DNA from: Glycocaulis abyssi
GTDB lineage: Bacteria > Pseudomonadota > Alphaproteobacteria > Caulobacterales > Maricaulaceae
Assembly: GCF_041429775.1 (NCBI RefSeq)
Contig: NZ_CP163421.1
Span: 1,116,001-1,180,000 of the forward strand
Reading direction: 5' to 3'
DNA length: 64,000 nt
Of the stretch, positions 1-64,000 are shown piece after piece. A program made the position numbers and the translations under genes. The notes below the pieces were generated by a model. That model was not told the origin of the DNA and ran no database searches. It saw nothing but the letters and a program-made list of their open reading frames with translations. How positions within the stretch are numbered: position 1 is the stretch's first letter; each line of letters opens with the position of its first letter.

Positions 1-218
1 TGACGCTGAAATTCGGCGGCGTACCGAAATACCTCAAAGTCCCCTACCGGGCGGTAACGCGCTTCCACGATCCGGCCGTCGGCTTCCACCTGCATTTTGA
101 CTATGAGGCGCCCGACGCAGCCAACGGCGCGGCGCCAAGCGTAGCGGCCAGTGGTGGCGGCGCTGACAGCGAAGAAGGCACCGTGGTCAGCCTGGACGCC
201 TTCCGCAAGAAGGACTGA
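1..218 (+). CDS. sspB: SspB-family ClpXP adaptor, C-terminal part (truncated by window edge)
   Basis: The open frame enters from the left edge (codons in frame with position 3) and stops with TGA at 216-218. The visible 71 residues start with TLKFGGVPKYLKVPYRA, then RFHDPAVGFHLHF, then an Ala/Gly/Ser-rich acidic linker and a short tail ending FRKKD. This matches the end of the SspB substrate-binding fold followed by the flexible tail that, in this family, docks on ClpX to deliver ssrA-tagged and other substrates. A fumC gene and a DUF4169 gene lie downstream on the same strand. The N-terminal part is outside the window, so the identification rests on the C-terminus only. Confidence 0.75.
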   Translation, partial: TLKFGGVPKYLKVPYRAVTRFHDPAVGFHLHFDYEAPDAANGAAPSVAASGGGADSEEGTVVSLDAFRKKD

Positions 219-242
219 GGTCAAAAGGGTCCGCGCTGCCCG

Positions 243-1274
243 TCAGAGCAGCTTCATCTTCCTGAAGACATAGGTGAGGATCACAGCCACCAGCACGATA
301 AGCCCGGTAACGGCCGCAAACGCCCATTCCTCCTCGGCGAACGGGATGCCTTCGACATTGATGCCGAGCAGACCAGTGAAAAGAGTGAGCGGCAGGAAAA
401 TCGCCGCCAGCGCCGACAGCAGCACCATATAGCGGTCCATTTTCGCGCCGCGCGCCTCGACGATCTGGTCCTGGATCAGCGCGGCGCGTTCGCGCACCGC
501 TTCCAGCTCTTCGAGCACGCGGGTCGTCTTGTCTGCGGCCTCGCGCACCCGCGAGCGATCCCGGTCGATCAGCCAGCTCAAATCTTCGATAGAGAGCGTA
601 GTCAGCGCATCGCGCTGCGGGCCGATATAGCGGCGCAGGCGGATCGCCCGGCGGCGAACCTTCGCCAGTGCACCGCGCTCCACCGTGCCATCATCTTCCA
701 GCAGGGCGTCCTCGAACGTATCCAGCTCATCGTGAAGCTCGCCGACATGAGGCTCCATCCGATCGGCAAGACGCTGGGCCAGCTTGGCCACCAGCTCACC
801 CGGACTGACCGGCGCAATCCCGCGCTCAATCGCACTGACAAGGTCCCTCACCGCATGCAGCGGGCGCACCCACACCCCGATCACCCGTGAACGGTCTACC
901 CACAGCCGCACCGAGACCATGTCCTCCGGCTCGGCGCCCTCCATCAGGTTTACCCCGCGCAGGATGATAATGGCCCCTTCCCCGTGAACGGTGCAGCGCG
1001 GGCGGGTATCGTCGGCGAGAAGCGCTGACTGAAGGAAGCTGTCCAGCCCACTCTCTGTCTCCAGCCAGTCGCGTGTACGCGGGTCTTCGCGTTGCAAATG
1101 GACCCAGGTGAAGGGCGGGCGCCCCTTGCCCTTGCTGTCAGCCTTCGGCGTATCACCAGCCGGCACGCCCATCGCATCGAGCTCTGCCGGTGCAGCCGCA
1201 CCATGCCCGTCCAGCGCAAAGCACAGGACCGGCGCAAGTTCGGAAGGCATAGTCCCGGCATCAGTGGGGGCCAT
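243..1274 (-). CDS. zntB: CorA-family divalent metal transporter, ZntB-like
   Basis: A 343-residue inner-membrane transporter of the CorA/ZntB superfamily. It has a long acidic cytoplasmic domain with helical segments rich in Arg and Glu, then two C-terminal membrane segments (about residues 282-305 and 315-335). The pore signature after the first segment reads GIN (about 304-306) rather than the GMN of Mg2+-type CorA, which favours the ZntB (zinc) branch. The open frame extends further upstream, but the ATG at 1274 is preferred: it has GGGAGG about 10 nt upstream, and the longer form would run into rusA. It lies 31 bp after rusA on the same strand. Substrate is inferred from family resemblance only. 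Confidence 0.8.
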   Translation of the reverse strand: MAPTDAGTMPSELAPVLCFALDGHGAAAPAELDAMGVPAGDTPKADSKGKGRPPFTWVHLQREDPRTRDWLETESGLDSFLQSALLADDTRPRCTVHGEGAIIILRGVNLMEGAEPEDMVSVRLWVDRSRVIGVWVRPLHAVRDLVSAIERGIAPVSPGELVAKLAQRLADRMEPHVGELHDELDTFEDALLEDDGTVERGALAKVRRRAIRLRRYIGPQRDALTTLSIEDLSWLIDRDRSRVREAADKTTRVLEELEAVRERAALIQDQIVEARGAKMDRYMVLLSALAAIFLPLTLFTGLLGINVEGIPFAEEEWAFAAVTGLIVLVAVILTYVFRKMKLL

Positions 1275-1305
1275 TTTATACGGTCCTCCCGGTAAGCTGG
1301 AAAAC

Positions 1306-1713
1306 TCAGGCGGCTTCCGGCACCAGCGGCACGGCGCGTACACGCACCCGCGCGCGCTCACCCAGCACTTTTTCAACGTGCAGGCGTTCAACCTGGCTAT
1401 CATCATGGAAGACGACGCCGGTCAGGGCATCGAGCACCGCCTTGGCGACATTGTCGACATCGTGGACGGGCGAGTTTTCTGTACGCTCGATGATGATGGT
1501 GACTTCATAGGGGCCCCATTTGGGGCGTACCCGCTTGAACTCGGTGCGGAAAAACTCCCCGATCAGCGTCTTGAAGCGGCGCGACTGCGAAGTGAGCGCA
1601 TCAACCCGCAGATGAAGCGATCCTGTTGGCGTGGCTACCTGCACCTTCCCTCTCCCGGACCATTCAAGGCCCTCATCCTGCAGCACATGGCCGTCAGCGG
1701 CTTGATCCGTCAT
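1306..1713 (-). CDS. RusA-like Holliday junction resolvase
   Basis: A 135-residue protein of the RusA family (PF05866 type), dimeric endonucleases that cut Holliday junctions. The diagnostic block [15 protein letters not shown] followed by VFHDDSQV is present around residues 83-107; its aspartates are the metal-binding catalytic residues in the family. RusA genes are often of phage origin, but nothing phage-like lies nearby: the next gene on this strand is the zntB-like transporter and fumC is divergent. No strong ribosome-binding site is visible before the ATG at 1713. Identification of the family is firm; activity in vivo is inference. Confidence 0.85.
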
Positions 1714-1813
1714 CGCCCGATGCTACACACCCGATTCGTTATATTCACCAGTGTCCGCGCGCTTTGGCCCTCTGGCAAGCCGCACGGGCAAACCAGACCC
1801 GCTGAGGAACACC

Positions 1814-3205
1814 ATGTCTGCCATGCGCACCGAGACCGACTCCTTTGGCCCGCTTCAGGTTCCCGCCGACAAATATTACGGCGCGCAGACCGCCCGCTCG
1901 CTGATTAACTTCAAGATTGGCGGCCAGACCATGCCGGTGCCGCTGGTGCGCGCGCTGGGCGTCGTCAAGCATTGTGCCGCCAAGGCCAATATGGCGCTCG
2001 GCAATATGGACGCCAAGGAAGGCAATGCCATTGCGGCCGCCGCGCTGGAAGTGGCAGACGGCAAGCTGGACGACCATTTCCCGCTGGTCGTCTGGCAGAC
2101 GGGGTCCGGTACCCAGTCGAACATGAACGCCAATGAGGTGATCTCCAACCGCGCGATTGAGATGCTGGGCGGGGAGATGGGCTCCAAAAGCCCGGTCCAC
2201 CCCAACGACCACGTGAACCGCTCCCAGTCCTCCAACGATGTGTTCCCGACGGCTACCCACATCGCCGCTGCGCGCGAGATGCACTCCACGCTGGTGCCTG
2301 CCCTGAAGACGCTGCGCGATGCGCTGAAAGCCAAGTCGGATGCCTTCAAGGACATCATCAAGATCGGCCGCACCCATTTGATGGACGCCACACCCATCAC
2401 GCTGGGTCAGGAGTTCTCCGCCTATGTGGCCATGGTCGAAAACGGCATCCGCCGCGTGGAAGCGGCCCTGCCCGCCCTTTACGAGCTGGCGCAGGGCGGT
2501 ACGGCGGTCGGCACCGGCCTCAACGCCAAGCCAGGCTTTGATGTAAAGTTTGCAGAAGAAGTCGCCAAGCTGACCGGCCTGCCCTTCGTCACGGCACCCA
2601 ACAAGTTCGAGGCGCTCTCCACCAAGGATGCGCTGGTGGAGGCCCATGGCGCGCTGAACTCGCTTGCCGTATCGCTGTTCAAGATTGCCAATGATATCCG
2701 GCTTCTGGGCTCCGGCCCGCGCTGCGGCATTGGCGAGCTGTCCCTGCCTGAAAACGAGCCGGGCTCGTCCATCATGCCGGGCAAGGTGAACCCCACCCAG
2801 TGCGAGGCGATGACCATGGTCTGCACGCAGGTCATGGGCAATAACGCCGCCGTCACGTTCGCCGGCAGCCAGGGCCATTTCCAGCTCAACGTGTTCAAGC
2901 CGGTGATGATCTACAACGTGCTGACCTCCACGCGCCTGCTGGCCGACGCGGCGATCAGCTTCACCGAGAACTGCGTGGTCGGCATCGAGGCCAATGAGGC
3001 GCGCATTGCCGACATCATGGAGCGCTCGCTCATGCTGGTGACGGCGCTGGCCCCGAAGATCGGCTATGACAATGCGACGACGGTGGCCAAGACCGCGCAC
3101 AAGAACGGCACCACGCTGCGCGAGGAAGCGATCCGGCTCGGCTTTGTCACTTCGGAAGAATTTGACGAGGTGGTGCGCCCCGAACAGATGATCGGCCCGA
3201 AATAA
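1814..3205 (+). CDS. fumC: Class II fumarate hydratase
   Basis: Reversibly hydrates fumarate to L-malate in the TCA cycle; cytoplasmic, iron-independent homotetramer. Starting at the ATG at 1814 (GAGGAAC about 5 nt upstream) it has 463 residues, the normal class II length. The superfamily signature [11 protein letters not shown] falls at residues 317-327, so the loop serine is S318, as in E. coli FumC. The substrate-pocket blocks [10 protein letters not shown] and [15 protein letters not shown] are intact. The frame could be extended to 1751, but the extra 21 residues do not resemble FumC. The DUF4169 gene begins immediately after the stop codon. Confidence 0.97.
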
Positions 3206-3379
3206 TTGAGCGAAATCGTCAATCTGCGTACCGCGCGCAAGCGCAAGGCCAGAGCGGCGGCAGCGAAAGATGCTGCCGCCAATCGCGCCGCCTTTGGCCA
3301 GACGAAGGCTGAAAAACTGAAACGCAAGGCTGAGACCGACAAGGCCGCCCGCGATCTCGACGGCAAGAAGCGGGGGTAG
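3206..3379 (+). CDS. DUF4169 family small basic protein (TTG start)
   Basis: A 57-residue Arg/Lys/Ala-rich protein starting with TTG at 3206, which directly abuts the fumC stop (3203-3205). It reads EIVNLRTARKRKARAA, then NRAAFGQTKAEK, then a charged helix with DLDGKK near the end. This is the layout of DUF4169, a small alphaproteobacterial family commonly found after fumC. The protein is probably one long amphipathic helix; function unknown. Translational coupling to fumC is likely from the zero spacing. It would be missed by ATG-only or length-filtered gene finders. Confidence 0.8.
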   Translation: MSEIVNLRTARKRKARAAAAKDAAANRAAFGQTKAEKLKRKAETDKAARDLDGKKRG

Positions 3380-3398
3380 GTCGCAGCCGCCTTTTCCT

Positions 3399-3489
3399 CG
3401 TCATTCCCGCGCAGGCGGGAATCCAGACGATCATAAAGCTCTGTCAGTTGCGAAGTGGCTCTGGGTTCCCGCCTGCGCGGGAACGACGA
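3399..3489. repeat. Convergent pair of REP-like palindromes (family A)
   Basis: Two inverted copies of the family whose outer flank is CGTCATTCC or CGTCGTTCC and inner flank CCAG, each holding a hairpin of type CCCGCGCAGGCGGG. The left unit is 3399-3427 and the right unit 3459-3489. They face each other across about 30 bp and sit between two convergent genes (DUF4169 and the ThDP enzyme). The pair could act as a bidirectional terminator or mRNA-stabilising structure. Confidence 0.8.
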
Positions 3490-3521
3490 TAGTGAGGGGC
3501 GAGAAACGAGCTTACGCCCCC

Positions 3522-5177
3522 CTACTTGCCCCTCAGCGCCGAAATCGTCCGGCCCGGCGCGATCTCTTCCACATCACAGATCAGGTGAAGAAGCGCTGGC
3601 TTCCCGCAATTTTTCGCCTGCTCGAAGGCGGCGGGAAAATCGTCAAACGATTCCACGCGTAGCCCCTCGCAGCCAAAGCTTCGCGCAAAGGCGGCAAAGT
3701 CCGGGTTTTTCAGCTCCGTGCCTGAAACCCGGCCCGGATACTCACGCTCCTGATGCATGCGGATCGTGCCGTACGCGCCATTATCGGCGACGATGAAGAT
3801 GACGTTCGCGCCGTACTGCGCGGCAGTCGCCAGCTCCTGCCCGCACATCAGGAAGCAGCCATCGCCATTGACCGAGACGACCAACGCGTCCGGCCTGGCG
3901 ATCTTCGCTGCGATGCCCGCCGGCACGCCATAGCCCATCGCGCCGGAGGTCGGCCCCAGCTGGGTGCGGCAGTGCTTGTGGCGGTAAAAGCGGTGCAGCC
4001 AGGCGGCGTAATTGCCCGCGCCATTGGTGATAATCGCGCTTTCAGGCAGATCGTCCGACAGCCAGCAGAACATTTTCGACAGGTTGAAGCCGCGCTTTAC
4101 CTCGACGACCGACGAGAACGCCAGAAACTCCTCATGCGCGGCCGCGGCCTCACCGGCCCAGGCACTGGAATCCACCTTGATGTGGGCGAGCGCGTCAGCG
4201 GCAGCCGCCACCGTGGCGTTGATGGCAAGGTCAGGCTGGTAAACCCGTCCCAGCTCCTGTGCGCCGGGATGGATATGAACCAGCGTCTGACCCTCCAGAA
4301 CCGGCGGTTTTAGAATGGAATAGCCCGAGGTCGTCATCTCGCCGAGACGCGGGCCGAACACGATGAGCAGGTCTGCCCCCTTCACGCGCTCCACCAGCTT
4401 GGGGTTCGGCCCAACGCCCAGATCCCCGGCATAGTTCGGACCCATATTGTTGTAATGGTCCTTCGACCGGAAGGAGCAGGCCACCGGCAGATCATTGTTT
4501 TCGGCAAAGCGGCGCGCCTTCTCCACCGTTTCGCCGCTCCACTTGGTGCCGCCATAGATCACGAACGGGCGCTTTGCCTTTGCCAGCAGGCTCTCCAGCT
4601 TGGCGATATCGCCCGGCGCGGGCGCGGCATGGGCGGTTTCCACCCGGCGGATGGCGGGCGCGTCAGCCACTTCGGTGAGCATGTCTTCGGGCAGGGACAG
4701 CACGACAGGGCCGGGCCGCCCATTCATCGCGGTGGCAAAGGCACGCGCCATGTATTCGGGCACGCGGGCGGGGTCATTGATCTCGGCCACCCATTTGCAC
4801 TGATCGCGGAAAAAATGCGTGTAATCGACCTCCTGGAAGGCTTCCCGGTCCTTCATGTCGCGCGCCACCTGCCCGATGAGCAGGATCATCGGCGTGGAAT
4901 CCTGAAACGCGGTGTGCACGCCAACACTCGCCTGCGTGGCGCCGGGGCCGCGCGTGACCATGCAGATGCCGGGACGGCCCGTCAGCTTGCCGTGGGCCTC
5001 GGCCATGTTGGCCGCGCCCGCCTCCTGACGGCAGGTGATGAAGCGGAAATCCTTGCCCTTCTCGTATATGGCGTCCAGCAGCGCCAGATAGCTTTCCCCC
5101 GGCACGCCGAACGCCAGATCGGCACCATTGGCAAGCAAGGCATCGGCGAGGTGCTGGGCACCGGTCTGACGGGGCAT
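3522..5177 (-). CDS. ThDP-dependent enzyme, acetolactate synthase-like
   Basis: A 551-residue thiamine-diphosphate enzyme with the three-domain layout of the acetolactate synthase/pyruvate oxidase family. The N-terminal PYR domain has the activating glutamate in CRQEAGA (E52). The C-terminal PP domain has the ThDP/Mg motif GDGCFLMCGQE followed by IVADNGAYGTI. The start at 5177 is preferred because AAGGAAC precedes it and the family begins here; the longer frame adds 30 unrelated residues. No small regulatory subunit (ilvN) or other branched-chain gene is adjacent, so this is probably not the main biosynthetic acetolactate synthase. Substrate is unknown. Confidence 0.85.
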   Translation of the reverse strand: MPRQTGAQHLADALLANGADLAFGVPGESYLALLDAIYEKGKDFRFITCRQEAGAANMAEAHGKLTGRPGICMVTRGPGATQASVGVHTAFQDSTPMILLIGQVARDMKDREAFQEVDYTHFFRDQCKWVAEINDPARVPEYMARAFATAMNGRPGPVVLSLPEDMLTEVADAPAIRRVETAHAAPAPGDIAKLESLLAKAKRPFVIYGGTKWSGETVEKARRFAENNDLPVACSFRSKDHYNNMGPNYAGDLGVGPNPKLVERVKGADLLIVFGPRLGEMTTSGYSILKPPVLEGQTLVHIHPGAQELGRVYQPDLAINATVAAAADALAHIKVDSSAWAGEAAAAHEEFLAFSSVVEVKRGFNLSKMFCWLSDDLPESAIITNGAGNYAAWLHRFYRHKHCRTQLGPTSGAMGYGVPAGIAAKIARPDALVVSVNGDGCFLMCGQELATAAQYGANVIFIVADNGAYGTIRMHQEREYPGRVSGTELKNPDFAAFARSFGCEGLRVESFDDFPAAFEQAKNCGKPALLHLICDVEEIAPGRTISALRGK

Positions 5178-5291
5178 GGAGGTGTTCCTTGTTACTGGCC
5201 TGTCAGAGCTAGCCGCGACCGGCGGACGGGGCAAGTTCGGGCTGCGTTGTAGCTCACCTCGCCGCAACTCGCGAGATTGAGGACAGCCAAA

Positions 5292-7310
5292 CTATCCCCT
5301 TATCCGCACGCCAACCGAAACGGTACGCGGTTCGCCGGGGAAATAGCGATAGCCGCCAAAGGCAAAGTCGGCGCGCTCGGCATAGCGCGTATTGGCGGCA
5401 TTACGCAGGGACGCGAAGAGCTCCACGCCGCCGCGCACCTGCATCGCGCCGCGCAGATTGAGGAGGTGATGGCCAGAATAGACCGCGTCATTGGCCGCAT
5501 CGGCGAAATACTCGCCCACATGCACCCATTCGGCTTCGAGGCGAACCGCGTCCACCGGTTGCCAGTTCGCCCGCAGATTCCACAGCCATTCCGGCGCGGT
5601 ATCCACGCGGTTGCCGCGCTCGATCACCTCGAATGCCTGCCCCGCCGTGCGGTCGAAATCATAATTGTGAATGGCCCAAATGAGCGCGCCCGAAAGCGTA
5701 AGCCGGTCTGTGAGCGGCCACACGCCTTCAATCTCCACACCCTCATGGGTCGTGCGCCCGTCCGTGACATTGATACCGTCCGCATCACGGAAGAACACGT
5801 TGCGCTTGACCATGGTGAAGGCGGTCAGTTCCAGCGCCAGACCGTCAGGGCGCGACAGGCGCAATCCTGCCTCCAGACTGTCGAGCACTTCCGGCTCGAT
5901 ATTGTCGATCTCCTGACCGGGCTGCAGCCGGTAGAGCTCATCGGTCTGCGGTGCACGCACGCCGCGCGCGGCACGCGCAAACGCCCGCCAATTGTCTGCA
6001 AAGCGCCACACAAGCCCCGCATGGGGCGCAAACGTGGTGAAGCTGTCAGAACGGTCCGGCAGACGCAGGAAGCGCCCTGTCGCGCCATCATCGGTGTTGT
6101 TGGTGTAGTCGAAGCGCGTCGTCTCCAGCCGTGCGCCGCCTTCGATTTCCAGCACATCTGTGAGGGCGTGGCGGCCCATTGCGAACACCGCGCCGGTCAG
6201 CGCCTCCACGTCATAATCGTAGTGAATGCCTTGCGGGAACGCGCCGAAGCTCGGAAGGGTCTGATCCTCGATCAGATAGCCGCGCGTCCACTCGCCATCC
6301 GCGCCGATGGTCAGGCTGCCGCGCGCGGTCTGGCGGGTGAGCGCCGATTGCGCACCAATGCTGTCATGGCCAGTAAATTCCAGCGCCCGCGAGGGCAGGA
6401 AGTGGAGCCGGAACTCCATATCATTGCTGCGCGCATAGACGGCCCCTGAAAGGCTCCACAGCGCCGAGAGAGTATGATCGGCATGCAGGCTCGCCCGGAA
6501 AGCGCGCGCATCGCGGAACGCTTCAGGGTTTGAATTGCGCCGCGACAGCGCTTCATCGCGATAGGCTTCAAACCCGTTCACGAAGGTCGCGGTTTCCTGC
6601 TCCAGATGGATCATGCTGGCGCGCGCGCTCCAGCGCATCGCCCCCTGCCCCCAGTCCAGACGCGTCTGAAGGCCGGCGCGAAACAGCGAGGCATCGTCCC
6701 GCCACCCGTCTTCAGAGCGCACGGAAAGCCCGATATAGCCATCGCCAAGCCGGGTTGCGCCGCTGGCCTCCGCCGTGACGCGCGCGCGCCCATAGCTGCC
6801 CAACTCCAGCTCCGCCCGGCGGGCCGCAAGGGCCGGGTCCGGCGTGATGACATTGACCAGGCCATGCAGCGCGTTCGAGCCATAGACCGCACCGCCCGGC
6901 CCGCGGATGATCTCCACCCGTCCGGCCAGCTCGTCCACCGCCTCGAACAGGCCATTGATATTGGCAAAGGCCGGTGCACGCAGGGAAATCCCGTCTTCAA
7001 GATAGAGAAACGATCCCGCGCCCGCGCCAGCGCTCAACACCGGCGATCGGATGGCGGTGAGATGCTCTGCCCCGTTGCCGCGATGGATATGAACCCCCGG
7101 CGCGCGATTGAGCAGTTCGGCCACGTGCTGGGCACCCACGGTGCGGATCGTGTCGGCTTCAATCACCGCCACCGGCACCGCCGAGCTGTCGCGGACCTGC
7201 GCGCTGCGCGTGGCGCTGACGACAATGACCTCATCTGCCGCCCCGCCCGGCACGTCCTGCGCCATCGCGCTGCCGCTAGCCGCCGCCAGCACCAGCGCAC
7301 AGGCGCGCAT
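5292..7310 (-). CDS. TonB-dependent outer-membrane receptor
   Basis: An outer-membrane active-transport receptor powered by TonB. From the ATG at 7310 it has 672 residues, a compact signal peptide (MRACALVLAAASGSAMAQ), a TonB-box-like EVIVVSATRS, a plug domain (PGVHIHRG, EIIRGPGGAVYGSNALHGLVNVITP), and a beta-barrel ending in an aromatic-rich strand. An in-frame ATG at 7373 would lengthen it by 21 residues but would overlap the start of the divergent M14 gene. Neither start has a clear Shine-Dalgarno sequence. The ligand cannot be told from sequence; the divergent secreted peptidase might supply peptides, which is inference. Confidence 0.9.
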   Translation of the reverse strand: MRACALVLAAASGSAMAQDVPGGAADEVIVVSATRSAQVRDSSAVPVAVIEADTIRTVGAQHVAELLNRAPGVHIHRGNGAEHLTAIRSPVLSAGAGAGSFLYLEDGISLRAPAFANINGLFEAVDELAGRVEIIRGPGGAVYGSNALHGLVNVITPDPALAARRAELELGSYGRARVTAEASGATRLGDGYIGLSVRSEDGWRDDASLFRAGLQTRLDWGQGAMRWSARASMIHLEQETATFVNGFEAYRDEALSRRNSNPEAFRDARAFRASLHADHTLSALWSLSGAVYARSNDMEFRLHFLPSRALEFTGHDSIGAQSALTRQTARGSLTIGADGEWTRGYLIEDQTLPSFGAFPQGIHYDYDVEALTGAVFAMGRHALTDVLEIEGGARLETTRFDYTNNTDDGATGRFLRLPDRSDSFTTFAPHAGLVWRFADNWRAFARAARGVRAPQTDELYRLQPGQEIDNIEPEVLDSLEAGLRLSRPDGLALELTAFTMVKRNVFFRDADGINVTDGRTTHEGVEIEGVWPLTDRLTLSGALIWAIHNYDFDRTAGQAFEVIERGNRVDTAPEWLWNLRANWQPVDAVRLEAEWVHVGEYFADAANDAVYSGHHLLNLRGAMQVRGGVELFASLRNAANTRYAERADFAFGGYRYFPGEPRTVSVGVRIRG

Positions 7311-7371
7311 CGCGCTTGACGCAAAGCCTTGCCAGCCTAGGGTTACGGCGTTTCTTGCGGGGGTTGATGCC

Positions 7372-9969
7372 ATGATGTTTTGCCGGTTCGTGCTGGTGGG
7401 AATGCTGAGCGCGTGTCTGGGGCTTTCTGCCGCCGAGGCGTATGAACCCAAGCCGTTAGTTGAGCTTATCGGCCAGGATGTCGAGTACGATCCTGCGATT
7501 CCCTTGCCCGAAGCTGTAACCGGCTTTGCCGTCGGCGAGATCATCTACACGCCCGACATGATCGCCGCCTACATGCGGGCCATAGCCACCGCATCGGACC
7601 GGGTAACGGTCGACAGTGTAGGCCGTTCCCATTTCGGCCGCCGCATCATGCGGGTCACAATCACGTCACCGGAGAACCATGCGCGGCTGGACGATATCCG
7701 CGAGGCGCAGCATGCCATCTCCGCTGCCGGCAACACTGCCGCCATCCCGGACGACCACCCGGTGGTGATCCAGTTCACGCATGGCGTGCACGGATCAGAG
7801 CCCTCGGCCTCCGACGTCATCATGCCGCTTCTCTACTTACTGGCCGCCGGTCAGGGCGCAGAAGTGGCTGATATGCTTGACCGTTCGGTCATTCACCTGA
7901 TCGGCCCGATCAACCCGGACGGCGCGGAGCGCTTCGCCAGCTGGACCAATATGCACCGCGCGCGGGTGCCGGTGGCCGACCCGCAGCATCGCGAGCACTA
8001 CCATGAATGGCCATGGGGCCGGACCAACCATTACTGGTTTGACCTGAACCGGCAATGGCTACCCGTGACCCAGCCCGAAGCGGTGGCGCTGGTACGCGCG
8101 ACGCGTGAATGGATGCCCAATATAGCCGGTGACTTCCACGAGATGGGGCCGAACACGACCTATTTCTTCTCTCCGGGACCGCCCGACGGCCTGCACCCTC
8201 TGCTTTCGCAGGCCGGACTTGAACTTAATCAGCGCATGAACAACTTCCTCAGCGAACAGCTGGACAGCGAAGGCGCGCTCTATGTCAGCGAGGAGCTGTT
8301 CGACGATTTCTATCTCGGCTATGGCTCCAGCTATCCCGGTCTGGTCGGCTCGGTCCCGTACCTGTTCGAGCAGAGCTCGGTGCGCGGCATCGTTCAGGAA
8401 ACCGAATTTGGAACATTGCGTTACGACGAGAAGGTGGGCCAGCAGGCGCGTGTCGGCCTGGCCCTGATACGGGCCGGCCTCGCCAATCGCGAGCGGCTTC
8501 TATCCTTCCAGCGCGATTTCTATCGCGAGAGCGCCCGGCTGGCGAACGCCGCGCCCAACCTTGCCTATGTTTTCAGCTCTGCTGATTCTGGAAGGCTCAA
8601 TGATTTCATTGATATGCTGGATGTTCATGGCATCGAAATTCATCGCCTCAGAGAGCGCACAAGGCTCGGCAATACAGATTTCGACCCCTCAAACAGTTAT
8701 GTAGTACAGGTGCGCCAGCGCGAGTTCCGCGTGGTCGAAGCTCTCTTCGAAACCCGCATCATCGACGACATGACCGAGTTCTACGATGTCTCCGGCTGGA
8801 CGCAGCCTTTGGCCTACGGCCTTGATTTTGCTGCGGTTCGCCCCGGACTCTTTGCCCCGAACCTCGCCGGTGAACGCGTCACTCCGGCTGACCGGGCCGT
8901 CCCGGCGCCTGAGCGCACCGATTATGCCTATGTCATTGACTGGACTAACTTTTATGCCCCGCGCGCGCTCTACCGCTTCCTGGAGGCGGGCATCCGCGCC
9001 CGCATGGTGCCCGACGCCATCAGCGTAACCACGGCGGATGGAGAGGTCTCTGTCCCGCGCGGTTCGGTCGTCATTCAGGTGCGCCAGCAGGACGTGGACC
9101 CTGAAACTGTCCACGCCCTTGTCCAGAGGACAGCCGGAGACGGCGTGCGCGTGATCGCGGCCACCAGCGGGGCGACGCGTCAGGGCTCTGATCTGGGCGG
9201 CTTCGCGCTTAGCAATGTGCGCCGCCCGGAGATATTGCTGCTCACCGGACGCGGCCAGGATGTGGGCGCGGCCGGCGAGATCTGGCACCTGTTCGACCAT
9301 GAGCTGAACATGCCGGTTTCCATGATTGATATCAGCGAGTTCGCCCGCGCTGATCTCAGCCGCTACACCCATATCATCCTGCCCAATGGCGGCTATGGCG
9401 GGCTGGGCGAGGCCGACGCCGAACGGCTGGGGCAATGGACGCGCGCAGGCGGCGTGCTGATCGGCATTCAGGGCGGGGCCGATTTTGCCATCCGCAACAG
9501 CCTCACGGCTGCCAGCTGGGCGGAGAGAAGCGGGGATAATGGGGGCAATAATGCCCTCGCCTATGACACCCTGTCCCAGTGGGATACCGAGGCGCGTATC
9601 TCCGGCGCTATCTTCGGCACAGATGTGGATCTCTCCCATCCGCTGCTCTACGGGCTCACCTCAAGCCGCCTGCCAGTGCAGCGCGAAAGCACGCGCGGCT
9701 TTGCGATGGGAGACAATCCCTTTGCGATTCCAGTGCGTTACAGCCGCAACGGGCTGCTGTCGGGCTATGCGTCAGAGGCAAACATCCAAGCCTTACAAGG
9801 GCTTGGCGCGGTGCATGCCGAGCGTAGCGGGCGCGGCGCGGTGATCCTGTTTGCAGACAATCCCTATTTCCGCGCCTATTTCCGCGGCTCCGCGCGCGTA
9901 CTGACAAATGCCGTCTTCTTCGGGGACACATTCCGCAATCCGGGCCGGCGCAGGCCAACCGCTGAATAG
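7372..9969 (+). CDS. Secreted M14-family zinc metallocarboxypeptidase
   Basis: An 865-residue exported protein with a signal peptide (MMFCRFVLVGMLSACLGLSA). The M14 zinc site is visible: HxxE in HGVHGSE (H140, E143), the third histidine in GDFHEMG (H256), and the likely catalytic glutamate in VQETEFG (E343 or E345). The region after about residue 560 has a Rossmann/GATase-like look (ILLLTGRG, HIILPNGGYGGLG) and ends in a segment with ILFADNPYFRAYFRG, a layout seen in long M14-like proteins. GCGGGGG precedes the ATG at 7372. It is divergent from the TonB receptor. Likely trims peptides in the periplasm; substrate unknown. Confidence 0.85.
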   Translation: MMFCRFVLVGMLSACLGLSAAEAYEPKPLVELIGQDVEYDPAIPLPEAVTGFAVGEIIYTPDMIAAYMRAIATASDRVTVDSVGRSHFGRRIMRVTITSPENHARLDDIREAQHAISAAGNTAAIPDDHPVVIQFTHGVHGSEPSASDVIMPLLYLLAAGQGAEVADMLDRSVIHLIGPINPDGAERFASWTNMHRARVPVADPQHREHYHEWPWGRTNHYWFDLNRQWLPVTQPEAVALVRATREWMPNIAGDFHEMGPNTTYFFSPGPPDGLHPLLSQAGLELNQRMNNFLSEQLDSEGALYVSEELFDDFYLGYGSSYPGLVGSVPYLFEQSSVRGIVQETEFGTLRYDEKVGQQARVGLALIRAGLANRERLLSFQRDFYRESARLANAAPNLAYVFSSADSGRLNDFIDMLDVHGIEIHRLRERTRLGNTDFDPSNSYVVQVRQREFRVVEALFETRIIDDMTEFYDVSGWTQPLAYGLDFAAVRPGLFAPNLAGERVTPADRAVPAPERTDYAYVIDWTNFYAPRALYRFLEAGIRARMVPDAISVTTADGEVSVPRGSVVIQVRQQDVDPETVHALVQRTAGDGVRVIAATSGATRQGSDLGGFALSNVRRPEILLLTGRGQDVGAAGEIWHLFDHELNMPVSMIDISEFARADLSRYTHIILPNGGYGGLGEADAERLGQWTRAGGVLIGIQGGADFAIRNSLTAASWAERSGDNGGNNALAYDTLSQWDTEARISGAIFGTDVDLSHPLLYGLTSSRLPVQRESTRGFAMGDNPFAIPVRYSRNGLLSGYASEANIQALQGLGAVHAERSGRGAVILFADNPYFRAYFRGSARVLTNAVFFGDTFRNPGRRRPTAE

Positions 9970-9985
9970 ACAAGCGTAAGCGCCA

Positions 9986-10615
9986 TCACGTCTTTTCGTG
10001 GCGGCGCTTCAATTCCTCCGCGACATCACTGAGGGATAGTCCGCGCGCTTTTAAAAGGACAATGAGGTGGAAAATCAGGTCCGCCGCCTCGCCCGTCAGG
10101 GCGGAGTTATCCTCGCAAACGCCGGCGAGCGCCGTTTCGACGCCCTCCTCCCCCACTTTTTGCGCTACCTTGTTGATTCCCTTGGCCAATAGCCGGGCGG
10201 TATAGCTTTCCTCCGGCGAACTATCCGCCCTTCTATCCACGATCGCGGATAATTCGCCGATGAAAGCCAGCGCCGGGCCGGGATAATCACCAAAGCAGGA
10301 GCGCGTGCCGAGGTGACAGGTCGGGCCTTCGGGCAGAGCCTGCACCAGCAGCGCGTCACGGTCGCAATCAGCGGCGAGGCCAGCCAGGCGCAACACATCG
10401 CCGGACGTCTCGCCCTTGGTCCAGAGCCGGTTTTTCGAGCGCGACCAGAAGGTTACAAGGCCCTTCTCCTGCGTTGCGGCAAGCGCCTGCGCATTCATAT
10501 AGCCCAGCATCAGCACCTCGCCGGTAGCGGCATGCTGGACGATGGCAGGCACCAGCCCGCCGCCCTTTTCAAAGTCGATTTGCTCCGCAGAAAGCGGGGA
10601 GAGTTCATCGCTCAT
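9986..10615 (-). CDS. hisIE: Bifunctional phosphoribosyl-AMP cyclohydrolase / phosphoribosyl-ATP pyrophosphatase
   Basis: Catalyses steps 2 and 3 of histidine synthesis. It has 209 residues: a HisI domain (about 1-115) with [26 protein letters not shown] and the metal-binding CDRDA and CHLGTRSCF segments, then a HisE domain (about 125-209) with VGEEGVETA and [13 protein letters not shown]. Many alphaproteobacteria carry hisI and hisE separately, so the fusion is worth noting. It is the last gene of the his operon; its start overlaps the hisF stop by 4 bp. Confidence 0.96.
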
Positions 10616-11379
10616 GGGCGCACCTCGATGCCGGATTGTGCGAGATAGATTTTCAGATCGGGGATGGAAATGACACTCCTGTGGAAGACGCTGGCCGCTA
10701 ACGCCCCGTCAACATTGGCCTTTTTGAACACGGCCTCGAAATGGTCCATCGCGCCCGCCCCGCCAGAGGCGATCAGCGGCACCGAACACACCTCACGGGC
10801 GGCAATTAGCTGTTCAATATCATAGCCTTGGCGCACGCCGTCCTGGTCCATGCAGTTCAGCACGATCTCGCCCGCCCCGCGCTCTATCACCTCTTTTATC
10901 CATGACAGCGTATCGCGTTCGCTGGTCAGGGTCCGGTCCGGGTCGCCAGTATATTGGTGGAGGCGATATATCCCCCCAATTTTGCGGCTATCCATGCCGA
11001 CAACCACACACTGGCTGCCAAATTCTTCTGCCAGCGCGTTGATCAGATTGGGGTTTTCCAGCGCGGGCGTGTTGATGGATATCTTGTCTGCCCCCGCATG
11101 CAGGCGCGCACGGGCCGCCGCTACTGACCGGATGCCACCGGCCACGCAAAACGGTATGTCGATCACCTGCGCCACGCGGCCCACCCAGAGGGGCTCCACC
11201 TCGCGTCCTTCTGGGCTGGCGGAGATGTCATAGAAGACCAGCTCGTCGGCCCCCTGCTCTGCGTAAAGCCTTGCCAGTTCTACGATATCGCCGACGATCT
11301 CGTGGTCTTTAAAGCGCACGCCCTTGACCACCTTGCCGTCGCGCACATCGAGGCAGGGAATGATGCGCCGGGCTAGCAT
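10612..11379 (-). CDS. hisF: Imidazole glycerol phosphate synthase, cyclase subunit
   Basis: A 255-residue TIM barrel that uses ammonia from HisH to form IGP and AICAR. It begins [20 protein letters not shown] with the catalytic aspartate of the CLDV segment, and has the second catalytic aspartate in [13 protein letters not shown]. Phosphate-binding loops AGGIRS and ASGGAG are present. It overlaps hisA by 7 bp and hisIE by 4 bp, consistent with tight translational coupling. Confidence 0.97.
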
Positions 11380-12095
11380 GCCAGCGCCTCTTCCAGCGTG
11401 AAACGGCCCTCAAAGAGCGCGCGGCCAATGATAATTCCGCCCATTTTCATGGCCTTGGCCTGCCGGATATCCTCCAGCGTGGCGACGCCGCCTGAAGCCT
11501 GCCAGGCGATCTCCGGCCGGGAGGCCACAAGGCTCTGATAAAGCGCGGTATTTATACCCTCCAGCATGCCGTCCCGCCCGGTATCTGTCGCCAGCGCGTG
11601 GCGCAGCCCGTGGCGTTGATAGGCTTGCAAGAGCTCCCCCAGCGTTATCCCCGCTTCCTCGGTCCAGCCCTTGACCACCGGGACGGGCCTATCCCCCTTC
11701 ATGCGCACATCGAAGGCGGCGGCAATGGCCTGCGCCCCATAGCGGACAAGCCAGCCCGAAACTTTTCCCGGATCAGTGACCGCGAGCGAGCCGATCACCA
11801 CCCGTGATGCGCCGGAATCCAGCAATGATTCAATATCTTCGCCGGTGCGCACCCCGCCGCCCGTCTGCACCTTGATGCCGGTCGCGGCGACGCTCTCGAC
11901 GAGGGATAATTGCCGCCTCTTGCCGTCGCGCGCGCCGGAAAGATCGACCAGGTGCAGCCATTCTGCCCCCGCTTCGAGATAGCCGCGGGCCACGGCGGCG
12001 GGGTCATCCCCATAGTCGGTGACGGCGGCGAAATCCCCCTTTGCCAGGCGCACTACCCGCCCCTCGAGGACATCTATGGCTGGATAGATTTTCAC
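11373..12095 (-). CDS. hisA: ProFAR isomerase
   Basis: A 240-residue TIM barrel that isomerises ProFAR to PRFAR. It opens [17 protein letters not shown] with the catalytic aspartate (AIDV), and has [11 protein letters not shown] carrying the second acidic residue plus phosphate loops TGGGVRT and ASGGVAT. The hisH stop is 3 bp upstream and hisF overlaps by 7 bp. Confidence 0.97.
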
Positions 12096-12098
12096 GCC

Positions 12099-12707
12099 TT
12101 AACCCTTGATAAAATTGGACAATATACGCGCCCCGACAGCGCCGGAGCGTTCGGGGTGGAACTGGCAGCCGGCAATGTGTCCATGGCGGACCATCGCACT
12201 TATCCGCGTTCCGTAAGTGGTGGTGGCGAGAGTTGATGCGCCTTCGGGCACGTAGAAGCCGTGGACAAAATAGACATGGGCGCCCTCCTCTATCCCGGTG
12301 AGAAGCGGGTCTGAACCGGGCTGAAAGCTGAGGGTATTCCAGCCCATGTGCGGCCACGGACCCGCATCAGACGGAGCCAGACGCTCCACCCGGCCGGGGA
12401 TAAGCCCCAGCAGCGAAACGGGAACACCTGCCCCGCTATCCTCGTCACTTTCCCCGAATAAAAGCTGCATACCCAGGCACACACCCAGCAGCGGACGGGT
12501 ATCGGATCGCAGCGCGTCCGCCCAGCCGGAGCGTTCCAGCGCCCGCATTGCGGGGCCAGCCGCGCCCACACCCGGCAGGATAAGTTTCGTCGCGCTGGCC
12601 GCCTCTCCCGGTGTCGCCGCAAGGACAGGTTCGACGCCCAGCCGGTTCAAGGCGTAGCGCACGCTAGCGATATTGGCGGTCGAGGTATCGATGAGCGCGA
12701 GGGTCAT
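12099..12707 (-). CDS. hisH: Imidazole glycerol phosphate synthase, glutamine amidotransferase subunit
   Basis: A 202-residue class I glutaminase that feeds ammonia to HisF. It has the nucleophile cysteine in GVCLGMQLLFG and the His/Glu pair in CQFHPERSG. The ATG at 12707 gives MTLALIDTSTANIASV, the expected HisH opening. It is the first gene after the about 400 bp repeat-filled gap that splits the his operon. Confidence 0.96.
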   Translation of the reverse strand: MTLALIDTSTANIASVRYALNRLGVEPVLAATPGEAASATKLILPGVGAAGPAMRALERSGWADALRSDTRPLLGVCLGMQLLFGESDEDSGAGVPVSLLGLIPGRVERLAPSDAGPWPHMGWNTLSFQPGSDPLLTGIEEGAHVYFVHGFYVPEGASTLATTTYGTRISAMVRHGHIAGCQFHPERSGAVGARILSNFIKG

Positions 12708-12718
12708 TCCATCACCTC

Positions 12719-12822
12719 TGTCATCCTCCGGCCGCATAGCGGTCCGGGGGAGCCATGCCTACCAAGTGCATGTAATCCAGAGCTTTCAGGCATGGGTGGC
12801 CCGGACAAGCCGGGCCATGACA
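12719..12822. repeat. Convergent pair of GTCAT...CCATGCCT palindromes (family D)
   Basis: Left unit starts TGTCATCCTCCGGCC, contains a hairpin, and ends CCATGCCT. Right unit starts AGGCATGG, holds the hairpin GGCCCGGACAAGCCGGGCC, and ends ATGACA. The two face each other across about 27 bp. Together with the next repeat block they fill the gap between hisB and hisH. Confidence 0.75.
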
Positions 12823-12850
12823 ACGGTATATTGCCGTTCAAACTCCCTTG

Positions 12851-13068
12851 CGTTTTCCCGGCGAAAGCCGGGATCCAGCTTTTAGCTCCGCAACGCATCC
12901 GGGTTGCGATGTTCCGCGAAAAGTCGCGGGCGCGCGTTCGCGCTCTTCGGACGGCGTAACGCCGTCCGCAAGGCCGACCGGCCGCCGGGCACTTTTGCCC
13001 GAAGCGACGCACGGATGTGCGGAGCATCAGCAAACGAAACTGGGCACCGGCTTTCGCCGGTGAAACGC
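12851..13068. repeat. Composite repeat: family A pair flanking a multi-hairpin element (family B)
   Basis: Outer units (12851-12879 and 13040-13068) are inverted copies of the CGTTTTCCC...CCAG / CTGGG...GAAACG type with hairpins CCGGCGAAAGCCGG and CCGGCTTTCGCCGG. Between them, 12886-13029 is a chain of short palindromes: GCAACGCATCCGGGTTGC, CGCGAAAAGTCGCG, GCGCGCGTTCGCGC, a stem around GGCGTAACGCC, and CGGGCACTTTTGCCCG. It ends at GCGGAGCATCA. No coding potential seen. Confidence 0.75.
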
Positions 13069-13104
13069 GCGGTGAAAGCATGGACAAACCAGCCCCGCGC
13101 CCCA

Positions 13105-14313
13105 TCACAACACCCCCTTTGTGGAGGGGATAGAGGCGCCCTCAATCCGGATGGCCTGGCGCAGCGCGCGGCCAAACGCCTTGAAGCACGCCTCGATCAT
13201 GTGGTGGGGGTTATCCCCGCTCACCTCGACATGGATGGCGGCTTTGAGCGTCTCGGAGATGGAGCGGAAAGCGTGCACGCACATATCCACCGGGTAATCC
13301 CCCACCCGCTCGCCGGGAATCTCGCCGTCGAAACGCAGGTAAGGACGCCCCGACAGATCGATCCAGACGCCCGCGCGCGTCTCGTCCATGGGCAGGGCAA
13401 AGCCGAAACGGGCAATGCCGGCCTTGTCGCCGAGCGCGACACCGATCGCCTCGCCCAGCGCCAGGCACACATCCTCGATCGTGTGGTGGGTATCGACTTC
13501 GATATCGCCCTCGCACACCACATCGAGGCGGAAGCCGCCATGGCGCGAGACCTGCTCCAGCATGTGATCGAAGAAGTGGACGCCGGTTTCAAACCGCCCG
13601 CCCTCACCGTCGAGATCGATGAAAAGCGCGATGTCGGTTTCCTTCGTGGTGCGGCGGATGGAGGCCGTGCGCGGGGCTTTGAGACCACCCAGATAGGCGG
13701 CCAATGCCTTCGCTTCGGCGAGCGACAACACCCAGGCGGTGAAGCCCTCCGGCGTTTCCTCCAGCTTCAGCCCCAAAGCGGCGAGGCGCTGCGCCAGAGC
13801 GGCCTTATCGGTGCCAGAAAGGGTGAGTTTATCCCCCTCTCTATCCACCTGCGCCCCGGTCAGCTCACCCATTCGCGCAGCGCTGACACACATTAGCGAA
13901 ACATACTGATCCCACTGCGCTTTCGCCGACGCGATTCCGGCTGGCGAGAGGCGGGAGGGTATTTCAGGGCCGAAAATGGGGTATGGCAGGCCCGATTCCG
14001 GGGTGAGTTTCGCCGCCAGCGCCGGATTTCGCGTATCTATCACCACATTATCGCTGATCTCGCGGCCCAGCCGGTAGAGCGTAACGCCTTCTTTCGACGG
14101 GCTTTCCAGCGCCGCCAGCCCTTCAGGCAAACGGCTGGCGTCGAAGGGTGTATCCATTGCTGTGAGCGCTTGCTGCGCCGCAGCAGCATTCGGAGCGAGG
14201 ACGAGCGCTTCAGGGTCACACCCCAGAATATCCGACAGCCGGGCAAGGAGGGCCGTGCGGGATAGTTCTGCCCTTATCCCCGCCGTTCTAGAGAGGTCTA
14301 TAATGGCGCTCAT
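13105..14313 (-). CDS. hisB: Imidazoleglycerol-phosphate dehydratase with N-terminal HisC-like remnant
   Basis: A 402-residue protein. Residues 217-402 are a complete HisB (IGP dehydratase) with the Mn-binding motifs FFDHMLEQVSRHG, DTHHTIEDV, and GDNPHHMIEA, ending PSTKGVL. Residues 1-216 are not the HAD phosphatase that precedes HisB in enterobacteria (no DxD motif). Short stretches resemble histidinol-phosphate aminotransferase: ARLSDILGCDPEALVLAPNA near the start, SPSKEGVTLYRLG (K74, R81) like the PLP-lysine loop, and RLAALGLKLEETPEGF near the end. About half of a real HisC would be missing. The ATG at 14313 follows the hisD stop by 1 nt. HisB function is secure; origin of the N-domain is inference. 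Confidence 0.85.
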   Translation of the reverse strand: MSAIIDLSRTAGIRAELSRTALLARLSDILGCDPEALVLAPNAAAAQQALTAMDTPFDASRLPEGLAALESPSKEGVTLYRLGREISDNVVIDTRNPALAAKLTPESGLPYPIFGPEIPSRLSPAGIASAKAQWDQYVSLMCVSAARMGELTGAQVDREGDKLTLSGTDKAALAQRLAALGLKLEETPEGFTAWVLSLAEAKALAAYLGGLKAPRTASIRRTTKETDIALFIDLDGEGGRFETGVHFFDHMLEQVSRHGGFRLDVVCEGDIEVDTHHTIEDVCLALGEAIGVALGDKAGIARFGFALPMDETRAGVWIDLSGRPYLRFDGEIPGERVGDYPVDMCVHAFRSISETLKAAIHVEVSGDNPHHMIEACFKAFGRALRQAIRIEGASIPSTKGVL

Positions 14314-14314
14314 G

Positions 14315-15628
14315 TCAGAGCCTCCCCTCTTCCGCCTTCTCGCGCCTCGCCGCCATGGCGAGCCGGTGCGCATCGAGCCCTTCAAGGGCGGCGAGCCGCT
14401 CGACCGTGGGCGCGATGGCGGCAGCGCCCCTGGCCTCGAAACGCAAAACGCTGGTCGTCTTCTGGAACATCTCGACACTGACCCCGCCATAGGCCCTCGC
14501 CGCACCGGCGGTCGGCAGGGAATGGTTCGGCCCGGCGGCGTAGTCGCCAGCAGCTTCGGGCGTCCAGGGGCCGAGGAATATGGACCCGGCATGGCGGATC
14601 TCACCGCAGAGCGCTTCCGGATCGGATGTCTGGATGATGAGGTGCTCGCCCGCATAGGCATTCGCCGCCGCCACCGCGTCCGCTTCGTTCCGTACGAGGA
14701 ATGCCTTCGAGACCTGAAGAGCCGCCGCCGCAATGTCACGCCTCGGCAAACCCTCAAGGCGGGCTTTCAGCGCAGCTTCCACCAGGTCGACGAACCGCTC
14801 CGAGAAAGCGATGAGGAGAACTTGAGCGAGGCGGTCATGCTCTGCCTGGGCCAGAAGATCGAGGGCGACAAAGTCCGGGTCCGCGCTGTCATCGGCGATG
14901 ATGATGACCTCGGAAGGACCGGCGGGCAGGTCCGCCGCCGCGCCGCCAGGGCTCTGCGCGAGCAGCGCCTTCGCCGCCGCGACATAGGCATTGCCGGGCC
15001 CGAAAATGCGGTCGGCGCGGGGCAGGCCCGCAATGCCGAGGCCCAGCGCGGCAACCCCGTGCGCGCCGCCAAGCGCATACACCTCATCAAGGCCAAGCAG
15101 GCCCGCCGCGCCAAGAATGGTGCGGTCCGGCCCGCCCTCCCCGACTGGCGGGGTGAGGATTGCGATCCGGCTGACGCCCGCGATTTGCGCCGGGATGGCG
15201 AGCATGAGCAAAGTTGAGACAAGCGGCGCGGTGCCGGCCGGCACGTAAAGCCCGGCCACTTCCAGCGGCGTGACGCGCCGCTCCGCCACCCCGCCGGGCC
15301 ATGTTTCGAGGCAATAGGATTTATATCCTTGGCATGCGTGATAGCGGCGCACGGCATCGGCGGCGGCGAGGATGGCTTTTGCGTCCTCCGGGTCCAGCGC
15401 GTCCGCCGCGGCCTTCAATTCGCTCACCGGCACGCGGAAGTCTTCGGGCGCATAGCCATCGAGCGATTGCGCATAGCGGCGCACGGCGGTTTCGCCTTCG
15501 GCGCGCACTTCGGAGAGGATTTTCGCGGCGACCTCGAACGCATCCGAGCTATCGCTCGGCCGGGCCATCAGGCTCACGCGTTCATCGGCAGACAATTCCG
15601 CCCAGACATATCGGGTGAGATACGCCAT
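14315..15628 (-). CDS. hisD: Histidinol dehydrogenase
   Basis: NAD- and zinc-dependent enzyme for the last two oxidations from histidinol to histidine; 437 residues, normal length. Visible family blocks include YVPAGTAPLVSTLLMLAIPA, IFGPGNAYVAAAK, DLPAGPSEVIIIADDSADP, the catalytic AEHD (LAQAEHDRLAQ), and GPNHSLPTAGAARAYGG. It sits 3 bp after hisG and 1 nt before the hisB start. Confidence 0.97.
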   Translation of the reverse strand: MAYLTRYVWAELSADERVSLMARPSDSSDAFEVAAKILSEVRAEGETAVRRYAQSLDGYAPEDFRVPVSELKAAADALDPEDAKAILAAADAVRRYHACQGYKSYCLETWPGGVAERRVTPLEVAGLYVPAGTAPLVSTLLMLAIPAQIAGVSRIAILTPPVGEGGPDRTILGAAGLLGLDEVYALGGAHGVAALGLGIAGLPRADRIFGPGNAYVAAAKALLAQSPGGAAADLPAGPSEVIIIADDSADPDFVALDLLAQAEHDRLAQVLLIAFSERFVDLVEAALKARLEGLPRRDIAAAALQVSKAFLVRNEADAVAAANAYAGEHLIIQTSDPEALCGEIRHAGSIFLGPWTPEAAGDYAAGPNHSLPTAGAARAYGGVSVEMFQKTTSVLRFEARGAAAIAPTVERLAALEGLDAHRLAMAARREKAEEGRL

Positions 15629-15631
15629 CGC

Positions 15632-16516
15632 TTACGCCATCATCTTTTCGATCGGCAATACGAGGATGGAGCGCCCGCCCGCGGCCTTGATCTGCTCCAG
15701 CGTCGACCAGAACACTTCTTCGGTGCACACCGCATGGATGGCGACCACATCGTCACGGCCGACCACGGGCGCGACGGTTGGCGCATCGGCGCCGGGCAGC
15801 ACGGCGCGTATCTCGTCCAGCCTGTCTTTCGGGGCATTGAGCAGGATGTATTTGGTCTGGCGCGAGGCGATCACGCCCTTGAAGCGCTCCACCAGCAGGT
15901 CCAGCGTCGCGCCCCCGCCATTGAGGGCTTCCGGGTTGGCGATCAGCACCGCCTCGCTCTCCAGCACGGTCTCGAACGCGGCCAGCCCATTGGCTTCCAG
16001 CGTAGCGCCGGTGGAAACGAGGTCACAGATCGCATCAGCAATCTTCATGCGCGGCGCGACCTCGACAGAGCCGCCCATCTCCACGATCTCTGCCATGATG
16101 CCGCGCTCTTGCAGGAATTTCGCCGTCAAAGCGGGATAGGAGGTGGCGATGGCGCGGCCCTCAAGGTCTGCCACCGACTGGACCGGCCCTTCCAGAGGCG
16201 CGGCGAGTTTCAGCGTGCATCGCGCAAAGCCCAGCCGCTGGACGATCTCGAGGCCCGCCACGCGGGGCGAGCGCGCCGCCGCCTCGGCCAGCACATTCTC
16301 GCCGACAATGCCGCACCCGCACGAGCCCGATGCGACGAAGCTCGGGATATCATCATCGCGGATCAGCATCAGATCGAGCGGGACATTCTCTGCCCGGCGC
16401 ATCAGCGCGTCGCGCGCATAGGCGAGCTTCACGCCCGATTGCTTCAGGAGGTCAAACCCGCCTTCGGCGAGCCGGCCGCTCTTCTGCACGGCCAGGGTCA
16501 GGCGTCCGGCGCTCAT
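15632..16516 (-). CDS. hisG: ATP phosphoribosyltransferase
   Basis: First committed enzyme of histidine synthesis, normally feedback-inhibited by histidine. It has 294 residues; the sequence opens LTLAVQKSGRLAEGGFDLL and carries the PRPP-binding DLVSTGATLEANGL loop. The remaining about 80 residues after this loop, ending VLPIEKMMA, form the C-terminal regulatory domain of long-form HisG, so no HisZ partner is needed. The start overlaps the stop of the upstream yerC-like gene by 4 bp (ATGA). Confidence 0.95.
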   Translation of the reverse strand: MSAGRLTLAVQKSGRLAEGGFDLLKQSGVKLAYARDALMRRAENVPLDLMLIRDDDIPSFVASGSCGCGIVGENVLAEAAARSPRVAGLEIVQRLGFARCTLKLAAPLEGPVQSVADLEGRAIATSYPALTAKFLQERGIMAEIVEMGGSVEVAPRMKIADAICDLVSTGATLEANGLAAFETVLESEAVLIANPEALNGGGATLDLLVERFKGVIASRQTKYILLNAPKDRLDEIRAVLPGADAPTVAPVVGRDDVVAIHAVCTEEVFWSTLEQIKAAGGRSILVLPIEKMMA

Positions 16517-16821
16517 CGGGTTTTTGCCTTCAGCCGGTCCAGCACCAGCCTGTAGCCCTGGTGCGGCTCCTGCGCGAGGAAGCGCGCGACGCGCGTGACC
16601 GTGGTGGTGGAAACGCCGGTCTCGGCGCTGATCTCCCGGTAGGAGCGCCCCGCTTCGAGCAGCTGCGCCACGCGCCAGCGCTCGGCCAGCGCGTCACGCT
16701 CGCCGGGCGTCGTCAGATCGGTGAGGAAGCGCGCCATCTCGCCTGCATCCTTAGCGGCCAGCAGCGCCTCGCACAGCGCGTTGAAATCACGGGTCCTTGT
16801 CTCCCTGTCGAGGCGCATCAC
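16513..16821 (-). CDS. yerC: YerC/TrpR-like repressor heading the his operon
   Basis: A 102-residue helical DNA-binding protein of the TrpR-related YerC/YecD family. The helix-turn-helix is clear: ERDALAERWRVAQLLEAGRSYREISAETGVSTTTVTRVARFL split over about residues 40-82. Family members are known or predicted regulators of histidine genes, which fits its place as first gene of this operon, coupled by a 4 bp overlap to hisG. Autoregulation by histidine is inference. Its upstream region runs straight into the seven-copy palindrome array. Confidence 0.85.
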   Translation of the reverse strand: MMRLDRETRTRDFNALCEALLAAKDAGEMARFLTDLTTPGERDALAERWRVAQLLEAGRSYREISAETGVSTTTVTRVARFLAQEPHQGYRLVLDRLKAKTR

Positions 16822-17213
16822 GCCCTCCTTTTCATCTCTTTTTCTGCCGCCGCCATACCGGCTCCCGGCAGATTGCCCTTCCCACGCCCGGCTGGGTCTC
16901 TGCCCGGCCCGTGCCTGACCAGCCGTCCGCCGGGCGGCCCGTCTGGCCCGTCAATACCTATCCACGCCTGTCCACCCACACCGCCGCCCTGCTGAACCGC
17001 CGGGTGACACAGGGCCGGACGTCGCTGGGCCAGACGTCACTGGTACGGACGTCAGAGAGCTGGCCCACACGGAACCAGATGCCACTGGCCCGGACACCTC
17101 ATCCGGCCCTGCCCCGCCGTTCCACAGCACATCGTGACACCTCTATATCGTATTAGCGCGATAACACAATGGACCCTGAGCAGTGGGCGAGAGAGGAGGT
17201 TGGGAGCGTGGCG

Positions 17214-17277
17214 TGTGGGTGTGGGGTGGAGGGGCGGCAGTGGAGGAGGGGCGTGAAGGCGTGGGGTGGAGGGGGGA
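17214..17277 (+). other. G-rich tract with quadruplex potential
   Basis: Within about 60 bp the plus strand has five runs of four or more G (17223-17226, 17231-17234, 17248-17251, 17263-17266, 17271-17276) separated by short T/A/C-containing spacers. That is enough for an intramolecular G-quadruplex. It lies just right of the first palindrome copy in the array. Confidence 0.5.
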
Positions 17278-17702
17278 GTGCAGCGCCCTCCACCTCAGGT
17301 CACCCGCCCGGCCTGTCCCCGTGAAAACGGGCAGCGGGAGAACCAGCTTTCTTGCTTCAGGGCATTGTTATGGATTCTTGATTCCCTGCGTGCCCTGCCA
17401 GTCAATCCATCGTGTTAATACAATGATACGACACCATAAGGCACGGAGAGATGGATGTGGAGGATCGGAGACTGCGCGCACGACATCATCAAACAAGGCG
17501 TGTGGGGGCTGTGGTGCGAGGCGGAGGGGGCGATGGGGCTGGAGGTGTGGGCGTGGAGCCTGGATGGCGATGTGGCGTGGGGTGTGGAAGTAGATGGTCG
17601 AAGAATGAAGGGTGGTGCGGGGTTGTCGAGAGCGTGGGCGTGGTGGGCGAAGGGATGCGCCCAGCCCGTGGCGAAAAGCACCGGAAGAGCAAACCTCTCT
17701 CT

Positions 17703-17743
17703 CGTCATTCCGGAAAGCGCGCCAGCGCTTATCCGGAACCCAG
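17703..17743. repeat. REP-like palindrome (family A) in the array
   Basis: Single unit with flank CGTCATTCCGG, a stem around AAGCGCGCCAGCGCTT, and closing GGAACCCAG. The same stem type recurs at 18604, 41208 and 56895. Confidence 0.75.
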
Positions 17744-18123
17744 ATAACCGTGTGGTGCTCTGCGCCCTGCACCTTCCAGACGCCCCGCCCGCCCGCATCT
17801 CGCCGTTACAGACGCCGCCCCGCCCTGCCCATGCCTTCCCCATTCCCGCCGCGCGGCCCCACCCACGCATCCCGGTTTCCGATACATCTCCCCTGCCTTG
17901 GCTCGCCCATCCAATTCATCGTATTAACACGATGCCACGCGCATCCGACAGATGGGGTGGAGCGAGGCGGATCAGAGACTGCGGGAGGTGAAGGATAGGC
18001 GTGGGTGGGAATGGAAGTGGGGATACGGAGCGGTGGAAGCTCCGGGTGCTCCGGGGAGCGCCCAAGCAACGGCAAAAGCTCTGCCTCTGCAAAGGCATAT
18101 CCGTTCTGCCATTGGCCCAGCCA

Positions 18124-18175
18124 CCGGGGTCCCCCGCCCCGCCTGTCCCCGTGAAAACGGGGAACGGGGGACCCA
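18124..18175. repeat. 52 bp GC-rich repeat (family C)
   Basis: Contains GTCCCCCGCCCCGCCTGTCC, then CCCCGTGAAAACGGGG, then GGGGGACCCA. Near-identical copies are at 32279-32330 and, inverted, 38247-38298; a diverged one is at 57053-57106. The long complementary arms around GTGAAAAC would form a hairpin. Confidence 0.75.
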
Positions 18176-18603
18176 TCGAACATGCAGGGGCCGGAAGCTG
18201 GACCCCGGCTCTGCGGCCGGGGACCCGGTGAGTTGAGCTCGCGAGACGTGAGAGCATGGCGCACGGCCTGTCCCCCGGCCATGACCGCGGGTGGCGCAGT
18301 GCAGAAATCCAGCCGGGTGCCGCTGCGCTCCGCCGGTTCCACACGCCCCGCCCTGCCATAGCTCCCCACCAGTTCCCGGCGCACGGCTTCACCAGCATTT
18401 CCCCCTTCCCACCCCGAACATGGCCTGCCCTATCAATTAATCGTGTTAATACATTGATATGCACTATCCGGCGAAGCTCGGTAGAACGAGGCGGATCAGA
18501 GGCTCCGCGAGGTGGCTGCGGGAGGTGAGGCGGAGTGGGCAGAAATGGCGGGCGGAGTGAGCGCCGGGGTGCGATGCGCCACAAGATGGGGGCTTCCAAC
18601 TTT

Positions 18604-18766
18604 CGTCATTCCACAAAGCGCGTCAGCGCTTATCCGGAACCCAGTCATTCATAAAAAATCTGGGTTCCAGGTCTCGCCATCGGCTCGCCCGGAATGACGA
18701 AAAGAGAAGGCGTGTTCTCCTGCATCGTCATTCCGGCCACAGCAAAGCGGAGAGCCGGAATCCGGA
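18604..18766. repeat. Convergent family A pair plus a third unit
   Basis: CGTCATTCC...GGAACCCAG (18604-18644) faces CTGGGTTCC...GGAATGACG (18660-18700) across an A/T-rich spacer. A third unit with CGTCATTCCGG opens at 18726 and closes near 18766. Stem sequences differ between units while staying self-complementary. Confidence 0.7.
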
Positions 18767-19570
18767 CCATCAGGCACCTTCCGCTGGACCTGCCGCCGCG
18801 CCCGCCCCCCGGGCGACTCACCGCGTTCCGGCGCCCTGCACTTCCCGCACCCTGCCCTTTCCAGACACGCCATCCCACCGGCATCTCCCCTTCCCCGACC
18901 CGCCCCTCAACTCATCATGTTAATACATTGCGACGCGCTATCCGGCATGTCGGGTTGAGTTCGCGGACGAGGGTCTGCGGGCGGGCCTCCGTCTGCCCCA
19001 TGAAAGGCGGCTTCCATGGCGAGCTGTTCCTGAAGAACAGGATGGGTCTCCCGTCAGGGCGGGAGACCTAAGGTATTGATGCATTTTCAAAGGTTCTGCC
19101 AGTATTGCCGTGGAAATCTCTGCCTCAGCTGCCCTGCCCCGCCTGTCCCCGTTTTGACGGGCAATGGGGGCAGCCTTCCCTGTTTGCCTCCGCGCTGCCC
19201 TTCCCTGCCTCACCTAGATTGCCACCGTATTAGCACATTGATACGTCGGTCTAACGCGCAGGAATGGAATGCCGTCGCGGGCGAGGGCAGCAGTAGCCAG
19301 AAAAAGGGAGACGGGGCCCTGGGCGACCCTTCGAGCCAGCCGGACTGACGGCAAGCGGTGAAGCAATAATATGCACGAAGCCAAGCGCCTGAATCCGTTG
19401 CCTGCCCCGCTCCGGTGCCCTTAGCCTTTCCGCCCGCACTTTCGTTATCGTGTTAACACATTGATATGAATGGCATAGCGCGGGACGGGGCGCTGGCTCC
19501 ACCGCGACTGGCAAGACACAGGTCGATATCCGCAATAAGCTCTCCTCAAGGGAGATTTGTGGGGCAGGCG

Positions 19571-20542
19571 ATGACAGAAAATGTACCGGCCAGCAGCGGC
19601 GACTGGTGGAAACGCCCTTGGGTGGCTGTGACCGTCGTTTCAGCGCTTATCTGCATAGCGGCCGTGACCAGTGCGATCACGGCGTACTACGCGGAGAGCC
19701 GCCAGCAAGCTGACCGGGCAGCAGATCAATACCGGGCTTATGCGGAGCGTGTTGTCGCCTGCGACGGCATCGAGTCTCGCGCGGAGCATTACGCCTGTCT
19801 GGTAGAGGCCGTGCAAACGGAACAGCAACGCCTCTACGCGGCAACCAATCTGCGCGCCCAGCAAGACATGTCGACGTGGAGTTTCGCCACACTGTGGATC
19901 AGCCTTGGCCTTCTGATCGTTACGGGTGTGGGTGTTACTTACGTGGCGCTGACACTGGATCAAACCAGGCGCGCCACCAAGGCGGCGGTAAAAGCTGCCG
20001 AAGCAGCGGAGAATACGGTGCTGGAGACCCGGCGCATCGGAGAGGCGCAGGTGCGGGCTTATATCACTGTGAGACACACCAACTCGTTCTCGAAAATAGA
20101 ATCCAATAAAAAACATGTGCTTGTGAAAGAAATTATAAATACGGGATCAACCCCTGCGTATAATGTATCATATGCTGCGTCACTATTTGTCGCAGACGAC
20201 CACTTTTTTCCTGATGAAAATTTCTGGCCCGAACATGATTTCAATTTACACGGCCAAAAAGCATATATAGCCAATGGATCACCGTCATTCGTCGTAGGCG
20301 ATATATTTCTCGAACACAAAATAGCCATGAACATTTATGCAGGGCACTCATCAATTTTTGCTGCATGCAAAATAGAATACTTCGACGCATTTAACCGTTG
20401 TCACACAGCAAACATAATATCAAAGCTTCTTTTTGTCCCGACTGATGAGAAAGATAGCGATGGAAATCCGGTTGTCGAACCAAGAATGGCAGCTCTTCCG
20501 GGTGCCAATACCTACAGCATAGATGTGGACAGCGGCGGCTGA
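19571..20542 (+). CDS. Membrane-anchored protein of unknown function, composition shift inside the gene
   Basis: A 323-residue protein from the ATG at 19571; an in-frame ATG at 19466 abuts the last palindrome copy but the extra residues look non-coding. Two membrane segments (about residues 15-35, WVAVTVVSALICIAAVTSAI, and 100-122, FATLWISLGLLIVTGVGVTYV) flank a charged loop, followed by a helix (TRRATKAAVKAAEAAE) and the block RIGEAQVRAYITV. The following about 130 residues form a likely beta-rich domain. Up to about 20,080 the DNA has normal GC, whereas 20,100-20,220 is only about 35-38% G+C by hand count. I do not recognise a function. Confidence 0.7.
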   Translation: MTENVPASSGDWWKRPWVAVTVVSALICIAAVTSAITAYYAESRQQADRAADQYRAYAERVVACDGIESRAEHYACLVEAVQTEQQRLYAATNLRAQQDMSTWSFATLWISLGLLIVTGVGVTYVALTLDQTRRATKAAVKAAEAAENTVLETRRIGEAQVRAYITVRHTNSFSKIESNKKHVLVKEIINTGSTPAYNVSYAASLFVADDHFFPDENFWPEHDFNLHGQKAYIANGSPSFVVGDIFLEHKIAMNIYAGHSSIFAACKIEYFDAFNRCHTANIISKLLFVPTDEKDSDGNPVVEPRMAALPGANTYSIDVDSGG

Positions 20543-20642
20543 TATCTGCTCGTCACCATGGAGACGCCTGCGCTCACCCCCGGCCCGGCTCTTGCTTACT
20601 CCTTACCCAAAGCCCGCAAGGGCCCAAGAGGGATGTGCCGTG

Positions 20643-21140
20643 ATGAAACAGGTTCTGGCTGCTTTCGCCATGAGTATCGCGTTTTCTGTGCCCGCACTCG
20701 CGCAGAATGCCGGCGAGATTGCGCGCGTGCAGGCGGGCGCTTCGTGCACCGGGTGCAATCTGTTCCAGGCGGATCTGGCCTATCGCAACCTGCCGGGCGT
20801 GGACCTCTCTGGCTCGCGCCTGCGCCAGAGCGATCTGTCGCTCTCCACCATGAACAATGCCCGGCTGGCGCAGACCGATCTGTCCATCGCCAATCTGTTT
20901 GGCGGCCGGTTTACAGGGGTCAGCTTTGCCGGGGCCAATCTGGAGCGCGCCACTCTGGTGGGCGGCTATTTTGGCGGCGCGGATTTTTCCGGCGCCAACC
21001 TCACCGGCGCCAATATTTCCGGCGCGGAGATGGAGCGCGCGCGGGGCCTGACGCAAAGCCAGCTGAACGCCGCCTGCGGCGATGCATCGACGCGCCTGCC
21101 TGCGGGCCTTCGTGTGCCGCCTTGCGCGTCAGGCCGCTAG
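20643..21140 (+). CDS. Secreted pentapeptide-repeat protein
   Basis: 165 residues. A signal peptide (MKQVLAAFAMSIAFSVPALAQ) is followed by a CxxC pair in ASCTGCNLFQADL, then about 15 pentapeptide repeats of the A(D/N)Lxx type (for example VDLSGSRLRQSDLSL, ANLERATL, ANLTGANISGAEM) forming a right-handed beta-helix. The tail GLTQSQLNAACGDASTRLP has further cysteines. AGAGGGA lies about 10 nt before the ATG. The next gene has the same layout, so the two are paralogues. Function unknown; the fold is a protein-binding scaffold in other families. Confidence 0.85.
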   Translation: MKQVLAAFAMSIAFSVPALAQNAGEIARVQAGASCTGCNLFQADLAYRNLPGVDLSGSRLRQSDLSLSTMNNARLAQTDLSIANLFGGRFTGVSFAGANLERATLVGGYFGGADFSGANLTGANISGAEMERARGLTQSQLNAACGDASTRLPAGLRVPPCASGR

Positions 21141-21201
21141 ACATTTCCCATTACTGCAATTTAAGTCGCTCTTGCCTGCGCCGGGGAGTAGGGAAAAGGG
21201 C

Positions 21202-22374
21202 ATGAAATTGCGCAATCTTGCCATTGCTGCGCTTATTCCGCTGACGGCGCTGACCGCGCCGCTCGCTGCGGCGGGCGATCTGGCGGAAAACGCGCAAGCC
21301 ACGCGCACCGAGCGCGACGCGGACCCGCAGCGCCGCCTGGTGATTGGCGGCGAGTGCGCCTCATGCGATTTCAGCGGCTCCAACCTGGCCGGCGCCCATC
21401 TTTATCGCGGCAATTTCGCCAACGCCGATTTTTCCGGCGCGCAATTGCTCGGCGCGCGCTTTGCCAATATGCGCCTTGATGGCGCGGATTTCGCCGATGC
21501 GTCCATGCGCGAGGTGCGCCTGTCGAACGTGACGATGAACGGCGCCAGCCTGGTAGACGCCAACATGACCGATATGCGCGCCCATCAGGTCATGCTGCAG
21601 GGCGCCAATGCCAGCGATGTGCAGATGAACGGGGCGAGCCTGGTGCAGGTCAGCCTGCAAGGGGCCAATCTGCGCGATGCCGACTTCAGCGCGGCCACGA
21701 TACGCTCCGGCGATATGCGCGGCGCCAGCCTGCAGGATGCGCGCCTGACCAATGTGGTGATGCAGCACATCATCATGCACCAGGCAAATCTGCGCGGCGC
21801 CGCGATGGAAGGCGCCTTCCTCGATCATGTGGACCTGACCGGGGCGACGTTGCGCGGCGCCAATCTTACCGGCGCGCGCTTCCGCGCGGTCAACCTGACC
21901 GGCGTGGACCTGTCACGCACGCTGGGGCTGACTGCGCAATTGCTGGAAAAGGCGTGCGGTGACGAAACCACGCGCCTGCCTGAAGACATGAATATTACGC
22001 TGGCGGCGTGTGACAACGAAATCCCCGGCGCCCGTCCGGTCGATGAGCGCGCCTTTATCGCCGAGGCCGAGGCGCGCCGTCTGGCACAGCTGGAAGCCGC
22101 CCAGGAAGCCTTCGCCGATGCGCTGGCCAGCGTGCAGTCGCGCGCCATGGCCTCTGGCGGGCTTGAGCGTGAGGCGATGGAGACAGCGCGTGAAGCCTTG
22201 CGCGAAGCCGCCCGTGCGCAGGCAGAGCTGGCCCGCGCACGCGCGCATTCGGGCTGGCAGTTCGACATGCGGCGCTCCGAGCTGGGCGAGCCCATGCAGT
22301 TCTGGCTGGACGGCGCGACACCGCCCCAGCCGCCCACGCCCCCTGCCCGCGCGGACCGGCCCGACCGGCGGTAG
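21202..22374 (+). CDS. Secreted pentapeptide-repeat protein, larger paralogue
   Basis: 390 residues from the ATG at 21202 (AAAAGGG upstream). Signal peptide MKLRNLAIAALIPLTALTAP, then a CxxC pair in GGECASCDFSGSNL, then roughly 35 pentapeptide repeats (residues about 55-240) ending with GLTAQLLEKACGDETTRLP, the same closing motif as the upstream paralogue. After that comes an Ala/Glu/Arg-rich helical segment (about 285-345) and a Pro-rich tail. Its stop codon directly abuts the aspS stop on the other strand. Confidence 0.85.
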   Translation: MKLRNLAIAALIPLTALTAPLAAAGDLAENAQATRTERDADPQRRLVIGGECASCDFSGSNLAGAHLYRGNFANADFSGAQLLGARFANMRLDGADFADASMREVRLSNVTMNGASLVDANMTDMRAHQVMLQGANASDVQMNGASLVQVSLQGANLRDADFSAATIRSGDMRGASLQDARLTNVVMQHIIMHQANLRGAAMEGAFLDHVDLTGATLRGANLTGARFRAVNLTGVDLSRTLGLTAQLLEKACGDETTRLPEDMNITLAACDNEIPGARPVDERAFIAEAEARRLAQLEAAQEAFADALASVQSRAMASGGLEREAMETAREALREAARAQAELARARAHSGWQFDMRRSELGEPMQFWLDGATPPQPPTPPARADRPDRR

Positions 22375-24201
22375 CTACCCCTTCTTCGCCTCAGGCAGCA
22401 CGGTGCGCAGGTGCAGCTCGCGCAGCTGGCGCGCTTCCGGGTAGGCCGGCGCGTTCATCATCAGATCGCGGGCCTGCTGGTCTTTGGGGAACATCACGAT
22501 CTCGCGCAGGTTTTCGACGCCCGCCAGCAGCATGACGATCCGGTCCACGCCCGGCGCGATACCGCCATGTGGCGGCGCGCCATAGCGGAAGGCGTTCAGC
22601 ATGCCGCCAAAGGCTTCCTCGACCACTTCAGGGCCATAGCCTGCATATTCGAAGGCCTTGAGCATCACATCGGGGCGGTGGTTACGGATCGCGCCGGAGG
22701 AGAGCTCCACCCCGTTGCAGACGATGTCATACTGCCAGGCTTTCAGGCCCAGCAGCGTGTCGGAATCGCCCTTGTCCAGCGCCATGAAGGTCTCGGCGTC
22801 CATTTGCGGCATGGAGAACGGGTTGTGGGAGAAGTCGATTTTCTTCTCGTCCTCATTCCACTCATACATCGGGAAATCGACGATCCAGCAGAATTTGAAG
22901 ACATTCTTCTCGCACAGATCGAGCTCGCGCCCGACAATGTCGCGCGCGCGGCCGGCAAAGGCGTACATGTCCTTCGGGACTCCCGCGACGAAGAAGACGG
23001 CGTCACCCGCTTTCAGACCCAGCTGGTTGCGGATGGCGTCTGTGCGCTCCGGCCCGATATTCTTGGCGATGGGGCCAGCGCCTTCCAGCGCCCCGCCCTC
23101 TTCACGCCAGAAGATATAGCCAAGGCCGGGCTGGCCTTCTTTTTGCGCCCAGCTGTTCATCCGGTCGCAGAATGCGCGTGATCCACCGGTAGGCGCGGGG
23201 ATGGCCCATACCTCGACGGCGGGATTCTTCTCGATCATGCCGGCAAACACCTTGAAGCCCGAACCGGCAAAGTGCTCGGTGACGGCCTGCATTTTCAGCG
23301 GGTTGCGCAGATCGGGCTTGTCGGAGCCATAGGTGCGGATCGCCTCGGCATAGGGGATGCGCGGGAATGCGTCATCGCTCACTTCGCGGCCATCGGCGAA
23401 CTCACGGAAAAGGCCGGCCAGCACCGGCTCGATCACGCCGAACACGTCTTCCTGGTCCACAAAGCTCATTTCCATGTCGAGCTGGTAGAATTCGCCCGGC
23501 GCCCGGTCGGCGCGCGCATCCTCGTCGCGGAAGCAGGGCGCGATCTGGAAATACCGGTCAAAGCCGGAGACCATGATGAGCTGCTTGAACTGCTGCGGGG
23601 CCTGCGGCAGGGCGTAGAACTTGCCCGGATGGATGCGCGAGGGCACCAGATAGTCGCGCGCGCCTTCGGGGGACGAGGCGGTCAGGATCGGCGTCTGATA
23701 CTCGACGAAATTCTGCTCGATCATGCGGCGGCGGATGGAGTCGATGATTTTCGAACGCAGCACGATGCGCTTGTGCAAGCTCTCGCGGCGCAGATCGATA
23801 TAGCGGTGCTTCAGGCGCACTTCCTCGGCCCAGTCCGGCTCGCCGAACACGGCCAGCGGCAGCTCTTCGGCCTCGGACTGGACGGTCAGCCCCTCAACGC
23901 GCAGCTCCACCTCGCCAGTGGGCAGATTTTTGTTCACCGTGTCTTCGCTGCGCGCGACGACCTTGCCGGTCAGCGTGACAACGCTCTCCACGCGCAGACG
24001 CTCAAGGCGCGCAAAATGCTCTGAATCCGGCTCCAGCACGCACTGGGTAAGGCCGTAATGATCGCGCAGGTCGATGAAGAGCAGGCCGCCATGATCGCGC
24101 TTTCTGTGCACCCAGCCGGAGATGGTGACATCATTACCAACATGATCTTTGCGCAGCTCGCCGCAGGTATGGGTGCGCCAATGGGTCTTGGTAACGGACA
24201 T
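22375..24201 (-). CDS. aspS: Aspartyl-tRNA synthetase
   Basis: Charges tRNA-Asp. 608 residues, the bacterial long form with an N-terminal OB-fold anticodon-binding domain ([22 protein letters not shown]), class II catalytic core and the inserted GAD domain. Motif 2 reads [15 protein letters not shown] and motif 3 [16 protein letters not shown]. The two stop codons of aspS and the pentapeptide gene touch with no gap, so transcripts converge. Confidence 0.97.
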
Positions 24202-24469
24202 GGGTCAGGGCTCTTTGAAACTGAGGTGGAAACGGGCCGGACAGGACGGAGAGAAACCCGCCCATAAATCAGGGGTCGAAATCAGCGCGGAAAAGGCATC
24301 GCCACGCCGCCAATGTCAAGGCGGGGACGCGGTTTGCAGGGTTGTGCGCGGCCAGACTCATTCGTAATCTTGGGTGGACGCCAAACTTTGGCCGGGAAAA
24401 GCTGGATCAATGCCTGCTGGCGTATTATCTTTGTTGCAGAAATCGTATTGAGAGTCGGAACGTTCAGAC

Positions 24470-24709
24470 ATGTCGAACAGAACCATCAGCCGCAAAGGCC
24501 AGCATGTTGTTCCGAGCCAGTCGGGCTGGAGCGTCAGGAAAGCTGGCGCAGCACGAGCCTCAAGTGTTCACGCGACACAGGAGGCCGCCATCGCGGCGGC
24601 CACCAAGATAGCCAAAAACCAGGGCACAGAACTCTATATCCACGGTCGCAATGGACTGATCCGGGAGCGGAATTCCTTCCGCAACGAACCGCGTCCTCCG
24701 AAGGCCTAA
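24470..24709 (+). CDS. DUF2188 family protein
   Basis: 79 residues: QHVVPSQSGWSVRKAGAARA, then TQEAAIAAATKIAKNQG, ELYIHGRNGLIRERNSF. This matches DUF2188, a small alpha/beta fold of unknown role often found near stress, mobile or restriction genes. There is no obvious Shine-Dalgarno sequence. The next gene starts 3 bp after the stop on the same strand, so the two are almost certainly co-translated. Confidence 0.85.
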   Translation: MSNRTISRKGQHVVPSQSGWSVRKAGAARASSVHATQEAAIAAATKIAKNQGTELYIHGRNGLIRERNSFRNEPRPPKA

Positions 24710-24712
24710 GGC

Positions 24713-25351
24713 TTGCCGGTCCCGTTCGAGCGGTCGGTTTTCCTTAATTTCCCGTTCGATGGCGATTACGCGCCGATACTCCAGTCTATCGCGTTCTGTG
24801 TAATTGATCTCGGCTTCCATGTCCGGATCGCTCCGGAGAATGCTGACGGAGCAGCCGCGCGTCTGGACCGGATTCTGGAGCTGATCAGATCGTCGAAATT
24901 CGGGATCCATGATCTGAGCCGCTGCAAATCCAGCGAAGCGGACGAATACTACCGCATGAATATGCCGTTCGAGCTTGGCATTGACCATGGATGCCGGAAA
25001 TTCGGCGGTCAGGCGCTGGCGGAGAAATCGATCCTGATATTGGAAAGCAACAAGTTCGACTATCAAAAGGGCCTGTCAGACATCGCGGGCTGGGACATCC
25101 ATTCCCACGGAATGGACTATGTCGAAGCGGTTCGGCATGTTCGCGACTGGCTGGTCCATCATGCAGGCGCCGACAGCATCGGGACCGAACGGGTACTGGG
25201 CGACTACGCAACGTTCCGGGGATGGCACTTTGAGCGTGAAATAACCAACGGCGCGTCCGAGCGCGACATTGAGCTATACGCCCCCATAAATGTCATCAGG
25301 GCCATGCAAGACTGGTACGCGGCCGGAAAACCCGACGAATTTTCAGCGTAA
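24713..25351 (+). CDS. TIR/deoxyribosyltransferase-like nucleotide-binding protein (TTG start)
   Basis: 212 residues from a TTG at 24713. The opening VFLNFPFDGDYAPILQSIAF and the block IHDLSRCKSS...RMNMPFELGID are conserved in a family of uncharacterised bacterial proteins whose fold I expect to be TIR- or nucleoside-deoxyribosyltransferase-like; the Glu of MPFELG would sit where those enzymes hold a catalytic glutamate. The C-terminal part (from about 125) is helical with a conserved-looking YVEAVRHVRDWLV. Stops 9 bp inside the convergent flavin monooxygenase gene. The fold assignment is inference. Confidence 0.6.
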   Translation: MPVPFERSVFLNFPFDGDYAPILQSIAFCVIDLGFHVRIAPENADGAAARLDRILELIRSSKFGIHDLSRCKSSEADEYYRMNMPFELGIDHGCRKFGGQALAEKSILILESNKFDYQKGLSDIAGWDIHSHGMDYVEAVRHVRDWLVHHAGADSIGTERVLGDYATFRGWHFEREITNGASERDIELYAPINVIRAMQDWYAAGKPDEFSA

Positions 25352-26545
25352 CCCCAACCGCCCCAGCGGCCCTCCGACCAGCCCGCTGACCAGAGCCGCC
25401 TGTATGCCCGGTGCGGGCCAGACCTTGGAGACAGGGCCGACCAGCCGGTCGCGCAGGAAGGGGATGAAGCGGCTGTCAGACTGGTAGACCGGGGTGAAGA
25501 AGGCCGTCAGCACCTGATAGAGCCACACATGGAAGCGGCGATAGGCAATCGCACGGGCGATGGCGCCCGGAACATCCGAACCCTCGCGGAAAGCCAGCGC
25601 CAGCGCATACGCATCGAGCAGCGCCATGTTCGCCCCCTGCCCCAGCTGGGGGCTGGCCGAGTGCCAGGCATCGCCGATATGGATCAACCCCGGCTCGCCG
25701 GGTTTTTTCAGCGTGCGATGCGCATAACGGGCAAAGACGAGCTGACCCGGATCACTGATCTGCTCCAGCAGCGGCTCCACGGCGGGCCAGACGGTGCGCA
25801 CTTGCGCTTTCCACGCCTCGAGGCCCGCTTCACGCCACTCAGGCACATCCGCGCCTTTGATGGACCAGAAGAGCGCCGCCTTGGCCTTTGCATCATGCGG
25901 CGCGGTGCCGATGGGCAGGACGCCCGCCATGATGGAGGCGGCGCGGTATCTCTGCTCCAGCGCGTGGGGGTTCAGCTCGGACGCATCCGGCCAGTCAAGG
26001 CTCGCCCAGAGCGCGCCGTATTCCAGCTCCTTGCCGGTGGGCGGGGCCAAAGGCGTGCGCGTGCCAAGCGCATCGACAATCAGGTCAAACGGACCCTCGC
26101 GGCGTCCATCCGCCATGACCAGCGCGCGCTGGCCGTTCGCCCCCAGCTCGCTGCCCGTAATCTCGGCGGAGGTATGGACCGGAATGGCTTCGGCCAGCAC
26201 GGCATCATAAAGGATCGCAAACAGCGCCGCGCGGTGAATGCCCAGACCCACCCGCAAGGGCTTGCCAAGCGCGCGATAGCGCACGTCCAGCACTGTCGCG
26301 CCAGAGCGCACCGCCTTGCCGAGAAGCCGCTCCACGCAGGCCGCATGGGCCTTCAGTGCCGTATCGAGCCCCAGCCTTTCGAGCACGGCCAGCCCCGTCG
26401 GCTGGATCAGCAGGCCTGAACCAATCGGTCGCGGCGTCTCGAAGCGCTCATAGAGCGCCACGCGGTGGCCATCGCGGTGCAGCAGCAGCGCAGCGGCAAG
26501 CCCGGCCGGGCCACACCCTGCAATGGCAATCTCCAGTGGCCGCAT
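25343..26545 (-). CDS. FAD-dependent monooxygenase (aromatic-ring hydroxylase type)
   Basis: 400 residues with the N-terminal dinucleotide fold EIAIAGCGPAGLAAALLLHRDGH, an acidic strand end (YERF), the mid DG-type motif region LIVDALGTRTPL and the second FAD motif IHIGDAWHSASPQLGQGANMALLDAYAL. This is the group A flavoprotein hydroxylase family (UbiH, salicylate and kynurenine hydroxylases). No ubiquinone or aromatic pathway genes are adjacent, so substrate is open. It is followed after 2 bp in the gene order by the M20 hydrolase on the same strand, suggesting co-transcription. Confidence 0.85.
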   Translation of the reverse strand: MRPLEIAIAGCGPAGLAAALLLHRDGHRVALYERFETPRPIGSGLLIQPTGLAVLERLGLDTALKAHAACVERLLGKAVRSGATVLDVRYRALGKPLRVGLGIHRAALFAILYDAVLAEAIPVHTSAEITGSELGANGQRALVMADGRREGPFDLIVDALGTRTPLAPPTGKELEYGALWASLDWPDASELNPHALEQRYRAASIMAGVLPIGTAPHDAKAKAALFWSIKGADVPEWREAGLEAWKAQVRTVWPAVEPLLEQISDPGQLVFARYAHRTLKKPGEPGLIHIGDAWHSASPQLGQGANMALLDAYALALAFREGSDVPGAIARAIAYRRFHVWLYQVLTAFFTPVYQSDSRFIPFLRDRLVGPVSKVWPAPGIQAALVSGLVGGPLGRLGLR

Positions 26546-26547
26546 AG

Positions 26548-27882
26548 TTACTGCGCCGCGCCCGGAACCCCGTTCTCGAACAGGTCGAGCGCGATGAGTG
26601 TCATGCCTTCGGCGGCCATCGTCACCGCGCTCTGCGCATCGGGATAGTAGAAGGGCGAATGGTTGGCGGGCGGGGTTTCGCCTGCTGCCTCAGCCGCGTC
26701 CCACACGCTTTGCGGCGAGCCGCCCACCCAGAACATGAAGATCGGCACATCATGCTCTGTGCGGCCATAGCGGGAGAAATCCTCGCCGCCGGTCACGGGG
26801 CTGGCGGTGTCCACCGCATCGCCAAAGCGCCGGGTCAGCACCGCGCCTGCCCGGTCGGACAGGGCCGGGTCGTTGTAGAGCGCGGGCGTGTAGACCTCGT
26901 CCATCTCCATCACCGGCATCAGTTCCTCAGGCAGGCCCGCCGCCATCGCCGTGCCGCGCGCAATGCGCTCAATGCCGGTGAGCAGGCGCTCGCGCACCTC
27001 GTCCGTGTAGGAACGCACGGTGATCTGCAGATGGGCTTCATCGGAGATGATGTTGTGCTTGGTGCCGGCATTGAACGCGCCGACCGTCACCACGCCGGTA
27101 TCAAAGGGTGAAAGTTCGCGGCTGACCAGCGTTTGCAGCGCCAGCACGATCTGCGAGCCGATCACCACCGGATCGCGCCCCAGATGCGGCGAGGCACCAT
27201 GGGCGCCAATGCCGCGAATGTGCAGGTCCACCGTGTCCACATTGGCCATGGCAAAGCCCGGCGCATAGCGTATCTGCCCGGCGGGCACATAGCCCCAGGT
27301 ATGGTGGGAAATCACCGCGTCCGGCACCGGAAACCGCTCATAGAGCCCTTCCTCCAGCATGGCATAGGCGCCAAGCCCCACCTCTTCTGCCGGCTGGCCG
27401 ATCAGCACCAGCGTGCCCGACCACGCCTCGCGATTGTTTGACATCCAGCGCGCCGCCCCGACCAAGGCGGTCATGTGCGTATCGTGGGCGCAGGCATGCA
27501 TGACCGGAAACTCATTGCCCATCCGGTCCTCAGCGATAACGGTGGAGGCGTATTCCAGCGGCGTCTGCTCACGCACGGGCAGGCCGTCCATGTCCGCGCG
27601 CATCAGCACGACCGGGCCTTCCCCGTTCTCCATTACCGCGACAATGCCGGTACGCCCGACATTTTCCGTCACCTCATACCCGGCATCGCGCAGCTCAGCA
27701 GCGAGGCGCGCAGCGGTTTCGAACTCCATGAAGGAGAGCTCCGGATTGGCGTGGAAATGCTCATAGAGCGGGCGCAGATGCGCATCCCAGTCCGACTGCA
27801 GCGCGGACGACAATGCCTCTTGTGCCTGGACTGGCAGGGCGAGCGAGACCGCCAGGGCGGCAGCAGAAACAAGCGTGCGCAT
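26548..27882 (-). CDS. Exported M20-family amidohydrolase
   Basis: 444 residues from the ATG at 27882, with signal peptide MRTLVSAAALAVSLALPVQAQ. The metal-binding cysteine/histidine segment HACAHDTHM, the GQPAEE acidic motif, ISHHTWG and the C-terminal GGEDFSRYG place it in the M20D amidohydrolase/carboxypeptidase group (hippurate hydrolase, IAA-amino-acid hydrolase and similar). Export to the periplasm suggests a role in peptide or N-acyl amino-acid scavenging. The flavin monooxygenase gene starts just 2 bp past its stop. Confidence 0.88.
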   Translation of the reverse strand: MRTLVSAAALAVSLALPVQAQEALSSALQSDWDAHLRPLYEHFHANPELSFMEFETAARLAAELRDAGYEVTENVGRTGIVAVMENGEGPVVLMRADMDGLPVREQTPLEYASTVIAEDRMGNEFPVMHACAHDTHMTALVGAARWMSNNREAWSGTLVLIGQPAEEVGLGAYAMLEEGLYERFPVPDAVISHHTWGYVPAGQIRYAPGFAMANVDTVDLHIRGIGAHGASPHLGRDPVVIGSQIVLALQTLVSRELSPFDTGVVTVGAFNAGTKHNIISDEAHLQITVRSYTDEVRERLLTGIERIARGTAMAAGLPEELMPVMEMDEVYTPALYNDPALSDRAGAVLTRRFGDAVDTASPVTGGEDFSRYGRTEHDVPIFMFWVGGSPQSVWDAAEAAGETPPANHSPFYYPDAQSAVTMAAEGMTLIALDLFENGVPGAAQ

Positions 27883-28107
27883 GATGCAATTCCCCTGTGC
27901 AACTATTCTGGCATCAGAACAGACTGCCACGTCCGCGCGGTCAACCCGCTCTGAAACCCCGGACGCGCAGCGATCCGGGGCCTCGTCCCGATTCTGACTG
28001 TGATCCCGGATAGCTGCTGGCGCCGCTTCCGGGATTTCAGAAACGCCCCTTGGCCGGAATCGCTGCGCGTTCCATCATAACCCCCTCACGCGGCAAGGGA
28101 GAGCGCC

Positions 28108-28830
28108 CTGCGAACGCATATTTTCCATTCCGGCTACTGGTTCATCTCGGTGATGATGGGCCTGCTGGTCGTGGCTCCAGCCACGCTTGTGCCCGGCCGT
28201 TGGGCCACGGTCGGCGCGATCTGGCTCTATTGCCGCGCCATGACGGGCTGGATGAGCCTGTGCGGCCTCAATCTGCTGGTGCGCCGCCTGCACGTGCTGC
28301 CCGATACCGAGCCGGCGGTAATCGCGTCGAAGCACCAGTCCTGGGGCGACGGCATCTGCCTCGTCTCGCGCCATCGCGAACTGACCTATGTGATCGGCGA
28401 TCACATGCTCAAATACCCGCTTGTGGGCTGGATACTTACCCGCGCCGAGGCCGTGGTGGTCGATAATGCAGGCGGGAAACGCACCAATGGCGGCCTTGAT
28501 ACCGGCCTTCAGGCGCTTCAACGCTCTGGCCGCGATGTGCTGATCTATCCCGAAGGCGGATTGAGCGAGGTTGGCAGCAAGAAGCGCTACCGCCTCGGTG
28601 TCTACCGGCTGGCCAAGGATCTGAACCGGCCTGTCATTCCGGTGGCCACCAATCTGGGTGTCTTCTGGCCGCAGCAGAAATGGGAGTTCCGCCCCGGCCT
28701 CGCGATTATCGAGCTGCTGGACCCGATCCATCCCGGCGATGATCCCAAAGCCTTCATCACCGCACTGGAAACCGCCATCGAGACGCGAACAGCGGAGCTG
28801 GTAAAGGCGGGGCGGAGGGGGATGGGGTAG
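28108..28830 (+). CDS. PlsC-like 1-acyl-glycerol-3-phosphate acyltransferase
   Basis: Membrane acyltransferase with the catalytic HX4D in SKHQSWGDG and the glycerol-phosphate-binding YPEGGLSEVG. The nearest standard start is GTG at 28150 (226 residues), but the preceding in-frame codons LRTHIFHSGYWFISV look like the normal PlsC N-terminus. No ATG, GTG or TTG exists between the in-frame stop (28078-28080) and 28150. A CTG at 28108 has AAGGGAG 6 nt upstream, so a CTG start giving 240 residues is proposed. The gene stands alone between repeat blocks. Family is firm, start is inference. Confidence 0.8.
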   Translation: MRTHIFHSGYWFISVMMGLLVVAPATLVPGRWATVGAIWLYCRAMTGWMSLCGLNLLVRRLHVLPDTEPAVIASKHQSWGDGICLVSRHRELTYVIGDHMLKYPLVGWILTRAEAVVVDNAGGKRTNGGLDTGLQALQRSGRDVLIYPEGGLSEVGSKKRYRLGVYRLAKDLNRPVIPVATNLGVFWPQQKWEFRPGLAIIELLDPIHPGDDPKAFITALETAIETRTAELVKAGRRGMG

Positions 28831-28844
28831 TCGGCACCCTCGCT

Positions 28845-29264
28845 CGTCATTCCAGAAGCCCGGAGGGCTATCTGGAACCCAGTCGTTTATTTGTGCTCCG
28901 CACATCCGTGCGTCGCTGCGGGCAAAAGTGCCCGGCGCGCGGTCGCGCTTTTCAGGCCGCTTAGCGGCCTGCAAGGGCAAAGCCCGCCCGAGACTTTTCG
29001 CGGAACATCGCAACGCGGATGCGTTGCGGAACTAAAAGCTGGGTTCCGGCTTTCGCCGGAATGACGAAGTGGAGAGGCGCAGCTTCGCATTCCCCAACGG
29101 CGTTTCCCCGACGAAAGTCGGGGCCCAGCAGGACTGGGCACCGGCACGCGCCGGTGAAACGCGGTAGAGAGGGCGAAGATTCCCGGGCCGCATTAGCGGC
29201 CTGAAAAGCGCGACCGCGCGCCCGAGCCTATGCGAGGAGCGACGCCCGGATGGGCGGAGCATCA
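28845..29264. repeat. Intergenic block of composite palindromic repeats
   Basis: No gene seen in the 446 bp between the acyltransferase and metG. A family A pair (28845-28882 and 29039-29067, converging) brackets an inverted family B multi-hairpin element (28894-29032) with the stems CGGGCAAAAGTGCCCG, GGCCGCTTAGCGGCC and CGCAACGCGGATGCGTTGCG. A second family A pair (29101-29162) and a shortened family B element (29184-29264) follow. Confidence 0.75.
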
Positions 29265-29276
29265 AAAAAGAGGGCT

Positions 29277-30983
29277 CTACTCCCCGCCAAACCTTTCCCG
29301 CCACTCCTCCACCGACGCATCCTCGATCTTGGCAAAGAGCACGTCCGGCGGGGTGATGGCGTGGCCATGCGGCAGGGCGTCGAGCAGGGCCTTGTCCTGC
29401 CAGTCCGGCCAGCTGCGCCTGTCTTCAGGAACGCCGAGCGCGCCGAGAACCTTGCCCGCCGTGTCCGGGATGACCGGCTGGGCGATGATGGCAAAAACGG
29501 CTGCGAGATTGAGGCCGGTGCGCACGCCCACGGCGGCCGCGTCCACATCGCTCTTGTACTTCACCCACGGCTCGGCTCTGGTCAGGTATTCATTGCCCGC
29601 CGCCCAGATGGCGCGGGTCTCGGCCGCCGCCTTGCGGTATTCCATTGCCTCATAGTGCGCGGTCAGCGCGTTTAGCCGTTCGGACAGCTCGGCCGCGATC
29701 CAGGCTTCGGCCTCGCCGGGTGTGCCGGTGGCCGGCACCTGCCCGTCGAACTTCGCGGCGCAATATTTGGTGATCCGGTTGACGAAATTGCCCAGCACAT
29801 TGGCGAGGTCGGAGTTTATCACGCCCTGAAAACTCTCCCAGGTGAACTGGGTGTCAGAGCCTTCCGGCGCATTGGCCGTCAGATACCAGCGCCAGTAATC
29901 AGACGGCAGGAGATCGAGCGCCGCGTCCATGAAGACGCCGCGTTTGCTACTGGTGGAGAACTTGCCGCCATACCAGTTGAGCCAGTTGAAGGCTTTGAGC
30001 CGGTCCACCAGCTTCCACGGCTCTTCAGAGCCGAGAATGGTCGCGGGGAAGCTGACCGTGTGGAAGGCGACATTATCCTTGCCCATGAACTGGACGTAGG
30101 AGACATCGCCCGCGCCCTTGTCGGTGCGCCACCAGCGCTCCCAGTCATTCCCCGTATCCTTCGCCCATTCGGCGGTCGCCGCGATATAGCCGATCGGCGC
30201 ATCGAACCAGACATAGAAGACCTTGTCCTCAAAGCCGTCGCGGGGTGCGCCGTCCCTGGTGACCTTCACACCCCATGAGAGGTCTCGCGTGATGGTGCGG
30301 TCGCGCAGGCCCTCATCGAGCCATTTATAGGCGATGGAGCGGGCGAGCTGCGGCCAGTTCGTGGCTTCATCTACCCATTGGCGCAGGCGCGGCTCCATCT
30401 CGCTCTGTTTGAGCTGCAGATGGCGCGTATCGCGCACTTCCAGATCACGTGAGCCGGAAATGGTGGAATAGGGCTCAATGAGGTCTGTCGGTTCGAGCAG
30501 CTTGCCGCAATTATCACACTGGTCGCCGCGCGCGTTCTCATAGCCGCAATGGGGGCAAATGCCCTCCACATAACGGTCCGGCAGGAAGCGCTTGTCGGCC
30601 TTGGAATAGATCTGCTTTTCAACGATCTCGGCGATCAGTCCCTTCGCCTCCAGCACCTCGGCAAAGTGCTGGGTCAGCTCAGCATTTTCCGGAGACGAGG
30701 TGCGGCCGAAATAGTCCCATGACAGGGCAAAGCGCTCGCCAATCTCTTTCTGGAGGACATGCTGTTCGTCGCAATAGGTGCGCACATCCTGCCCCGCAGC
30801 GGCAGCCGCCAGTTCCGCCGGCGTGCCATGTTCGTCCGTGGCGCAGATATAGAGCACCTCAGCCCCGCGCATCCTCTGGAAGCGCGCATAGACATCGGCG
30901 GGCAACATGGAGCCGGCCAGATTGCCCAGATGCTTGATTCCATTGATATAAGGCAGGGCGGAGGTAATCAGTATGCGGGCCAT
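29277..30983 (-). CDS. metG: Methionyl-tRNA synthetase
   Basis: 568 residues; charges tRNA-Met. Begins [24 protein letters not shown] with the class I HIGH-like segment (KHLG). A zinc knuckle reads [18 protein letters not shown]. The KMSKS-type loop is KFSTSSKRG, the variant form also found in archaeal-type MetRS. A dimerisation (tRBD) tail is absent, in line with the length. Upstream, TTAACCAT lies on this strand at 31014-31007, 24 nt before the start. Confidence 0.96.
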
Positions 30984-31006
30984 GGCGGACGGTTTCCAAT
31001 CGGCGT

Positions 31007-31014
31007 ATGGTTAA
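31007..31014 (-). promoter_or_regulatory. Possible CtrA half-site (TTAACCAT)
   Basis: The minus strand reads TTAACCAT, the half-site described for the cell-cycle regulator CtrA in several alphaproteobacteria. It lies in the short divergent region between metG and the DUF1761 genes. An eight-base match is weak evidence. Confidence 0.3.
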
Positions 31015-31090
31015 TCACTGGCGCGCTGGCGCCATCATGGACAGTTCGAGGGCGGAGCAATAGCCGCCCCGGACGGGGAGGAAAACACTC

Positions 31091-31498
31091 ATGCCCAGAA
31101 TTTTCGGTCACGACCTTCTAGCGCTCATCGCCGCTGCGGTCGCCATCTACATCATCGGTTTTCTCATATACGGCCTTCTCTTCTCCGCCTTCTGGATGGA
31201 ACAGTATGGCTATACGGCAGACAGCTTTGCCGGCCATGAATGGAAAATGTTCCTGGGGCCGGTCATGCCGGTCCTGACCGTGCTGGGGCTGGCGGCCCTG
31301 TTCCAGACGGCAAACGCCAGCGGATTGAAGGCGCATTTGCGCATCGGCGTCATCGTCTGGGCGGGCTTCTCATTGAGCACGCTGCTTTACGGCTTTGCCT
31401 ACGGTATCACGATGACCAAGGGCGCGCTCGCGCTCGACGCGGTGCATCTGCTGCTGGGGATACTGGCGGCCTCGGCCATTCTGGTCTGGCGCAAGTAG
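31091..31498 (+). CDS. DUF1761 membrane protein
   Basis: 135 residues with four predicted membrane segments (about 10-30, 55-75, 83-102, 112-131) and the DUF1761-type FLIYGLLFSAFWMEQYG block near the first segment. GGGGAGGAAAACACTC precedes the ATG. A paralogue follows 12 bp downstream, so the two form an operon. Function unknown. Confidence 0.8.
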   Translation: MPRIFGHDLLALIAAAVAIYIIGFLIYGLLFSAFWMEQYGYTADSFAGHEWKMFLGPVMPVLTVLGLAALFQTANASGLKAHLRIGVIVWAGFSLSTLLYGFAYGITMTKGALALDAVHLLLGILAASAILVWRK

Positions 31499-31510
31499 GA
31501 GCTTATCACA

Positions 31511-31915
31511 ATGGATATTCTTGGTGTTTCACTGATTGGCTGGGTGCTCGCCACAATCGGCTTCATGGCCGTCGGCTTTGTCTGGTACGGGCCGCTATTC
31601 GGCAAGAAATGGATGGAGCTGAACGGCTTTACGCCGGAATCCTTTGAAGGCGCGAACATGACGCTGACCATGGTCAAGGGCGTCATCAATTCGGCCGTCA
31701 TGGCCGCCTTTATCGGCTATGTGCTGGTGGCCGTGGACGCATCGGGCCTCGTGGCGCATCTCAAATGGGCCTTCCTGCTCTGGCTGGGCTTCTCGGCCAC
31801 CAGTCAGGCCCTCGCCCATATCTGGGAGCGCCAGCCGCTAAAACTCACCCTCATCCACTGGAGCAATAATCTCGTCGGCTTCCTGCTGGCGGGTCTGATT
31901 TTCGCGTTGATCTAG
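31511..31915 (+). CDS. DUF1761 membrane protein, second paralogue
   Basis: 134 residues, four membrane segments, with the typical FVWYGPLFGKKWMELNG after the first one. AGGAG lies about 10 nt before the ATG. It shares layout with the preceding gene (a WYGxLF/W-type turn, then helix pairs), which marks a tandem duplication. A strong terminator follows after about 20 bp. Function unknown. Confidence 0.85.
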   Translation: MDILGVSLIGWVLATIGFMAVGFVWYGPLFGKKWMELNGFTPESFEGANMTLTMVKGVINSAVMAAFIGYVLVAVDASGLVAHLKWAFLLWLGFSATSQALAHIWERQPLKLTLIHWSNNLVGFLLAGLIFALI

Positions 31916-31935
31916 CGGCAAAACAAAACGACAGA

Positions 31936-31969
31936 GCGGCGCGCTTGCCCGGCGCGCCGCTTTTGTTTT
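31936..31969 (+). terminator. Rho-independent terminator after the DUF1761 pair
   Basis: Nine-base-pair stem GCGGCGCGC / GCGCGCCGC with a seven-base loop, followed by TTTTGTTTT. It separates the DUF1761 operon from tRNA-Thr. Confidence 0.85.
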
Positions 31970-31994
31970 ATGACGCAGCGCGCAAAGCGTATTG

Positions 31995-32069
31995 GCCGGC
32001 GTAGCACAGCGGTAGTGCAGCGGTTTTGTAAACCGAAGGTCGGGAGTTCGATCCTCTCCGCCGGCACCA
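31995..32069 (+). tRNA. tRNA-Thr (anticodon TGT)
   Basis: 75 nt including an encoded CCA. Acceptor arms GCCGGCG and CGCCGGC pair fully; the anticodon loop is TTTGTAA, giving TGT, which reads ACA. The T-arm has GTTCGATCC. No intron, no integrase nearby, so no sign of use as an attachment site. Confidence 0.95.
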
Positions 32070-32083
32070 TTTTCCTCTTCAGG

Positions 32084-32687
32084 TTCCGCAGCCCATCCGG
32101 GCTGCGATGTTCCGCGAAAAGTCGCGGGCACTGCCTGTCCCCGGCTTGATCGGGGATTGCCCGCAGCGATACGCGGATGTGCGGAACATCAAGAAAAGCT
32201 GGGTCTCCCGTCAGTGCGGGAGACCCCGGTTGTCTTGCGGTTTGGATAATTCTGCCAGATTTGTCGTTGACCTCTCCACCGGGGTCCCCCGCCCCGCCTG
32301 TCCCCGTGAAAACGGGGAACGGGGGACCCAGAGATAAAAAGCTGGGTTCCCGCCTGCGCGGGAACGACGAGAAGATGAGCAGGCTGCCGGGATTGATGCC
32401 TCCTCACGCGCGTTTCACCGGCGAAAGCCGGTGTCCAGTCTTTTTTTTCTGGATCCCGGCGTCCGCCGGGAAAACGCGAACAGGTTGGGCCGTCCCTTCA
32501 CTGCGACGCTCCTCCCTTCGTCATTCCGGCCGCAGCGAAGCGCTTATCTGGAATGACGAGATCGGACGTTGTAGCGGTTGTCATTCTCCGGCCGAGCGCC
32601 AGCGAGGTCCGGGGAACCCATGCCTGCAAAGAACAATGCAAGCTGAAATTCTCAGGCATGGATCACCCGCATGCGCGGGTGATGACA
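32084..32687. repeat. Intergenic repeat cluster between tRNA-Thr and the phasin gene
   Basis: About 750 bp without a gene. In order: family B multi-hairpin element (32084-32191), a CTGGGTCTCCCG hairpin unit (about 32209-32240), a family C copy (32279-32330), a family A unit (32341-32370), a convergent pair with CGTTTCACC...CCAG and CTGGATCCC...AAAACG (32411-32476), another CGTCATTCC...GGAATGACG unit (32519-32558), and a family D convergent pair (32579-32687). Confidence 0.75.
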
Positions 32688-32733
32688 GCTATTGGAGTGG
32701 CCGATGCCCCTTAAACGGACCAGGCATCCCGAA

Positions 32734-32761
32734 CAAAAAAATGGCCCGGCAGAGCCGGGCC
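32734..32761 (-). terminator. Rho-independent terminator of the phasin gene
   Basis: On the minus strand an eight-base-pair stem GGCCCGGC / GCCGGGCC with a three-base loop is followed by AT and a run of seven T. It lies about 75 bp past the phasin stop. Confidence 0.8.
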
Positions 32762-32834
32762 AGTCAGGGAGGACTTGTCACCGGCGGCGAGGGATTGGCC
32801 CCTCGCCTGCCGGAAATCTGTACGCGCTAAAGGA

Positions 32835-33512
32835 TTAGCGCTGGGACTGCATCAGCTCGACGGCTGCCGCGAAGCGCTCATTGAGCGGCTTCAGGGAGTC
32901 TTTCATCATCGAGGACACATGGTCGGAGACCGTGTTCACGCTGGCCAGATAGGCTTCCAGCGAGGATTTGGTGTAGTCGGACTGGATCTCGATCACTTCC
33001 TGGACCGACTTGGCAGAGGCCAGCGACTTGGCGGCAATCATGCCGTCTTCCATCGACTTCTTGGCGTAATCGGCGGCCAGAGTGTTGAGCTCTTCAAAGC
33101 CTTTCGAGGCGGTGGTCGCAGAGGCGATCACGGCTTCAACCGAGTTCTTGTGGAAGGCGCTCAGATCGTTCACAGCGGCCATCGACTTCTCGATGCCGTC
33201 TTTCACAGCGTCGTTCGACGCGGCGGTGAAGGTTTCAAACGTTTCCTTGGCGAGGTCTTTCTTGGCAGCGGCCATGACAGTGTTTCCTTTTACAGCGCCC
33301 GTATACTTGCGGGGGGCGGAGGGCTTACGGGACGCGGGTTTCTTCGGGGATGGCGCCGCTTTCTTCGCAGGTGCGGCAGCCGTTTTGGCTTTGGTTTCGG
33401 TCTTCGCAGCAGGCGTCTTGGCCTTCGGGGCGCTCGCCTCCGCCTTCGTCACAACGGGTTTTTCTTCCGTCGCGGCGGTCTCGGCATTGGTGTTTACAGC
33501 GTCGGTCGGCAT
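32835..33512 (-). CDS. Phasin-family protein with Lys/Ala/Pro-rich N-terminus
   Basis: 225 residues. The first about 78 are low-complexity (AKTETKAKTAAAPAKKAAP, histone-H1-like) and could bind DNA or polyanions. From about residue 80 (MAAAKKDLAKETFETF) the helical phasin domain follows, with NDLSAFHKNSVEAVIASAT and SVQEVIEIQSDYTKSSLEAY. Phasins coat polyhydroxyalkanoate granules; no PHA synthase gene is in the window. The internal ATG at about residue 80 could give a phasin-only short form. Has its own terminator. Confidence 0.85.
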   Translation of the reverse strand: MPTDAVNTNAETAATEEKPVVTKAEASAPKAKTPAAKTETKAKTAAAPAKKAAPSPKKPASRKPSAPRKYTGAVKGNTVMAAAKKDLAKETFETFTAASNDAVKDGIEKSMAAVNDLSAFHKNSVEAVIASATTASKGFEELNTLAADYAKKSMEDGMIAAKSLASAKSVQEVIEIQSDYTKSSLEAYLASVNTVSDHVSSMMKDSLKPLNERFAAAVELMQSQR

Positions 33513-33621
33513 GGGACTGTGTCCTGCTGGCTAGTTCGCAACTGCAGCAAATATGTGGAATCGGACCAGCGGAGTCAAGTAATTTTTGTGCAGCGCACCA
33601 TTTCCCTTTTGTGTAAGGCGG

Positions 33622-33636
33622 TTAACGGCCCATCAA
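33622..33636 (+). promoter_or_regulatory. Possible CtrA box upstream of the DacF-type gene
   Basis: TTAA, seven bases, TCAA: one mismatch from the CtrA full site TTAA-N7-TTAA. It sits 26 nt before the ATG of the carboxypeptidase gene. A cell-cycle-regulated cell-wall enzyme would make sense, but the match is short. Confidence 0.3.
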
Positions 33637-33661
33637 CGCATTAGGGTGATCGTGCGGGCCT

Positions 33662-35008
33662 ATGAAACTTCGTCATCTCGCCGCCTGCTTTGTGGTGTTT
33701 GCGCTCGCGCTCCTGGTGCCGGGCGCGCCTGCCTTTGCGCAGGACCGCTATGCCGCCTTCGTGGCGGACATGGATACCGGCGAGGTCCTGCATGCGCGCC
33801 GGCCCGATGCCACGCGCTACCCGGCCTCGCTGACCAAGATGATGACGCTCTACATGCTGTTCGAGGCGCTGGAGCGCGGCGAGCTGACCCTTGCCACCCA
33901 GCTGACCATGTCGGCCGAGGCCGCCTCGCGCCCGCCTTCAAAGCTGGGCGTGCCTGCTGGCGGCACGATCAGCGTGGAGACCGCCATTCGCGCCCTGACC
34001 ATACGCAGCGCCAATGATGTCGCCGTGATGGTGGCCGAGCGGCTGAGCGGCAGCGAGACAAGCTTCGCCTCCGCCATGACCGACCGCGCCGTTGAGCTGG
34101 GCCTGACGGCCACCGTGTTCCGCAATGCCTCCGGCCTGCCCGATGCGCGCCAGCGCACCACCGCGCGCGACATGGCCCGGCTGGCCCACGCCCTGCACCG
34201 CGATTTTCCCCAGTATTTCCACTATTTCAACGAGCGCAGCTTTGCCCATGCGGGCCGCACCTACACTACGCACAACACGCTGGTTGGCCGGGTGCGCGGC
34301 GTGGACGGGCTGAAAACCGGCTATATCCGCGCCTCCGGCTTCAATATCGCCGTCACCGCTGAGCGCGACGGCCGCCGCCTCGTCACGGTGGTGATGGGCG
34401 GGGCAACAGGACCGGTGCGTGATGCGCACGCGACCGAGCTGGTCGAAGCGGCGTTCTCGACGCTGGATGCCCGCCGCGACGGCATGATCCTGGCCAGCCT
34501 CAACTCCCCGCGCATCAGCCCGATCCGCGAGCAGGAAATCCTCACCGCCGAGCTGTCCGGCCTGCCCGGCCCCACCGCGATGGGTTCAGCCGCTGCCGGT
34601 AATGGCGAGGCGGCCCCGCCGGTACGCATCGTGGTCGAGGATATCCCGGATCTTGCCCGTCCGGGCCGCGATGCCGGCAGTGACAGGGTGCGCTTTGACT
34701 CAACGGCTCCGGCAACGCTACCCGTAGCATCCGCCAGCCAGCCCGCCCCCAGAGCCGCCAGCGGCGGCTGGGCGGTGCAGGTGGGTGCGTTCGGCTCGCG
34801 CGCCGTGGCGCAGGCGCGGCTGGAAACGGTGCTGGGCCTTGCCCCTGCCCTGTCCGGGGCCACGCAGGTCACCGAAGAAGTCGTGCGCGATGGCCGCTCG
34901 CTGTGGCGGGCGCGTTTTGAAGCGATAGACCCGGCCACGGCCCGGCAGGTCTGTTCAGACCTTGCCCGGCTGAATGAGGCTTGCTTCGCGGTCAATCAGG
35001 GCGCGTAA
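33662..35008 (+). CDS. D-alanyl-D-alanine carboxypeptidase with SPOR domain
   Basis: 448 residues. Signal peptide (KLRHLAACFVVFALALLVPGAPAFA), then a class A low-molecular-weight PBP domain with all three catalytic motifs: SLTK (S56, K59), SAN (S116-N118) and KTG (218-220). It removes terminal D-Ala from peptidoglycan stem peptides in the periplasm. After a linker, residues about 365-448 form a SPOR domain (GGWAVQVGAFGSRAVAQARL), which binds denuded glycan at division sites. So it is probably recruited to the septum. A CtrA-like box precedes it. Confidence 0.93.
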   Translation: MKLRHLAACFVVFALALLVPGAPAFAQDRYAAFVADMDTGEVLHARRPDATRYPASLTKMMTLYMLFEALERGELTLATQLTMSAEAASRPPSKLGVPAGGTISVETAIRALTIRSANDVAVMVAERLSGSETSFASAMTDRAVELGLTATVFRNASGLPDARQRTTARDMARLAHALHRDFPQYFHYFNERSFAHAGRTYTTHNTLVGRVRGVDGLKTGYIRASGFNIAVTAERDGRRLVTVVMGGATGPVRDAHATELVEAAFSTLDARRDGMILASLNSPRISPIREQEILTAELSGLPGPTAMGSAAAGNGEAAPPVRIVVEDIPDLARPGRDAGSDRVRFDSTAPATLPVASASQPAPRAASGGWAVQVGAFGSRAVAQARLETVLGLAPALSGATQVTEEVVRDGRSLWRARFEAIDPATARQVCSDLARLNEACFAVNQGA

Positions 35009-35051
35009 GGCGCTTCTGCACCTTTCTGCTCAAATGATCTCCCGGCTTCGA

Positions 35052-35162
35052 TGTCTCCCCCCGTTCACGGGGGGAGTGCCCCTGAAAGGGGCGAGGGGGG
35101 GTGATCGAAACAAGCTCCCCCCTCCGTCAGCTACGCTGACACCTCCCCCGTAAACGGGGGAG
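35052..35162. repeat. Four-hairpin repeat (family E), copy 1
   Basis: Outer hairpins CCCCCCGTTCACGGGGGG and CTCCCCCGTAAACGGGGGAG, inner hairpins GCCCCTGAAAGGGGC and GTCAGCTACGCTGAC, with GATCGAAACAAGCTCCCC in the middle. The reverse complement matches 53740-53850, where the inner stems differ but still pair. Confidence 0.8.
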
Positions 35163-35175
35163 GAAAGAACGCAGC

Positions 35176-35643
35176 CTAATCCCCGATCAGAAGGTCACGC
35201 GCCATCTGCACGCGGCGGGCGAGCGCGCCGCTGCCGCCTGTGTCCGGGTGGACCTTCTTCATCATCTCGCGATAGGCGCGCTGGATATCTTCCGGGCTGG
35301 CACCGGGCTCGACGCCCAGCGTGGCGCGCGCCTCGGCAATGCTCATGCTCTCGCTTTGCGAGGCGCGTGATTGGGCGCGGCCCGTGCCATCCTGCCCGCC
35401 ACGGCCAAATCCCGGACGCCCGCGCCATGTGCCGGTCAGCAGAAAGCCGATCCCGGCCAGCACCATCGGCACGCCGAGAATACCCATGCCGCGCATCGTC
35501 ATCAGCACGCCGAGCAGGATAACGAAGACCGCCGCCACGCTGCGCCCGATCTTCACCACGGACGAGGGCTTGGCCCTGGCAAACAGCCAGGCCAGCAGCA
35601 CCATCGCGCCCAGCGCGATCAGAACGCCAAACAGAATATTCAT
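35176..35643 (-). CDS. Membrane-anchored J-domain protein
   Basis: 155 residues: two to three hydrophobic segments (about 1-20, 35-50, 55-70), a Gly/Arg-rich linker, then a C-terminal J-domain core (about 95-155) with the HPD tripeptide in KKVHPDTGGS. This is a Tim14/DjlC-like layout that would recruit DnaK to the inner membrane. It lies 10 bp after mipZ on the same strand, so it is likely co-transcribed. Client proteins unknown. Confidence 0.85.
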   Translation of the reverse strand: MNILFGVLIALGAMVLLAWLFARAKPSSVVKIGRSVAAVFVILLGVLMTMRGMGILGVPMVLAGIGFLLTGTWRGRPGFGRGGQDGTGRAQSRASQSESMSIAEARATLGVEPGASPEDIQRAYREMMKKVHPDTGGSGALARRVQMARDLLIGD

Positions 35644-35653
35644 CCCGCCGCCA

Positions 35654-36544
35654 TCAGAAGGGGAAAGGCTTTCCGGCCAGTGGCGGCAGTTTGAGCACGA
35701 TCAGCAGATCACGCAATTCCTGGCGCGCGGCGACATGGCTCATCGTGAAGGGAATGGCCGATCCGCTCTCGGTCAGGTCCAGCAGGGTCAGGCCCACCGG
35801 GAACAGCTCGCGATAGATGACGCGCTCTGAAAAGCCGGGCGCAATGCGAAAACCGATGCGTTCAGACAGCTTGCGCAGACCATCGGCCACGCGGCGCGTA
35901 TTGCGCGCATCCAGCGTGGAGACGCGGTTGCGCATCACCACCCAGTCAATGGGCTTTTTATCGCGCGCCACGCGTTGCTTGCGGCAATTCCACACCATTT
36001 CGGAATAGACGCTGGGACGGCCCACCTCGAACGTCTCCGGATCGACATCGGCCAGCAGGTCGAAATCGACAAAACTGTCATTGACCGGCGTGATGATGGT
36101 GTCAGCGGAGGAATGGGCCAGGCGCGAATAATGCGTGTCATGGCCCGGCGCGTCGATGACGATGAAGTCGCTGCGCGCCTTCAGGCTCGCCAGCTCACGC
36201 TCCCAGGCGGCGCGCTCCTCGGCCTCGGCCACATCCATGTCGCGCGACAGGCTGGGGCGCATCACCGCCTGATCGGGAATGGGCAGGTCCACGCCGCGCG
36301 TATTGGCCCAGCGCGTGCGGTTTTCCAGATGGCGGGTGAAGCTGGCCTGACGCAGATCAAGGTCAATCGCCGTCACCATATGGCCCATGCGCATCAGGGC
36401 GATGGCCACGTGAATGGCAACCGTGGACTTGCCCGCCCCGCCCTTCTCGTTTCCCACCACAATCACATGCGCCTCGCGCACGCCCGCGCGGGGCGTCTGC
36501 GGCGGCGTAGTGCGTGATATCTGCAGGCTGGCCGGTGAGTTCAT
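35654..36544 (-). CDS. mipZ: Division-plane positioning ATPase MipZ
   Basis: 296 residues, matching Caulobacter MipZ (295). ParA/MinD-type deviant Walker A GNEKGGAGKST at 31-41, Walker B-like FIVIDAPGHD, and DFDLLADVDPETFEVGRPSVYSEMVWNCRKQR, a MipZ-specific stretch. MipZ forms a gradient from the ParB-bound poles and blocks FtsZ, placing the ring at mid-cell. Its presence is one reason to place this genome among dimorphic alphaproteobacteria. The ATG at 36544 is used; a longer frame to 36577 is less likely. Confidence 0.95.
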   Translation of the reverse strand: MNSPASLQISRTTPPQTPRAGVREAHVIVVGNEKGGAGKSTVAIHVAIALMRMGHMVTAIDLDLRQASFTRHLENRTRWANTRGVDLPIPDQAVMRPSLSRDMDVAEAEERAAWERELASLKARSDFIVIDAPGHDTHYSRLAHSSADTIITPVNDSFVDFDLLADVDPETFEVGRPSVYSEMVWNCRKQRVARDKKPIDWVVMRNRVSTLDARNTRRVADGLRKLSERIGFRIAPGFSERVIYRELFPVGLTLLDLTESGSAIPFTMSHVAARQELRDLLIVLKLPPLAGKPFPF

Positions 36545-36634
36545 GGGCGGAGTGGTTCCGAAACGACGCGTCTTCACTCAACAGATAAACCTGCCCGCGC
36601 GCCACGCAAACACATGATGCAGACAGTCAGTGAA

Positions 36635-37213
36635 TCACTGTGAGGAGAGAATGGGCGTGCCGTCAAACGCCGTCACCGCACACCAGCTCTGTGCGGCCTG
36701 TATCACCCGGCAGGCAGACGCCGCCTCGGCCGCGCTGTCAAATGGTCCGGCCAGCAGGCGCAGATAGATGCCGCGTTCGCCCAGATCAGCCGGAACGTAA
36801 CGGGCCTGCAGCCCGGAAAGCGAGGCGTGCTGGCCCTGCATCGCCCGCCAGCCCTCGGCCACATGGCGTTCCTCCCGGTAGGAGGCCAGATGTATGCCAT
36901 GCAGCAGGCTTAGAAGGCCCTGCCCTTCGCCCGCATCCGGGGCCGGCACCAGCCCCAGCGACGCTTCATCGGCCTCTGCGGGCGGTTCTTCGGCTGGCGG
37001 CACACCACGCGCGAGCGCAGCTTCCAGCGCGTCCATTTCGCCGGTTACATGCGCCAGCACAGGGTCATTGACGCGCGCCGCCGCGTTCAGCGTGGCGGCC
37101 AGGCGAAGCGCCTGCTGCGCATCGGGCGAGGCATCACGCCCGGCATGGCCGCCAGTGACGCTGCATGCGCCCAGCACAAGAGCGCCGAAGATGGGAAGAG
37201 CCAGTCTGATCAT
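36635..37213 (-). CDS. SPOR-domain lipoprotein
   Basis: 192 residues from the ATG at 37213. Signal with lipobox MIRLALPIFGALVLGACS (lipidated Cys about residue 17). A helical, Glu/Pro-containing middle and a C-terminal SPOR-like domain (ARYVPADLGERGIYLRLLAGPFDSAAEAASACRV, split over about 138-175). Likely binds peptidoglycan near the septum from a membrane anchor. The open frame runs further upstream across panC, but that part is antisense to panC. Confidence 0.75.
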   Translation of the reverse strand: MIRLALPIFGALVLGACSVTGGHAGRDASPDAQQALRLAATLNAAARVNDPVLAHVTGEMDALEAALARGVPPAEEPPAEADEASLGLVPAPDAGEGQGLLSLLHGIHLASYREERHVAEGWRAMQGQHASLSGLQARYVPADLGERGIYLRLLAGPFDSAAEAASACRVIQAAQSWCAVTAFDGTPILSSQ

Positions 37214-37300
37214 GTCGCGGGCAATGTGCGCCGAGTTGGCGCCTTGCCTCCAGCATATTGCTCCGTCTAGCTTCCCGGCCCTGCCTTGCGGAGTTCCTTC

Positions 37301-38176
37301 ATGCTGCCTGCCCTGCACTGCCCCGCCGTCCATACTGCCGAGAGTCTCGCCCGCGAGATCAGCCAGTGGCGCGCGGACGGCCACACGATCGGCTTTGTGC
37401 CGACCATGGGCGCGCTGCATGAGGGCCATATCGCGCTGGTGCTGAGAGCCATGGAGGTGTGCGACCGGGTGGTGGTGAGCATTTTCGTCAATCCCACCCA
37501 GTTTGCCGCGCATGAAGACCTTGGCACCTATCCGCGCACGCTGGAGGCCGATTCCGCCCTGCTGGCCGCCGCCGGATGCCATCTGCTCTATGCGCCCTCG
37601 GTCGAGGAGGTCTATCCGGACGGATTTGCCACTACCGTATCTGTAGAAGGCCCGGCCATCGGGCTTGAAAGCGATGCGCGCCCGCACTTCTTCGCCGGTG
37701 TGGCGAGCGTGGTGGCGCGCCTGTTCGGACAGGTCCGCCCCGACATCGCCGTGTTCGGCGAGAAGGATTATCAGCAGCTCATGGTGATCCGCCGCATGGT
37801 CAGCGATCTGGCTTTGCCGGTGACAGTGCTGGGCGTGGAGACCAAGCGCGAGGCGGACGGGCTCGCCCTCTCCTCGCGCAATGTCTATCTCTCGCCCGCC
37901 GAGCGCATGCGCGCGGGCCGCCTCAACGTGATATTGCGCGATCTCGCCCATGCACTGGAAGACGGCGAACCGGCGGCAAGGGCGCTGGAGCATGCGCGCA
38001 TTCTGGCCGCATCGGTGTTTGACGCGGTCGACTATATCGAGGTGCGTGACGCGGACCGGCTGGAAATCGTCGGCGAAGGCCCGCTGAGGGTGGCGGCGCG
38101 CGTGCTGGCGGCGGTGCGCGTCGGCAAGACACGCCTCATCGACAATGTACCGGCAAACCCCGCGCGGCGGGGGTAG
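37301..38176 (+). CDS. panC: Pantothenate synthetase
   Basis: Joins pantoate and beta-alanine with ATP to give pantothenate. 291 residues from the ATG at 37301. Diagnostic segments: FVPTMGALHEGHIALV (HIGH motif), SIFVNPTQFAAHED, FGEKDYQQL (KDYQQ), and the KMSKS-like LSSRNVYLSP. panB is not adjacent. An in-frame TTG at 37286 is less likely as the start. Confidence 0.96.
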   Translation: MLPALHCPAVHTAESLAREISQWRADGHTIGFVPTMGALHEGHIALVLRAMEVCDRVVVSIFVNPTQFAAHEDLGTYPRTLEADSALLAAAGCHLLYAPSVEEVYPDGFATTVSVEGPAIGLESDARPHFFAGVASVVARLFGQVRPDIAVFGEKDYQQLMVIRRMVSDLALPVTVLGVETKREADGLALSSRNVYLSPAERMRAGRLNVILRDLAHALEDGEPAARALEHARILAASVFDAVDYIEVRDADRLEIVGEGPLRVAARVLAAVRVGKTRLIDNVPANPARRG

Positions 38177-38204
38177 TTGGTTGTAGATGATCCGCTCATC
38201 TTCT

Positions 38205-38451
38205 CGTCGTTCCCGCGCAGGCGGGAACCCAGCTTTTTTTTATCTCTGGGTCTCCCGTTCCCCGTTTTCACGGGGACAGGCGGGGCGGGGGACCCCGGTG
38301 GATAGGTCGTTAGCCATTCGGGCCGCGTTAGCGGCCCGCAAGCGCGACAGCGCGCCCGAGCTCATGCGAGGAGCGACGCACGGATGTGCGGAGCATCAGA
38401 AAAAAGGCATGGGTCCCCCGGACCTCGCTGACGCTCGGCCGGAGGATGACA
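38205..38451. repeat. Intergenic repeat cluster between panC and DUF1489
   Basis: Family A unit (38205-38234) converging on an inverted family C copy (38247-38298), a shortened family B element (38319-38399, with GGGCCGCGTTAGCGGCCC) and a single family D unit (38405-38451). No gene seen. Confidence 0.75.
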
Positions 38452-38463
38452 ACCCAAAAACCC

Positions 38464-38883
38464 CTACCACGCCCCCATTTCGATCAGCTTTGCGCGCAGA
38501 TCATCGGGCAGATCCTCGCCGCCGGAAGCCGGCGATGAGAGGTCAGGCGGGGCGTCGGCGGCGGTGAGATAGCGCCAGCCCTGAAACGGCTTTTTCGGGC
38601 GCGGCGCGGTGCGGACAAGTTCGCGGTCCAGCCAGATGCAGCAGCGTGAGATGCCGTCACTGCCGGTCACTTCTTCCAGCCCGATAATGCGCTGGCGCAC
38701 CTGTATCACGCGCTTGATGACCCAGTAGAGCGAGCCGCCATCGAGCAGCTCCTCGCCGCGCTTCGGGCTCATGCGCGTGACGTGATGCATCGGCTTGTCG
38801 CCGGGCGCGATTTTCGCGCGCCACGCCTCGAGATCCTCGATCGTGTCGGCACCGACGCACAGCTTGATGAGATTGAGGCTCAT
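38464..38883 (-). CDS. DUF1489 family protein
   Basis: 139 residues: LNLIKLCVGADTIEDLEAW, HVTRMSPKRGEELLDGGSLYWVIKRVIQVRQRI split across about 34-68, and FQGWRYLTAADAPPDL near the end. This is the DUF1489 pattern, a conserved alphaproteobacterial family without known role. It is cytoplasmic, with no signal or membrane segment. Confidence 0.88.
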   Translation of the reverse strand: MSLNLIKLCVGADTIEDLEAWRAKIAPGDKPMHHVTRMSPKRGEELLDGGSLYWVIKRVIQVRQRIIGLEEVTGSDGISRCCIWLDRELVRTAPRPKKPFQGWRYLTAADAPPDLSSPASGGEDLPDDLRAKLIEMGAW

Positions 38884-38947
38884 GGCTCCAAGAGCTAGGG
38901 CGAAACCGGCCTTGCGTCAAAGCGGGGGGCTGCACCCGATACAGCGC

Positions 38948-39880
38948 TCAGGCCCGCTCCAGCGCCCCGGCCAGCGTCATGTCGGAAGCCGGCGGCTCTT
39001 CGCGGCGCCTACGCACGGCGCCCGCCGTCTTGGCGGCACGCGAGATGGCCAGCTTCACAGCAGCGCCCAGCCCGCGCGTATCGGCGCTTTTCGGGTTCAG
39101 CCCGGCCCGGCGCATCAGCCCGTTGGCGTGCAGCACGCCATTCTTCACCAGCGATTCCTGCGTCACCACTTCCAGCACCAGCGTCACCGACAGCTCATCG
39201 CCAAAGCGGATGCGGTGGGGCGCATGCAGCGGCCAGGCGGCAAAGCATCCGCGCTCCATGGTCAGGCGCGCAGCCTCAGCGTCCCATGACGGGTCATAGG
39301 GCAGATCCTCGCCCCCCTCGCCCAGCAGCACGCCTTCCAGCGCCCGGTCACTGACCCAGGGATCACGCGGCGGATAGACGAAAACCTGCTGCGAACCCCG
39401 CACCTGGAACATCATGGTTTCGGAAATATCCGAATGCAGGAAGACCTGCGTGCCCGGCGAGGCGATGACAACGCCGCCATAGGCGCGCAAGGGCGCCCAG
39501 CCGGGATTGAGATGGCGCAGCTGGTCCAGCATGGCGGCAAAGACGGGTTTCAGCGCGCTATCAGTATCCAGCGCATGGCGGGCATGCACCCAGAGCCGGG
39601 TCTGGTGCACGGCCTCGATCAGATGATGGCCGGGCAGATGACGGCAGACCGGCACATCGCGCCAGCTGGAGCGCTCGGCCGGATCGCGCCCCATCGTGCA
39701 GACATCCAGATTGGCCCGGTCATGCCGGTCCAGCATTGAGGCCAGCGCCTCATCGGTGAAGAGCGGCAGGCGGGCAAGCTGATGGCGGGCGCTGACCACG
39801 CCTCTGGCAAACTCGCTGCGGTGCTCCTCGCTCCAGTCGAGCAGCGGCGGAGCCACGCGGGTGCGCGTTGCCGTGGCCAT
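38948..39880 (-). CDS. Cupin/JmjC-like protein, copy 2
   Basis: 310 residues. A central cupin-like domain has the HxD iron-binding motif in FLHSDISE and a distal His in PLHAPHRIRFGD; MMFQVRGSQQVFVYPP lies between. This is the layout of Fe(II)/2-oxoglutarate oxygenases of the JmjC/cupin_8 kind, which hydroxylate proteins or small molecules. Its ATG overlaps the stop of the upstream paralogue (TGATG). The N-terminal VVSARHQLARLPLFTDEAL is shared in pattern with that paralogue. Substrate unknown. Confidence 0.75.
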   Translation of the reverse strand: MATATRTRVAPPLLDWSEEHRSEFARGVVSARHQLARLPLFTDEALASMLDRHDRANLDVCTMGRDPAERSSWRDVPVCRHLPGHHLIEAVHQTRLWVHARHALDTDSALKPVFAAMLDQLRHLNPGWAPLRAYGGVVIASPGTQVFLHSDISETMMFQVRGSQQVFVYPPRDPWVSDRALEGVLLGEGGEDLPYDPSWDAEAARLTMERGCFAAWPLHAPHRIRFGDELSVTLVLEVVTQESLVKNGVLHANGLMRRAGLNPKSADTRGLGAAVKLAISRAAKTAGAVRRRREEPPASDMTLAGALERA

Positions 39881-40854
39881 CAGGCGCGCACGCCCAGCGG
39901 CGCATCCGGATCAATCTCGAAGCGGTAGCCACCCTCATGCGGCGTCTCCACCGGCACGCTGATCCCCGCCTTGCGCATAAGCGCCCCGGCGATAAAGCGC
40001 GCCGTGCGGTTCAGGCCATGGGTTTCGGCAATACGCGGCGGCTGCCAGCCAAAGCGGCGGCGCATCACGCCATTGAAATACATCGCATTGTTGAGCTGGC
40101 GCGCTTCCGGCGTCGTGTACTCGGTCGCCAGAGAGATATTGAGCGTGCCCATATTCTCCACACGGTGGGGCGTGTGCAGCGGCCAGCAGATCATCTCGCC
40201 GGGTTCCAGATCGAAACATTTCGCGTGCTTTTCCGCTTCCGGGCGATGAACCAGCTCGTCATTGAAGGCGTGCAGCAGCACTTCCTCGCGCTCTTCATCG
40301 GTGGCAACCTCATCATGGTGGGGATAGACGAAGACGCGCTTCTTCCCGCTGATATGCCACAGCATGGTGTCGGTGCGGTCCATATGAAACGGCACCTTGG
40401 CCTGCGGCGAGGATACCAGAAGCCCGCCCAGAATGCGCACCGGATGGAAGCCCGGATTTTCGTCCTGCAATTCGGCGAACATCTGGTCGAGCAGGGCGCG
40501 GTACTCATCGTGAATGCCGAACAGATTGCGCAGGTTTATCCAGAGGCGGCCCGATTTCACCGCCCGGATCAGATCCTTGCCCGACAGCTTGCCCGGATCG
40601 CCCGTCTTCCAGGAGCTGCGGCTGCCTGCCTCGTCCATTGTGGCAAAATCGGCATATTCGCGCGGGTGAATCTCGATCAGGCGCTCGATCGCCGCCTCGC
40701 TGAACAGGGGCGAGGTGTGCAGATTGTGCGTGGTGCGGGTAATGCGCTCACGAAAATCACTGCGGGTCTGATCAGTCCAGTTTGCCAGAACGTGCATGGC
40801 CGAAACCTTTTTCGCTTCTGTCCGGATCAGGGACAGCGTGAGGGGATCGGGCAT
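39880..40854 (-). CDS. Cupin/JmjC-like protein, copy 1
   Basis: 324 residues (an ATG at 40797 is a possible later start). The HxD motif is in PFHMDRTD, followed by MLWHISGKKRVFVYPHHD and the distal His in WPLHTPHRVENMG. It is paralogous to the next gene, which it overlaps by one base, so the pair is co-translated. Fe(II)/2-oxoglutarate oxygenase activity is inferred from the three metal ligands. No biosynthetic genes flank the pair. Confidence 0.75.
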   Translation of the reverse strand: MPDPLTLSLIRTEAKKVSAMHVLANWTDQTRSDFRERITRTTHNLHTSPLFSEAAIERLIEIHPREYADFATMDEAGSRSSWKTGDPGKLSGKDLIRAVKSGRLWINLRNLFGIHDEYRALLDQMFAELQDENPGFHPVRILGGLLVSSPQAKVPFHMDRTDTMLWHISGKKRVFVYPHHDEVATDEEREEVLLHAFNDELVHRPEAEKHAKCFDLEPGEMICWPLHTPHRVENMGTLNISLATEYTTPEARQLNNAMYFNGVMRRRFGWQPPRIAETHGLNRTARFIAGALMRKAGISVPVETPHEGGYRFEIDPDAPLGVRA

Positions 40855-41020
40855 GCATCATGCGAAGGACGTGCCAGTTTTAGCCCGGGCGGGCGGTCGC
40901 CCTTGCGGCGCTGCGCGCCGGTGAAGAGGCTAGAGAGCGGGTCGGCTTAAGGCCAAGAAGCCGGGGTTCCCCGCCCCGACCGGGAACCCAAGAAAATCAA
41001 TGAGGCTGGCATCCCATTTG

Positions 41021-41244
41021 CGTTTTCCCGGCGAAAGCCGGGATCCAGACAATTACTGGGCACCGGCTTTCGCCGGTGAAACGCAAGTTTTGGGACAATG
41101 AAAGGCTATGGGGCCCGGCTCGGCGGCGGAACTGCAGAACTTCTAAATACGTCCCAACGTCGTCATTCCGGCGCAAGCCGGAACCCAGCCTTTTTACAAC
41201 AACTGGGTTCCAGATAAGCGCTGACGCGCTTTCTGGAATGACGA
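41021..41244. repeat. Two convergent family A pairs
   Basis: Pair one at 41021-41083 (CGTTTTCCC...CCAG and CTGGG...GAAACG). Pair two at 41161-41244 (CGTCATTCCGGCGCAAGCCGG..., then CTGGGTTCCAG...GGAATGACG). The 417 bp gap between the cupin pair and the carboxylase gene holds no gene. Confidence 0.75.
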
Positions 41245-41271
41245 ATGAGGGGAGTGATGAGGGAAAAAACC

Positions 41272-43248
41272 CTACCCCTCCCCATCTTCCGCCAGCGCGA
41301 CCAGCACATCGCCTTCATTAACCTGCTGGCCCTCGGCGGCGTTGACCGCATCCACCACGCCGTCGCGCGGAGCGGTGAGTGCCATTTCCATCTTCATCGC
41401 TTCCATGACGGCGAGCGTCTGGCCCTTGGTGACGGCGTCGCCCGGCTTCACAGAGAGGCTCAGCATCTTGCCCGGCATCGGTGCCTTGATGGCATCGCCG
41501 CCTGCCAGCGCATCGGCATCCACGGCGGCATCGTGATCGCGCACCAGCACGGCCTGACCCTGCAGGGTGATGAGAAGCCCGTCGCGATGATGCTCCACCC
41601 CGGCCAGCAGCGTGTCGTCCTCGTGGACGAACTCGACCACCCCGCCCTGCTCGCTCAGATAGCCCTGCACATCGGAAAGCTGGAGAGGTTCACCGTTCAC
41701 ACTGACGCCGCCTTCGGTCAGACGCACGGACAGGCGTTCACCGCCCGCGTCAAAGCCGTACTCCACGCGCGGCGCGCCATTCAGGCGGAAACCGGCGAGC
41801 GTGTCCCACGGATCGCTGCCGCGCTCCTCGCCAGAGAGGACCAGCGCCGCCACACCGTAATGCAGCGCAGGCAGGCCCGGCGGCACAAGCTCATCCAGAT
41901 GAGCCTCGATAAAACCGGTATAGACATCGCCCGCCGCGAAGTCCGGATGGGCCAGCGCGCGGCGCAAGAAGCCTGCATTGGTGCGCACCGGCCAGACGCC
42001 GACATCGCTGTCTATGGCGTCGATAAGGCGCTCGATGGCTTCCTCCCGGTCGCCGCCATGGGCGATGATCTTGGCGATCATCGGGTCATAGAACATGGTG
42101 ACTTCGCCGCCCTGCTCCACCCCTAAATCCACGCGCACGCCCTCACGGCCCTCGGGCAGATCGAGGCGTTCCAGCACGCCGGTGGAGGGCAGAAAGCCCG
42201 TCACCGGGTCTTCGGCATAAAGCCGTGCCTCGATGGCATGGCCGGAGAGCGCGATTTCGTCCTGCGCCGGCACCCGGCCACCGGCGGCGACCTCCAGCTG
42301 CAGGCGCACCAGATCAAGCCCGGTGACCATCTCGGTGACGGGGTGCTCCACCTGCAGGCGGGTATTCATTTCCATGAAGTAGAAGCCGTCCGCGCGCAGT
42401 TCGCCGGAGCCATCGACGATGAACTCCACCGTCCCCGCACCGGCATAATTGACCGCCTGCGCGGCGCGCACGGCCGCCGAACACATCGCCTCGCGCACCT
42501 CTTCGCTCATGCCGGGGGCGGGCGCTTCTTCCAGCACTTTCTGGTGGCGGCGCTGGAGGGAACAGTCCCGCTCGAACAGATGGACCACCTGGCCGTGGCT
42601 ATCGCCGAACACCTGCACCTCGATATGGCGCGGGCTGGTGATGTATTTCTCGATCAGCACGTTTTCATCGCCAAAGCTGGAAGCGGCCTCACGTTTGCAG
42701 CTTTCCAGCGCGGCGGCGAAATCAGCCGATTTCTCCACCTTGCGCATGCCCTTGCCGCCGCCACCGGCCACCGCCTTGATGAGGACGGGATAGCCGATTT
42801 GGTCAGCCTGTTTCTTGAGGAAATCCGCGTCCTGATTATCGCCGTGATAGCCGGGCGTAACCGGCACCCCGGCCTCTTCCATCAGCGCCTTGGCGCGGTC
42901 TTTCAGGCCCATCGCCTCGATGGCTTCCGGGCTCGGGCCGACAAAGATGATTTTGTTCTTCGCGCAGGTCCGGGCGAAGGCGGCATTCTCCGACAGGAAG
43001 CCATAGCCGGGATGGATGGCGTCCGCGCCCGTGTCTTTCGCCGCCTTGATGATCCGCTCCGCGACCAGATAGCTCTCGCGCGCAGGCGACGGCCCGATAT
43101 GCACCGCCTCATCAGCCATTTTAACGTGCGGGGCGTGCGCGTCTGCGTCCGAATAGACCGCGACCGTGGCAATGCCCATCTGGCGCGCCGAGCGGATGAC
43201 GCGGCAGGCGATTTCCCCGCGATTGGCGATGAGGAGTTTGGTTATCAT
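41272..43248 (-). CDS. mccA: Methylcrotonyl-CoA carboxylase, biotin-containing alpha subunit
   Basis: 658 residues: biotin carboxylase (ATP-grasp, with AVAGGGGKGMRKV and FMEMNTRLQVEHPVTEMVTG), a linking domain, and a C-terminal biotin carrier with EAMKMEM (biotinyl K619). Acyl-CoA carboxylase alpha subunits look alike; the assignment to methylcrotonyl-CoA rests on the beta subunit, hydratase and isovaleryl-CoA dehydrogenase genes on the same strand. Carboxylates 3-methylcrotonyl-CoA in leucine breakdown. A separate biotin-carrier C-terminus at the right window edge is probably propionyl-CoA carboxylase. Confidence 0.88.
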   Translation of the reverse strand: MITKLLIANRGEIACRVIRSARQMGIATVAVYSDADAHAPHVKMADEAVHIGPSPARESYLVAERIIKAAKDTGADAIHPGYGFLSENAAFARTCAKNKIIFVGPSPEAIEAMGLKDRAKALMEEAGVPVTPGYHGDNQDADFLKKQADQIGYPVLIKAVAGGGGKGMRKVEKSADFAAALESCKREAASSFGDENVLIEKYITSPRHIEVQVFGDSHGQVVHLFERDCSLQRRHQKVLEEAPAPGMSEEVREAMCSAAVRAAQAVNYAGAGTVEFIVDGSGELRADGFYFMEMNTRLQVEHPVTEMVTGLDLVRLQLEVAAGGRVPAQDEIALSGHAIEARLYAEDPVTGFLPSTGVLERLDLPEGREGVRVDLGVEQGGEVTMFYDPMIAKIIAHGGDREEAIERLIDAIDSDVGVWPVRTNAGFLRRALAHPDFAAGDVYTGFIEAHLDELVPPGLPALHYGVAALVLSGEERGSDPWDTLAGFRLNGAPRVEYGFDAGGERLSVRLTEGGVSVNGEPLQLSDVQGYLSEQGGVVEFVHEDDTLLAGVEHHRDGLLITLQGQAVLVRDHDAAVDADALAGGDAIKAPMPGKMLSLSVKPGDAVTKGQTLAVMEAMKMEMALTAPRDGVVDAVNAAEGQQVNEGDVLVALAEDGEG

Positions 43249-43297
43249 GGGCGCGCCCTCATTTTTCTGATCAGGTCTGTTGCGGGGTTGTGGGCGA

Positions 43298-44167
43298 TCA
43301 GACGCGCGGACGCAAGCGCGCAGCGGAGGCGCGGTGGACCGCCGCCACCAGCACGAAGCTGATAATCATCAGCAAATACCAGGAGCCGAGCTTGGCGAGC
43401 GAAACCATGTGCCAGCCCGCCTCCTGCCCCGGATAGGCCCAGGCGCGTGCGAACGTGCCGATATTCTCGGCAAACCAGATAAAGAGCGCGGTCAGAATCG
43501 CAGCCAGCAATAGTGGCATGCAGCGATGCACCCTGTCTGGCCGGAACCAGATCACGCACGGCCCGTAGATGAGCGCGCTCGCCGCAAAGAGGCCAAGGCG
43601 AATGTCGATGGTGAAGTGGTGGGTGAAGAAGTTGACGTAAATGGCAAGAGCCAGAAGACCCTGCAGCCACAGAGGCGGGAAGCGGTCAAACCGGAAATCG
43701 AACAGCCGCCAGACCCGCGCAATATAGCTGCCGACCGCCGCATACATGAAGCCGGAGAAGAGCGGCACGCCGGCGATGACCAGCACAGCCTCGCCCGCCT
43801 CGGGATAGATCCATGACCCCATCGCGACCTTGAAAACTTCCATGACCGTGCCGACCAGATGGAAGACGGCGATGACGCGCGCCTCCTCCCAGTTCTCCAG
43901 CCCGAAGACGAGCATGCCAATCTGGATGAGAACAGCGGCAAGGGTAAGAAAATCATACCGGGCGAGCGGCGCATCGGCAGGATAGAACAGGAAGGTCGCC
44001 AGCAGCAGTGCCAGCATCAGCGCGCCAAACAGGCAGGCCCAGCCCTGCTTGATGCCAAAGGCCAGAAACTCGAAGGCATAGCCGCTCCAGCGGCCGCGCA
44101 CGAGGCGGGCTCGCAAGGCTTCGCGGCGCGCATGAAACGCAGCCTCAAGCTGGCGTAAGGAAAGCAT
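43298..44167 (-). CDS. DUF817 integral membrane protein
   Basis: 289 residues, about eight membrane segments. DUF817 blocks are clear: FGIKQGWACLFGALMLALLL, GTVMEVFKVAMGSWIYPE, AGVPLFSGFMYAAVGSYI and WFAENIGTFARAWAYPGQ. The family (B. subtilis YoaT relatives) has no known function. It sits between the hydratase and carboxylase alpha genes with short gaps (20 and 49 bp), so it may be co-transcribed with leucine catabolism. Confidence 0.9.
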   Translation of the reverse strand: MLSLRQLEAAFHARREALRARLVRGRWSGYAFEFLAFGIKQGWACLFGALMLALLLATFLFYPADAPLARYDFLTLAAVLIQIGMLVFGLENWEEARVIAVFHLVGTVMEVFKVAMGSWIYPEAGEAVLVIAGVPLFSGFMYAAVGSYIARVWRLFDFRFDRFPPLWLQGLLALAIYVNFFTHHFTIDIRLGLFAASALIYGPCVIWFRPDRVHRCMPLLLAAILTALFIWFAENIGTFARAWAYPGQEAGWHMVSLAKLGSWYLLMIISFVLVAAVHRASAARLRPRV

Positions 44168-44187
44168 GGCGGGGCCGGTGCGGCGCG

Positions 44188-44982
44188 TTACTTCACCCAG
44201 CCCGGTTTGCGTTTTTCAAGGAAGGCGGCAAGGCCCTCGCGGCCCTCCTCGCTGACGCGGCGGTCGGCAATCAGCTTGGCGGTGTGCTTGCCGAGCCGGT
44301 CGTCAATCTCCTGCCCCGTCACCTCGTCCACCAGCGCCTTGGAGGCGGCAACCGCGCCCGGCGCAGCGGCAAAGACCAGCTTTGCGATCATTTCCAGCGC
44401 GTCATCGAGGTCATCGGCGCTGTCCACCACATACTGGGCAAGGCCGATTTTGTGGGCGAACTCGCCGTCAAAGCCCTCTGCCGTCGCAAACAGGGCCTTG
44501 GCCCAGCGCGGGCCAATGGCGCGCACCACAAACGGCGAGATAGTGGCGGGGGTCAGGCCGAGACGCACTTCGGAGAAGCGGAATTTGGTGTCTTTCACCG
44601 CAATGGCGACATCGCAGGCCGCCACCAGCCCGGCCCCGCCGCCCATGGCCGCGCCCTGCACCAGCGCCACGGTCAGCTGCGGCAGATCGTGCAGGCGGCG
44701 CAGCATGCGCGCCAGGCCCAGCGCGTCTTCCTCATTATCGTCATGGGTCCAGTCGGCGGCCGCCTTCATCCATTCGAGGTCCGCCCCGGCGGAGAAGCTG
44801 GGACCGGCGCCGCGCAGGACCACCATGCGCACCTCGTCGGTATTGGCGCGCAGCGTCTCGAACATGTCCGACAGGGTGGCGATTACATCGGCATTGAAGG
44901 CGTTGTGCTTCTCAGGCCGGTTCAGCGTGATAATCGCGGTACCGCCCGGCGTGACGGACAGAAGGACATCGTTCTGGCTCAT
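44188..44982 (-). CDS. liuC: Enoyl-CoA hydratase family, probable 3-methylglutaconyl-CoA hydratase
   Basis: 264 residues from the ATG at 44982. Crotonase fold with the oxyanion-hole segments FSAGADLEWMK and GAAMGGGAGLVAACDVAIA. AGADLxWMK is characteristic of the methylglutaconyl-CoA hydratase branch, and the neighbours (mccA, mccB, ivd) are the other steps of leucine degradation. The open frame extends upstream to 45060, but GGGAGG lies just before 44982. Confidence 0.85.
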   Translation of the reverse strand: MSQNDVLLSVTPGGTAIITLNRPEKHNAFNADVIATLSDMFETLRANTDEVRMVVLRGAGPSFSAGADLEWMKAAADWTHDDNEEDALGLARMLRRLHDLPQLTVALVQGAAMGGGAGLVAACDVAIAVKDTKFRFSEVRLGLTPATISPFVVRAIGPRWAKALFATAEGFDGEFAHKIGLAQYVVDSADDLDDALEMIAKLVFAAAPGAVAASKALVDEVTGQEIDDRLGKHTAKLIADRRVSEEGREGLAAFLEKRKPGWVK

Positions 44983-45051
44983 GGGGGAGGCTCCCTTTAC
45001 GGCGCGCGCGTAAATCGCGTGCTTTGCGCCATCATTAGGCCAGTGACGCGC

Positions 45052-45091
45052 CCAAAGCAAAGCGCCCCGGTCAGATGACCGGAGCGCTTTT
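45052..45091 (-). terminator. Bidirectional terminator-like hairpin
   Basis: Stem GCGCCCCGGTCA / TGACCGGAGCGC (45062-45087, one mismatch) with TTTT on the plus side and TTTGCTTT on the minus side. It lies after the small membrane protein gene and before the hydratase, so it separates the two transcripts on the minus strand. Confidence 0.7.
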
Positions 45092-45157
45092 CATGTCAGC
45101 ACGGGAAAAAGGCGCCAACCCCCCGATCAGCGCCCTGCCCGTCAATTTACCAATGAC

Positions 45158-45517
45158 CTAGCGGCGGAAGATGATGCTCTTGATAAGGAAGAGCACGATC
45201 AGGCCGACAAAATAGGCCAGCGCCAGAAAGGCGACATACTGCCAGTAGCTCATATCGGCCACCGGCGGCATCGAGAAGGCTGCGCCATCACGCACCATCG
45301 GCAGCACCTGGTCGACCACCACATGGATGATGACACCCACTACGGTGAAGATCAGGATTGCGCCAAAGCTCTGCATCATCAGCGCCATCACGACGGCAAT
45401 CACGCCCATCTGGATGCCAAGCTCGGTCCAGTTGCCCGGCCCGTGAATGTCCAGCCCGACGCGCAACCACGCCCATACAGGCTCCAGATAGCCCCATACC
45501 GTATCAAGAATTTCCAT
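45158..45517 (-). CDS. Small membrane protein of unknown function, copy 2
   Basis: 119 residues from the ATG at 45517 (GAGGGGAA upstream). Three hydrophobic segments (about 30-50, 54-74, 92-114) and a basic end KSIIFRR. It pairs with the gene at 45655-45972, which has the same arrangement (HVVVDQVLP versus HLVVDALLP; YWQYVAF versus FWRYVAV). Function not recognised. Confidence 0.75.
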   Translation of the reverse strand: MEILDTVWGYLEPVWAWLRVGLDIHGPGNWTELGIQMGVIAVVMALMMQSFGAILIFTVVGVIIHVVVDQVLPMVRDGAAFSMPPVADMSYWQYVAFLALAYFVGLIVLFLIKSIIFRR

Positions 45518-45654
45518 TGCATTTCCCCTCAATCGCCAGCCCGAACGGGCAGTCCCGCCTTGAACCGTGCCAAATTCTTACCAAAAAGCAAACAAAAACG
45601 CACCTTGCACGGGCGGGTTGAGCGCCCGGCACACATATTGCGCCCGCAGCAATC

Positions 45655-45972
45655 CTACCGTCTAAGGAGCAATCGCTTCAGCAGTGCCAGCAGGCTGATG
45701 ACGATCAGATACCCTGCCAGCAGTACCGCGACATACCGCCAGAACGGCATGGCCAGCACGTCCGGCAGGCGCAACGCCGCATTGTTTGCCAATACCGGCA
45801 GTAGCGCATCGACCACCAGATGAACCAGCGTAGCCCCGAAAACAAATACGATCAGCCGCCCCCAGGAGGGCAGCAGGAAAGCCGCCACCAGCGCGATGAT
45901 AAGCCCCTGGACCCCGTTGACCGTGCTAAATCCCTGCCGGAAAAAATCGAGTACGGGTTGAAGTGCATCCAT
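45655..45972 (-). CDS. Small membrane protein of unknown function, copy 1
   Basis: 105 residues, three hydrophobic segments, C-terminus LKRLLLRR. Paralogue of the following gene: both have a short amphipathic start, a helix pair around HxVVDxxLPV, a P-D-x-x-x-x-(Y/F)W loop, and a last helix ending in basic residues. A TTAACCAT box lies 29 nt upstream. Function not recognised. Confidence 0.75.
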   Translation of the reverse strand: MDALQPVLDFFRQGFSTVNGVQGLIIALVAAFLLPSWGRLIVFVFGATLVHLVVDALLPVLANNAALRLPDVLAMPFWRYVAVLLAGYLIVISLLALLKRLLLRR

Positions 45973-46000
45973 GAAATTTGCCCCCCGGCTTTGCTTGGAT

Positions 46001-46008
46001 ATGGTTAA
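46001..46008 (-). promoter_or_regulatory. Possible CtrA half-site upstream of the small membrane protein pair
   Basis: Minus strand reads GATTAACCATATCC, containing TTAACCAT, 29 nt before the start at 45972. Same element as found before metG. Confidence 0.3.
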
Positions 46009-46067
46009 TCCATAAAACCGGGCCGGGACGCGATTGGCAAGGAAAAGCTGGCCGCCCGCGCCGCCGC

Positions 46068-46649
46068 CTATTTCCCTGCGCGGCCCAGAGCGCGCATCTT
46101 GTCCAGCATCCGCTTGCGGTTTTCAGCGCTGAAATCAATGGCACCGAAAATCGTGTGCTGGACGGGTTTGAACCCCGCCATCTGGAACACGCCGGCCTCC
46201 AGCGCTTTGAGGGAATGGGCGCGGTAGAAGATGTTGTAGGCAAAGCCCGGCATGCCCATCGTCATCACGATCCGCGCCGACTTGCCGCGCATCCGCTTGG
46301 CCGGCCACGCGCCCTTCACCTCGGTCTTCACGAGGAAATCATTGCGGGCCAGATGCTCCAGAAATGCCTTGGTGCGCGCAGGCAGCGTGCCCAGCCAGAG
46401 CGGATGGACCAGCACCATGTGATCGGCCCGCTCCAGCATGGCCTGAACAGCAGCGATATCGACCGGCGGCGGCGTGACGAAGGCTTGCGCATTCTCCAGA
46501 AACCCGAAATCCAGCGTGCCGATATCGACCCGCGCCACCGCATTGCCGCCCTCGTGCGCACCCTCCTGATAGGCATTGCACAGGGCATGGCAGAACCGCT
46601 CCTTTGAGGGGTCTGGATGTCCGTTAACCAGCAGGATGGAACGCGCCAT
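46068..46649 (-). CDS. NAD(P)H:quinone oxidoreductase-like flavodoxin-fold protein
   Basis: 193 residues from the ATG at 46649. It opens ARSILLVNGHPDPSKERFCHAL, the FMN-binding start of the MdaB/KefF family, and has HPLWLGTLPARTKAFLEH, the conserved P-L-W-x-G-x-x-P-A block around the flavin. It would carry out two-electron reduction of quinones or act with a transporter. No potassium-efflux gene is adjacent. Confidence 0.85.
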   Translation of the reverse strand: MARSILLVNGHPDPSKERFCHALCNAYQEGAHEGGNAVARVDIGTLDFGFLENAQAFVTPPPVDIAAVQAMLERADHMVLVHPLWLGTLPARTKAFLEHLARNDFLVKTEVKGAWPAKRMRGKSARIVMTMGMPGFAYNIFYRAHSLKALEAGVFQMAGFKPVQHTIFGAIDFSAENRKRMLDKMRALGRAGK

Positions 46650-46724
46650 GTTTGAAGTCTCCACAACTGAAGTGGGGACATTAGCGTGCGGCACTCACAA
46701 ACGCCATGCGGCAGTTTGGAAGGT

Positions 46725-47420
46725 TCAGCCTGCTTCGCAGCGGCTAAAGCCTGAATAACTGGCCGAACCGGTCAGATTATGGGTCTGCAGCATGGCAATA
46801 GCGACAATAGCGTAGTGATTGTCTGCCACCACGACGGGGCCATCCGGCCAGGCGGGGCGGAAATTGACCCGTGTCTGGTAGTCGCGAATGCGCACGACCG
46901 CATTGGGCCGGAAGCTCGACGGAGCCGTAACCTCCCGGAAGGCCACCATGGCGGTCTCCGGATCAATGCCCACCTCCGCGACAACATTTTCGGCGATGTC
47001 AAAACTGAACCCGCCGCCCGCGAGCGGAACCCTGACCGGCTGGAACTGGTAGATGGCCAGCCCATCTTCCCAGCGCACAAAGCGCGGCGTGTCAGCGCTC
47101 TCCAGAAGGCGCTCCGGCGACGGCCGGATCATCTCGCGCGGATCGTCCGGCAAACGCTCGGCCAGTTCCGGCTCGACAGGCTGGGCGGCAGCATCCACCC
47201 AGCTCGCGGCCTCCGCCTCCTGCCGGTAGAGGAAGCCGCCATTCTCGTCCCAGCTGGGCGCATAGGCAAAGCCGCACACCTCGCCTGCGCGCTCATTATG
47301 GAGCTGGGCGGTGGCCAGAGCGCGCTGGAACAGGTCTGCGGGCGGCTCATCGGCCAGCGCAGGGCTGGCAGACAATAGAAGGGCGGGGAGAATCACGCAG
47401 CAGCGCAGGACATTTTTCAT
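46725..47420 (-). CDS. Exported protein of unknown function
   Basis: 231 residues with signal peptide MKNVLRCCVILPALLLSASPALA. Mature part contains CGFAYAPSWDENGGFLYRQE, FVRWEDGLAIYQFQP and NHYAIVAIAMLQTHNLTG, with two further cysteines (residue about 49 and near the C-terminus) that might pair. No family recognised. It stands apart from its neighbours by about 75 and 240 bp. Confidence 0.7.
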   Translation of the reverse strand: MKNVLRCCVILPALLLSASPALADEPPADLFQRALATAQLHNERAGEVCGFAYAPSWDENGGFLYRQEAEAASWVDAAAQPVEPELAERLPDDPREMIRPSPERLLESADTPRFVRWEDGLAIYQFQPVRVPLAGGGFSFDIAENVVAEVGIDPETAMVAFREVTAPSSFRPNAVVRIRDYQTRVNFRPAWPDGPVVVADNHYAIVAIAMLQTHNLTGSASYSGFSRCEAG

Positions 47421-47573
47421 GGCCGCATGATTATCCCGGCGCGCGCAGCGGGAAAGCGGATTTTACTCATTCCTACCAAGATTTAATGAGGTGGAGGGAT
47501 GGGGCGAGGAAGAAAGGCTGGGTCCCGGCTCGGGGGCCGGGACCGCGGTTCTAACCCAAGCGCCAGAACGTCC

Positions 47574-47636
47574 GGGTTCCCCGGCTTGACCGGGGATCCA
47601 GAAAAAGACTGGGCACCGGCTTACGCCGGTGAAACG
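47574..47636. repeat. Convergent family A pair
   Basis: CGTCCGGGTTCC... with stem CCCCGGCTTGACCGGGG on the left and CTGGGCACCGGCTTACGCCGG...GAAACG on the right. Placed just past the mccB stop. Confidence 0.7.
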
Positions 47637-47662
47637 CGGGGGCCAGTGAAACGCGAGAATGT

Positions 47663-49270
47663 CTACATCCTGAACACGCCAAACCGCGTCTTCTCAATGG
47701 GCGCGTTGAGGCAGGCAGAGAGCGCAAGGCCCACCACGTCGCGGGTCTGGGCGGGTGCGATCACGCCATCATCCCACAACCTTGCGGTGGAGTAATAGGG
47801 CGAGCCCTCGGCCTCATATTTCTCGCGGATCGGGGCCTTGAAGGCGTCTTCATCTTCCGCGCTCCATTCCTCGCCGCGTGCCTCCATCCCGTCGCGTTTT
47901 ACCGTTGCGAGCACGCTGGCGGCCTGCTCCCCGCCCATCACCGAGATGCGGGCATTGGGCCACATGAAGAGGAAGCGCGGCCCATAGGCGCGCCCGCACA
48001 TGCCGTAATTGCCCGCGCCGTAAGAGCCGCCAATGATGATGGTGATTTTCGGCACCCGCGCGCAGGACACAGCCGTGACGAGCTTGGCGCCGTCCTTGGC
48101 GATGCCGCCCGCCTCGTACTTGGAGCCGACCATGAAGCCGGTAATGTTCTGCAGGAAGAGGAGCGGGATGCCGCGCTGGCAGCAAAGCTCGATGAAATGC
48201 GCGCCTTTGAGCGCGCTTTCAGAGAAGATCACGCCATTATTGGCGATGATGCCGACCGGCATGCCGTGCACGCGCGCAAAACCGGTGACCAGCGTTTCCC
48301 CGTAGAGCGCCTTGAACTCGTCAAAGCGCGAGCCGTCCACCAGCCGCGCGATCACCTCGCGCACATCATAGGGCGTGCGCACGTCTGACGGGATCACCCC
48401 GTTCAGCGTTTCCGGATCGATGGCCGGGGCTTCCGGCTCGGCCAGATCCATGTCCACGCGCTTGACCGTGTTGAGCCCCGCCACGATGCGCCGCGCGGTC
48501 TGCAGGGCATGGTCATCATTGGCGGCATAGTGATCGACCACGCCGGAGCGGCGGGCGTGAACATCCGCGCCGCCAAGGTCTTCAGCCGAGATCACCTCGC
48601 CGGTTGCGGCCTTCACCAGCGGCGGACCGCCAAGGAAAATCGTCCCCTGCTTCCTCACGATGACGGTCTCATCGCTCATCGCGGGCACATAGGCGCCGCC
48701 TGCCGTGCATGAGCCCATCACGACGGCAACTTGCGCAATGCCTTCAGAGGAGAGGTTTGCCTGATTGAAGAAGATGCGGCCGAAATGCTCCCGGTCAGGG
48801 AAGACATCGGCCTGGAAGGGCAGGTTCGCGCCGCCAGAGTCCACCAGATAGACGCACGGCAGCCGGTTCTCGCGGGCAATCTCCTGCGCGCGCAGATGCT
48901 TCTTCACGGTCAGCGGGTAATACGTCCCGCCCTTCACCGTGGCGTCATTGCACACGATCATCACCTCGCGGCCCGATACCCGGCCAATGCCGGCAATCAT
49001 GCCCGCGCCGTGCACATCGCCCTCATACATGCCATTGGCCGCCAGCGCGCCGATCTCCAGAAACGGCGTGCCGGGGTCCAGCAGGCGCTCCACGCGCTCG
49101 CGGGGCAGCAGCTTGCCGCGCGCCAGATGCTTCTCGCGTGCGCGCTCCGGCCCGCCCAGCGCCGCTTCAGCGGTGCGCGCCTGCAGCTCGGCTACCAGCT
49201 CGTCCATGCGTGCGGCATTGGCCTTGAAACTGTCGGAGGCGGGATCGAGCTTGGAGTTGAGCTGGGTCAT
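47663..49270 (-). CDS. mccB: Methylcrotonyl-CoA carboxylase, carboxyltransferase beta subunit
   Basis: 535 residues from the ATG at 49270, the usual MCC-beta length. Acyl-CoA and biotin-binding crotonase-like halves are present: [29 protein letters not shown] split over about 160-190, [16 protein letters not shown], and [28 protein letters not shown] is characteristic of methylcrotonyl-CoA rather than propionyl-CoA carboxylases. Acts with mccA. The two subunit genes are 4.4 kb apart with unrelated genes between. Confidence 0.95.
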
Positions 49271-49440
49271 GGACGGCTTCCTGATGCGGCAAATCTCACT
49301 ACGCGCTGCTCTTAGCCGGTAAAGCCAGCAAAGAGCAATGTGAGGCATGCGGACAGGAAAATGCACCAGGCTTGCATCCAGCCTGATAATGCGCTGCATC
49401 ATGGGCGTCAGGCACATGGCTCACCAAAAGGTCTACTCTC

Positions 49441-50244
49441 ATGCTCAAAATCCTCACTGGCATGCTCGCTGCGCTGGTTGGCGCTACATCTGCCCTCGCC
49501 CAGCCCGCTGCATCAGGCAGCGACACGCAGGTCATGGTATTGGGCACCTTCCATTTTGACGGGGGCGGCCGCGATTATGTGAACCCGGAGGTGGACGACT
49601 TCCTCTCCCCGCAGCGCCAGCAGGAAATCGCTGACATACTGGACCGCATCGAGGCATTCCAGCCAGACCGCATCATCGTGGAGCTGGAACCGGAACACGA
49701 GGACTGGATCAACGAACGCTACCGGGCCTGGCGCGCAGGTGAAGCCGAGCTGACCGTCAATGAACGCGACCAGATCGGCCTGCGTCTGGCGGCGCGCATG
49801 GGCCATGAACAGGTATGGGCGGTGGACTATCAGAACGGAATGGACTTCCAGGCGATGATGGGCGCCGCGCAGGCCGCCGGACAAACTCACCTGCTCGAAG
49901 GCTTCCAGCAGACGATTGGCGACGTGGAAGCATTTTTCTCGCGGAACGCCGATGGCACTATCCGGGAGCGGCTGATCGACGCCAATTCGCCCGAAGCGAT
50001 GGGATTTCACCAGATGTATCTGACACTGGCACAGGCCGGCACGGTCGATGATCCCGTAGGCGCACACCAGATGGCCGCTTGGTGGGGGCGCAACATGGTC
50101 ATTTTCGCCCGCATCGCGCAGATCTCCCAGCCGGGCGAGCGGGTGCTCGTTGTCTATGGTTCAGGCCACAAATACCTGCTGGACCAGTATCTGGAGGGAG
50201 CGCCCGGATTTACCCTGATCGACCCGCTGGACTATCTGCAATAG
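49441..50244 (+). CDS. Exported DUF5694 family protein
   Basis: 267 residues, signal peptide MLKILTGMLAALVGATSALA. The DUF5694 pattern is visible: VMVLGTFHFDGGGRDYVNPE, LSPQRQQEIADIL, RIIVELEPEHEDW, and VVYGSGHKYLLDQYL near the end. The fold resembles TraB/ChaN-like proteins with GTFHF and GSGH histidines that might bind a metal or haem-like ligand (inference). Function unknown. Confidence 0.8.
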   Translation: MLKILTGMLAALVGATSALAQPAASGSDTQVMVLGTFHFDGGGRDYVNPEVDDFLSPQRQQEIADILDRIEAFQPDRIIVELEPEHEDWINERYRAWRAGEAELTVNERDQIGLRLAARMGHEQVWAVDYQNGMDFQAMMGAAQAAGQTHLLEGFQQTIGDVEAFFSRNADGTIRERLIDANSPEAMGFHQMYLTLAQAGTVDDPVGAHQMAAWWGRNMVIFARIAQISQPGERVLVVYGSGHKYLLDQYLEGAPGFTLIDPLDYLQ

Positions 50245-50377
50245 CCGTCCAGCCCGACCGGCACTGATATCGCGCTGGCATGCCCGGCCTCCCCGTCAGG
50301 AGCAGGTGCCTCACCTGCCCTTGAAACCGGCCGCCCACAACCTTTAGGACAGGAGCATCACAATCCTGGAGGGAATT

Positions 50378-50893
50378 ATGAACGTCTTACACAACAGCCT
50401 TGCCACCCTGGCCATCGCTGCGCTGACCGCAGGAGCCAGCCACGCCCAGACGGACCACCCGGCGAATGCCATTTATGACGGGCTGACGCTGGGCATCGAG
50501 ATCAATACCGATGAAATGTGCGAGATCGCCGATCCCGATCCGATATTCGGCAATGTCGTTGCCTCGCTGGATGCGCACGGGCTCGGCTTTGAACGTGAAT
50601 CCGAAGACACCACCTCCATGGTGCAGGTGAGCGTACGGGTATATGGCAGCGAAAATCATGGCTGCTCGGCCTTTGCTGCCGTGGAATTGCTGCAGCAGGT
50701 CGACGGCGTGGCGGTCGATTACTCGGACGAACCCTTTAGCGGGTGGGTCACGCTGGGGGCTTTCTATTCGCCCATGGTGCCTACCGGCCTGACCGGTGAC
50801 GCGTTCAACACCGCCCTGGCGCAATGGCTCGGTGAGGATCTCTTCGGACTCTGGGGCATGCTGCTCGAAGACCAGGACAATGAGGACGAGTAG
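50378..50893 (+). CDS. Exported protein of unknown function
   Basis: 171 residues, signal peptide MNVLHNSLATLAIAALTAGASHA. Acidic mature part with two cysteines (EMCEIAD and NHGCSAF) and C-terminus DNEDE. GGAGGGAATT lies just before the ATG. Followed about 75 bp later by the crotonase gene. No family recognised. Confidence 0.65.
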   Translation: MNVLHNSLATLAIAALTAGASHAQTDHPANAIYDGLTLGIEINTDEMCEIADPDPIFGNVVASLDAHGLGFERESEDTTSMVQVSVRVYGSENHGCSAFAAVELLQQVDGVAVDYSDEPFSGWVTLGAFYSPMVPTGLTGDAFNTALAQWLGEDLFGLWGMLLEDQDNEDE

Positions 50894-50970
50894 ATCACCG
50901 CATTGACCACTGGCATGCCCGGTCTCCCGGTCTAGAGTAGGCATCTCACCTGCCGGCCGGGAGACCCTCC

Positions 50971-51810
50971 ATGTCCTATTCCAGCTTTGCCCTGTCATCA
51001 GAGGGCGCAATCGCCCGCCTGACCCTGAACCGCCCCGACAAGCGCAACACGATGACGCCCGCCTTCTGGCGCGAACTGCCCGATGCGGTGAACACCCTGT
51101 CGGATGCGGGCGAAACGCGCGTCCTGATTCTGGACGCTGAAGGCCCGGTCTTCACTGCGGGCATGGACATATCGGTGTTCTCCGACCCGAACGCGCTGAC
51201 CACCGACACGGCAGCCGCGCGCGAAGCCTTCATGGACGCTGCCATGTCCTTGCAGGATGCGTTCACGGCGTTTGAGCGTGCACGCTTTCCGGTCATCGCC
51301 GCCATGCAGGGGCCGTGCGTGGGCGGCGGGGTGGACATGGTGACGGCGTGTGATCTGCGCTATGGTACCAGCGATGCCTGGCTGCGCATCGAGGAGACCA
51401 ATATCGGCATGATGGCCGATGTCGGCACGTTGCAGCGCCTGCCGCGCCTGATCCCGTCGGGCATTGCACTGGAGCTGGCCTATACGGGCGAAACACTGAG
51501 CCCCGAACGCGCGTATGCGCTGGGCCTTCTCAATGGCGTGCTGCCCGACGCAGCGGCCCTGAAAGCGCATGTAGATGCCGTGGCGGCCCGCATTGCCAGC
51601 CGCCCGCCCCTGACGATTGCGGGCATCAAGAAGTCCCATCTCTACTCGCGCGACCACTCGGTGGCCGACAGTCTCGAACATGTGATGACACTGCAGGCTT
51701 CCATCTGGAATCCGCATGATATCGTGGAGGCGATGGCTGCCCGGTCAGACAAGCGCGATGGCAATTTCACGCCGCTCGCGCCGGTCAAAAGGCTGGGTCA
51801 GGACACGTAA
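50971..51810 (+). CDS. Crotonase family, probable delta(3,5)-delta(2,4)-dienoyl-CoA isomerase
   Basis: 279 residues. Oxyanion-hole blocks FTAGMDISVF and GPCVGGGVDMVTACDL. The active-site stretch IEETNIGMMADVGTLQRLPRL matches the ECH1 type, where the Glu and Asp shift a conjugated diene; ordinary hydratases have G in place of the ADVG aspartate. This would serve beta-oxidation of unsaturated fatty acids. GGGAG lies before the ATG; the DUF885 gene follows after 26 bp. Confidence 0.82.
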   Translation: MSYSSFALSSEGAIARLTLNRPDKRNTMTPAFWRELPDAVNTLSDAGETRVLILDAEGPVFTAGMDISVFSDPNALTTDTAAAREAFMDAAMSLQDAFTAFERARFPVIAAMQGPCVGGGVDMVTACDLRYGTSDAWLRIEETNIGMMADVGTLQRLPRLIPSGIALELAYTGETLSPERAYALGLLNGVLPDAAALKAHVDAVAARIASRPPLTIAGIKKSHLYSRDHSVADSLEHVMTLQASIWNPHDIVEAMAARSDKRDGNFTPLAPVKRLGQDT

Positions 51811-51836
51811 GTTTCAAGGAACCGGGGAGTTCAAAC

Positions 51837-53684
51837 ATGACCAATACCCTTCGCCAGCGTCTTTCAGGCGCCGCCCTGTCGGCCCTTCTTCTGGCTGCGC
51901 CGATGATGGCCGCGCCAGCCCTTGCCAGCACGGCCACGCAGGACGCAGCAGCCGAGCAGAGCGAAAGCCAACGCCTGAACGCCTGGTTTGAACAGGTCGA
52001 GCAGCAATCTCTCGACCGCAGCCCTTTGATGAAAGCCTATCGCGGCATTATCGACGAGGACTACGGGCTGTGGGGCGATTTCAGCAATGAATTCGCCGAG
52101 GAGAGCTTCCAGATCGGCGAAGGCAATCTGCGCTATATGCGCGAGAATTTCGACTTCGACGCGCTGGATCCTTCAGCCCAGCTCAGCTGGCGGCTGTTTG
52201 AATACGGCCAGGAGAACGCGCGGGCGAACAATCCCTTCCGCCGTCACGGCTATGTCTTCCACCAGATGAGCGGCATGCATGCCAACATCCCGGTATTCCT
52301 GACCACCATTCACCGCATCAACTCGCTGGAGACCGCCGAAGCCTGGGTCAGCCGCGCAGGCAGTGTGGATGAGGTGATGAACACGCTGATCGACGAGGCC
52401 GAGGCCCGCTTCGAGATGGGTATCCAGCCGCCGCGCTGGATGTATGACTACATCATCGAGACCGCGCAGAACGTGATCTCCGGCGCGCCGTTCGACGGCG
52501 AAGGCGATAATGTCGTCTGGGAAAGCTATGAGCGGAATATCAACCAGATCGATATCAGCGCGGAAGACCGCGTGCGCCTGCTCAATGAAGGCCGCGAAGC
52601 CCTTCTGGGCTGGACCGCGCCCTATGAGCGCCTGATCGGCGTTATGGCGGCCCAGCGCGAGAGCGCAGCGGCCGGTGACGGCGTATGGCGCCTGCCTGAT
52701 GGCGAGGCATTCTACAATGCCCGTCTGGCCAACTTCACCACCACAGACCTGACCGCGCAGGAAATCCACGATCTGGGCGTGGAGAATGTGGCGCGCATCC
52801 ATCGCGAGATGGAAGCGATCATGGAGGAAGTGGGATTTGAGGGCAGCTTGCAGGACTTCTTCGCCTTCATGCGCGAAGACCCGCAATTCTACTACCCCAA
52901 CACCGATGAGGGGCGGCAGGCTTATCTCGATGAGGCAACCGCCGTCATCGAGCGTATGAATGAGCGCCTGCCCGAATACTTCATCACCCTGCCCCAGCAC
53001 GAGCTGGAAGTGCGCCGGGTGGAGCCCTTCCGCGAAGCCTCTGCCGGCAAGGCATTCTATTCACGCCCGGCAGCCGACGGCTCACGCCCCGGCATCTATT
53101 ACGCGAACTTGCGCGATATGGCCGATATGCCGATCTACCAGATGGAGGCGCTGGCCTATCACGAGGGCAATCCCGGCCACCATATGCAGCTCGCCATTAT
53201 GACCGATCTGGAGGACGTGCCCTCCTTCCGGCGGTTTGGCGGCTATACCGCCTACACCGAAGGCTGGGGCCTCTATACCGAATATCTGCCGCTGGAAATG
53301 GGCTTCTATGAAGACCCCTACTCCAACTTTGGCCGCCTCGCGATGGAGCTGTGGCGCGCTGCCCGCCTCGTCGTCGATACCGGGCTCCACTACAAGCAAT
53401 GGTCCCGCGAGCAGGCCATCGAGTATCTGGTCGAGAACACGCCCAATCCGCGTGGTGACGCCACCAACGCGATCGAGCGCTATATCGTCATGCCGGGCCA
53501 GGCGACCGCCTACATGATCGGCATGCTGGAAATCCTCGCATTGCGTGAGCGGGCCGAAACCGCGCTCGGCGATGATTTCGATATCCGCATGTTCCACGAA
53601 GTGGTCCTGCGCGATGGCGCCGTGCCGTTGGCGGTGCTCGAGGAGCTGATCGATGAATGGATCGCCGAGGTGCAGGCGGGCTAG
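51837..53684 (+). CDS. Exported DUF885 family protein, putative metallopeptidase
   Basis: 615 residues with a signal peptide ending MMAAPALAS. DUF885 signature: ALAYHEGNPGHHMQLAIM (HEGNPGHH, the probable metal site), FRRFGGYTAYTEGWGLYTEYL (Glu ligand candidate) and MPGQATAYMIGMLEI. Members are exported, zinc-peptidase-like proteins. GGGGAG precedes the ATG. The region 51,960-53,680 codes a single helical domain. Substrate unknown. Confidence 0.88.
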   Translation: MTNTLRQRLSGAALSALLLAAPMMAAPALASTATQDAAAEQSESQRLNAWFEQVEQQSLDRSPLMKAYRGIIDEDYGLWGDFSNEFAEESFQIGEGNLRYMRENFDFDALDPSAQLSWRLFEYGQENARANNPFRRHGYVFHQMSGMHANIPVFLTTIHRINSLETAEAWVSRAGSVDEVMNTLIDEAEARFEMGIQPPRWMYDYIIETAQNVISGAPFDGEGDNVVWESYERNINQIDISAEDRVRLLNEGREALLGWTAPYERLIGVMAAQRESAAAGDGVWRLPDGEAFYNARLANFTTTDLTAQEIHDLGVENVARIHREMEAIMEEVGFEGSLQDFFAFMREDPQFYYPNTDEGRQAYLDEATAVIERMNERLPEYFITLPQHELEVRRVEPFREASAGKAFYSRPAADGSRPGIYYANLRDMADMPIYQMEALAYHEGNPGHHMQLAIMTDLEDVPSFRRFGGYTAYTEGWGLYTEYLPLEMGFYEDPYSNFGRLAMELWRAARLVVDTGLHYKQWSREQAIEYLVENTPNPRGDATNAIERYIVMPGQATAYMIGMLEILALRERAETALGDDFDIRMFHEVVLRDGAVPLAVLEELIDEWIAEVQAG

Positions 53685-53739
53685 GAACCGCGCTCTCTTC
53701 GTCCGTCCGGGATGAACGGGAGCCCGGCCCGCTCCGATG

Positions 53740-53850
53740 TCCTCCCCCGTTTACAGGGGAGATGCCTTCGAAGAAGGCGGAAGGGGGGAGCCTGTTTCGA
53801 CTATCCCCCCCTCGGCCTTTCAGGCCACTCCCCCCGTGAACGGGGGGAGA
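53740..53850. repeat. Four-hairpin repeat (family E), copy 2
   Basis: Matches the reverse complement of 35052-35162. Outer hairpins CCCCCGTTTACAGGGG and CCCCCCGTGAACGGGGGG are kept; inner hairpins are GCCTTCGAAGAAGGC and GGCCTTTCAGGCC, different bases from copy 1 but still paired. Confidence 0.8.
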
Positions 53851-53860
53851 CACCCACCAT

Positions 53861-54015
53861 CGTCATGCCCGCGCAGGCGGGCATCCAGAGTTTGACCAGC
53901 AATGCCCTGCGCCAATGGCTCTGGGTTCCCGCCTCCGCGGGAACGACGAAGTGTTGAAGGCCAGCGTTATAGCGGCAGGAACCGGTCTGGGTTCCAGATG
54001 CTTCTGGAATGACGA
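53861..54015. repeat. Family A pair plus single unit
   Basis: Pair: CGTCATGCCCGCGCAGGCGGG... facing ...CCCGCCTCCGCGGGAACGACGA (53861-53949). Single: CTGGGTTCCAGATGCTTC, closing GGAATGACGA (53987-54015). Confidence 0.75.
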
Positions 54016-54141
54016 ACGCAGAGGGTATGGTGCCGGAGAGCGCCACCCGCAAAGACGGGTGTTCGACGGCGCGGACTCATGGCGGTATCTGGACGAATGA
54101 CCGGGTAGCGCGTTACGCAACCCGGCAGGGGCGCGACCACC

Positions 54142-55875
54142 ATGGACATGAAGCTTGGCTTTCTTCCCTTCCTGAACCGGCTTGAGAAAGCCGCGCTGAA
54201 GGCTGTGGAGGCCGAGGTGGAATGGTTCTGCCTGCCTGCCGGCCAGACCCTGTTCGAGGCGGGCGAGCCGGCCGATGCCTTCTATCTGGTGCGTTCCGGC
54301 GCGCTGGCGGCCTTTCGCACCGGCGCGGACGGGCTGCCCGAACTGGTCGGCCATATCCGCGCAGGTGAGCCGATTGGCGAGATGGCACTGGTCGAGGACC
54401 GGCCCCATTCGGCCAACATCTACGCCCTCAGGGACAGCGAGCTGATCCGCCTGCCCAAGACCGCGTTCGAGAAGCTTACCCGCCGCCATGCCAGCCTGAT
54501 GCGCGAGCTGGCGCGCATGATGCTGTTCCGCCTGCGCGGCGGCACGCTGCGCTCCAAGGCCGAGCCGCGCGTATTCGCGCTGGTCTCCACCTCACCGACC
54601 ATTGATCTGACCTTGCGCTCGCGCCAGCTGAAAGACGCGCTTGCCGCGCTGGGGCGCAAATGCACGATCATCGGCGAGGAAGGAGAACTGGTCGCGCCGT
54701 CAAAGCTCGACGAGGCCGAACGCACCGGCGATATCGTCATTCTCACCGCGCGCCTGAATGACGTCTCCTGGGCGCGTCAGGCGATTGGCCGGGCAGACCG
54801 CGTCTGGCTCCTGGCGCGCGGCGATGCCCGGCCCTCTTTGCCCATCCTGCCCGAAGACCCCTCACCGGCTGCGAAACTGCGCCTGATCGATGTCGTGCTG
54901 CTCCATCATGGCGGCAGCCGCAGCGTCGCCACGCCGCAGGAATGGATGGACGCCGCCGAGGCCGCGCGCTGCTTCCACTGGCGCCAGTTTGAAGACGGCG
55001 ATGTCGCCCATCTGGCGCGCACCATGGCGGGATGCTCGGTGGGGCTGGTCCTGTCTGGCGGCGGCAGCCGGGCCTATGCCCATATCGGGGCCATCCACGC
55101 CTTTCGTGACCATGGCATCGAGTTCGATTTCCTGGCTGGCACCTCCATGGGCGCGATCATCGCGGCGGGCGTCGCCATGGGCTGGAGCAATGACGAGATC
55201 GATACCCGCATCCGCAAGGCGTTTGTGGAATCCAGCCCGCTTGGCGACTGGACGCTGCCCGTGGTCAGCCTTGTGCGCGGCAAGGAGGTGGAAAAGCGCC
55301 TGGCCGAACATTTCGGCGATATCGACATTGCCGATCTGCAGCGCCCCTTCTTCTGCGTCTCCTCCAACCTCACCGATGGCGCGGTGCGCATCCACCGCAC
55401 GGGCCGCCTGCGCGATGCCTTGCGCGCGTCTCTGGCCATTCCGGGCCTGCTGCCGCCTGTGATCGATGGCGAGAACGTGCTGGTGGACGGGGCGGTGTTC
55501 AATAACTTCCCCATCAAGGAACTCAAATCCAGCCATCGCGGCGCGAATATCGGCGTGGACGTGACCCGCAACAAGGCAATCAACCCGCAGGATTTCATCA
55601 ATCCGCCGGGCTTTTTCGGCTGGGTGCTGCGCCATGGCCTCTCTGATCCCCCGCCCATCGCCTCGCTGCTGATGCGCGCGGCCACCGCCGCCACGCTGGA
55701 CGAGCACGCCGAAACGCGCGAGGCCGCAGACATGCTGGTCCTGCCCGAAATCGAGATGGATCTGCGCGAATGGCGCCGATACGACAACGCCATCGTGGCG
55801 GGCTATGAAAGCACGATAGCCATGCTCAACAGCGCCGATCACCGGCTTATGGCGCGGTTGAAACCGGGGAAGTAG
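54142..55875 (+). CDS. Patatin-like phospholipase with cyclic-nucleotide-binding domain
   Basis: 577 residues. Residues about 10-125 form a cNMP-binding domain (PAGQTLFEAGEPADAFYLV, GEPIGEMALVEDRPHSANI). Residues about 300-480 form a patatin domain with glycine loop LSGGGSRAYAHIGAI, nucleophile GTSMG (S335) and dyad DGAVFNNFP (D449). This is the NTE/RssA-type layout: a serine lysophospholipase tethered to a nucleotide-sensing module. It likely acts on membrane lipids at the cytoplasmic face. The middle linker (125-300) has a Rossmann-like VFALVSTSPTIDL. Two stable hairpins lie in the leader. Confidence 0.92.
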   Translation: MDMKLGFLPFLNRLEKAALKAVEAEVEWFCLPAGQTLFEAGEPADAFYLVRSGALAAFRTGADGLPELVGHIRAGEPIGEMALVEDRPHSANIYALRDSELIRLPKTAFEKLTRRHASLMRELARMMLFRLRGGTLRSKAEPRVFALVSTSPTIDLTLRSRQLKDALAALGRKCTIIGEEGELVAPSKLDEAERTGDIVILTARLNDVSWARQAIGRADRVWLLARGDARPSLPILPEDPSPAAKLRLIDVVLLHHGGSRSVATPQEWMDAAEAARCFHWRQFEDGDVAHLARTMAGCSVGLVLSGGGSRAYAHIGAIHAFRDHGIEFDFLAGTSMGAIIAAGVAMGWSNDEIDTRIRKAFVESSPLGDWTLPVVSLVRGKEVEKRLAEHFGDIDIADLQRPFFCVSSNLTDGAVRIHRTGRLRDALRASLAIPGLLPPVIDGENVLVDGAVFNNFPIKELKSSHRGANIGVDVTRNKAINPQDFINPPGFFGWVLRHGLSDPPPIASLLMRAATAATLDEHAETREAADMLVLPEIEMDLREWRRYDNAIVAGYESTIAMLNSADHRLMARLKPGK

Positions 55876-55878
55876 GGG

Positions 55879-56271
55879 TTAGCGCGCCTGTACGATGTCT
55901 GCAGACGTATCAACCGCCGACCACGCCGTATCACAGGTCACAACCTTGCCGCCACGCGTTTCGCCAAGGGCAAGACAGGCGCGGTCACCCAGAGACAGGC
56001 CGAGCGCGCGCGTGCGCGGCCTCAGCGACGCCGCTGCCATGGCCTGCGCCTCGTCAAAATCGATAACCACCAGCCCGATGGACGCGATGGCCGCCTCGAC
56101 GGCGTCCTGCGGCGCACCCTTTTCCATCAGCTTGCCCGCCACTTCGCTCAGATTGACTGCCGAGATGACCGCGCCCGGCAAATAGCGCTCGACATGCGCG
56201 GCGCCCGGCTCGCCGAGCAGCACGGCCAGCAGGGCGGACGCATCAAGAACTGCGCCCTCACCCGTCTTCAC
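55879..56271 (-). CDS. vapC: PIN-domain toxin, VapC-like
   Basis: 130 residues. PIN ribonuclease fold with the four acidic positions: LDASALLAVLLGEPG, NLSEVAGKLMEKG, LSLGDRACLALG, and TCDTAWSAV. VapC toxins cut initiator tRNA or rRNA and are held by a DNA-binding antitoxin. The start overlaps the upstream antitoxin-like gene by 14 bp, which is the normal order and coupling for such pairs. Confidence 0.88.
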   Translation of the reverse strand: MKTGEGAVLDASALLAVLLGEPGAAHVERYLPGAVISAVNLSEVAGKLMEKGAPQDAVEAAIASIGLVVIDFDEAQAMAAASLRPRTRALGLSLGDRACLALGETRGGKVVTCDTAWSAVDTSADIVQAR

Positions 56272-56704
56272 GCGCCGCCTCCGCGCGGCGGTCCGCGATC
56301 AGTTCATCAGACAGGCTGAGGCCGGGCTCCAGAAATGGCCTTAGAAGCGCGCGTGCCTTGTCCGCTGCGCGCGAGGGCGGCAACAGCTCCAGCCCGTCTG
56401 CTCCGGCATTGAGCACCAGCTTGCTCCCCTCCTGCAGGCCGAACCATTCGCGGAACGCCGCCGGTATCAACACCCGCCCGGCACTATCAACGGAAACTGT
56501 CACACTACCGGGTTGCGTTGGCACCGCGCCGGCCTTCTCCTCATCCGCCACGAGGACATTGCGCACGTGCTGATAGCGGATATCCAGCGCGCGGGCGATA
56601 TCGGCGCGCTTCAGGCCCTGCTTGGCCAGCGCACGTATCCGCGCCGACTTTGTGGGCAGATGAGCCACAGAGGCTCTCAAGTCCTGCACTGTCTGATGCA
56701 CCAT
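56258..56704 (-). CDS. AbrB-type antitoxin with additional helix-turn-helix
   Basis: 148 residues from the ATG at 56704 (an ATG at 56716 is also possible). N-terminal HTH (KSARIRALAKQGLKRADIARALDIRYQHVRNVL, about 20-52), then an AbrB/SpoVT swapped-hairpin domain (VTVSVDSAGRVLIPAAFREWFGLQEGS, about 68-95), then an acidic toxin-binding tail. Two DNA-binding domains in one antitoxin is unusual for VapB. The upstream AT-rich stretch (56720-56785) is a likely promoter/operator. Confidence 0.82.
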   Translation of the reverse strand: MVHQTVQDLRASVAHLPTKSARIRALAKQGLKRADIARALDIRYQHVRNVLVADEEKAGAVPTQPGSVTVSVDSAGRVLIPAAFREWFGLQEGSKLVLNAGADGLELLPPSRAADKARALLRPFLEPGLSLSDELIADRRAEAAREDG

Positions 56705-56894
56705 GACACTCTCCATCAGGTTTGCTGGAGATATTGACGCAAATAATAATTTTTGTCAATTTTATTTGATAATAGCGTAAAATATCCAATCCCGGCGTTT
56801 CACCGGGGTAAACTCCAGCCGTTACCCACCTCGCCATCCCTCTCGTCACCCCCACGAAAGCAGGAACGAAGAAAAGGGAAATGCCCATTTCCTT

Positions 56895-57211
56895 CGTCAT
56901 TCCAGAAAGCGCTTTAGCGCTTATCTGGAACCCAGTGTTTTTCGCTCTGCAACTGCCTGCCCGCAGCGACGCATGGATAGGCTGAGCGTCATAATGAAGA
57001 TGGATCCCCGGTCAAGCCGGGGAACCCGGTTGAGAGGCGAGTGGTATAAACAACCGGGGTCCCCGCCCCCGCCTGTCCTCGTGAAAACGGGGAAGCGGGG
57101 CCCCAGACTCTTCACACCTCTTCGTCACCCCAACGAAGGTGGGGGTCCAGAGATCATAGAGCGAAGACTATGCATGCGGCTCTGGGTTCCCGCCTGCGCG
57201 GGAACGACGAG
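56895..57211. repeat. Intergenic repeat cluster between the toxin-antitoxin pair and ivd
   Basis: Family A unit with stem AAGCGCTTTAGCGCTT (56895-56936), a CCCCGGTCAAGCCGGGG unit (about 57003-57030), a diverged family C copy (57053-57106) and a convergent family A pair (57123-57211). The 515 bp gap has no gene; 56720-56785 is AT-rich. Confidence 0.7.
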
Positions 57212-57231
57212 AGGGGACACGAAATCGCGTC

Positions 57232-58404
57232 TTACGCGCTCTCGCCGAACAGTTCCCGGCCGATCAGCCAGCGGCGGATTTCGCTGGTGCCTGCCCCGAT
57301 CTCATAGAGCTTGGCATCGCGCAGCAAACGCCCGGTCGGGTATTCGTTGATATAGCCATTCCCGCCGAGGATCTGGATGGCATCGAGCGCGCATTGCGTG
57401 GCGGCCTCAGCAGCAAAGAGGATCGCGCCTGCGGCGTCCTTGCGCGTCGTCTTGCCCGCATCACAGGCTTGCGCCACGGCGTACACATAGGCGCGGCTGG
57501 CGTTCATGCGCGTGTACATGTCGGCGATCTTGCCCTGCACCAGCTGGAACTCGCCAATGGATTTGCCGAACTGCTTGCGCTCATGGATGTAGGGCATGAC
57601 CACATCCATGCACGCCTGCATGATGCCGACAGGGCCAGCCGACAGCACGGCGCGCTCATAGTCGAGCCCGCTCATCAGCACGCGCACACCCTGGCCCACG
57701 CCGCCAAGCACATTCTCTTCGGGCACTTCGCAATTATCGAAGACCAGCTCGCCGGTTTCAGAGCCGCGCATGCCCAGCTTGTCGAGCTTCTGGGCGACGG
57801 AGAAACCCTTCATGTCCTTCTCGATCAGGAAGGCGGTGATGCCCTTGGAGCCGCCTTCGGGATCGGTCTTGGCATAGACCACCAGTACATCGGCGCTCGG
57901 CCCGTTGGTGATCCACATTTTCGAGCCATTGAGGACGTAGCGATCGCCCTTCTTTTCAGCTTTCAGGCGCATGGAAACAACGTCAGAACCTGCGCCCGGC
58001 TCGCTCATGGCGAGCGCGCCGACATGCTCGCCGGAGACGAGTTTGGGCAGGTATTTCTCCCGCTGCGCGTCATTACCATTGAGCTTGATCTGGTTGACGC
58101 AGAGGTTTGAGTGCGCGCCGTAGGAGAGACCCACCGACGCCGAGGCGCGGGAGATTTCCTCCATCGCGATCACGTGTTCGAGATAGCCTAGGCCCGATCC
58201 GCCATATTCCTCGCCGACCGTGATGCCCAGAAGGCCCAGCTCGCCCATCCCGCGCCAGAGGTGATGCGGGAACTCGTCCTTCACATCGATCTCGGCGGCC
58301 AAAGGCGCGATATTGTCGGAAGCAAAGCTGCGCACGGTGTCGCGCAGCATCTCTGCGGTCTCCCCCAGGGGGAATTCCAGCGTCGGGTATTGGTTCGATA
58401 TCAT
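57232..58404 (-). CDS. ivd: Isovaleryl-CoA dehydrogenase
   Basis: 390 residues of the acyl-CoA dehydrogenase family. FAD/substrate segments [16 protein letters not shown] and [32 protein letters not shown] and the catalytic-Glu region [19 protein letters not shown] are typical of IVD. Oxidises isovaleryl-CoA to 3-methylcrotonyl-CoA, the substrate of the mccAB products encoded further along on the same strand. Confidence 0.93.
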
Positions 58405-58452
58405 GGCAGGCGGGATACCACGCCCGCCATTACGGTCAAGCGTGGACTGCCT

Positions 58453-59934
58453 TTACTCGCCTTCCGGCGGAGTGGCTTCGTTCGCCGTACCGGCGCTTTC
58501 GGCGACCGCTTTGGGCTGGCGCGTGCGGGTAAGGAGTATCCAGGCCGAGGTGATCGTCAGAGCAATGCCCATCGCCGCCGCGACCGGGCCCAGAAGGCCG
58601 AAATCGACAACCTCCGGGTCGGTGCCGCGCTCGATAATCGTCCACAGGCCAAAGCCCGTCATCGCCACACCGACAGCCAGATTGGCCACAAACAGCCAGG
58701 TGCCATTGCCGGGCGCTTTGGCCGGTGCAGCCGGGCCGGGCCCGGCCTGCGGCAGTTCAGGCGCCGGAGCTGCCGTACCCATCAGCACGCCGGGGTGAAT
58801 CTCGTCATTATCAACCGCCTCGTCTTCTTCGGGCATGTCGGCCGGGCGGCCCACGGCCTGCACCTCACCGGAGAAGCCGGCGCTGGGGGCGGGCGAATCG
58901 GCGCTGATGGCAGCGGGCTTTGCAGCTTCCGGCGCCGGGGGCGTGACAGGGACCGCGATATCGGTGCGGGTGATCGTCACCGAGGAGACGGCCGCATAGA
59001 CCGGTACCGGGCCGACCTTGTAACGCGGCTGTTCCGGCTCGGCGGCGGGCTGGGGCGCTGGCGCAGGGGCTTCCGGCTCGGCGCGCTGCATGAAGCTGAA
59101 GCCCAGACGGGCATCGCTCGCCACAGGCGCGTCCTCGCTGGCGGCCGGTTCTGCCTCAACGGCCATGGTCTCAGCCATTTGCGCGTTCATGCGCGCAATC
59201 ACGCTGCCGGTCGGGTCATCAGCCGGGCCGCTCTCAGGCGCAGGTGACGGGCTGGCAGGCTGCTCTTCCACTGGTTCGGTGGCCGCCTCAGGCTCCGGTT
59301 CCGGTTGCGGCTCGGCCTCCGGCTCCGGTGTGTCATCCTCGAGCACCATGCCGCCCGGCTCTGGCGGATCGATGAACTCCAGCTCCAGATCGACCAGCGG
59401 GCCGATGCGCGGCGCGGGGTCTGCAGCTTCGGGCGCAGGTTCGGCCACCGGTTCGGGTGCCGGGGCGGGTTCCGCCTGCTCCTGCACGCCTTTGAGATAG
59501 AGCGCCTTTTCAGCGGCGCGGCGGCGCACCAACCGTTCAGAAACGACCAGACGGCCATCTTCCTCGGCGCGCACCCAGGTTTCCAGCGCGGCAGCGGCCT
59601 CCAGATGGCGGCCATCGCGCGCAAGACGGGCCACGTCCGACACCTTGAACGCGCCCGGACCAATGGAGCAGGCAAACGATACCAGCGCATCGCGCACCGA
59701 CCCTGGCAGGTCTTCGCCCACGGCCTTATCGATGGCCTGTTCGGCCTGGATCACATCATAAAGAAGCAACAGCTCGGCATCTTCACGGCTGATGCGTGCG
59801 CCTTCCTTGGCTGCTGCCGTGTGACCGTAGCCCAGCGCCCAGCGCCGCCCACGGCGCAGCGCGTCGCCCAGAAAGGGTTCATGGGTCTTGATGAGTTCGC
59901 GCGCGGCGCGGCTGGATTTCAAGCGCGGCTTCAT
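58453..59934 (-). CDS. Lysozyme-domain protein with Pro/Glu/Ala linker and C-terminal membrane anchor
   Basis: 493 residues. Residues 1-150 resemble phage-type lysozymes (GH24-like): LIKTHEPFLGDALRRGRRWALGYGHTA, then LLLLYDVIQAEQAID and SVRDALVSFACSIGPGAF. A glutamate (KTHEPF) and the GYGHT turn match the catalytic region, though the usual aspartate is not obvious. Residues about 170-410 are low-complexity (PEPEAEPQPEPEPEAA). Two hydrophobic segments near the end (WLFVANLAVGVAMTGFGLW and LLGPVAAAMGIALTITSAW) anchor it. There is no signal peptide, so the enzyme domain may stay cytoplasmic. Role unknown. Confidence 0.75.
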   Translation of the reverse strand: MKPRLKSSRAARELIKTHEPFLGDALRRGRRWALGYGHTAAAKEGARISREDAELLLLYDVIQAEQAIDKAVGEDLPGSVRDALVSFACSIGPGAFKVSDVARLARDGRHLEAAAALETWVRAEEDGRLVVSERLVRRRAAEKALYLKGVQEQAEPAPAPEPVAEPAPEAADPAPRIGPLVDLELEFIDPPEPGGMVLEDDTPEPEAEPQPEPEPEAATEPVEEQPASPSPAPESGPADDPTGSVIARMNAQMAETMAVEAEPAASEDAPVASDARLGFSFMQRAEPEAPAPAPQPAAEPEQPRYKVGPVPVYAAVSSVTITRTDIAVPVTPPAPEAAKPAAISADSPAPSAGFSGEVQAVGRPADMPEEDEAVDNDEIHPGVLMGTAAPAPELPQAGPGPAAPAKAPGNGTWLFVANLAVGVAMTGFGLWTIIERGTDPEVVDFGLLGPVAAAMGIALTITSAWILLTRTRQPKAVAESAGTANEATPPEGE

Positions 59935-59998
59935 AAGTGTCCCGTTCCGAAACGCCCGTCAGGGGCTCTTCCGGTATCGTTGCAAATTGGTTGCCGCG

Positions 59999-60994
59999 CT
60001 ACTGGCCGCGCCCCAGCACGTCCACTGTGGCCAGCGCGGTGAAGGGCGCAAACACGCCGCCGCCGACGCCGCCGCCAATCAGGAACACAGCGCCGTCAAG
60101 AACCGAGGCGGCAGCCTCTGTGCGCGCGGCCGTCAGTGATCCGTCCTCACGCCAGCTGCGTGCACCGGGCTCTATGGCGAACACCGTGGCGTAGGTGGAG
60201 CGCAGATCATCTCCGCGTCCGCCCAGCGCCAGCAGGCGGGCACCGTCGAAGACCAGCGCATGGCCGGCGCGGGCGGCAGGCAGGTCCGGGCCACGCCGCC
60301 ACTCACGCCTGTCGATATTGTAGATATCCACGCGGGCAACGGCCCGGCGGTTCACAATGCCGCCTGTCACCCAGATCTCGCCCTCCACCAGCGTGATGCC
60401 GGCATCACGGCGGCGCAGGTCGGAAGGCGCGTCCAGCGCCGCCCATTCGCGCGTCTCGATATCAAAGACGAAGATGCCGCCCGGCTCCTCAATGCCGCCG
60501 ACGGCATACAGCCGGTCCTCATGGGCCACCATGGCGAAGGCTGCGCGCGCGGCCGGCATCGGCGTCTCGCTCTGCCATACGTCCATTTCCGGGTCGTAGG
60601 ACCACATCTCCGCTATCGGCTCGCGGCCCGATTCCGAACTGTATCCGCCCGCCGCCCAGATGCGCCCGTCAGCGGCGGCAAATCCGAAACGCTCCAGCCC
60701 TTCCGGCAGCGGCGAGAGCGGACGCCAGCGATTGATCTCGCTGTCATAGACCTCGAAATTGTCGCGCGGCGTCACCCGCCCCGCCCCGCCTGCGGCATAG
60801 ATATGCCCGTCCATCGCCACGGCGGAGAGACCGGCGCGTGCGCTCTCCAGCTCTGGCCCGCTGCGCCAGCCCGCATGCAGGACCAGCCCGCTGCTGGCCT
60901 CGTCCTGACCGTGGGCAGCAATCGGCAACGGGCTTGCTGCAACCAGTACCAGGGCAACAGCAGACAAGGTGGAAAAAGAGACAAAACGGCGCAA
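59999..60994 (-). CDS. Exported kelch-repeat protein (TTG start)
   Basis: 331 residues from a TTG at 60994, chosen because GGAGGG lies 8 nt upstream and translation from there gives a clean signal peptide (LRRFVSFSTLSAVALVLVAA). The longer open frame runs back through tRNA-Leu, so it is not real. Six kelch blades are recognisable by GG pairs (YAAGGAG, WAAGGYSS, YAVGGIEE, WVTGGIV, LALGGRG, FLIGGGV) with following Trp-x-x-x-P segments. Likely a periplasmic beta-propeller; function unknown. Confidence 0.8.
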   Translation of the reverse strand: MRRFVSFSTLSAVALVLVAASPLPIAAHGQDEASSGLVLHAGWRSGPELESARAGLSAVAMDGHIYAAGGAGRVTPRDNFEVYDSEINRWRPLSPLPEGLERFGFAAADGRIWAAGGYSSESGREPIAEMWSYDPEMDVWQSETPMPAARAAFAMVAHEDRLYAVGGIEEPGGIFVFDIETREWAALDAPSDLRRRDAGITLVEGEIWVTGGIVNRRAVARVDIYNIDRREWRRGPDLPAARAGHALVFDGARLLALGGRGDDLRSTYATVFAIEPGARSWREDGSLTAARTEAAASVLDGAVFLIGGGVGGGVFAPFTALATVDVLGRGQ

Positions 60995-61120
60995 AGACAG
61001 CACCCTCCGCACTGCGAACGACCAGACCTTAAGCCTTCCCTCGCCGGAAGGCAGGATTATGGCCAAGAGCCTACTGTGTGCAGCCCGGCAAGGCGAGTGG
61101 TCAGATGAAGCGCGCGGGTT

Positions 61121-61166
61121 AAAAAGAAAGCGCCCGGTCCGCGAGAGGCGAACCGGGCGTTTTTTC
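61121..61166 (-). terminator. Terminator downstream of tRNA-Leu
   Basis: Stem CGCCCGGT / ACCGGGCG (61131-61159) with CTTTCTTTTT on the minus-strand 3' side and TTTTTT on the plus side, so it can work both ways. It ends the tRNA-Leu transcript and insulates the kelch gene. Confidence 0.8.
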
Positions 61167-61187
61167 ATCTCTCGAGGGGAGAGAAAA

Positions 61188-61272
61188 TGGTGCGGCCGAG
61201 AAGACTCGAACTTCCACGGGTTGCCCCACAGCGACCTCAACGCTGCGCGTCTACCAGTTCCGCCACGGCCGC
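61188..61272 (-). tRNA. tRNA-Leu (anticodon GAG)
   Basis: 85 nt with encoded CCA. Acceptor GCGGCCG / CGGCCGC, D-arm GGCGGAACTGGTAGACGC, anticodon loop TTGAGGT giving GAG (reads CUC/CUU), a long variable arm typical of tRNA-Leu, and T-loop TTCGAGTC. It is independent of the kelch gene. Confidence 0.95.
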
Positions 61273-61366
61273 AAACTGGGAGACGGGCGTTTAGCAAGAC
61301 CCAAGCGGAAAGGAAAGCCCTTCACTGCGCGAGCGCGCGCGATTTTCGCGGACACCAGAGGCCGCG

Positions 61367-61612
61367 TCAGACCGCGAAAAAGTCGTGTACATCGGCTGCG
61401 TCGGTGATCGACACGGCGATATGATCGCCCTGGATCACGATCTCTCCGCGCGCAATGGGATGGTTATTGGCCAGAATCCACACTTCTTCATGCTCCGCGG
61501 CATCAAGGGGAATCACCGCGCCGCGCCCCATCCGCAAGAATTGCTGGATAGGCAGGCGCGAGCGGCCCAGAAGAACCGCAATTTCAATCTGCACAGCGCC
61601 AAGCTGACTCAT
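61367..61612 (-). CDS. fliN: FliN-like flagellar motor switch protein
   Basis: 81 residues from the ATG at 61612: a single SpoA/C-ring domain with VQIEIAVLLGRSRLPIQQFL, MGRGAVIPLDAA and ANNHPIARGEIVIQGDHIAVSIT. In the C-ring, FliN binds FliM and transmits CheY signals. It is short compared with enteric FliN and consists only of the core domain, as is common in alphaproteobacteria. No other flagellar gene is adjacent; lipB is divergent. Confidence 0.88.
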   Translation of the reverse strand: MSQLGAVQIEIAVLLGRSRLPIQQFLRMGRGAVIPLDAAEHEEVWILANNHPIARGEIVIQGDHIAVSITDAADVHDFFAV

Positions 61613-61715
61613 AGTGTGATGATACCTTGTCCCGCGTTTTTCCCGCCGCACACCCTCACTTGAAAGCGGCGCGTTTACACACGATGTTCCGGGCCGGTTT
61701 CCGAGGCGTTAAGCA

Positions 61716-62396
61716 ATGCAACAAAAACCAGCCGGATGGGCAGTTTCTGCAGCCCCGGTCGATTATGACGCCGCCGTAGCAGCGATGGAGGCGCGCGTGG
61801 CCGCCATTCATCGCGGCGAGGCGGGCGAGCTGATCTGGCTCCTGGAGCACCCTGCCCTCTACACCGCCGGCACCAGCGCGGACGCCTCGGACCTGCGCGA
61901 GCCGGAGAAGTTTCCGGTCTATCGCTCGGGCCGGGGCGGCGAATACACCTATCACGGACCGGGCCAGCGTGTGGCCTATGTGATGATGGATTTGAGGGAA
62001 CGCGGCCGCGATGCGCGGCAATTCGTCAATAATCTCGAAGACTGGATCATCGGCGCGCTCGACAGCTTTAACGTGAAGGGCGAGAAGCGCTGCGACCGGA
62101 TCGGGGTGTGGGTGGACCGCACACCCGTCGGCGGGCCGCCCCGCGAAGACAAGATCGCCGCTATCGGTATCCGCCTGCGCCGCTGGATCTCGTTTCACGG
62201 CATCGCGCTGAATGTGGAGCCGGACCTCTCCCATTTTGGCGGGATCGTGCCGTGCGGGATCACCAATCCGTCCTTTGGCGTCACAAGCCTGACCGATCTT
62301 GGCCTGCCCGTGACCATGGACGATGCCGACTTTGCGCTGAAATCAGCGTTCGTGGAGGTATTCGGCGCCGTAGAGGACGAGGCACCACCGGTGTAG
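61716..62396 (+). CDS. lipB: Octanoyl-[ACP]:protein octanoyltransferase
   Basis: 226 residues. Moves octanoate from ACP onto lipoyl domains, the first step of lipoate assembly. Signature [22 protein letters not shown] and the catalytic pair K146 ([14 protein letters not shown]) and C180 ([16 protein letters not shown]). lipA is not adjacent. The ATG at 61716 gives [18 protein letters not shown] with the expected N-terminus. Confidence 0.96.
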
Positions 62397-62410
62397 GGGG
62401 TACTAACTTT

Positions 62411-62721
62411 GTCATGGCCCGGTTTATCCGGGCCAACCATGCCTGAGAGCTTGCTCTTCCCTGATCCTTCGAGACGTTCGCTTCGCTCACCCTCAGGATG
62501 AGGGAAAAGTACGCCCAAGCCCTCATCCCGAGGGGCTTCGTCAGAAGCCGTCTCGAAGGACGAGGGCTTCCTGGCCGCTTTGCGGCCTGAAACGCGCGAA
62601 CGCGCGCCCGCGACTGCCTGTGCCCGCGCAGGCGGGTATTCGCGGAACATCGCAACGCATCCGCGTTGCGGAACTAAAAGAGGCATGGATCACCTGCATG
62701 AAGCGGGTGATGACAAGGATT
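62411..62721. repeat. Intergenic repeat cluster between lipB and the DUF805-like gene
   Basis: Family D unit (62411-62448), an inverted repeat built on CCTTCGAGACG and CCTCAGGATGAGG (62465-62567, seen widely in alphaproteobacteria), a family B element (62571-62672) and the facing family D unit (62683-62721). No gene in this 338 bp gap. Confidence 0.7.
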
Positions 62722-62734
62722 GGGGAAAACCCCC

Positions 62735-63256
62735 TCACCCCCTGCGGGGCATGCGCGCGAACCAGAAGCCGATGGCAAAGACGGTCAGCCAGAAAGCGAC
62801 CGCCGAGGGCCAGTCGCCCGCAGAGAAAGCGGCCAGCGTCTCGGCCTCATTCTCGATCATACGCTGCTGGAAGCCGGCGATGAGGTCTTCATCCTGACCG
62901 GCGGCCTGCACCTGGGCGGGATCGTTGATGTCGACGCCCTGCGCTTCGAGATAGTCCATGAAGCCCGGCAAGATGGCAACCGTCACCGCGATGATGGCGA
63001 CAAGCGCCTTCACCCCCACGCCCGCCGCCAGAGGCACGATCACCAGCGGCCCCTGCCGCCCCGCATCGCGCAGCCGGTTGATGTGAAGCGCGGCCAGGCA
63101 GAACAGGATCACCAGCCAGCCAAACATGGCCAGGCCCCCATCCAGCAGGGTCAGGCGCAGCGCATCGGCAAAGGCGATCAGGCCAAGGCCGAGCCAGAAC
63201 GTATCGGCATCAGCGCGCGTGTCAGGCAGGAATATGGCTCGAAAATTGATCGGCAC
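62735..63256 (-). CDS. DUF805-like membrane protein (GTG start)
   Basis: 173 residues from a GTG at 63256 with GGAG about 10 nt upstream. Opens PINFRAIFLPDTRADADTFW, then membrane segments at about 20-60, 80-105 and 150-168; LHINRLRDAGRQGPLVI recalls the RRLHDxGRSG motif of DUF805 in the next gene. A soluble insert (about 110-145, GVDINDPAQVQAAGQDEDL) separates the helices. The frame can be extended to 63352, but without a fitting start site. Function unknown. Confidence 0.65.
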   Translation of the reverse strand: MPINFRAIFLPDTRADADTFWLGLGLIAFADALRLTLLDGGLAMFGWLVILFCLAALHINRLRDAGRQGPLVIVPLAAGVGVKALVAIIAVTVAILPGFMDYLEAQGVDINDPAQVQAAGQDEDLIAGFQQRMIENEAETLAAFSAGDWPSAVAFWLTVFAIGFWFARMPRRG

Positions 63257-63420
63257 GCGGGTGAGGCTCCGGGCAGGGGGAAAAGCGTATGTCGCGCCGC
63301 TTCTAGCCCAAGCCGGGAACGGGCGGAAGACAAGCGGGCGCAGGTTCATCACCCGCGCCCGTCCGCATCAAGAAAATGATGAACAGAATTATTCGCCAGA
63401 CACCGCATCGGCCGCAGCGG

Positions 63421-63777
63421 CTACAGCACCCTTGGGTTGGGGCCGTGCTGGTTCACGCCCGGCTGGCTGTCCATGACGTAGAAGATGAGCAGCACAATGA
63501 AGCCTACAAGCGGAACCAGGCCGATCAGGATCCACCAGCCCGAACGCCCGGTGTCATGCAGACGGCGCACACCCACCGCGATAGCCGGAATCAGGCTGCC
63601 CAGCGCGAACAGACCGGCCAGCATCGGATAACCGAACACGCTCATATCGACGGCGTAAAGCACGCCATAGACAATGACGTAGAACAGGAACCACCACCAG
63701 TATTCACTGCGGCGCGCGCGGCCCTGAAAGCCGACATAGTTGGAATAGACCGATTTTACGGCGTCCATGAAATTCAT
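63421..63777 (-). CDS. DUF805 membrane protein
   Basis: 118 residues from the ATG at 63777 (a second ATG lies 9 bp further in). Typical DUF805: VKSVYSNYVGFQGRARRSEYWWW, the motif VGVRRLHDTGRSGWWILIGL, and VLLIFYVMDSQPGVNQHGPNP at the end, with four hydrophobic segments. Function unknown; common small inner-membrane family. The related gene downstream is on the same strand. Confidence 0.9.
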   Translation of the reverse strand: MNFMDAVKSVYSNYVGFQGRARRSEYWWWFLFYVIVYGVLYAVDMSVFGYPMLAGLFALGSLIPAIAVGVRRLHDTGRSGWWILIGLVPLVGFIVLLIFYVMDSQPGVNQHGPNPRVL

Positions 63778-63914
63778 GTTTTTGTCCCTCCGGGGGCTGG
63801 CCAAAACAAACCGGATCGGCGCGCGAGGGCTTGAGGGGGCCGGATACGCGATTCAATCCTTGGTCCAGCGTCGGCCCGCAGGGCAGGCGCGGTCAACAAA
63901 AAACCGGAAAAAAG

Positions 63915-64000
63915 TTACTCCAGCTCTACCAGCAGCTCGTCTGCGGCAACGCTGTCGCCTGCTTTCACGCTGACGGTTTTCACCATGCCGTCGCGCTCGG
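63915..64000 (-). CDS. C-terminal biotin-carrier end of an acyl-CoA carboxylase (truncated by window edge)
   Basis: The frame enters from the right edge and stops with TAA at 63915-63917. Visible residues ERDGMVKTVSVKAGDSV, then AADELLVELE, form the second half of a biotinyl domain after the AMKM site. By position and type it is probably the propionyl-CoA carboxylase alpha subunit (pccA). That would fit with leucine and odd-chain catabolism, but the body of the gene is outside the window. Confidence 0.65.
   Translation of the reverse strand, partial: ERDGMVKTVSVKAGDSVAADELLVELE

Follow-up and report, generated by a model that had tools for sequence, protein, structure and literature searches.

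A Multi-Site Array of Predicted HisR Operators Upstream of the Histidine Biosynthesis Genes of Glycocaulis abyssi

Main Finding

The stretch of the Glycocaulis abyssi chromosome analyzed here (64,000 nucleotides, hereafter referred to as the window) contains seven related palindromes distributed over 2.3 kb (17146-19463) upstream of the histidine biosynthesis (his) cluster. Sequence, location, phylogeny and confinement to one locus together identify the repeated motif as the predicted operator of HisR (YerC), the repressor encoded by the first gene of this cluster. One copy lies within the putative promoter of hisR; as to the other six, we lean towards the reading that they are duplicated operators, at least five of which would bind HisR and act as a local sink for the repressor. 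The features of the locus are compiled in Table 1.

Table 1. Predicted operators, putative promoter elements and genes of the hisR locus (positions in the window).
Feature	Position	Strand	Basis and remarks
his cluster downstream of hisR (hisG, hisD, hisB, hisH, hisA, hisF, hisIE)	9986..16516	minus	NCBIfam matches
hisR (yerC), TrpR-family repressor, first gene of the his cluster	16513..16821	minus	Pfam PF01371, E 4.7e-24
Putative -10 of the hisR promoter, TATAGA	17142..17147	minus	16 bp spacer; read from sequence
Primary HisR operator (predicted), putative hisR-his promoter	17146..17171		GTATTA-N6-TAACAC, 20-bp class; matrix score 38.0; also present upstream of hisR in relatives
Putative -35 of the hisR promoter, TTGTGT	17164..17169	minus	overlapped by operator; read from sequence
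Extra HisR operator 1 (predicted)	17408..17433		matrix score 23.3
Extra HisR operator 2 (predicted), near-perfect palindrome	17917..17942		matrix score 15.9
Extra HisR operator 3 (predicted)	18439..18464		matrix score 13.1
Extra HisR operator 4 (predicted), probably degenerate	18913..18938		one mismatch to the motif of the initial annotation; best nearby matrix score 4.2
Extra HisR operator 5 (predicted)	19223..19248		matrix score 21.9
Extra HisR operator 6 (predicted)	19446..19471		matrix score 18.3; about 100 bp before the likely start (19571) of an orphan gene

Occurrence and Arrangement of the Copies

All seven copies were found at the positions reported in an initial annotation of this DNA. 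A search of the window with ATCGTRTTAAYACRWTG, allowing up to 3 mismatches, gave 14 strand-matches, every one of them between 17146 and 19463; dinucleotide shuffles of the window (n = 100) averaged 0.25 and never exceeded 2. With the same tolerance the 3.05 Mb genome (two contigs) contained 18 strand-matches, 14 of them at the array locus and the remaining four with 3 mismatches each, and the reversed control of ATCGTRTTAAYACRWTG matched 7 times genome-wide. On the two points on which the initial annotation had let its reading depend, placement and conservation, the outcome is divided: the motif is not scattered at random through the genome, and the closest relative has only part of the array. 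The copy at 17917, described in that annotation as a near-perfect 18 bp palindrome, is identical to its reverse complement at 16 of the 18 positions.

The six extra copies are located 587-2625 bp upstream of hisR. The distances between successive copies are 262, 509, 522, 474, 310 and 223 bp, and because of these spacings they do not form the regular tandem of about 500 bp units that had been suggested; moreover, two of the blocks shared by the units are dispersed repeats. No helical phase common to the sites emerged from these spacings.

A 20-bp palindrome with N6-spaced half-sites, GTRTTA-N6-TRAYAC, is present exactly in the copies at 17146, 17408 and 19223 and with 1 mismatch in those at 17917, 18439 and 19446; the 18913 copy was absent among the matches with up to 1 mismatch in the whole genome. 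These amounted to 19 strand-hits, of which 9, including all 4 exact ones, fall at the array (reversed control, 21 hits).

HisR and Its Putative Promoter

The product of hisR scored above the cut-off of the NCBIfam model TIGR02531 (YerC/YecD; 69 bits, cut-off 42.2) and under that of TIGR01321 (TrpR; 42.9, cut-off 67.25), as corresponds to a member of the TrpR superfamily distinct from TrpR. Its best sequence matches in the PDB were 3frw, 3kor and 3g1c, the last of which is named HisR in the sections of PMC9413887 considered here. hisR overlaps hisG by 4 bp and appears to form one operon with the his cluster, in which hisB corresponds to the C-terminal part of ORF 13105-14757.

The 17146 copy sits 325 bp upstream of hisR. 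Read as in Table 1, it would cover the promoter spacer between the putative -35 and -10, as expected of a repressor site. In many relatives a TATATC or similar hexamer occupies the place matching the hisR -10, and a generic promoter scan did not recover the putative -35. At the six extra copies, the place of the -10 shows 2-3 of 6 matches to TATAAT versus 4 of 6 at 17146.

Identity of the Operator

A symmetric matrix was built from 26 distinct operators located upstream of yerC, none of them from Glycocaulis. They were collected from 36 loci outside the genus of the window by retaining sites with at most 2 mismatches to GTRTTA-N6-TRAYAC, with ten loci dropped (three repeats of an included genome and seven without such a site); the training operators score 23.4-39.9, values that are not independent of the pattern because the filter enforces the half-sites. 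Eleven sites of the window reach a score of at least 4, all of them inside the array, and the maximum in 400 kb sampled across the chromosome was 4.5. The 17146 copy falls within the range of the training operators. Five of the extra copies score 13-23, below nearly all of them (23-40), and an overlapping register of the 19446 copy scores 14.8. The 18913 copy is probably degenerate.

In relatives the core upstream of yerC reads GTRTTAGCRCGCTAAYAC in most of the 26 operators collected, and the 17146 copy is the same element on the opposite strand. It is kept just upstream of hisR in several genera and is taken as the ancestral operator, lying within the putative promoter of hisR and the his genes. 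The initial annotation had put forward YerC as the binding protein, a prediction favored by the finding that other genera keep this operator immediately before yerC.

The extra copies are readable as the same operator, with a left half like GTRTTA followed by an N6-spaced half-site, which is TGATAC or TGATAT in 4 of the 6 and corresponds to the ATA by which the initial annotation extended its motif. A strong inner half-site, TAAYAC, is present in 5 of the 6 and creates the visible palindrome, which corresponds to the primary operator with exactly 8 bp taken out; the same inner half-site occurs in GTATTAACACGTTAATAC, the operator upstream of yerC at locus L110.

Among the six extra copies, mean pairwise identity amounts to 80% in the 18-bp core, 43% in the 20 bp just left and 60% in the 6 bp just right of it, and 25-31% further out (20-40 bp left and 6-40 bp right). 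Consensus-breaking changes affect 5 of 84 non-degenerate core positions (P 5e-6 for a drift of 25% per copy and 0.005 for 16%), a statistic inflated by the fact that copies and consensus were both chosen by their cores. Altogether, these comparisons provide moderate evidence that the cores were maintained in G. abyssi. Of the two readings originally offered, a binding hub made of operators and a decayed tandem duplication with selected cores, each seems partly right, as the copies resemble locally duplicated operators with cores better conserved than their flanks.

Composition and Content of the Gap

The initial annotation also reported that base skew flips at the motif. All seven copies show a positive GC-skew flip, which ranges from 0.33 to 1.05 with a mean of 0.66, versus a window background with mean 0, sd 0.19 and a 99% point of 0.47; among 20000 sets of seven positions picked at random from anywhere in the window, array included, none reached the observed mean. 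The flip is real for the copies as a set and weak at three of them (17408, 19223 and 19446), which individually fall below the 99% point with values of 0.40, 0.42 and 0.33. The 100 bp to the left of the copies have a C+T content of 0.54-0.72. A GGATCRGAG-type block (family D11) is present 3' of the copies at 17408, 17917 and 18439, where it had been noticed before. Like block D4, it occurs in three copies, all with an adjoining core.

When the arms of the window copies were compared with each other, 12 of 42 comparisons exceeded z 2.5 against 100 shuffles, including those of the right arm of the primary operator with the right arms of 17408 and 18439. These similarities suggest that the copies derive from duplication of the hisR promoter region. 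Part of the arm similarity is due to dispersed repeats, as is the case of the strongest left-arm pair (17408 with 19223). One of these repeats, GCCTGTCCCCGTGAAAACGGG, has 17 matches in the genome with up to 3 mismatches and is found in the window at 17298-17345, 18128-18175 and 19128-19175; a second one inside the units, TCATTCCGGAAAGCGCG...CCAG, has six genome matches at the same tolerance. Both may have aided rearrangement of the gap. The palindrome itself was also considered as a mobile repeat or MITE, an idea rejected in view of its confinement to one locus, even though these two other blocks of the units are dispersed.

Multi-copy palindromes associated with skew flips could also represent a chromosome segregation or nucleoid-organizing site, as the initial annotation had proposed. 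We regard this as highly improbable and rejected it, considering that the motif is restricted to one locus, that no array was found in relatives and that the element is of the same type as the hisR operator; in addition, the coarsely sampled GC skew switches sign between 0.76 and 0.91 Mb and not at 1.13 Mb.

None of the 10 ORFs tested in the array block reached the Pfam cut-off (one sub-threshold hit, E 0.063), in agreement with the earlier view that it holds no credible gene, and a hidden gene was discarded as an explanation. A structured RNA was likewise discarded, the Rfam search of the array giving a single hit to a human lncRNA family (E 0.08), below the gathering score.

Each copy might instead be the operator of a promoter of its own, serving small RNAs or the gene at 19571, so that HisR would control several short transcripts. 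The position of copy 19446 relative to this gene, the composition flips, which resemble divergent purine-rich transcripts, and the region's only promoter-like hit, on the plus strand at 17395-17424 and overlapping copy 17408, are compatible with such an arrangement. However, the hit is at the level of shuffles (mean 0.6, sd 0.9), no terminator-like site was found in the array region versus 2.1 in shuffles, no notable Rfam match was obtained and the -10 place of the hisR promoter is lost in the copies, and we therefore give this explanation little credit.

The orphan ORF at 19571-20542 had no PHROG match, the longer frame starting at 19466 had no match in Pfam or NCBIfam, and tblastn detected no counterpart of the ORF at the examined loci of Glycocaulis alkaliphilus and Glycocaulis albus. 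It is followed by two adjacent genes encoding pentapeptide-repeat proteins of 205 and 430 aa (20523-22374), which adjoin aspS; the pair occupies the corresponding position in both G. alkaliphilus and G. albus.

Relatives and History of the Array

In a genome scan covering 80 yerC loci, GTRTTA-N6-TAAYAC was found with up to 1 mismatch within 260 bp upstream of yerC in 18, labeled Glycocaulis, Oceanicaulis, Marinicauda, Woodsholea, Asticcacaulis, Algimonas or MAGs, four of them from the genus of the window. Of the rest, one locus showed 2 mismatches, one 3 and 60, mostly from Brevundimonas, at least 4.

Several Brevundimonas yerC upstream regions, together with one record labeled Bordetella, have a different conserved palindrome, CATTGTTACAGCATAATGGAACRYRC or similar, just upstream of yerC (L119, L132, L134, L136, L144, L146, L147 and L155-L160), which may be a lineage-shifted HisR operator. 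Three MAGs (L093, L094 and L098) have two HisR-type operators separated by 23 bp upstream of yerC, a tighter arrangement than the doublet of Glycocaulis described below.

The motif of the initial annotation, with up to 1 mismatch, matched 9 of 137 genomes of the family, G. abyssi and G. alkaliphilus included, and more than one site was found only in G. abyssi. The presence of yerC was checked at 11 loci with motif hits (the eight from other genomes in the 137-genome search plus three more). The motif lies upstream of yerC in G023 and G081, which belong to one genus, and in G121, from another, at 22, 24 and 82 bp, respectively, from the first aligned base of yerC; in four other motif-bearing genomes, no yerC was found within the 1.8-3 kb examined around the match. 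When 97 loci were scanned with the matrix (score of at least 8), several of them representing the same genome twice and several of about 3 kb or less, three sites were reached only at the G. alkaliphilus locus.

The gap between yerC and the pentapeptide-repeat genes measures about 3.2 kb in G. alkaliphilus and contains one intact and one decayed extra copy. It also carries, beside dispersed repeats, a transposase-like gene with an rve (integrase core) domain (L071:5907-6983). The units of G. alkaliphilus are rearranged. The one that corresponds to 18439 shows 74% overall identity but has lost the left half of its core, and a left flank related to that of 17917 also leads to an intact site. The intact copy may be chimeric. 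With one counterpart decayed within well-matched flanks and the other copy possibly chimeric, the array is not strictly maintained. In G. albus two strong operators are found 225 bp apart, and the gap contains three long ORFs, of which one encodes a LuxR-type DNA-binding domain and the other two have no Pfam match. The remaining three genomes of the genus have a single operator each. The yerC-pentapeptide gap looks like an insertion hot spot.

These observations bear on the main rival of the sink interpretation, according to which the six distal copies are functionless and slowly decaying by-products of duplication and recombination affecting the hisR promoter region among dispersed repeats, some of which HisR may bind without consequence. 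The gap is rich in repeats and rearranging (G. alkaliphilus has a transposase gene there, G. albus has other genes), two dispersed repeats lie within the units, one counterpart has decayed in G. alkaliphilus and the array, at up to 1 mismatch, is present in one of 137 genomes of the family. Conversely, the cores are far better conserved than the flanks and show few consensus-breaking changes, with the bias that the copies were chosen by core, and all three copies of both D4 and D11 retain the adjoining core. Drift without function is thus a serious candidate, though one we would not bet on.

A Proposed Local Sink for HisR

The reading we prefer, that of a local sink, can be outlined as follows. 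When histidine is plentiful, HisR bound at 17146 would obstruct RNA polymerase, repressing both hisR and the his genes. Six further copies would have arisen through local duplication of the hisR promoter region, an origin that would account for their shared C/T-rich and G/A-rich arms; they would have lost the promoter -10 and kept the HisR-binding core. At least five of them could then bind HisR and constitute a local sink or reservoir beside the sole promoter that HisR seems to control here, lowering the free repressor and in this way raising basal his expression and blunting autoregulation. Binding, histidine as the ligand, origin by duplication and the sink effect are all points that we infer.

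In a toy steady-state model, six extra sites raised his expression 1.1 to 1.8-fold, the factor varying with how abundant the repressor is and how strong the sites are, and the modeled effect would be small unless HisR is scarce. In Escherichia coli, engineered decoys raise the expression of an autorepressed gene and of its target (PMC7505660, as far as its text is considered here). Only tentatively can it be hypothesized that the array is a naturally evolved sink beside a single target promoter that sets repressor availability and noise in histidine synthesis.

The same layout, in which all seven sites lie to one side of the only target promoter, could instead serve tighter repression, the distal operators aiding the promoter operator by means of DNA bridging or cooperative assembly of HisR. 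The extra half-sites at 4 and 8 bp steps, reminiscent of the trp operator, would fit the binding of two or more dimers to one site. The spacings of 223-522 bp, which share no helical phase, speak against it and led us to reject looping by helical phase. TrpR-family dimers are not known to bridge distant sites, a further point against this explanation; we consider it unlikely.

Comparison With Known Systems

HisR and its promoter-proximal site were already known. In Ruminococcus gnavus, HisR binds its operator better with histidine, and proteobacterial HisR was predicted to act from a site immediately before hisR and to control almost exclusively the hisR-his operon (PMC9413887, in the sections considered). 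G. abyssi shares with the proteobacterial systems of that study the repressor family, the position of hisR as first gene of the his operon and the site just upstream of hisR, and its 20-bp palindrome class is close to the published alpha/gamma consensus; whereas the published site lies immediately upstream of hisR, six more are added here reaching about 2.6 kb upstream (PMC9413887, same sections). The motif search, as described in that paper for Firmicutes, spanned -350 to +50 of gene starts, a range from which the distal copies would have escaped. The initial annotation knew of no described element of this form, a statement that does not hold for the site, given the HisR operators in PMC9413887, and may hold for the layout: no published description of a multi-site HisR array was found in the open-licence literature, supplementary site lists excluded. 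HisR sites usually number one or two before the his genes, and the seven-site layout may be new.

For HisR regulation in the Caulobacterales, these findings supply a consensus of the operator and propose how the promoter is built, and they indicate that operators can multiply locally while still fitting the binding consensus. If the distal copies are inert, the array would record the birth and decay of operators between sister species.

Tandem TrpR dimers bind trp operator DNA, in which the palindromes overlap by an 8 bp step. The TrpR operators (TGTAcTnGTnnACnAgTACA, as printed in PMC9413887) and those of G. abyssi both have N6-spaced half-sites as well as inner half-sites forming overlapping palindromes 8 bp apart. 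The G. abyssi sites differ in their half-sites (GTRTTA/TAAYAC), in their his target and in the presence of several sites located hundreds of bp apart.

Titration of a regulator by chromosomal loci is exemplified by datA of E. coli, which binds and titrates DnaA. Both datA and the array are clusters of sites able to hold a regulator, but DnaA controls replication and titration by the G. abyssi array is only proposed.

As in synthetic decoy arrays, spare operators would here compete with the promoter that drives the repressor gene; the engineered ones are LacI sites on plasmids, at tens to hundreds per cell, and those of G. abyssi are six natural chromosomal sites (PMC7505660, in the parts of its text used here). 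If the distal sites bind HisR, the locus would offer a natural case for asking whether spare operators located in cis tune an autorepressor, a subject approached with engineered constructs in PMC7505660. Should the sink interpretation be true, the operator array would represent a chromosomal, cis-located counterpart of the synthetic decoy arrays.
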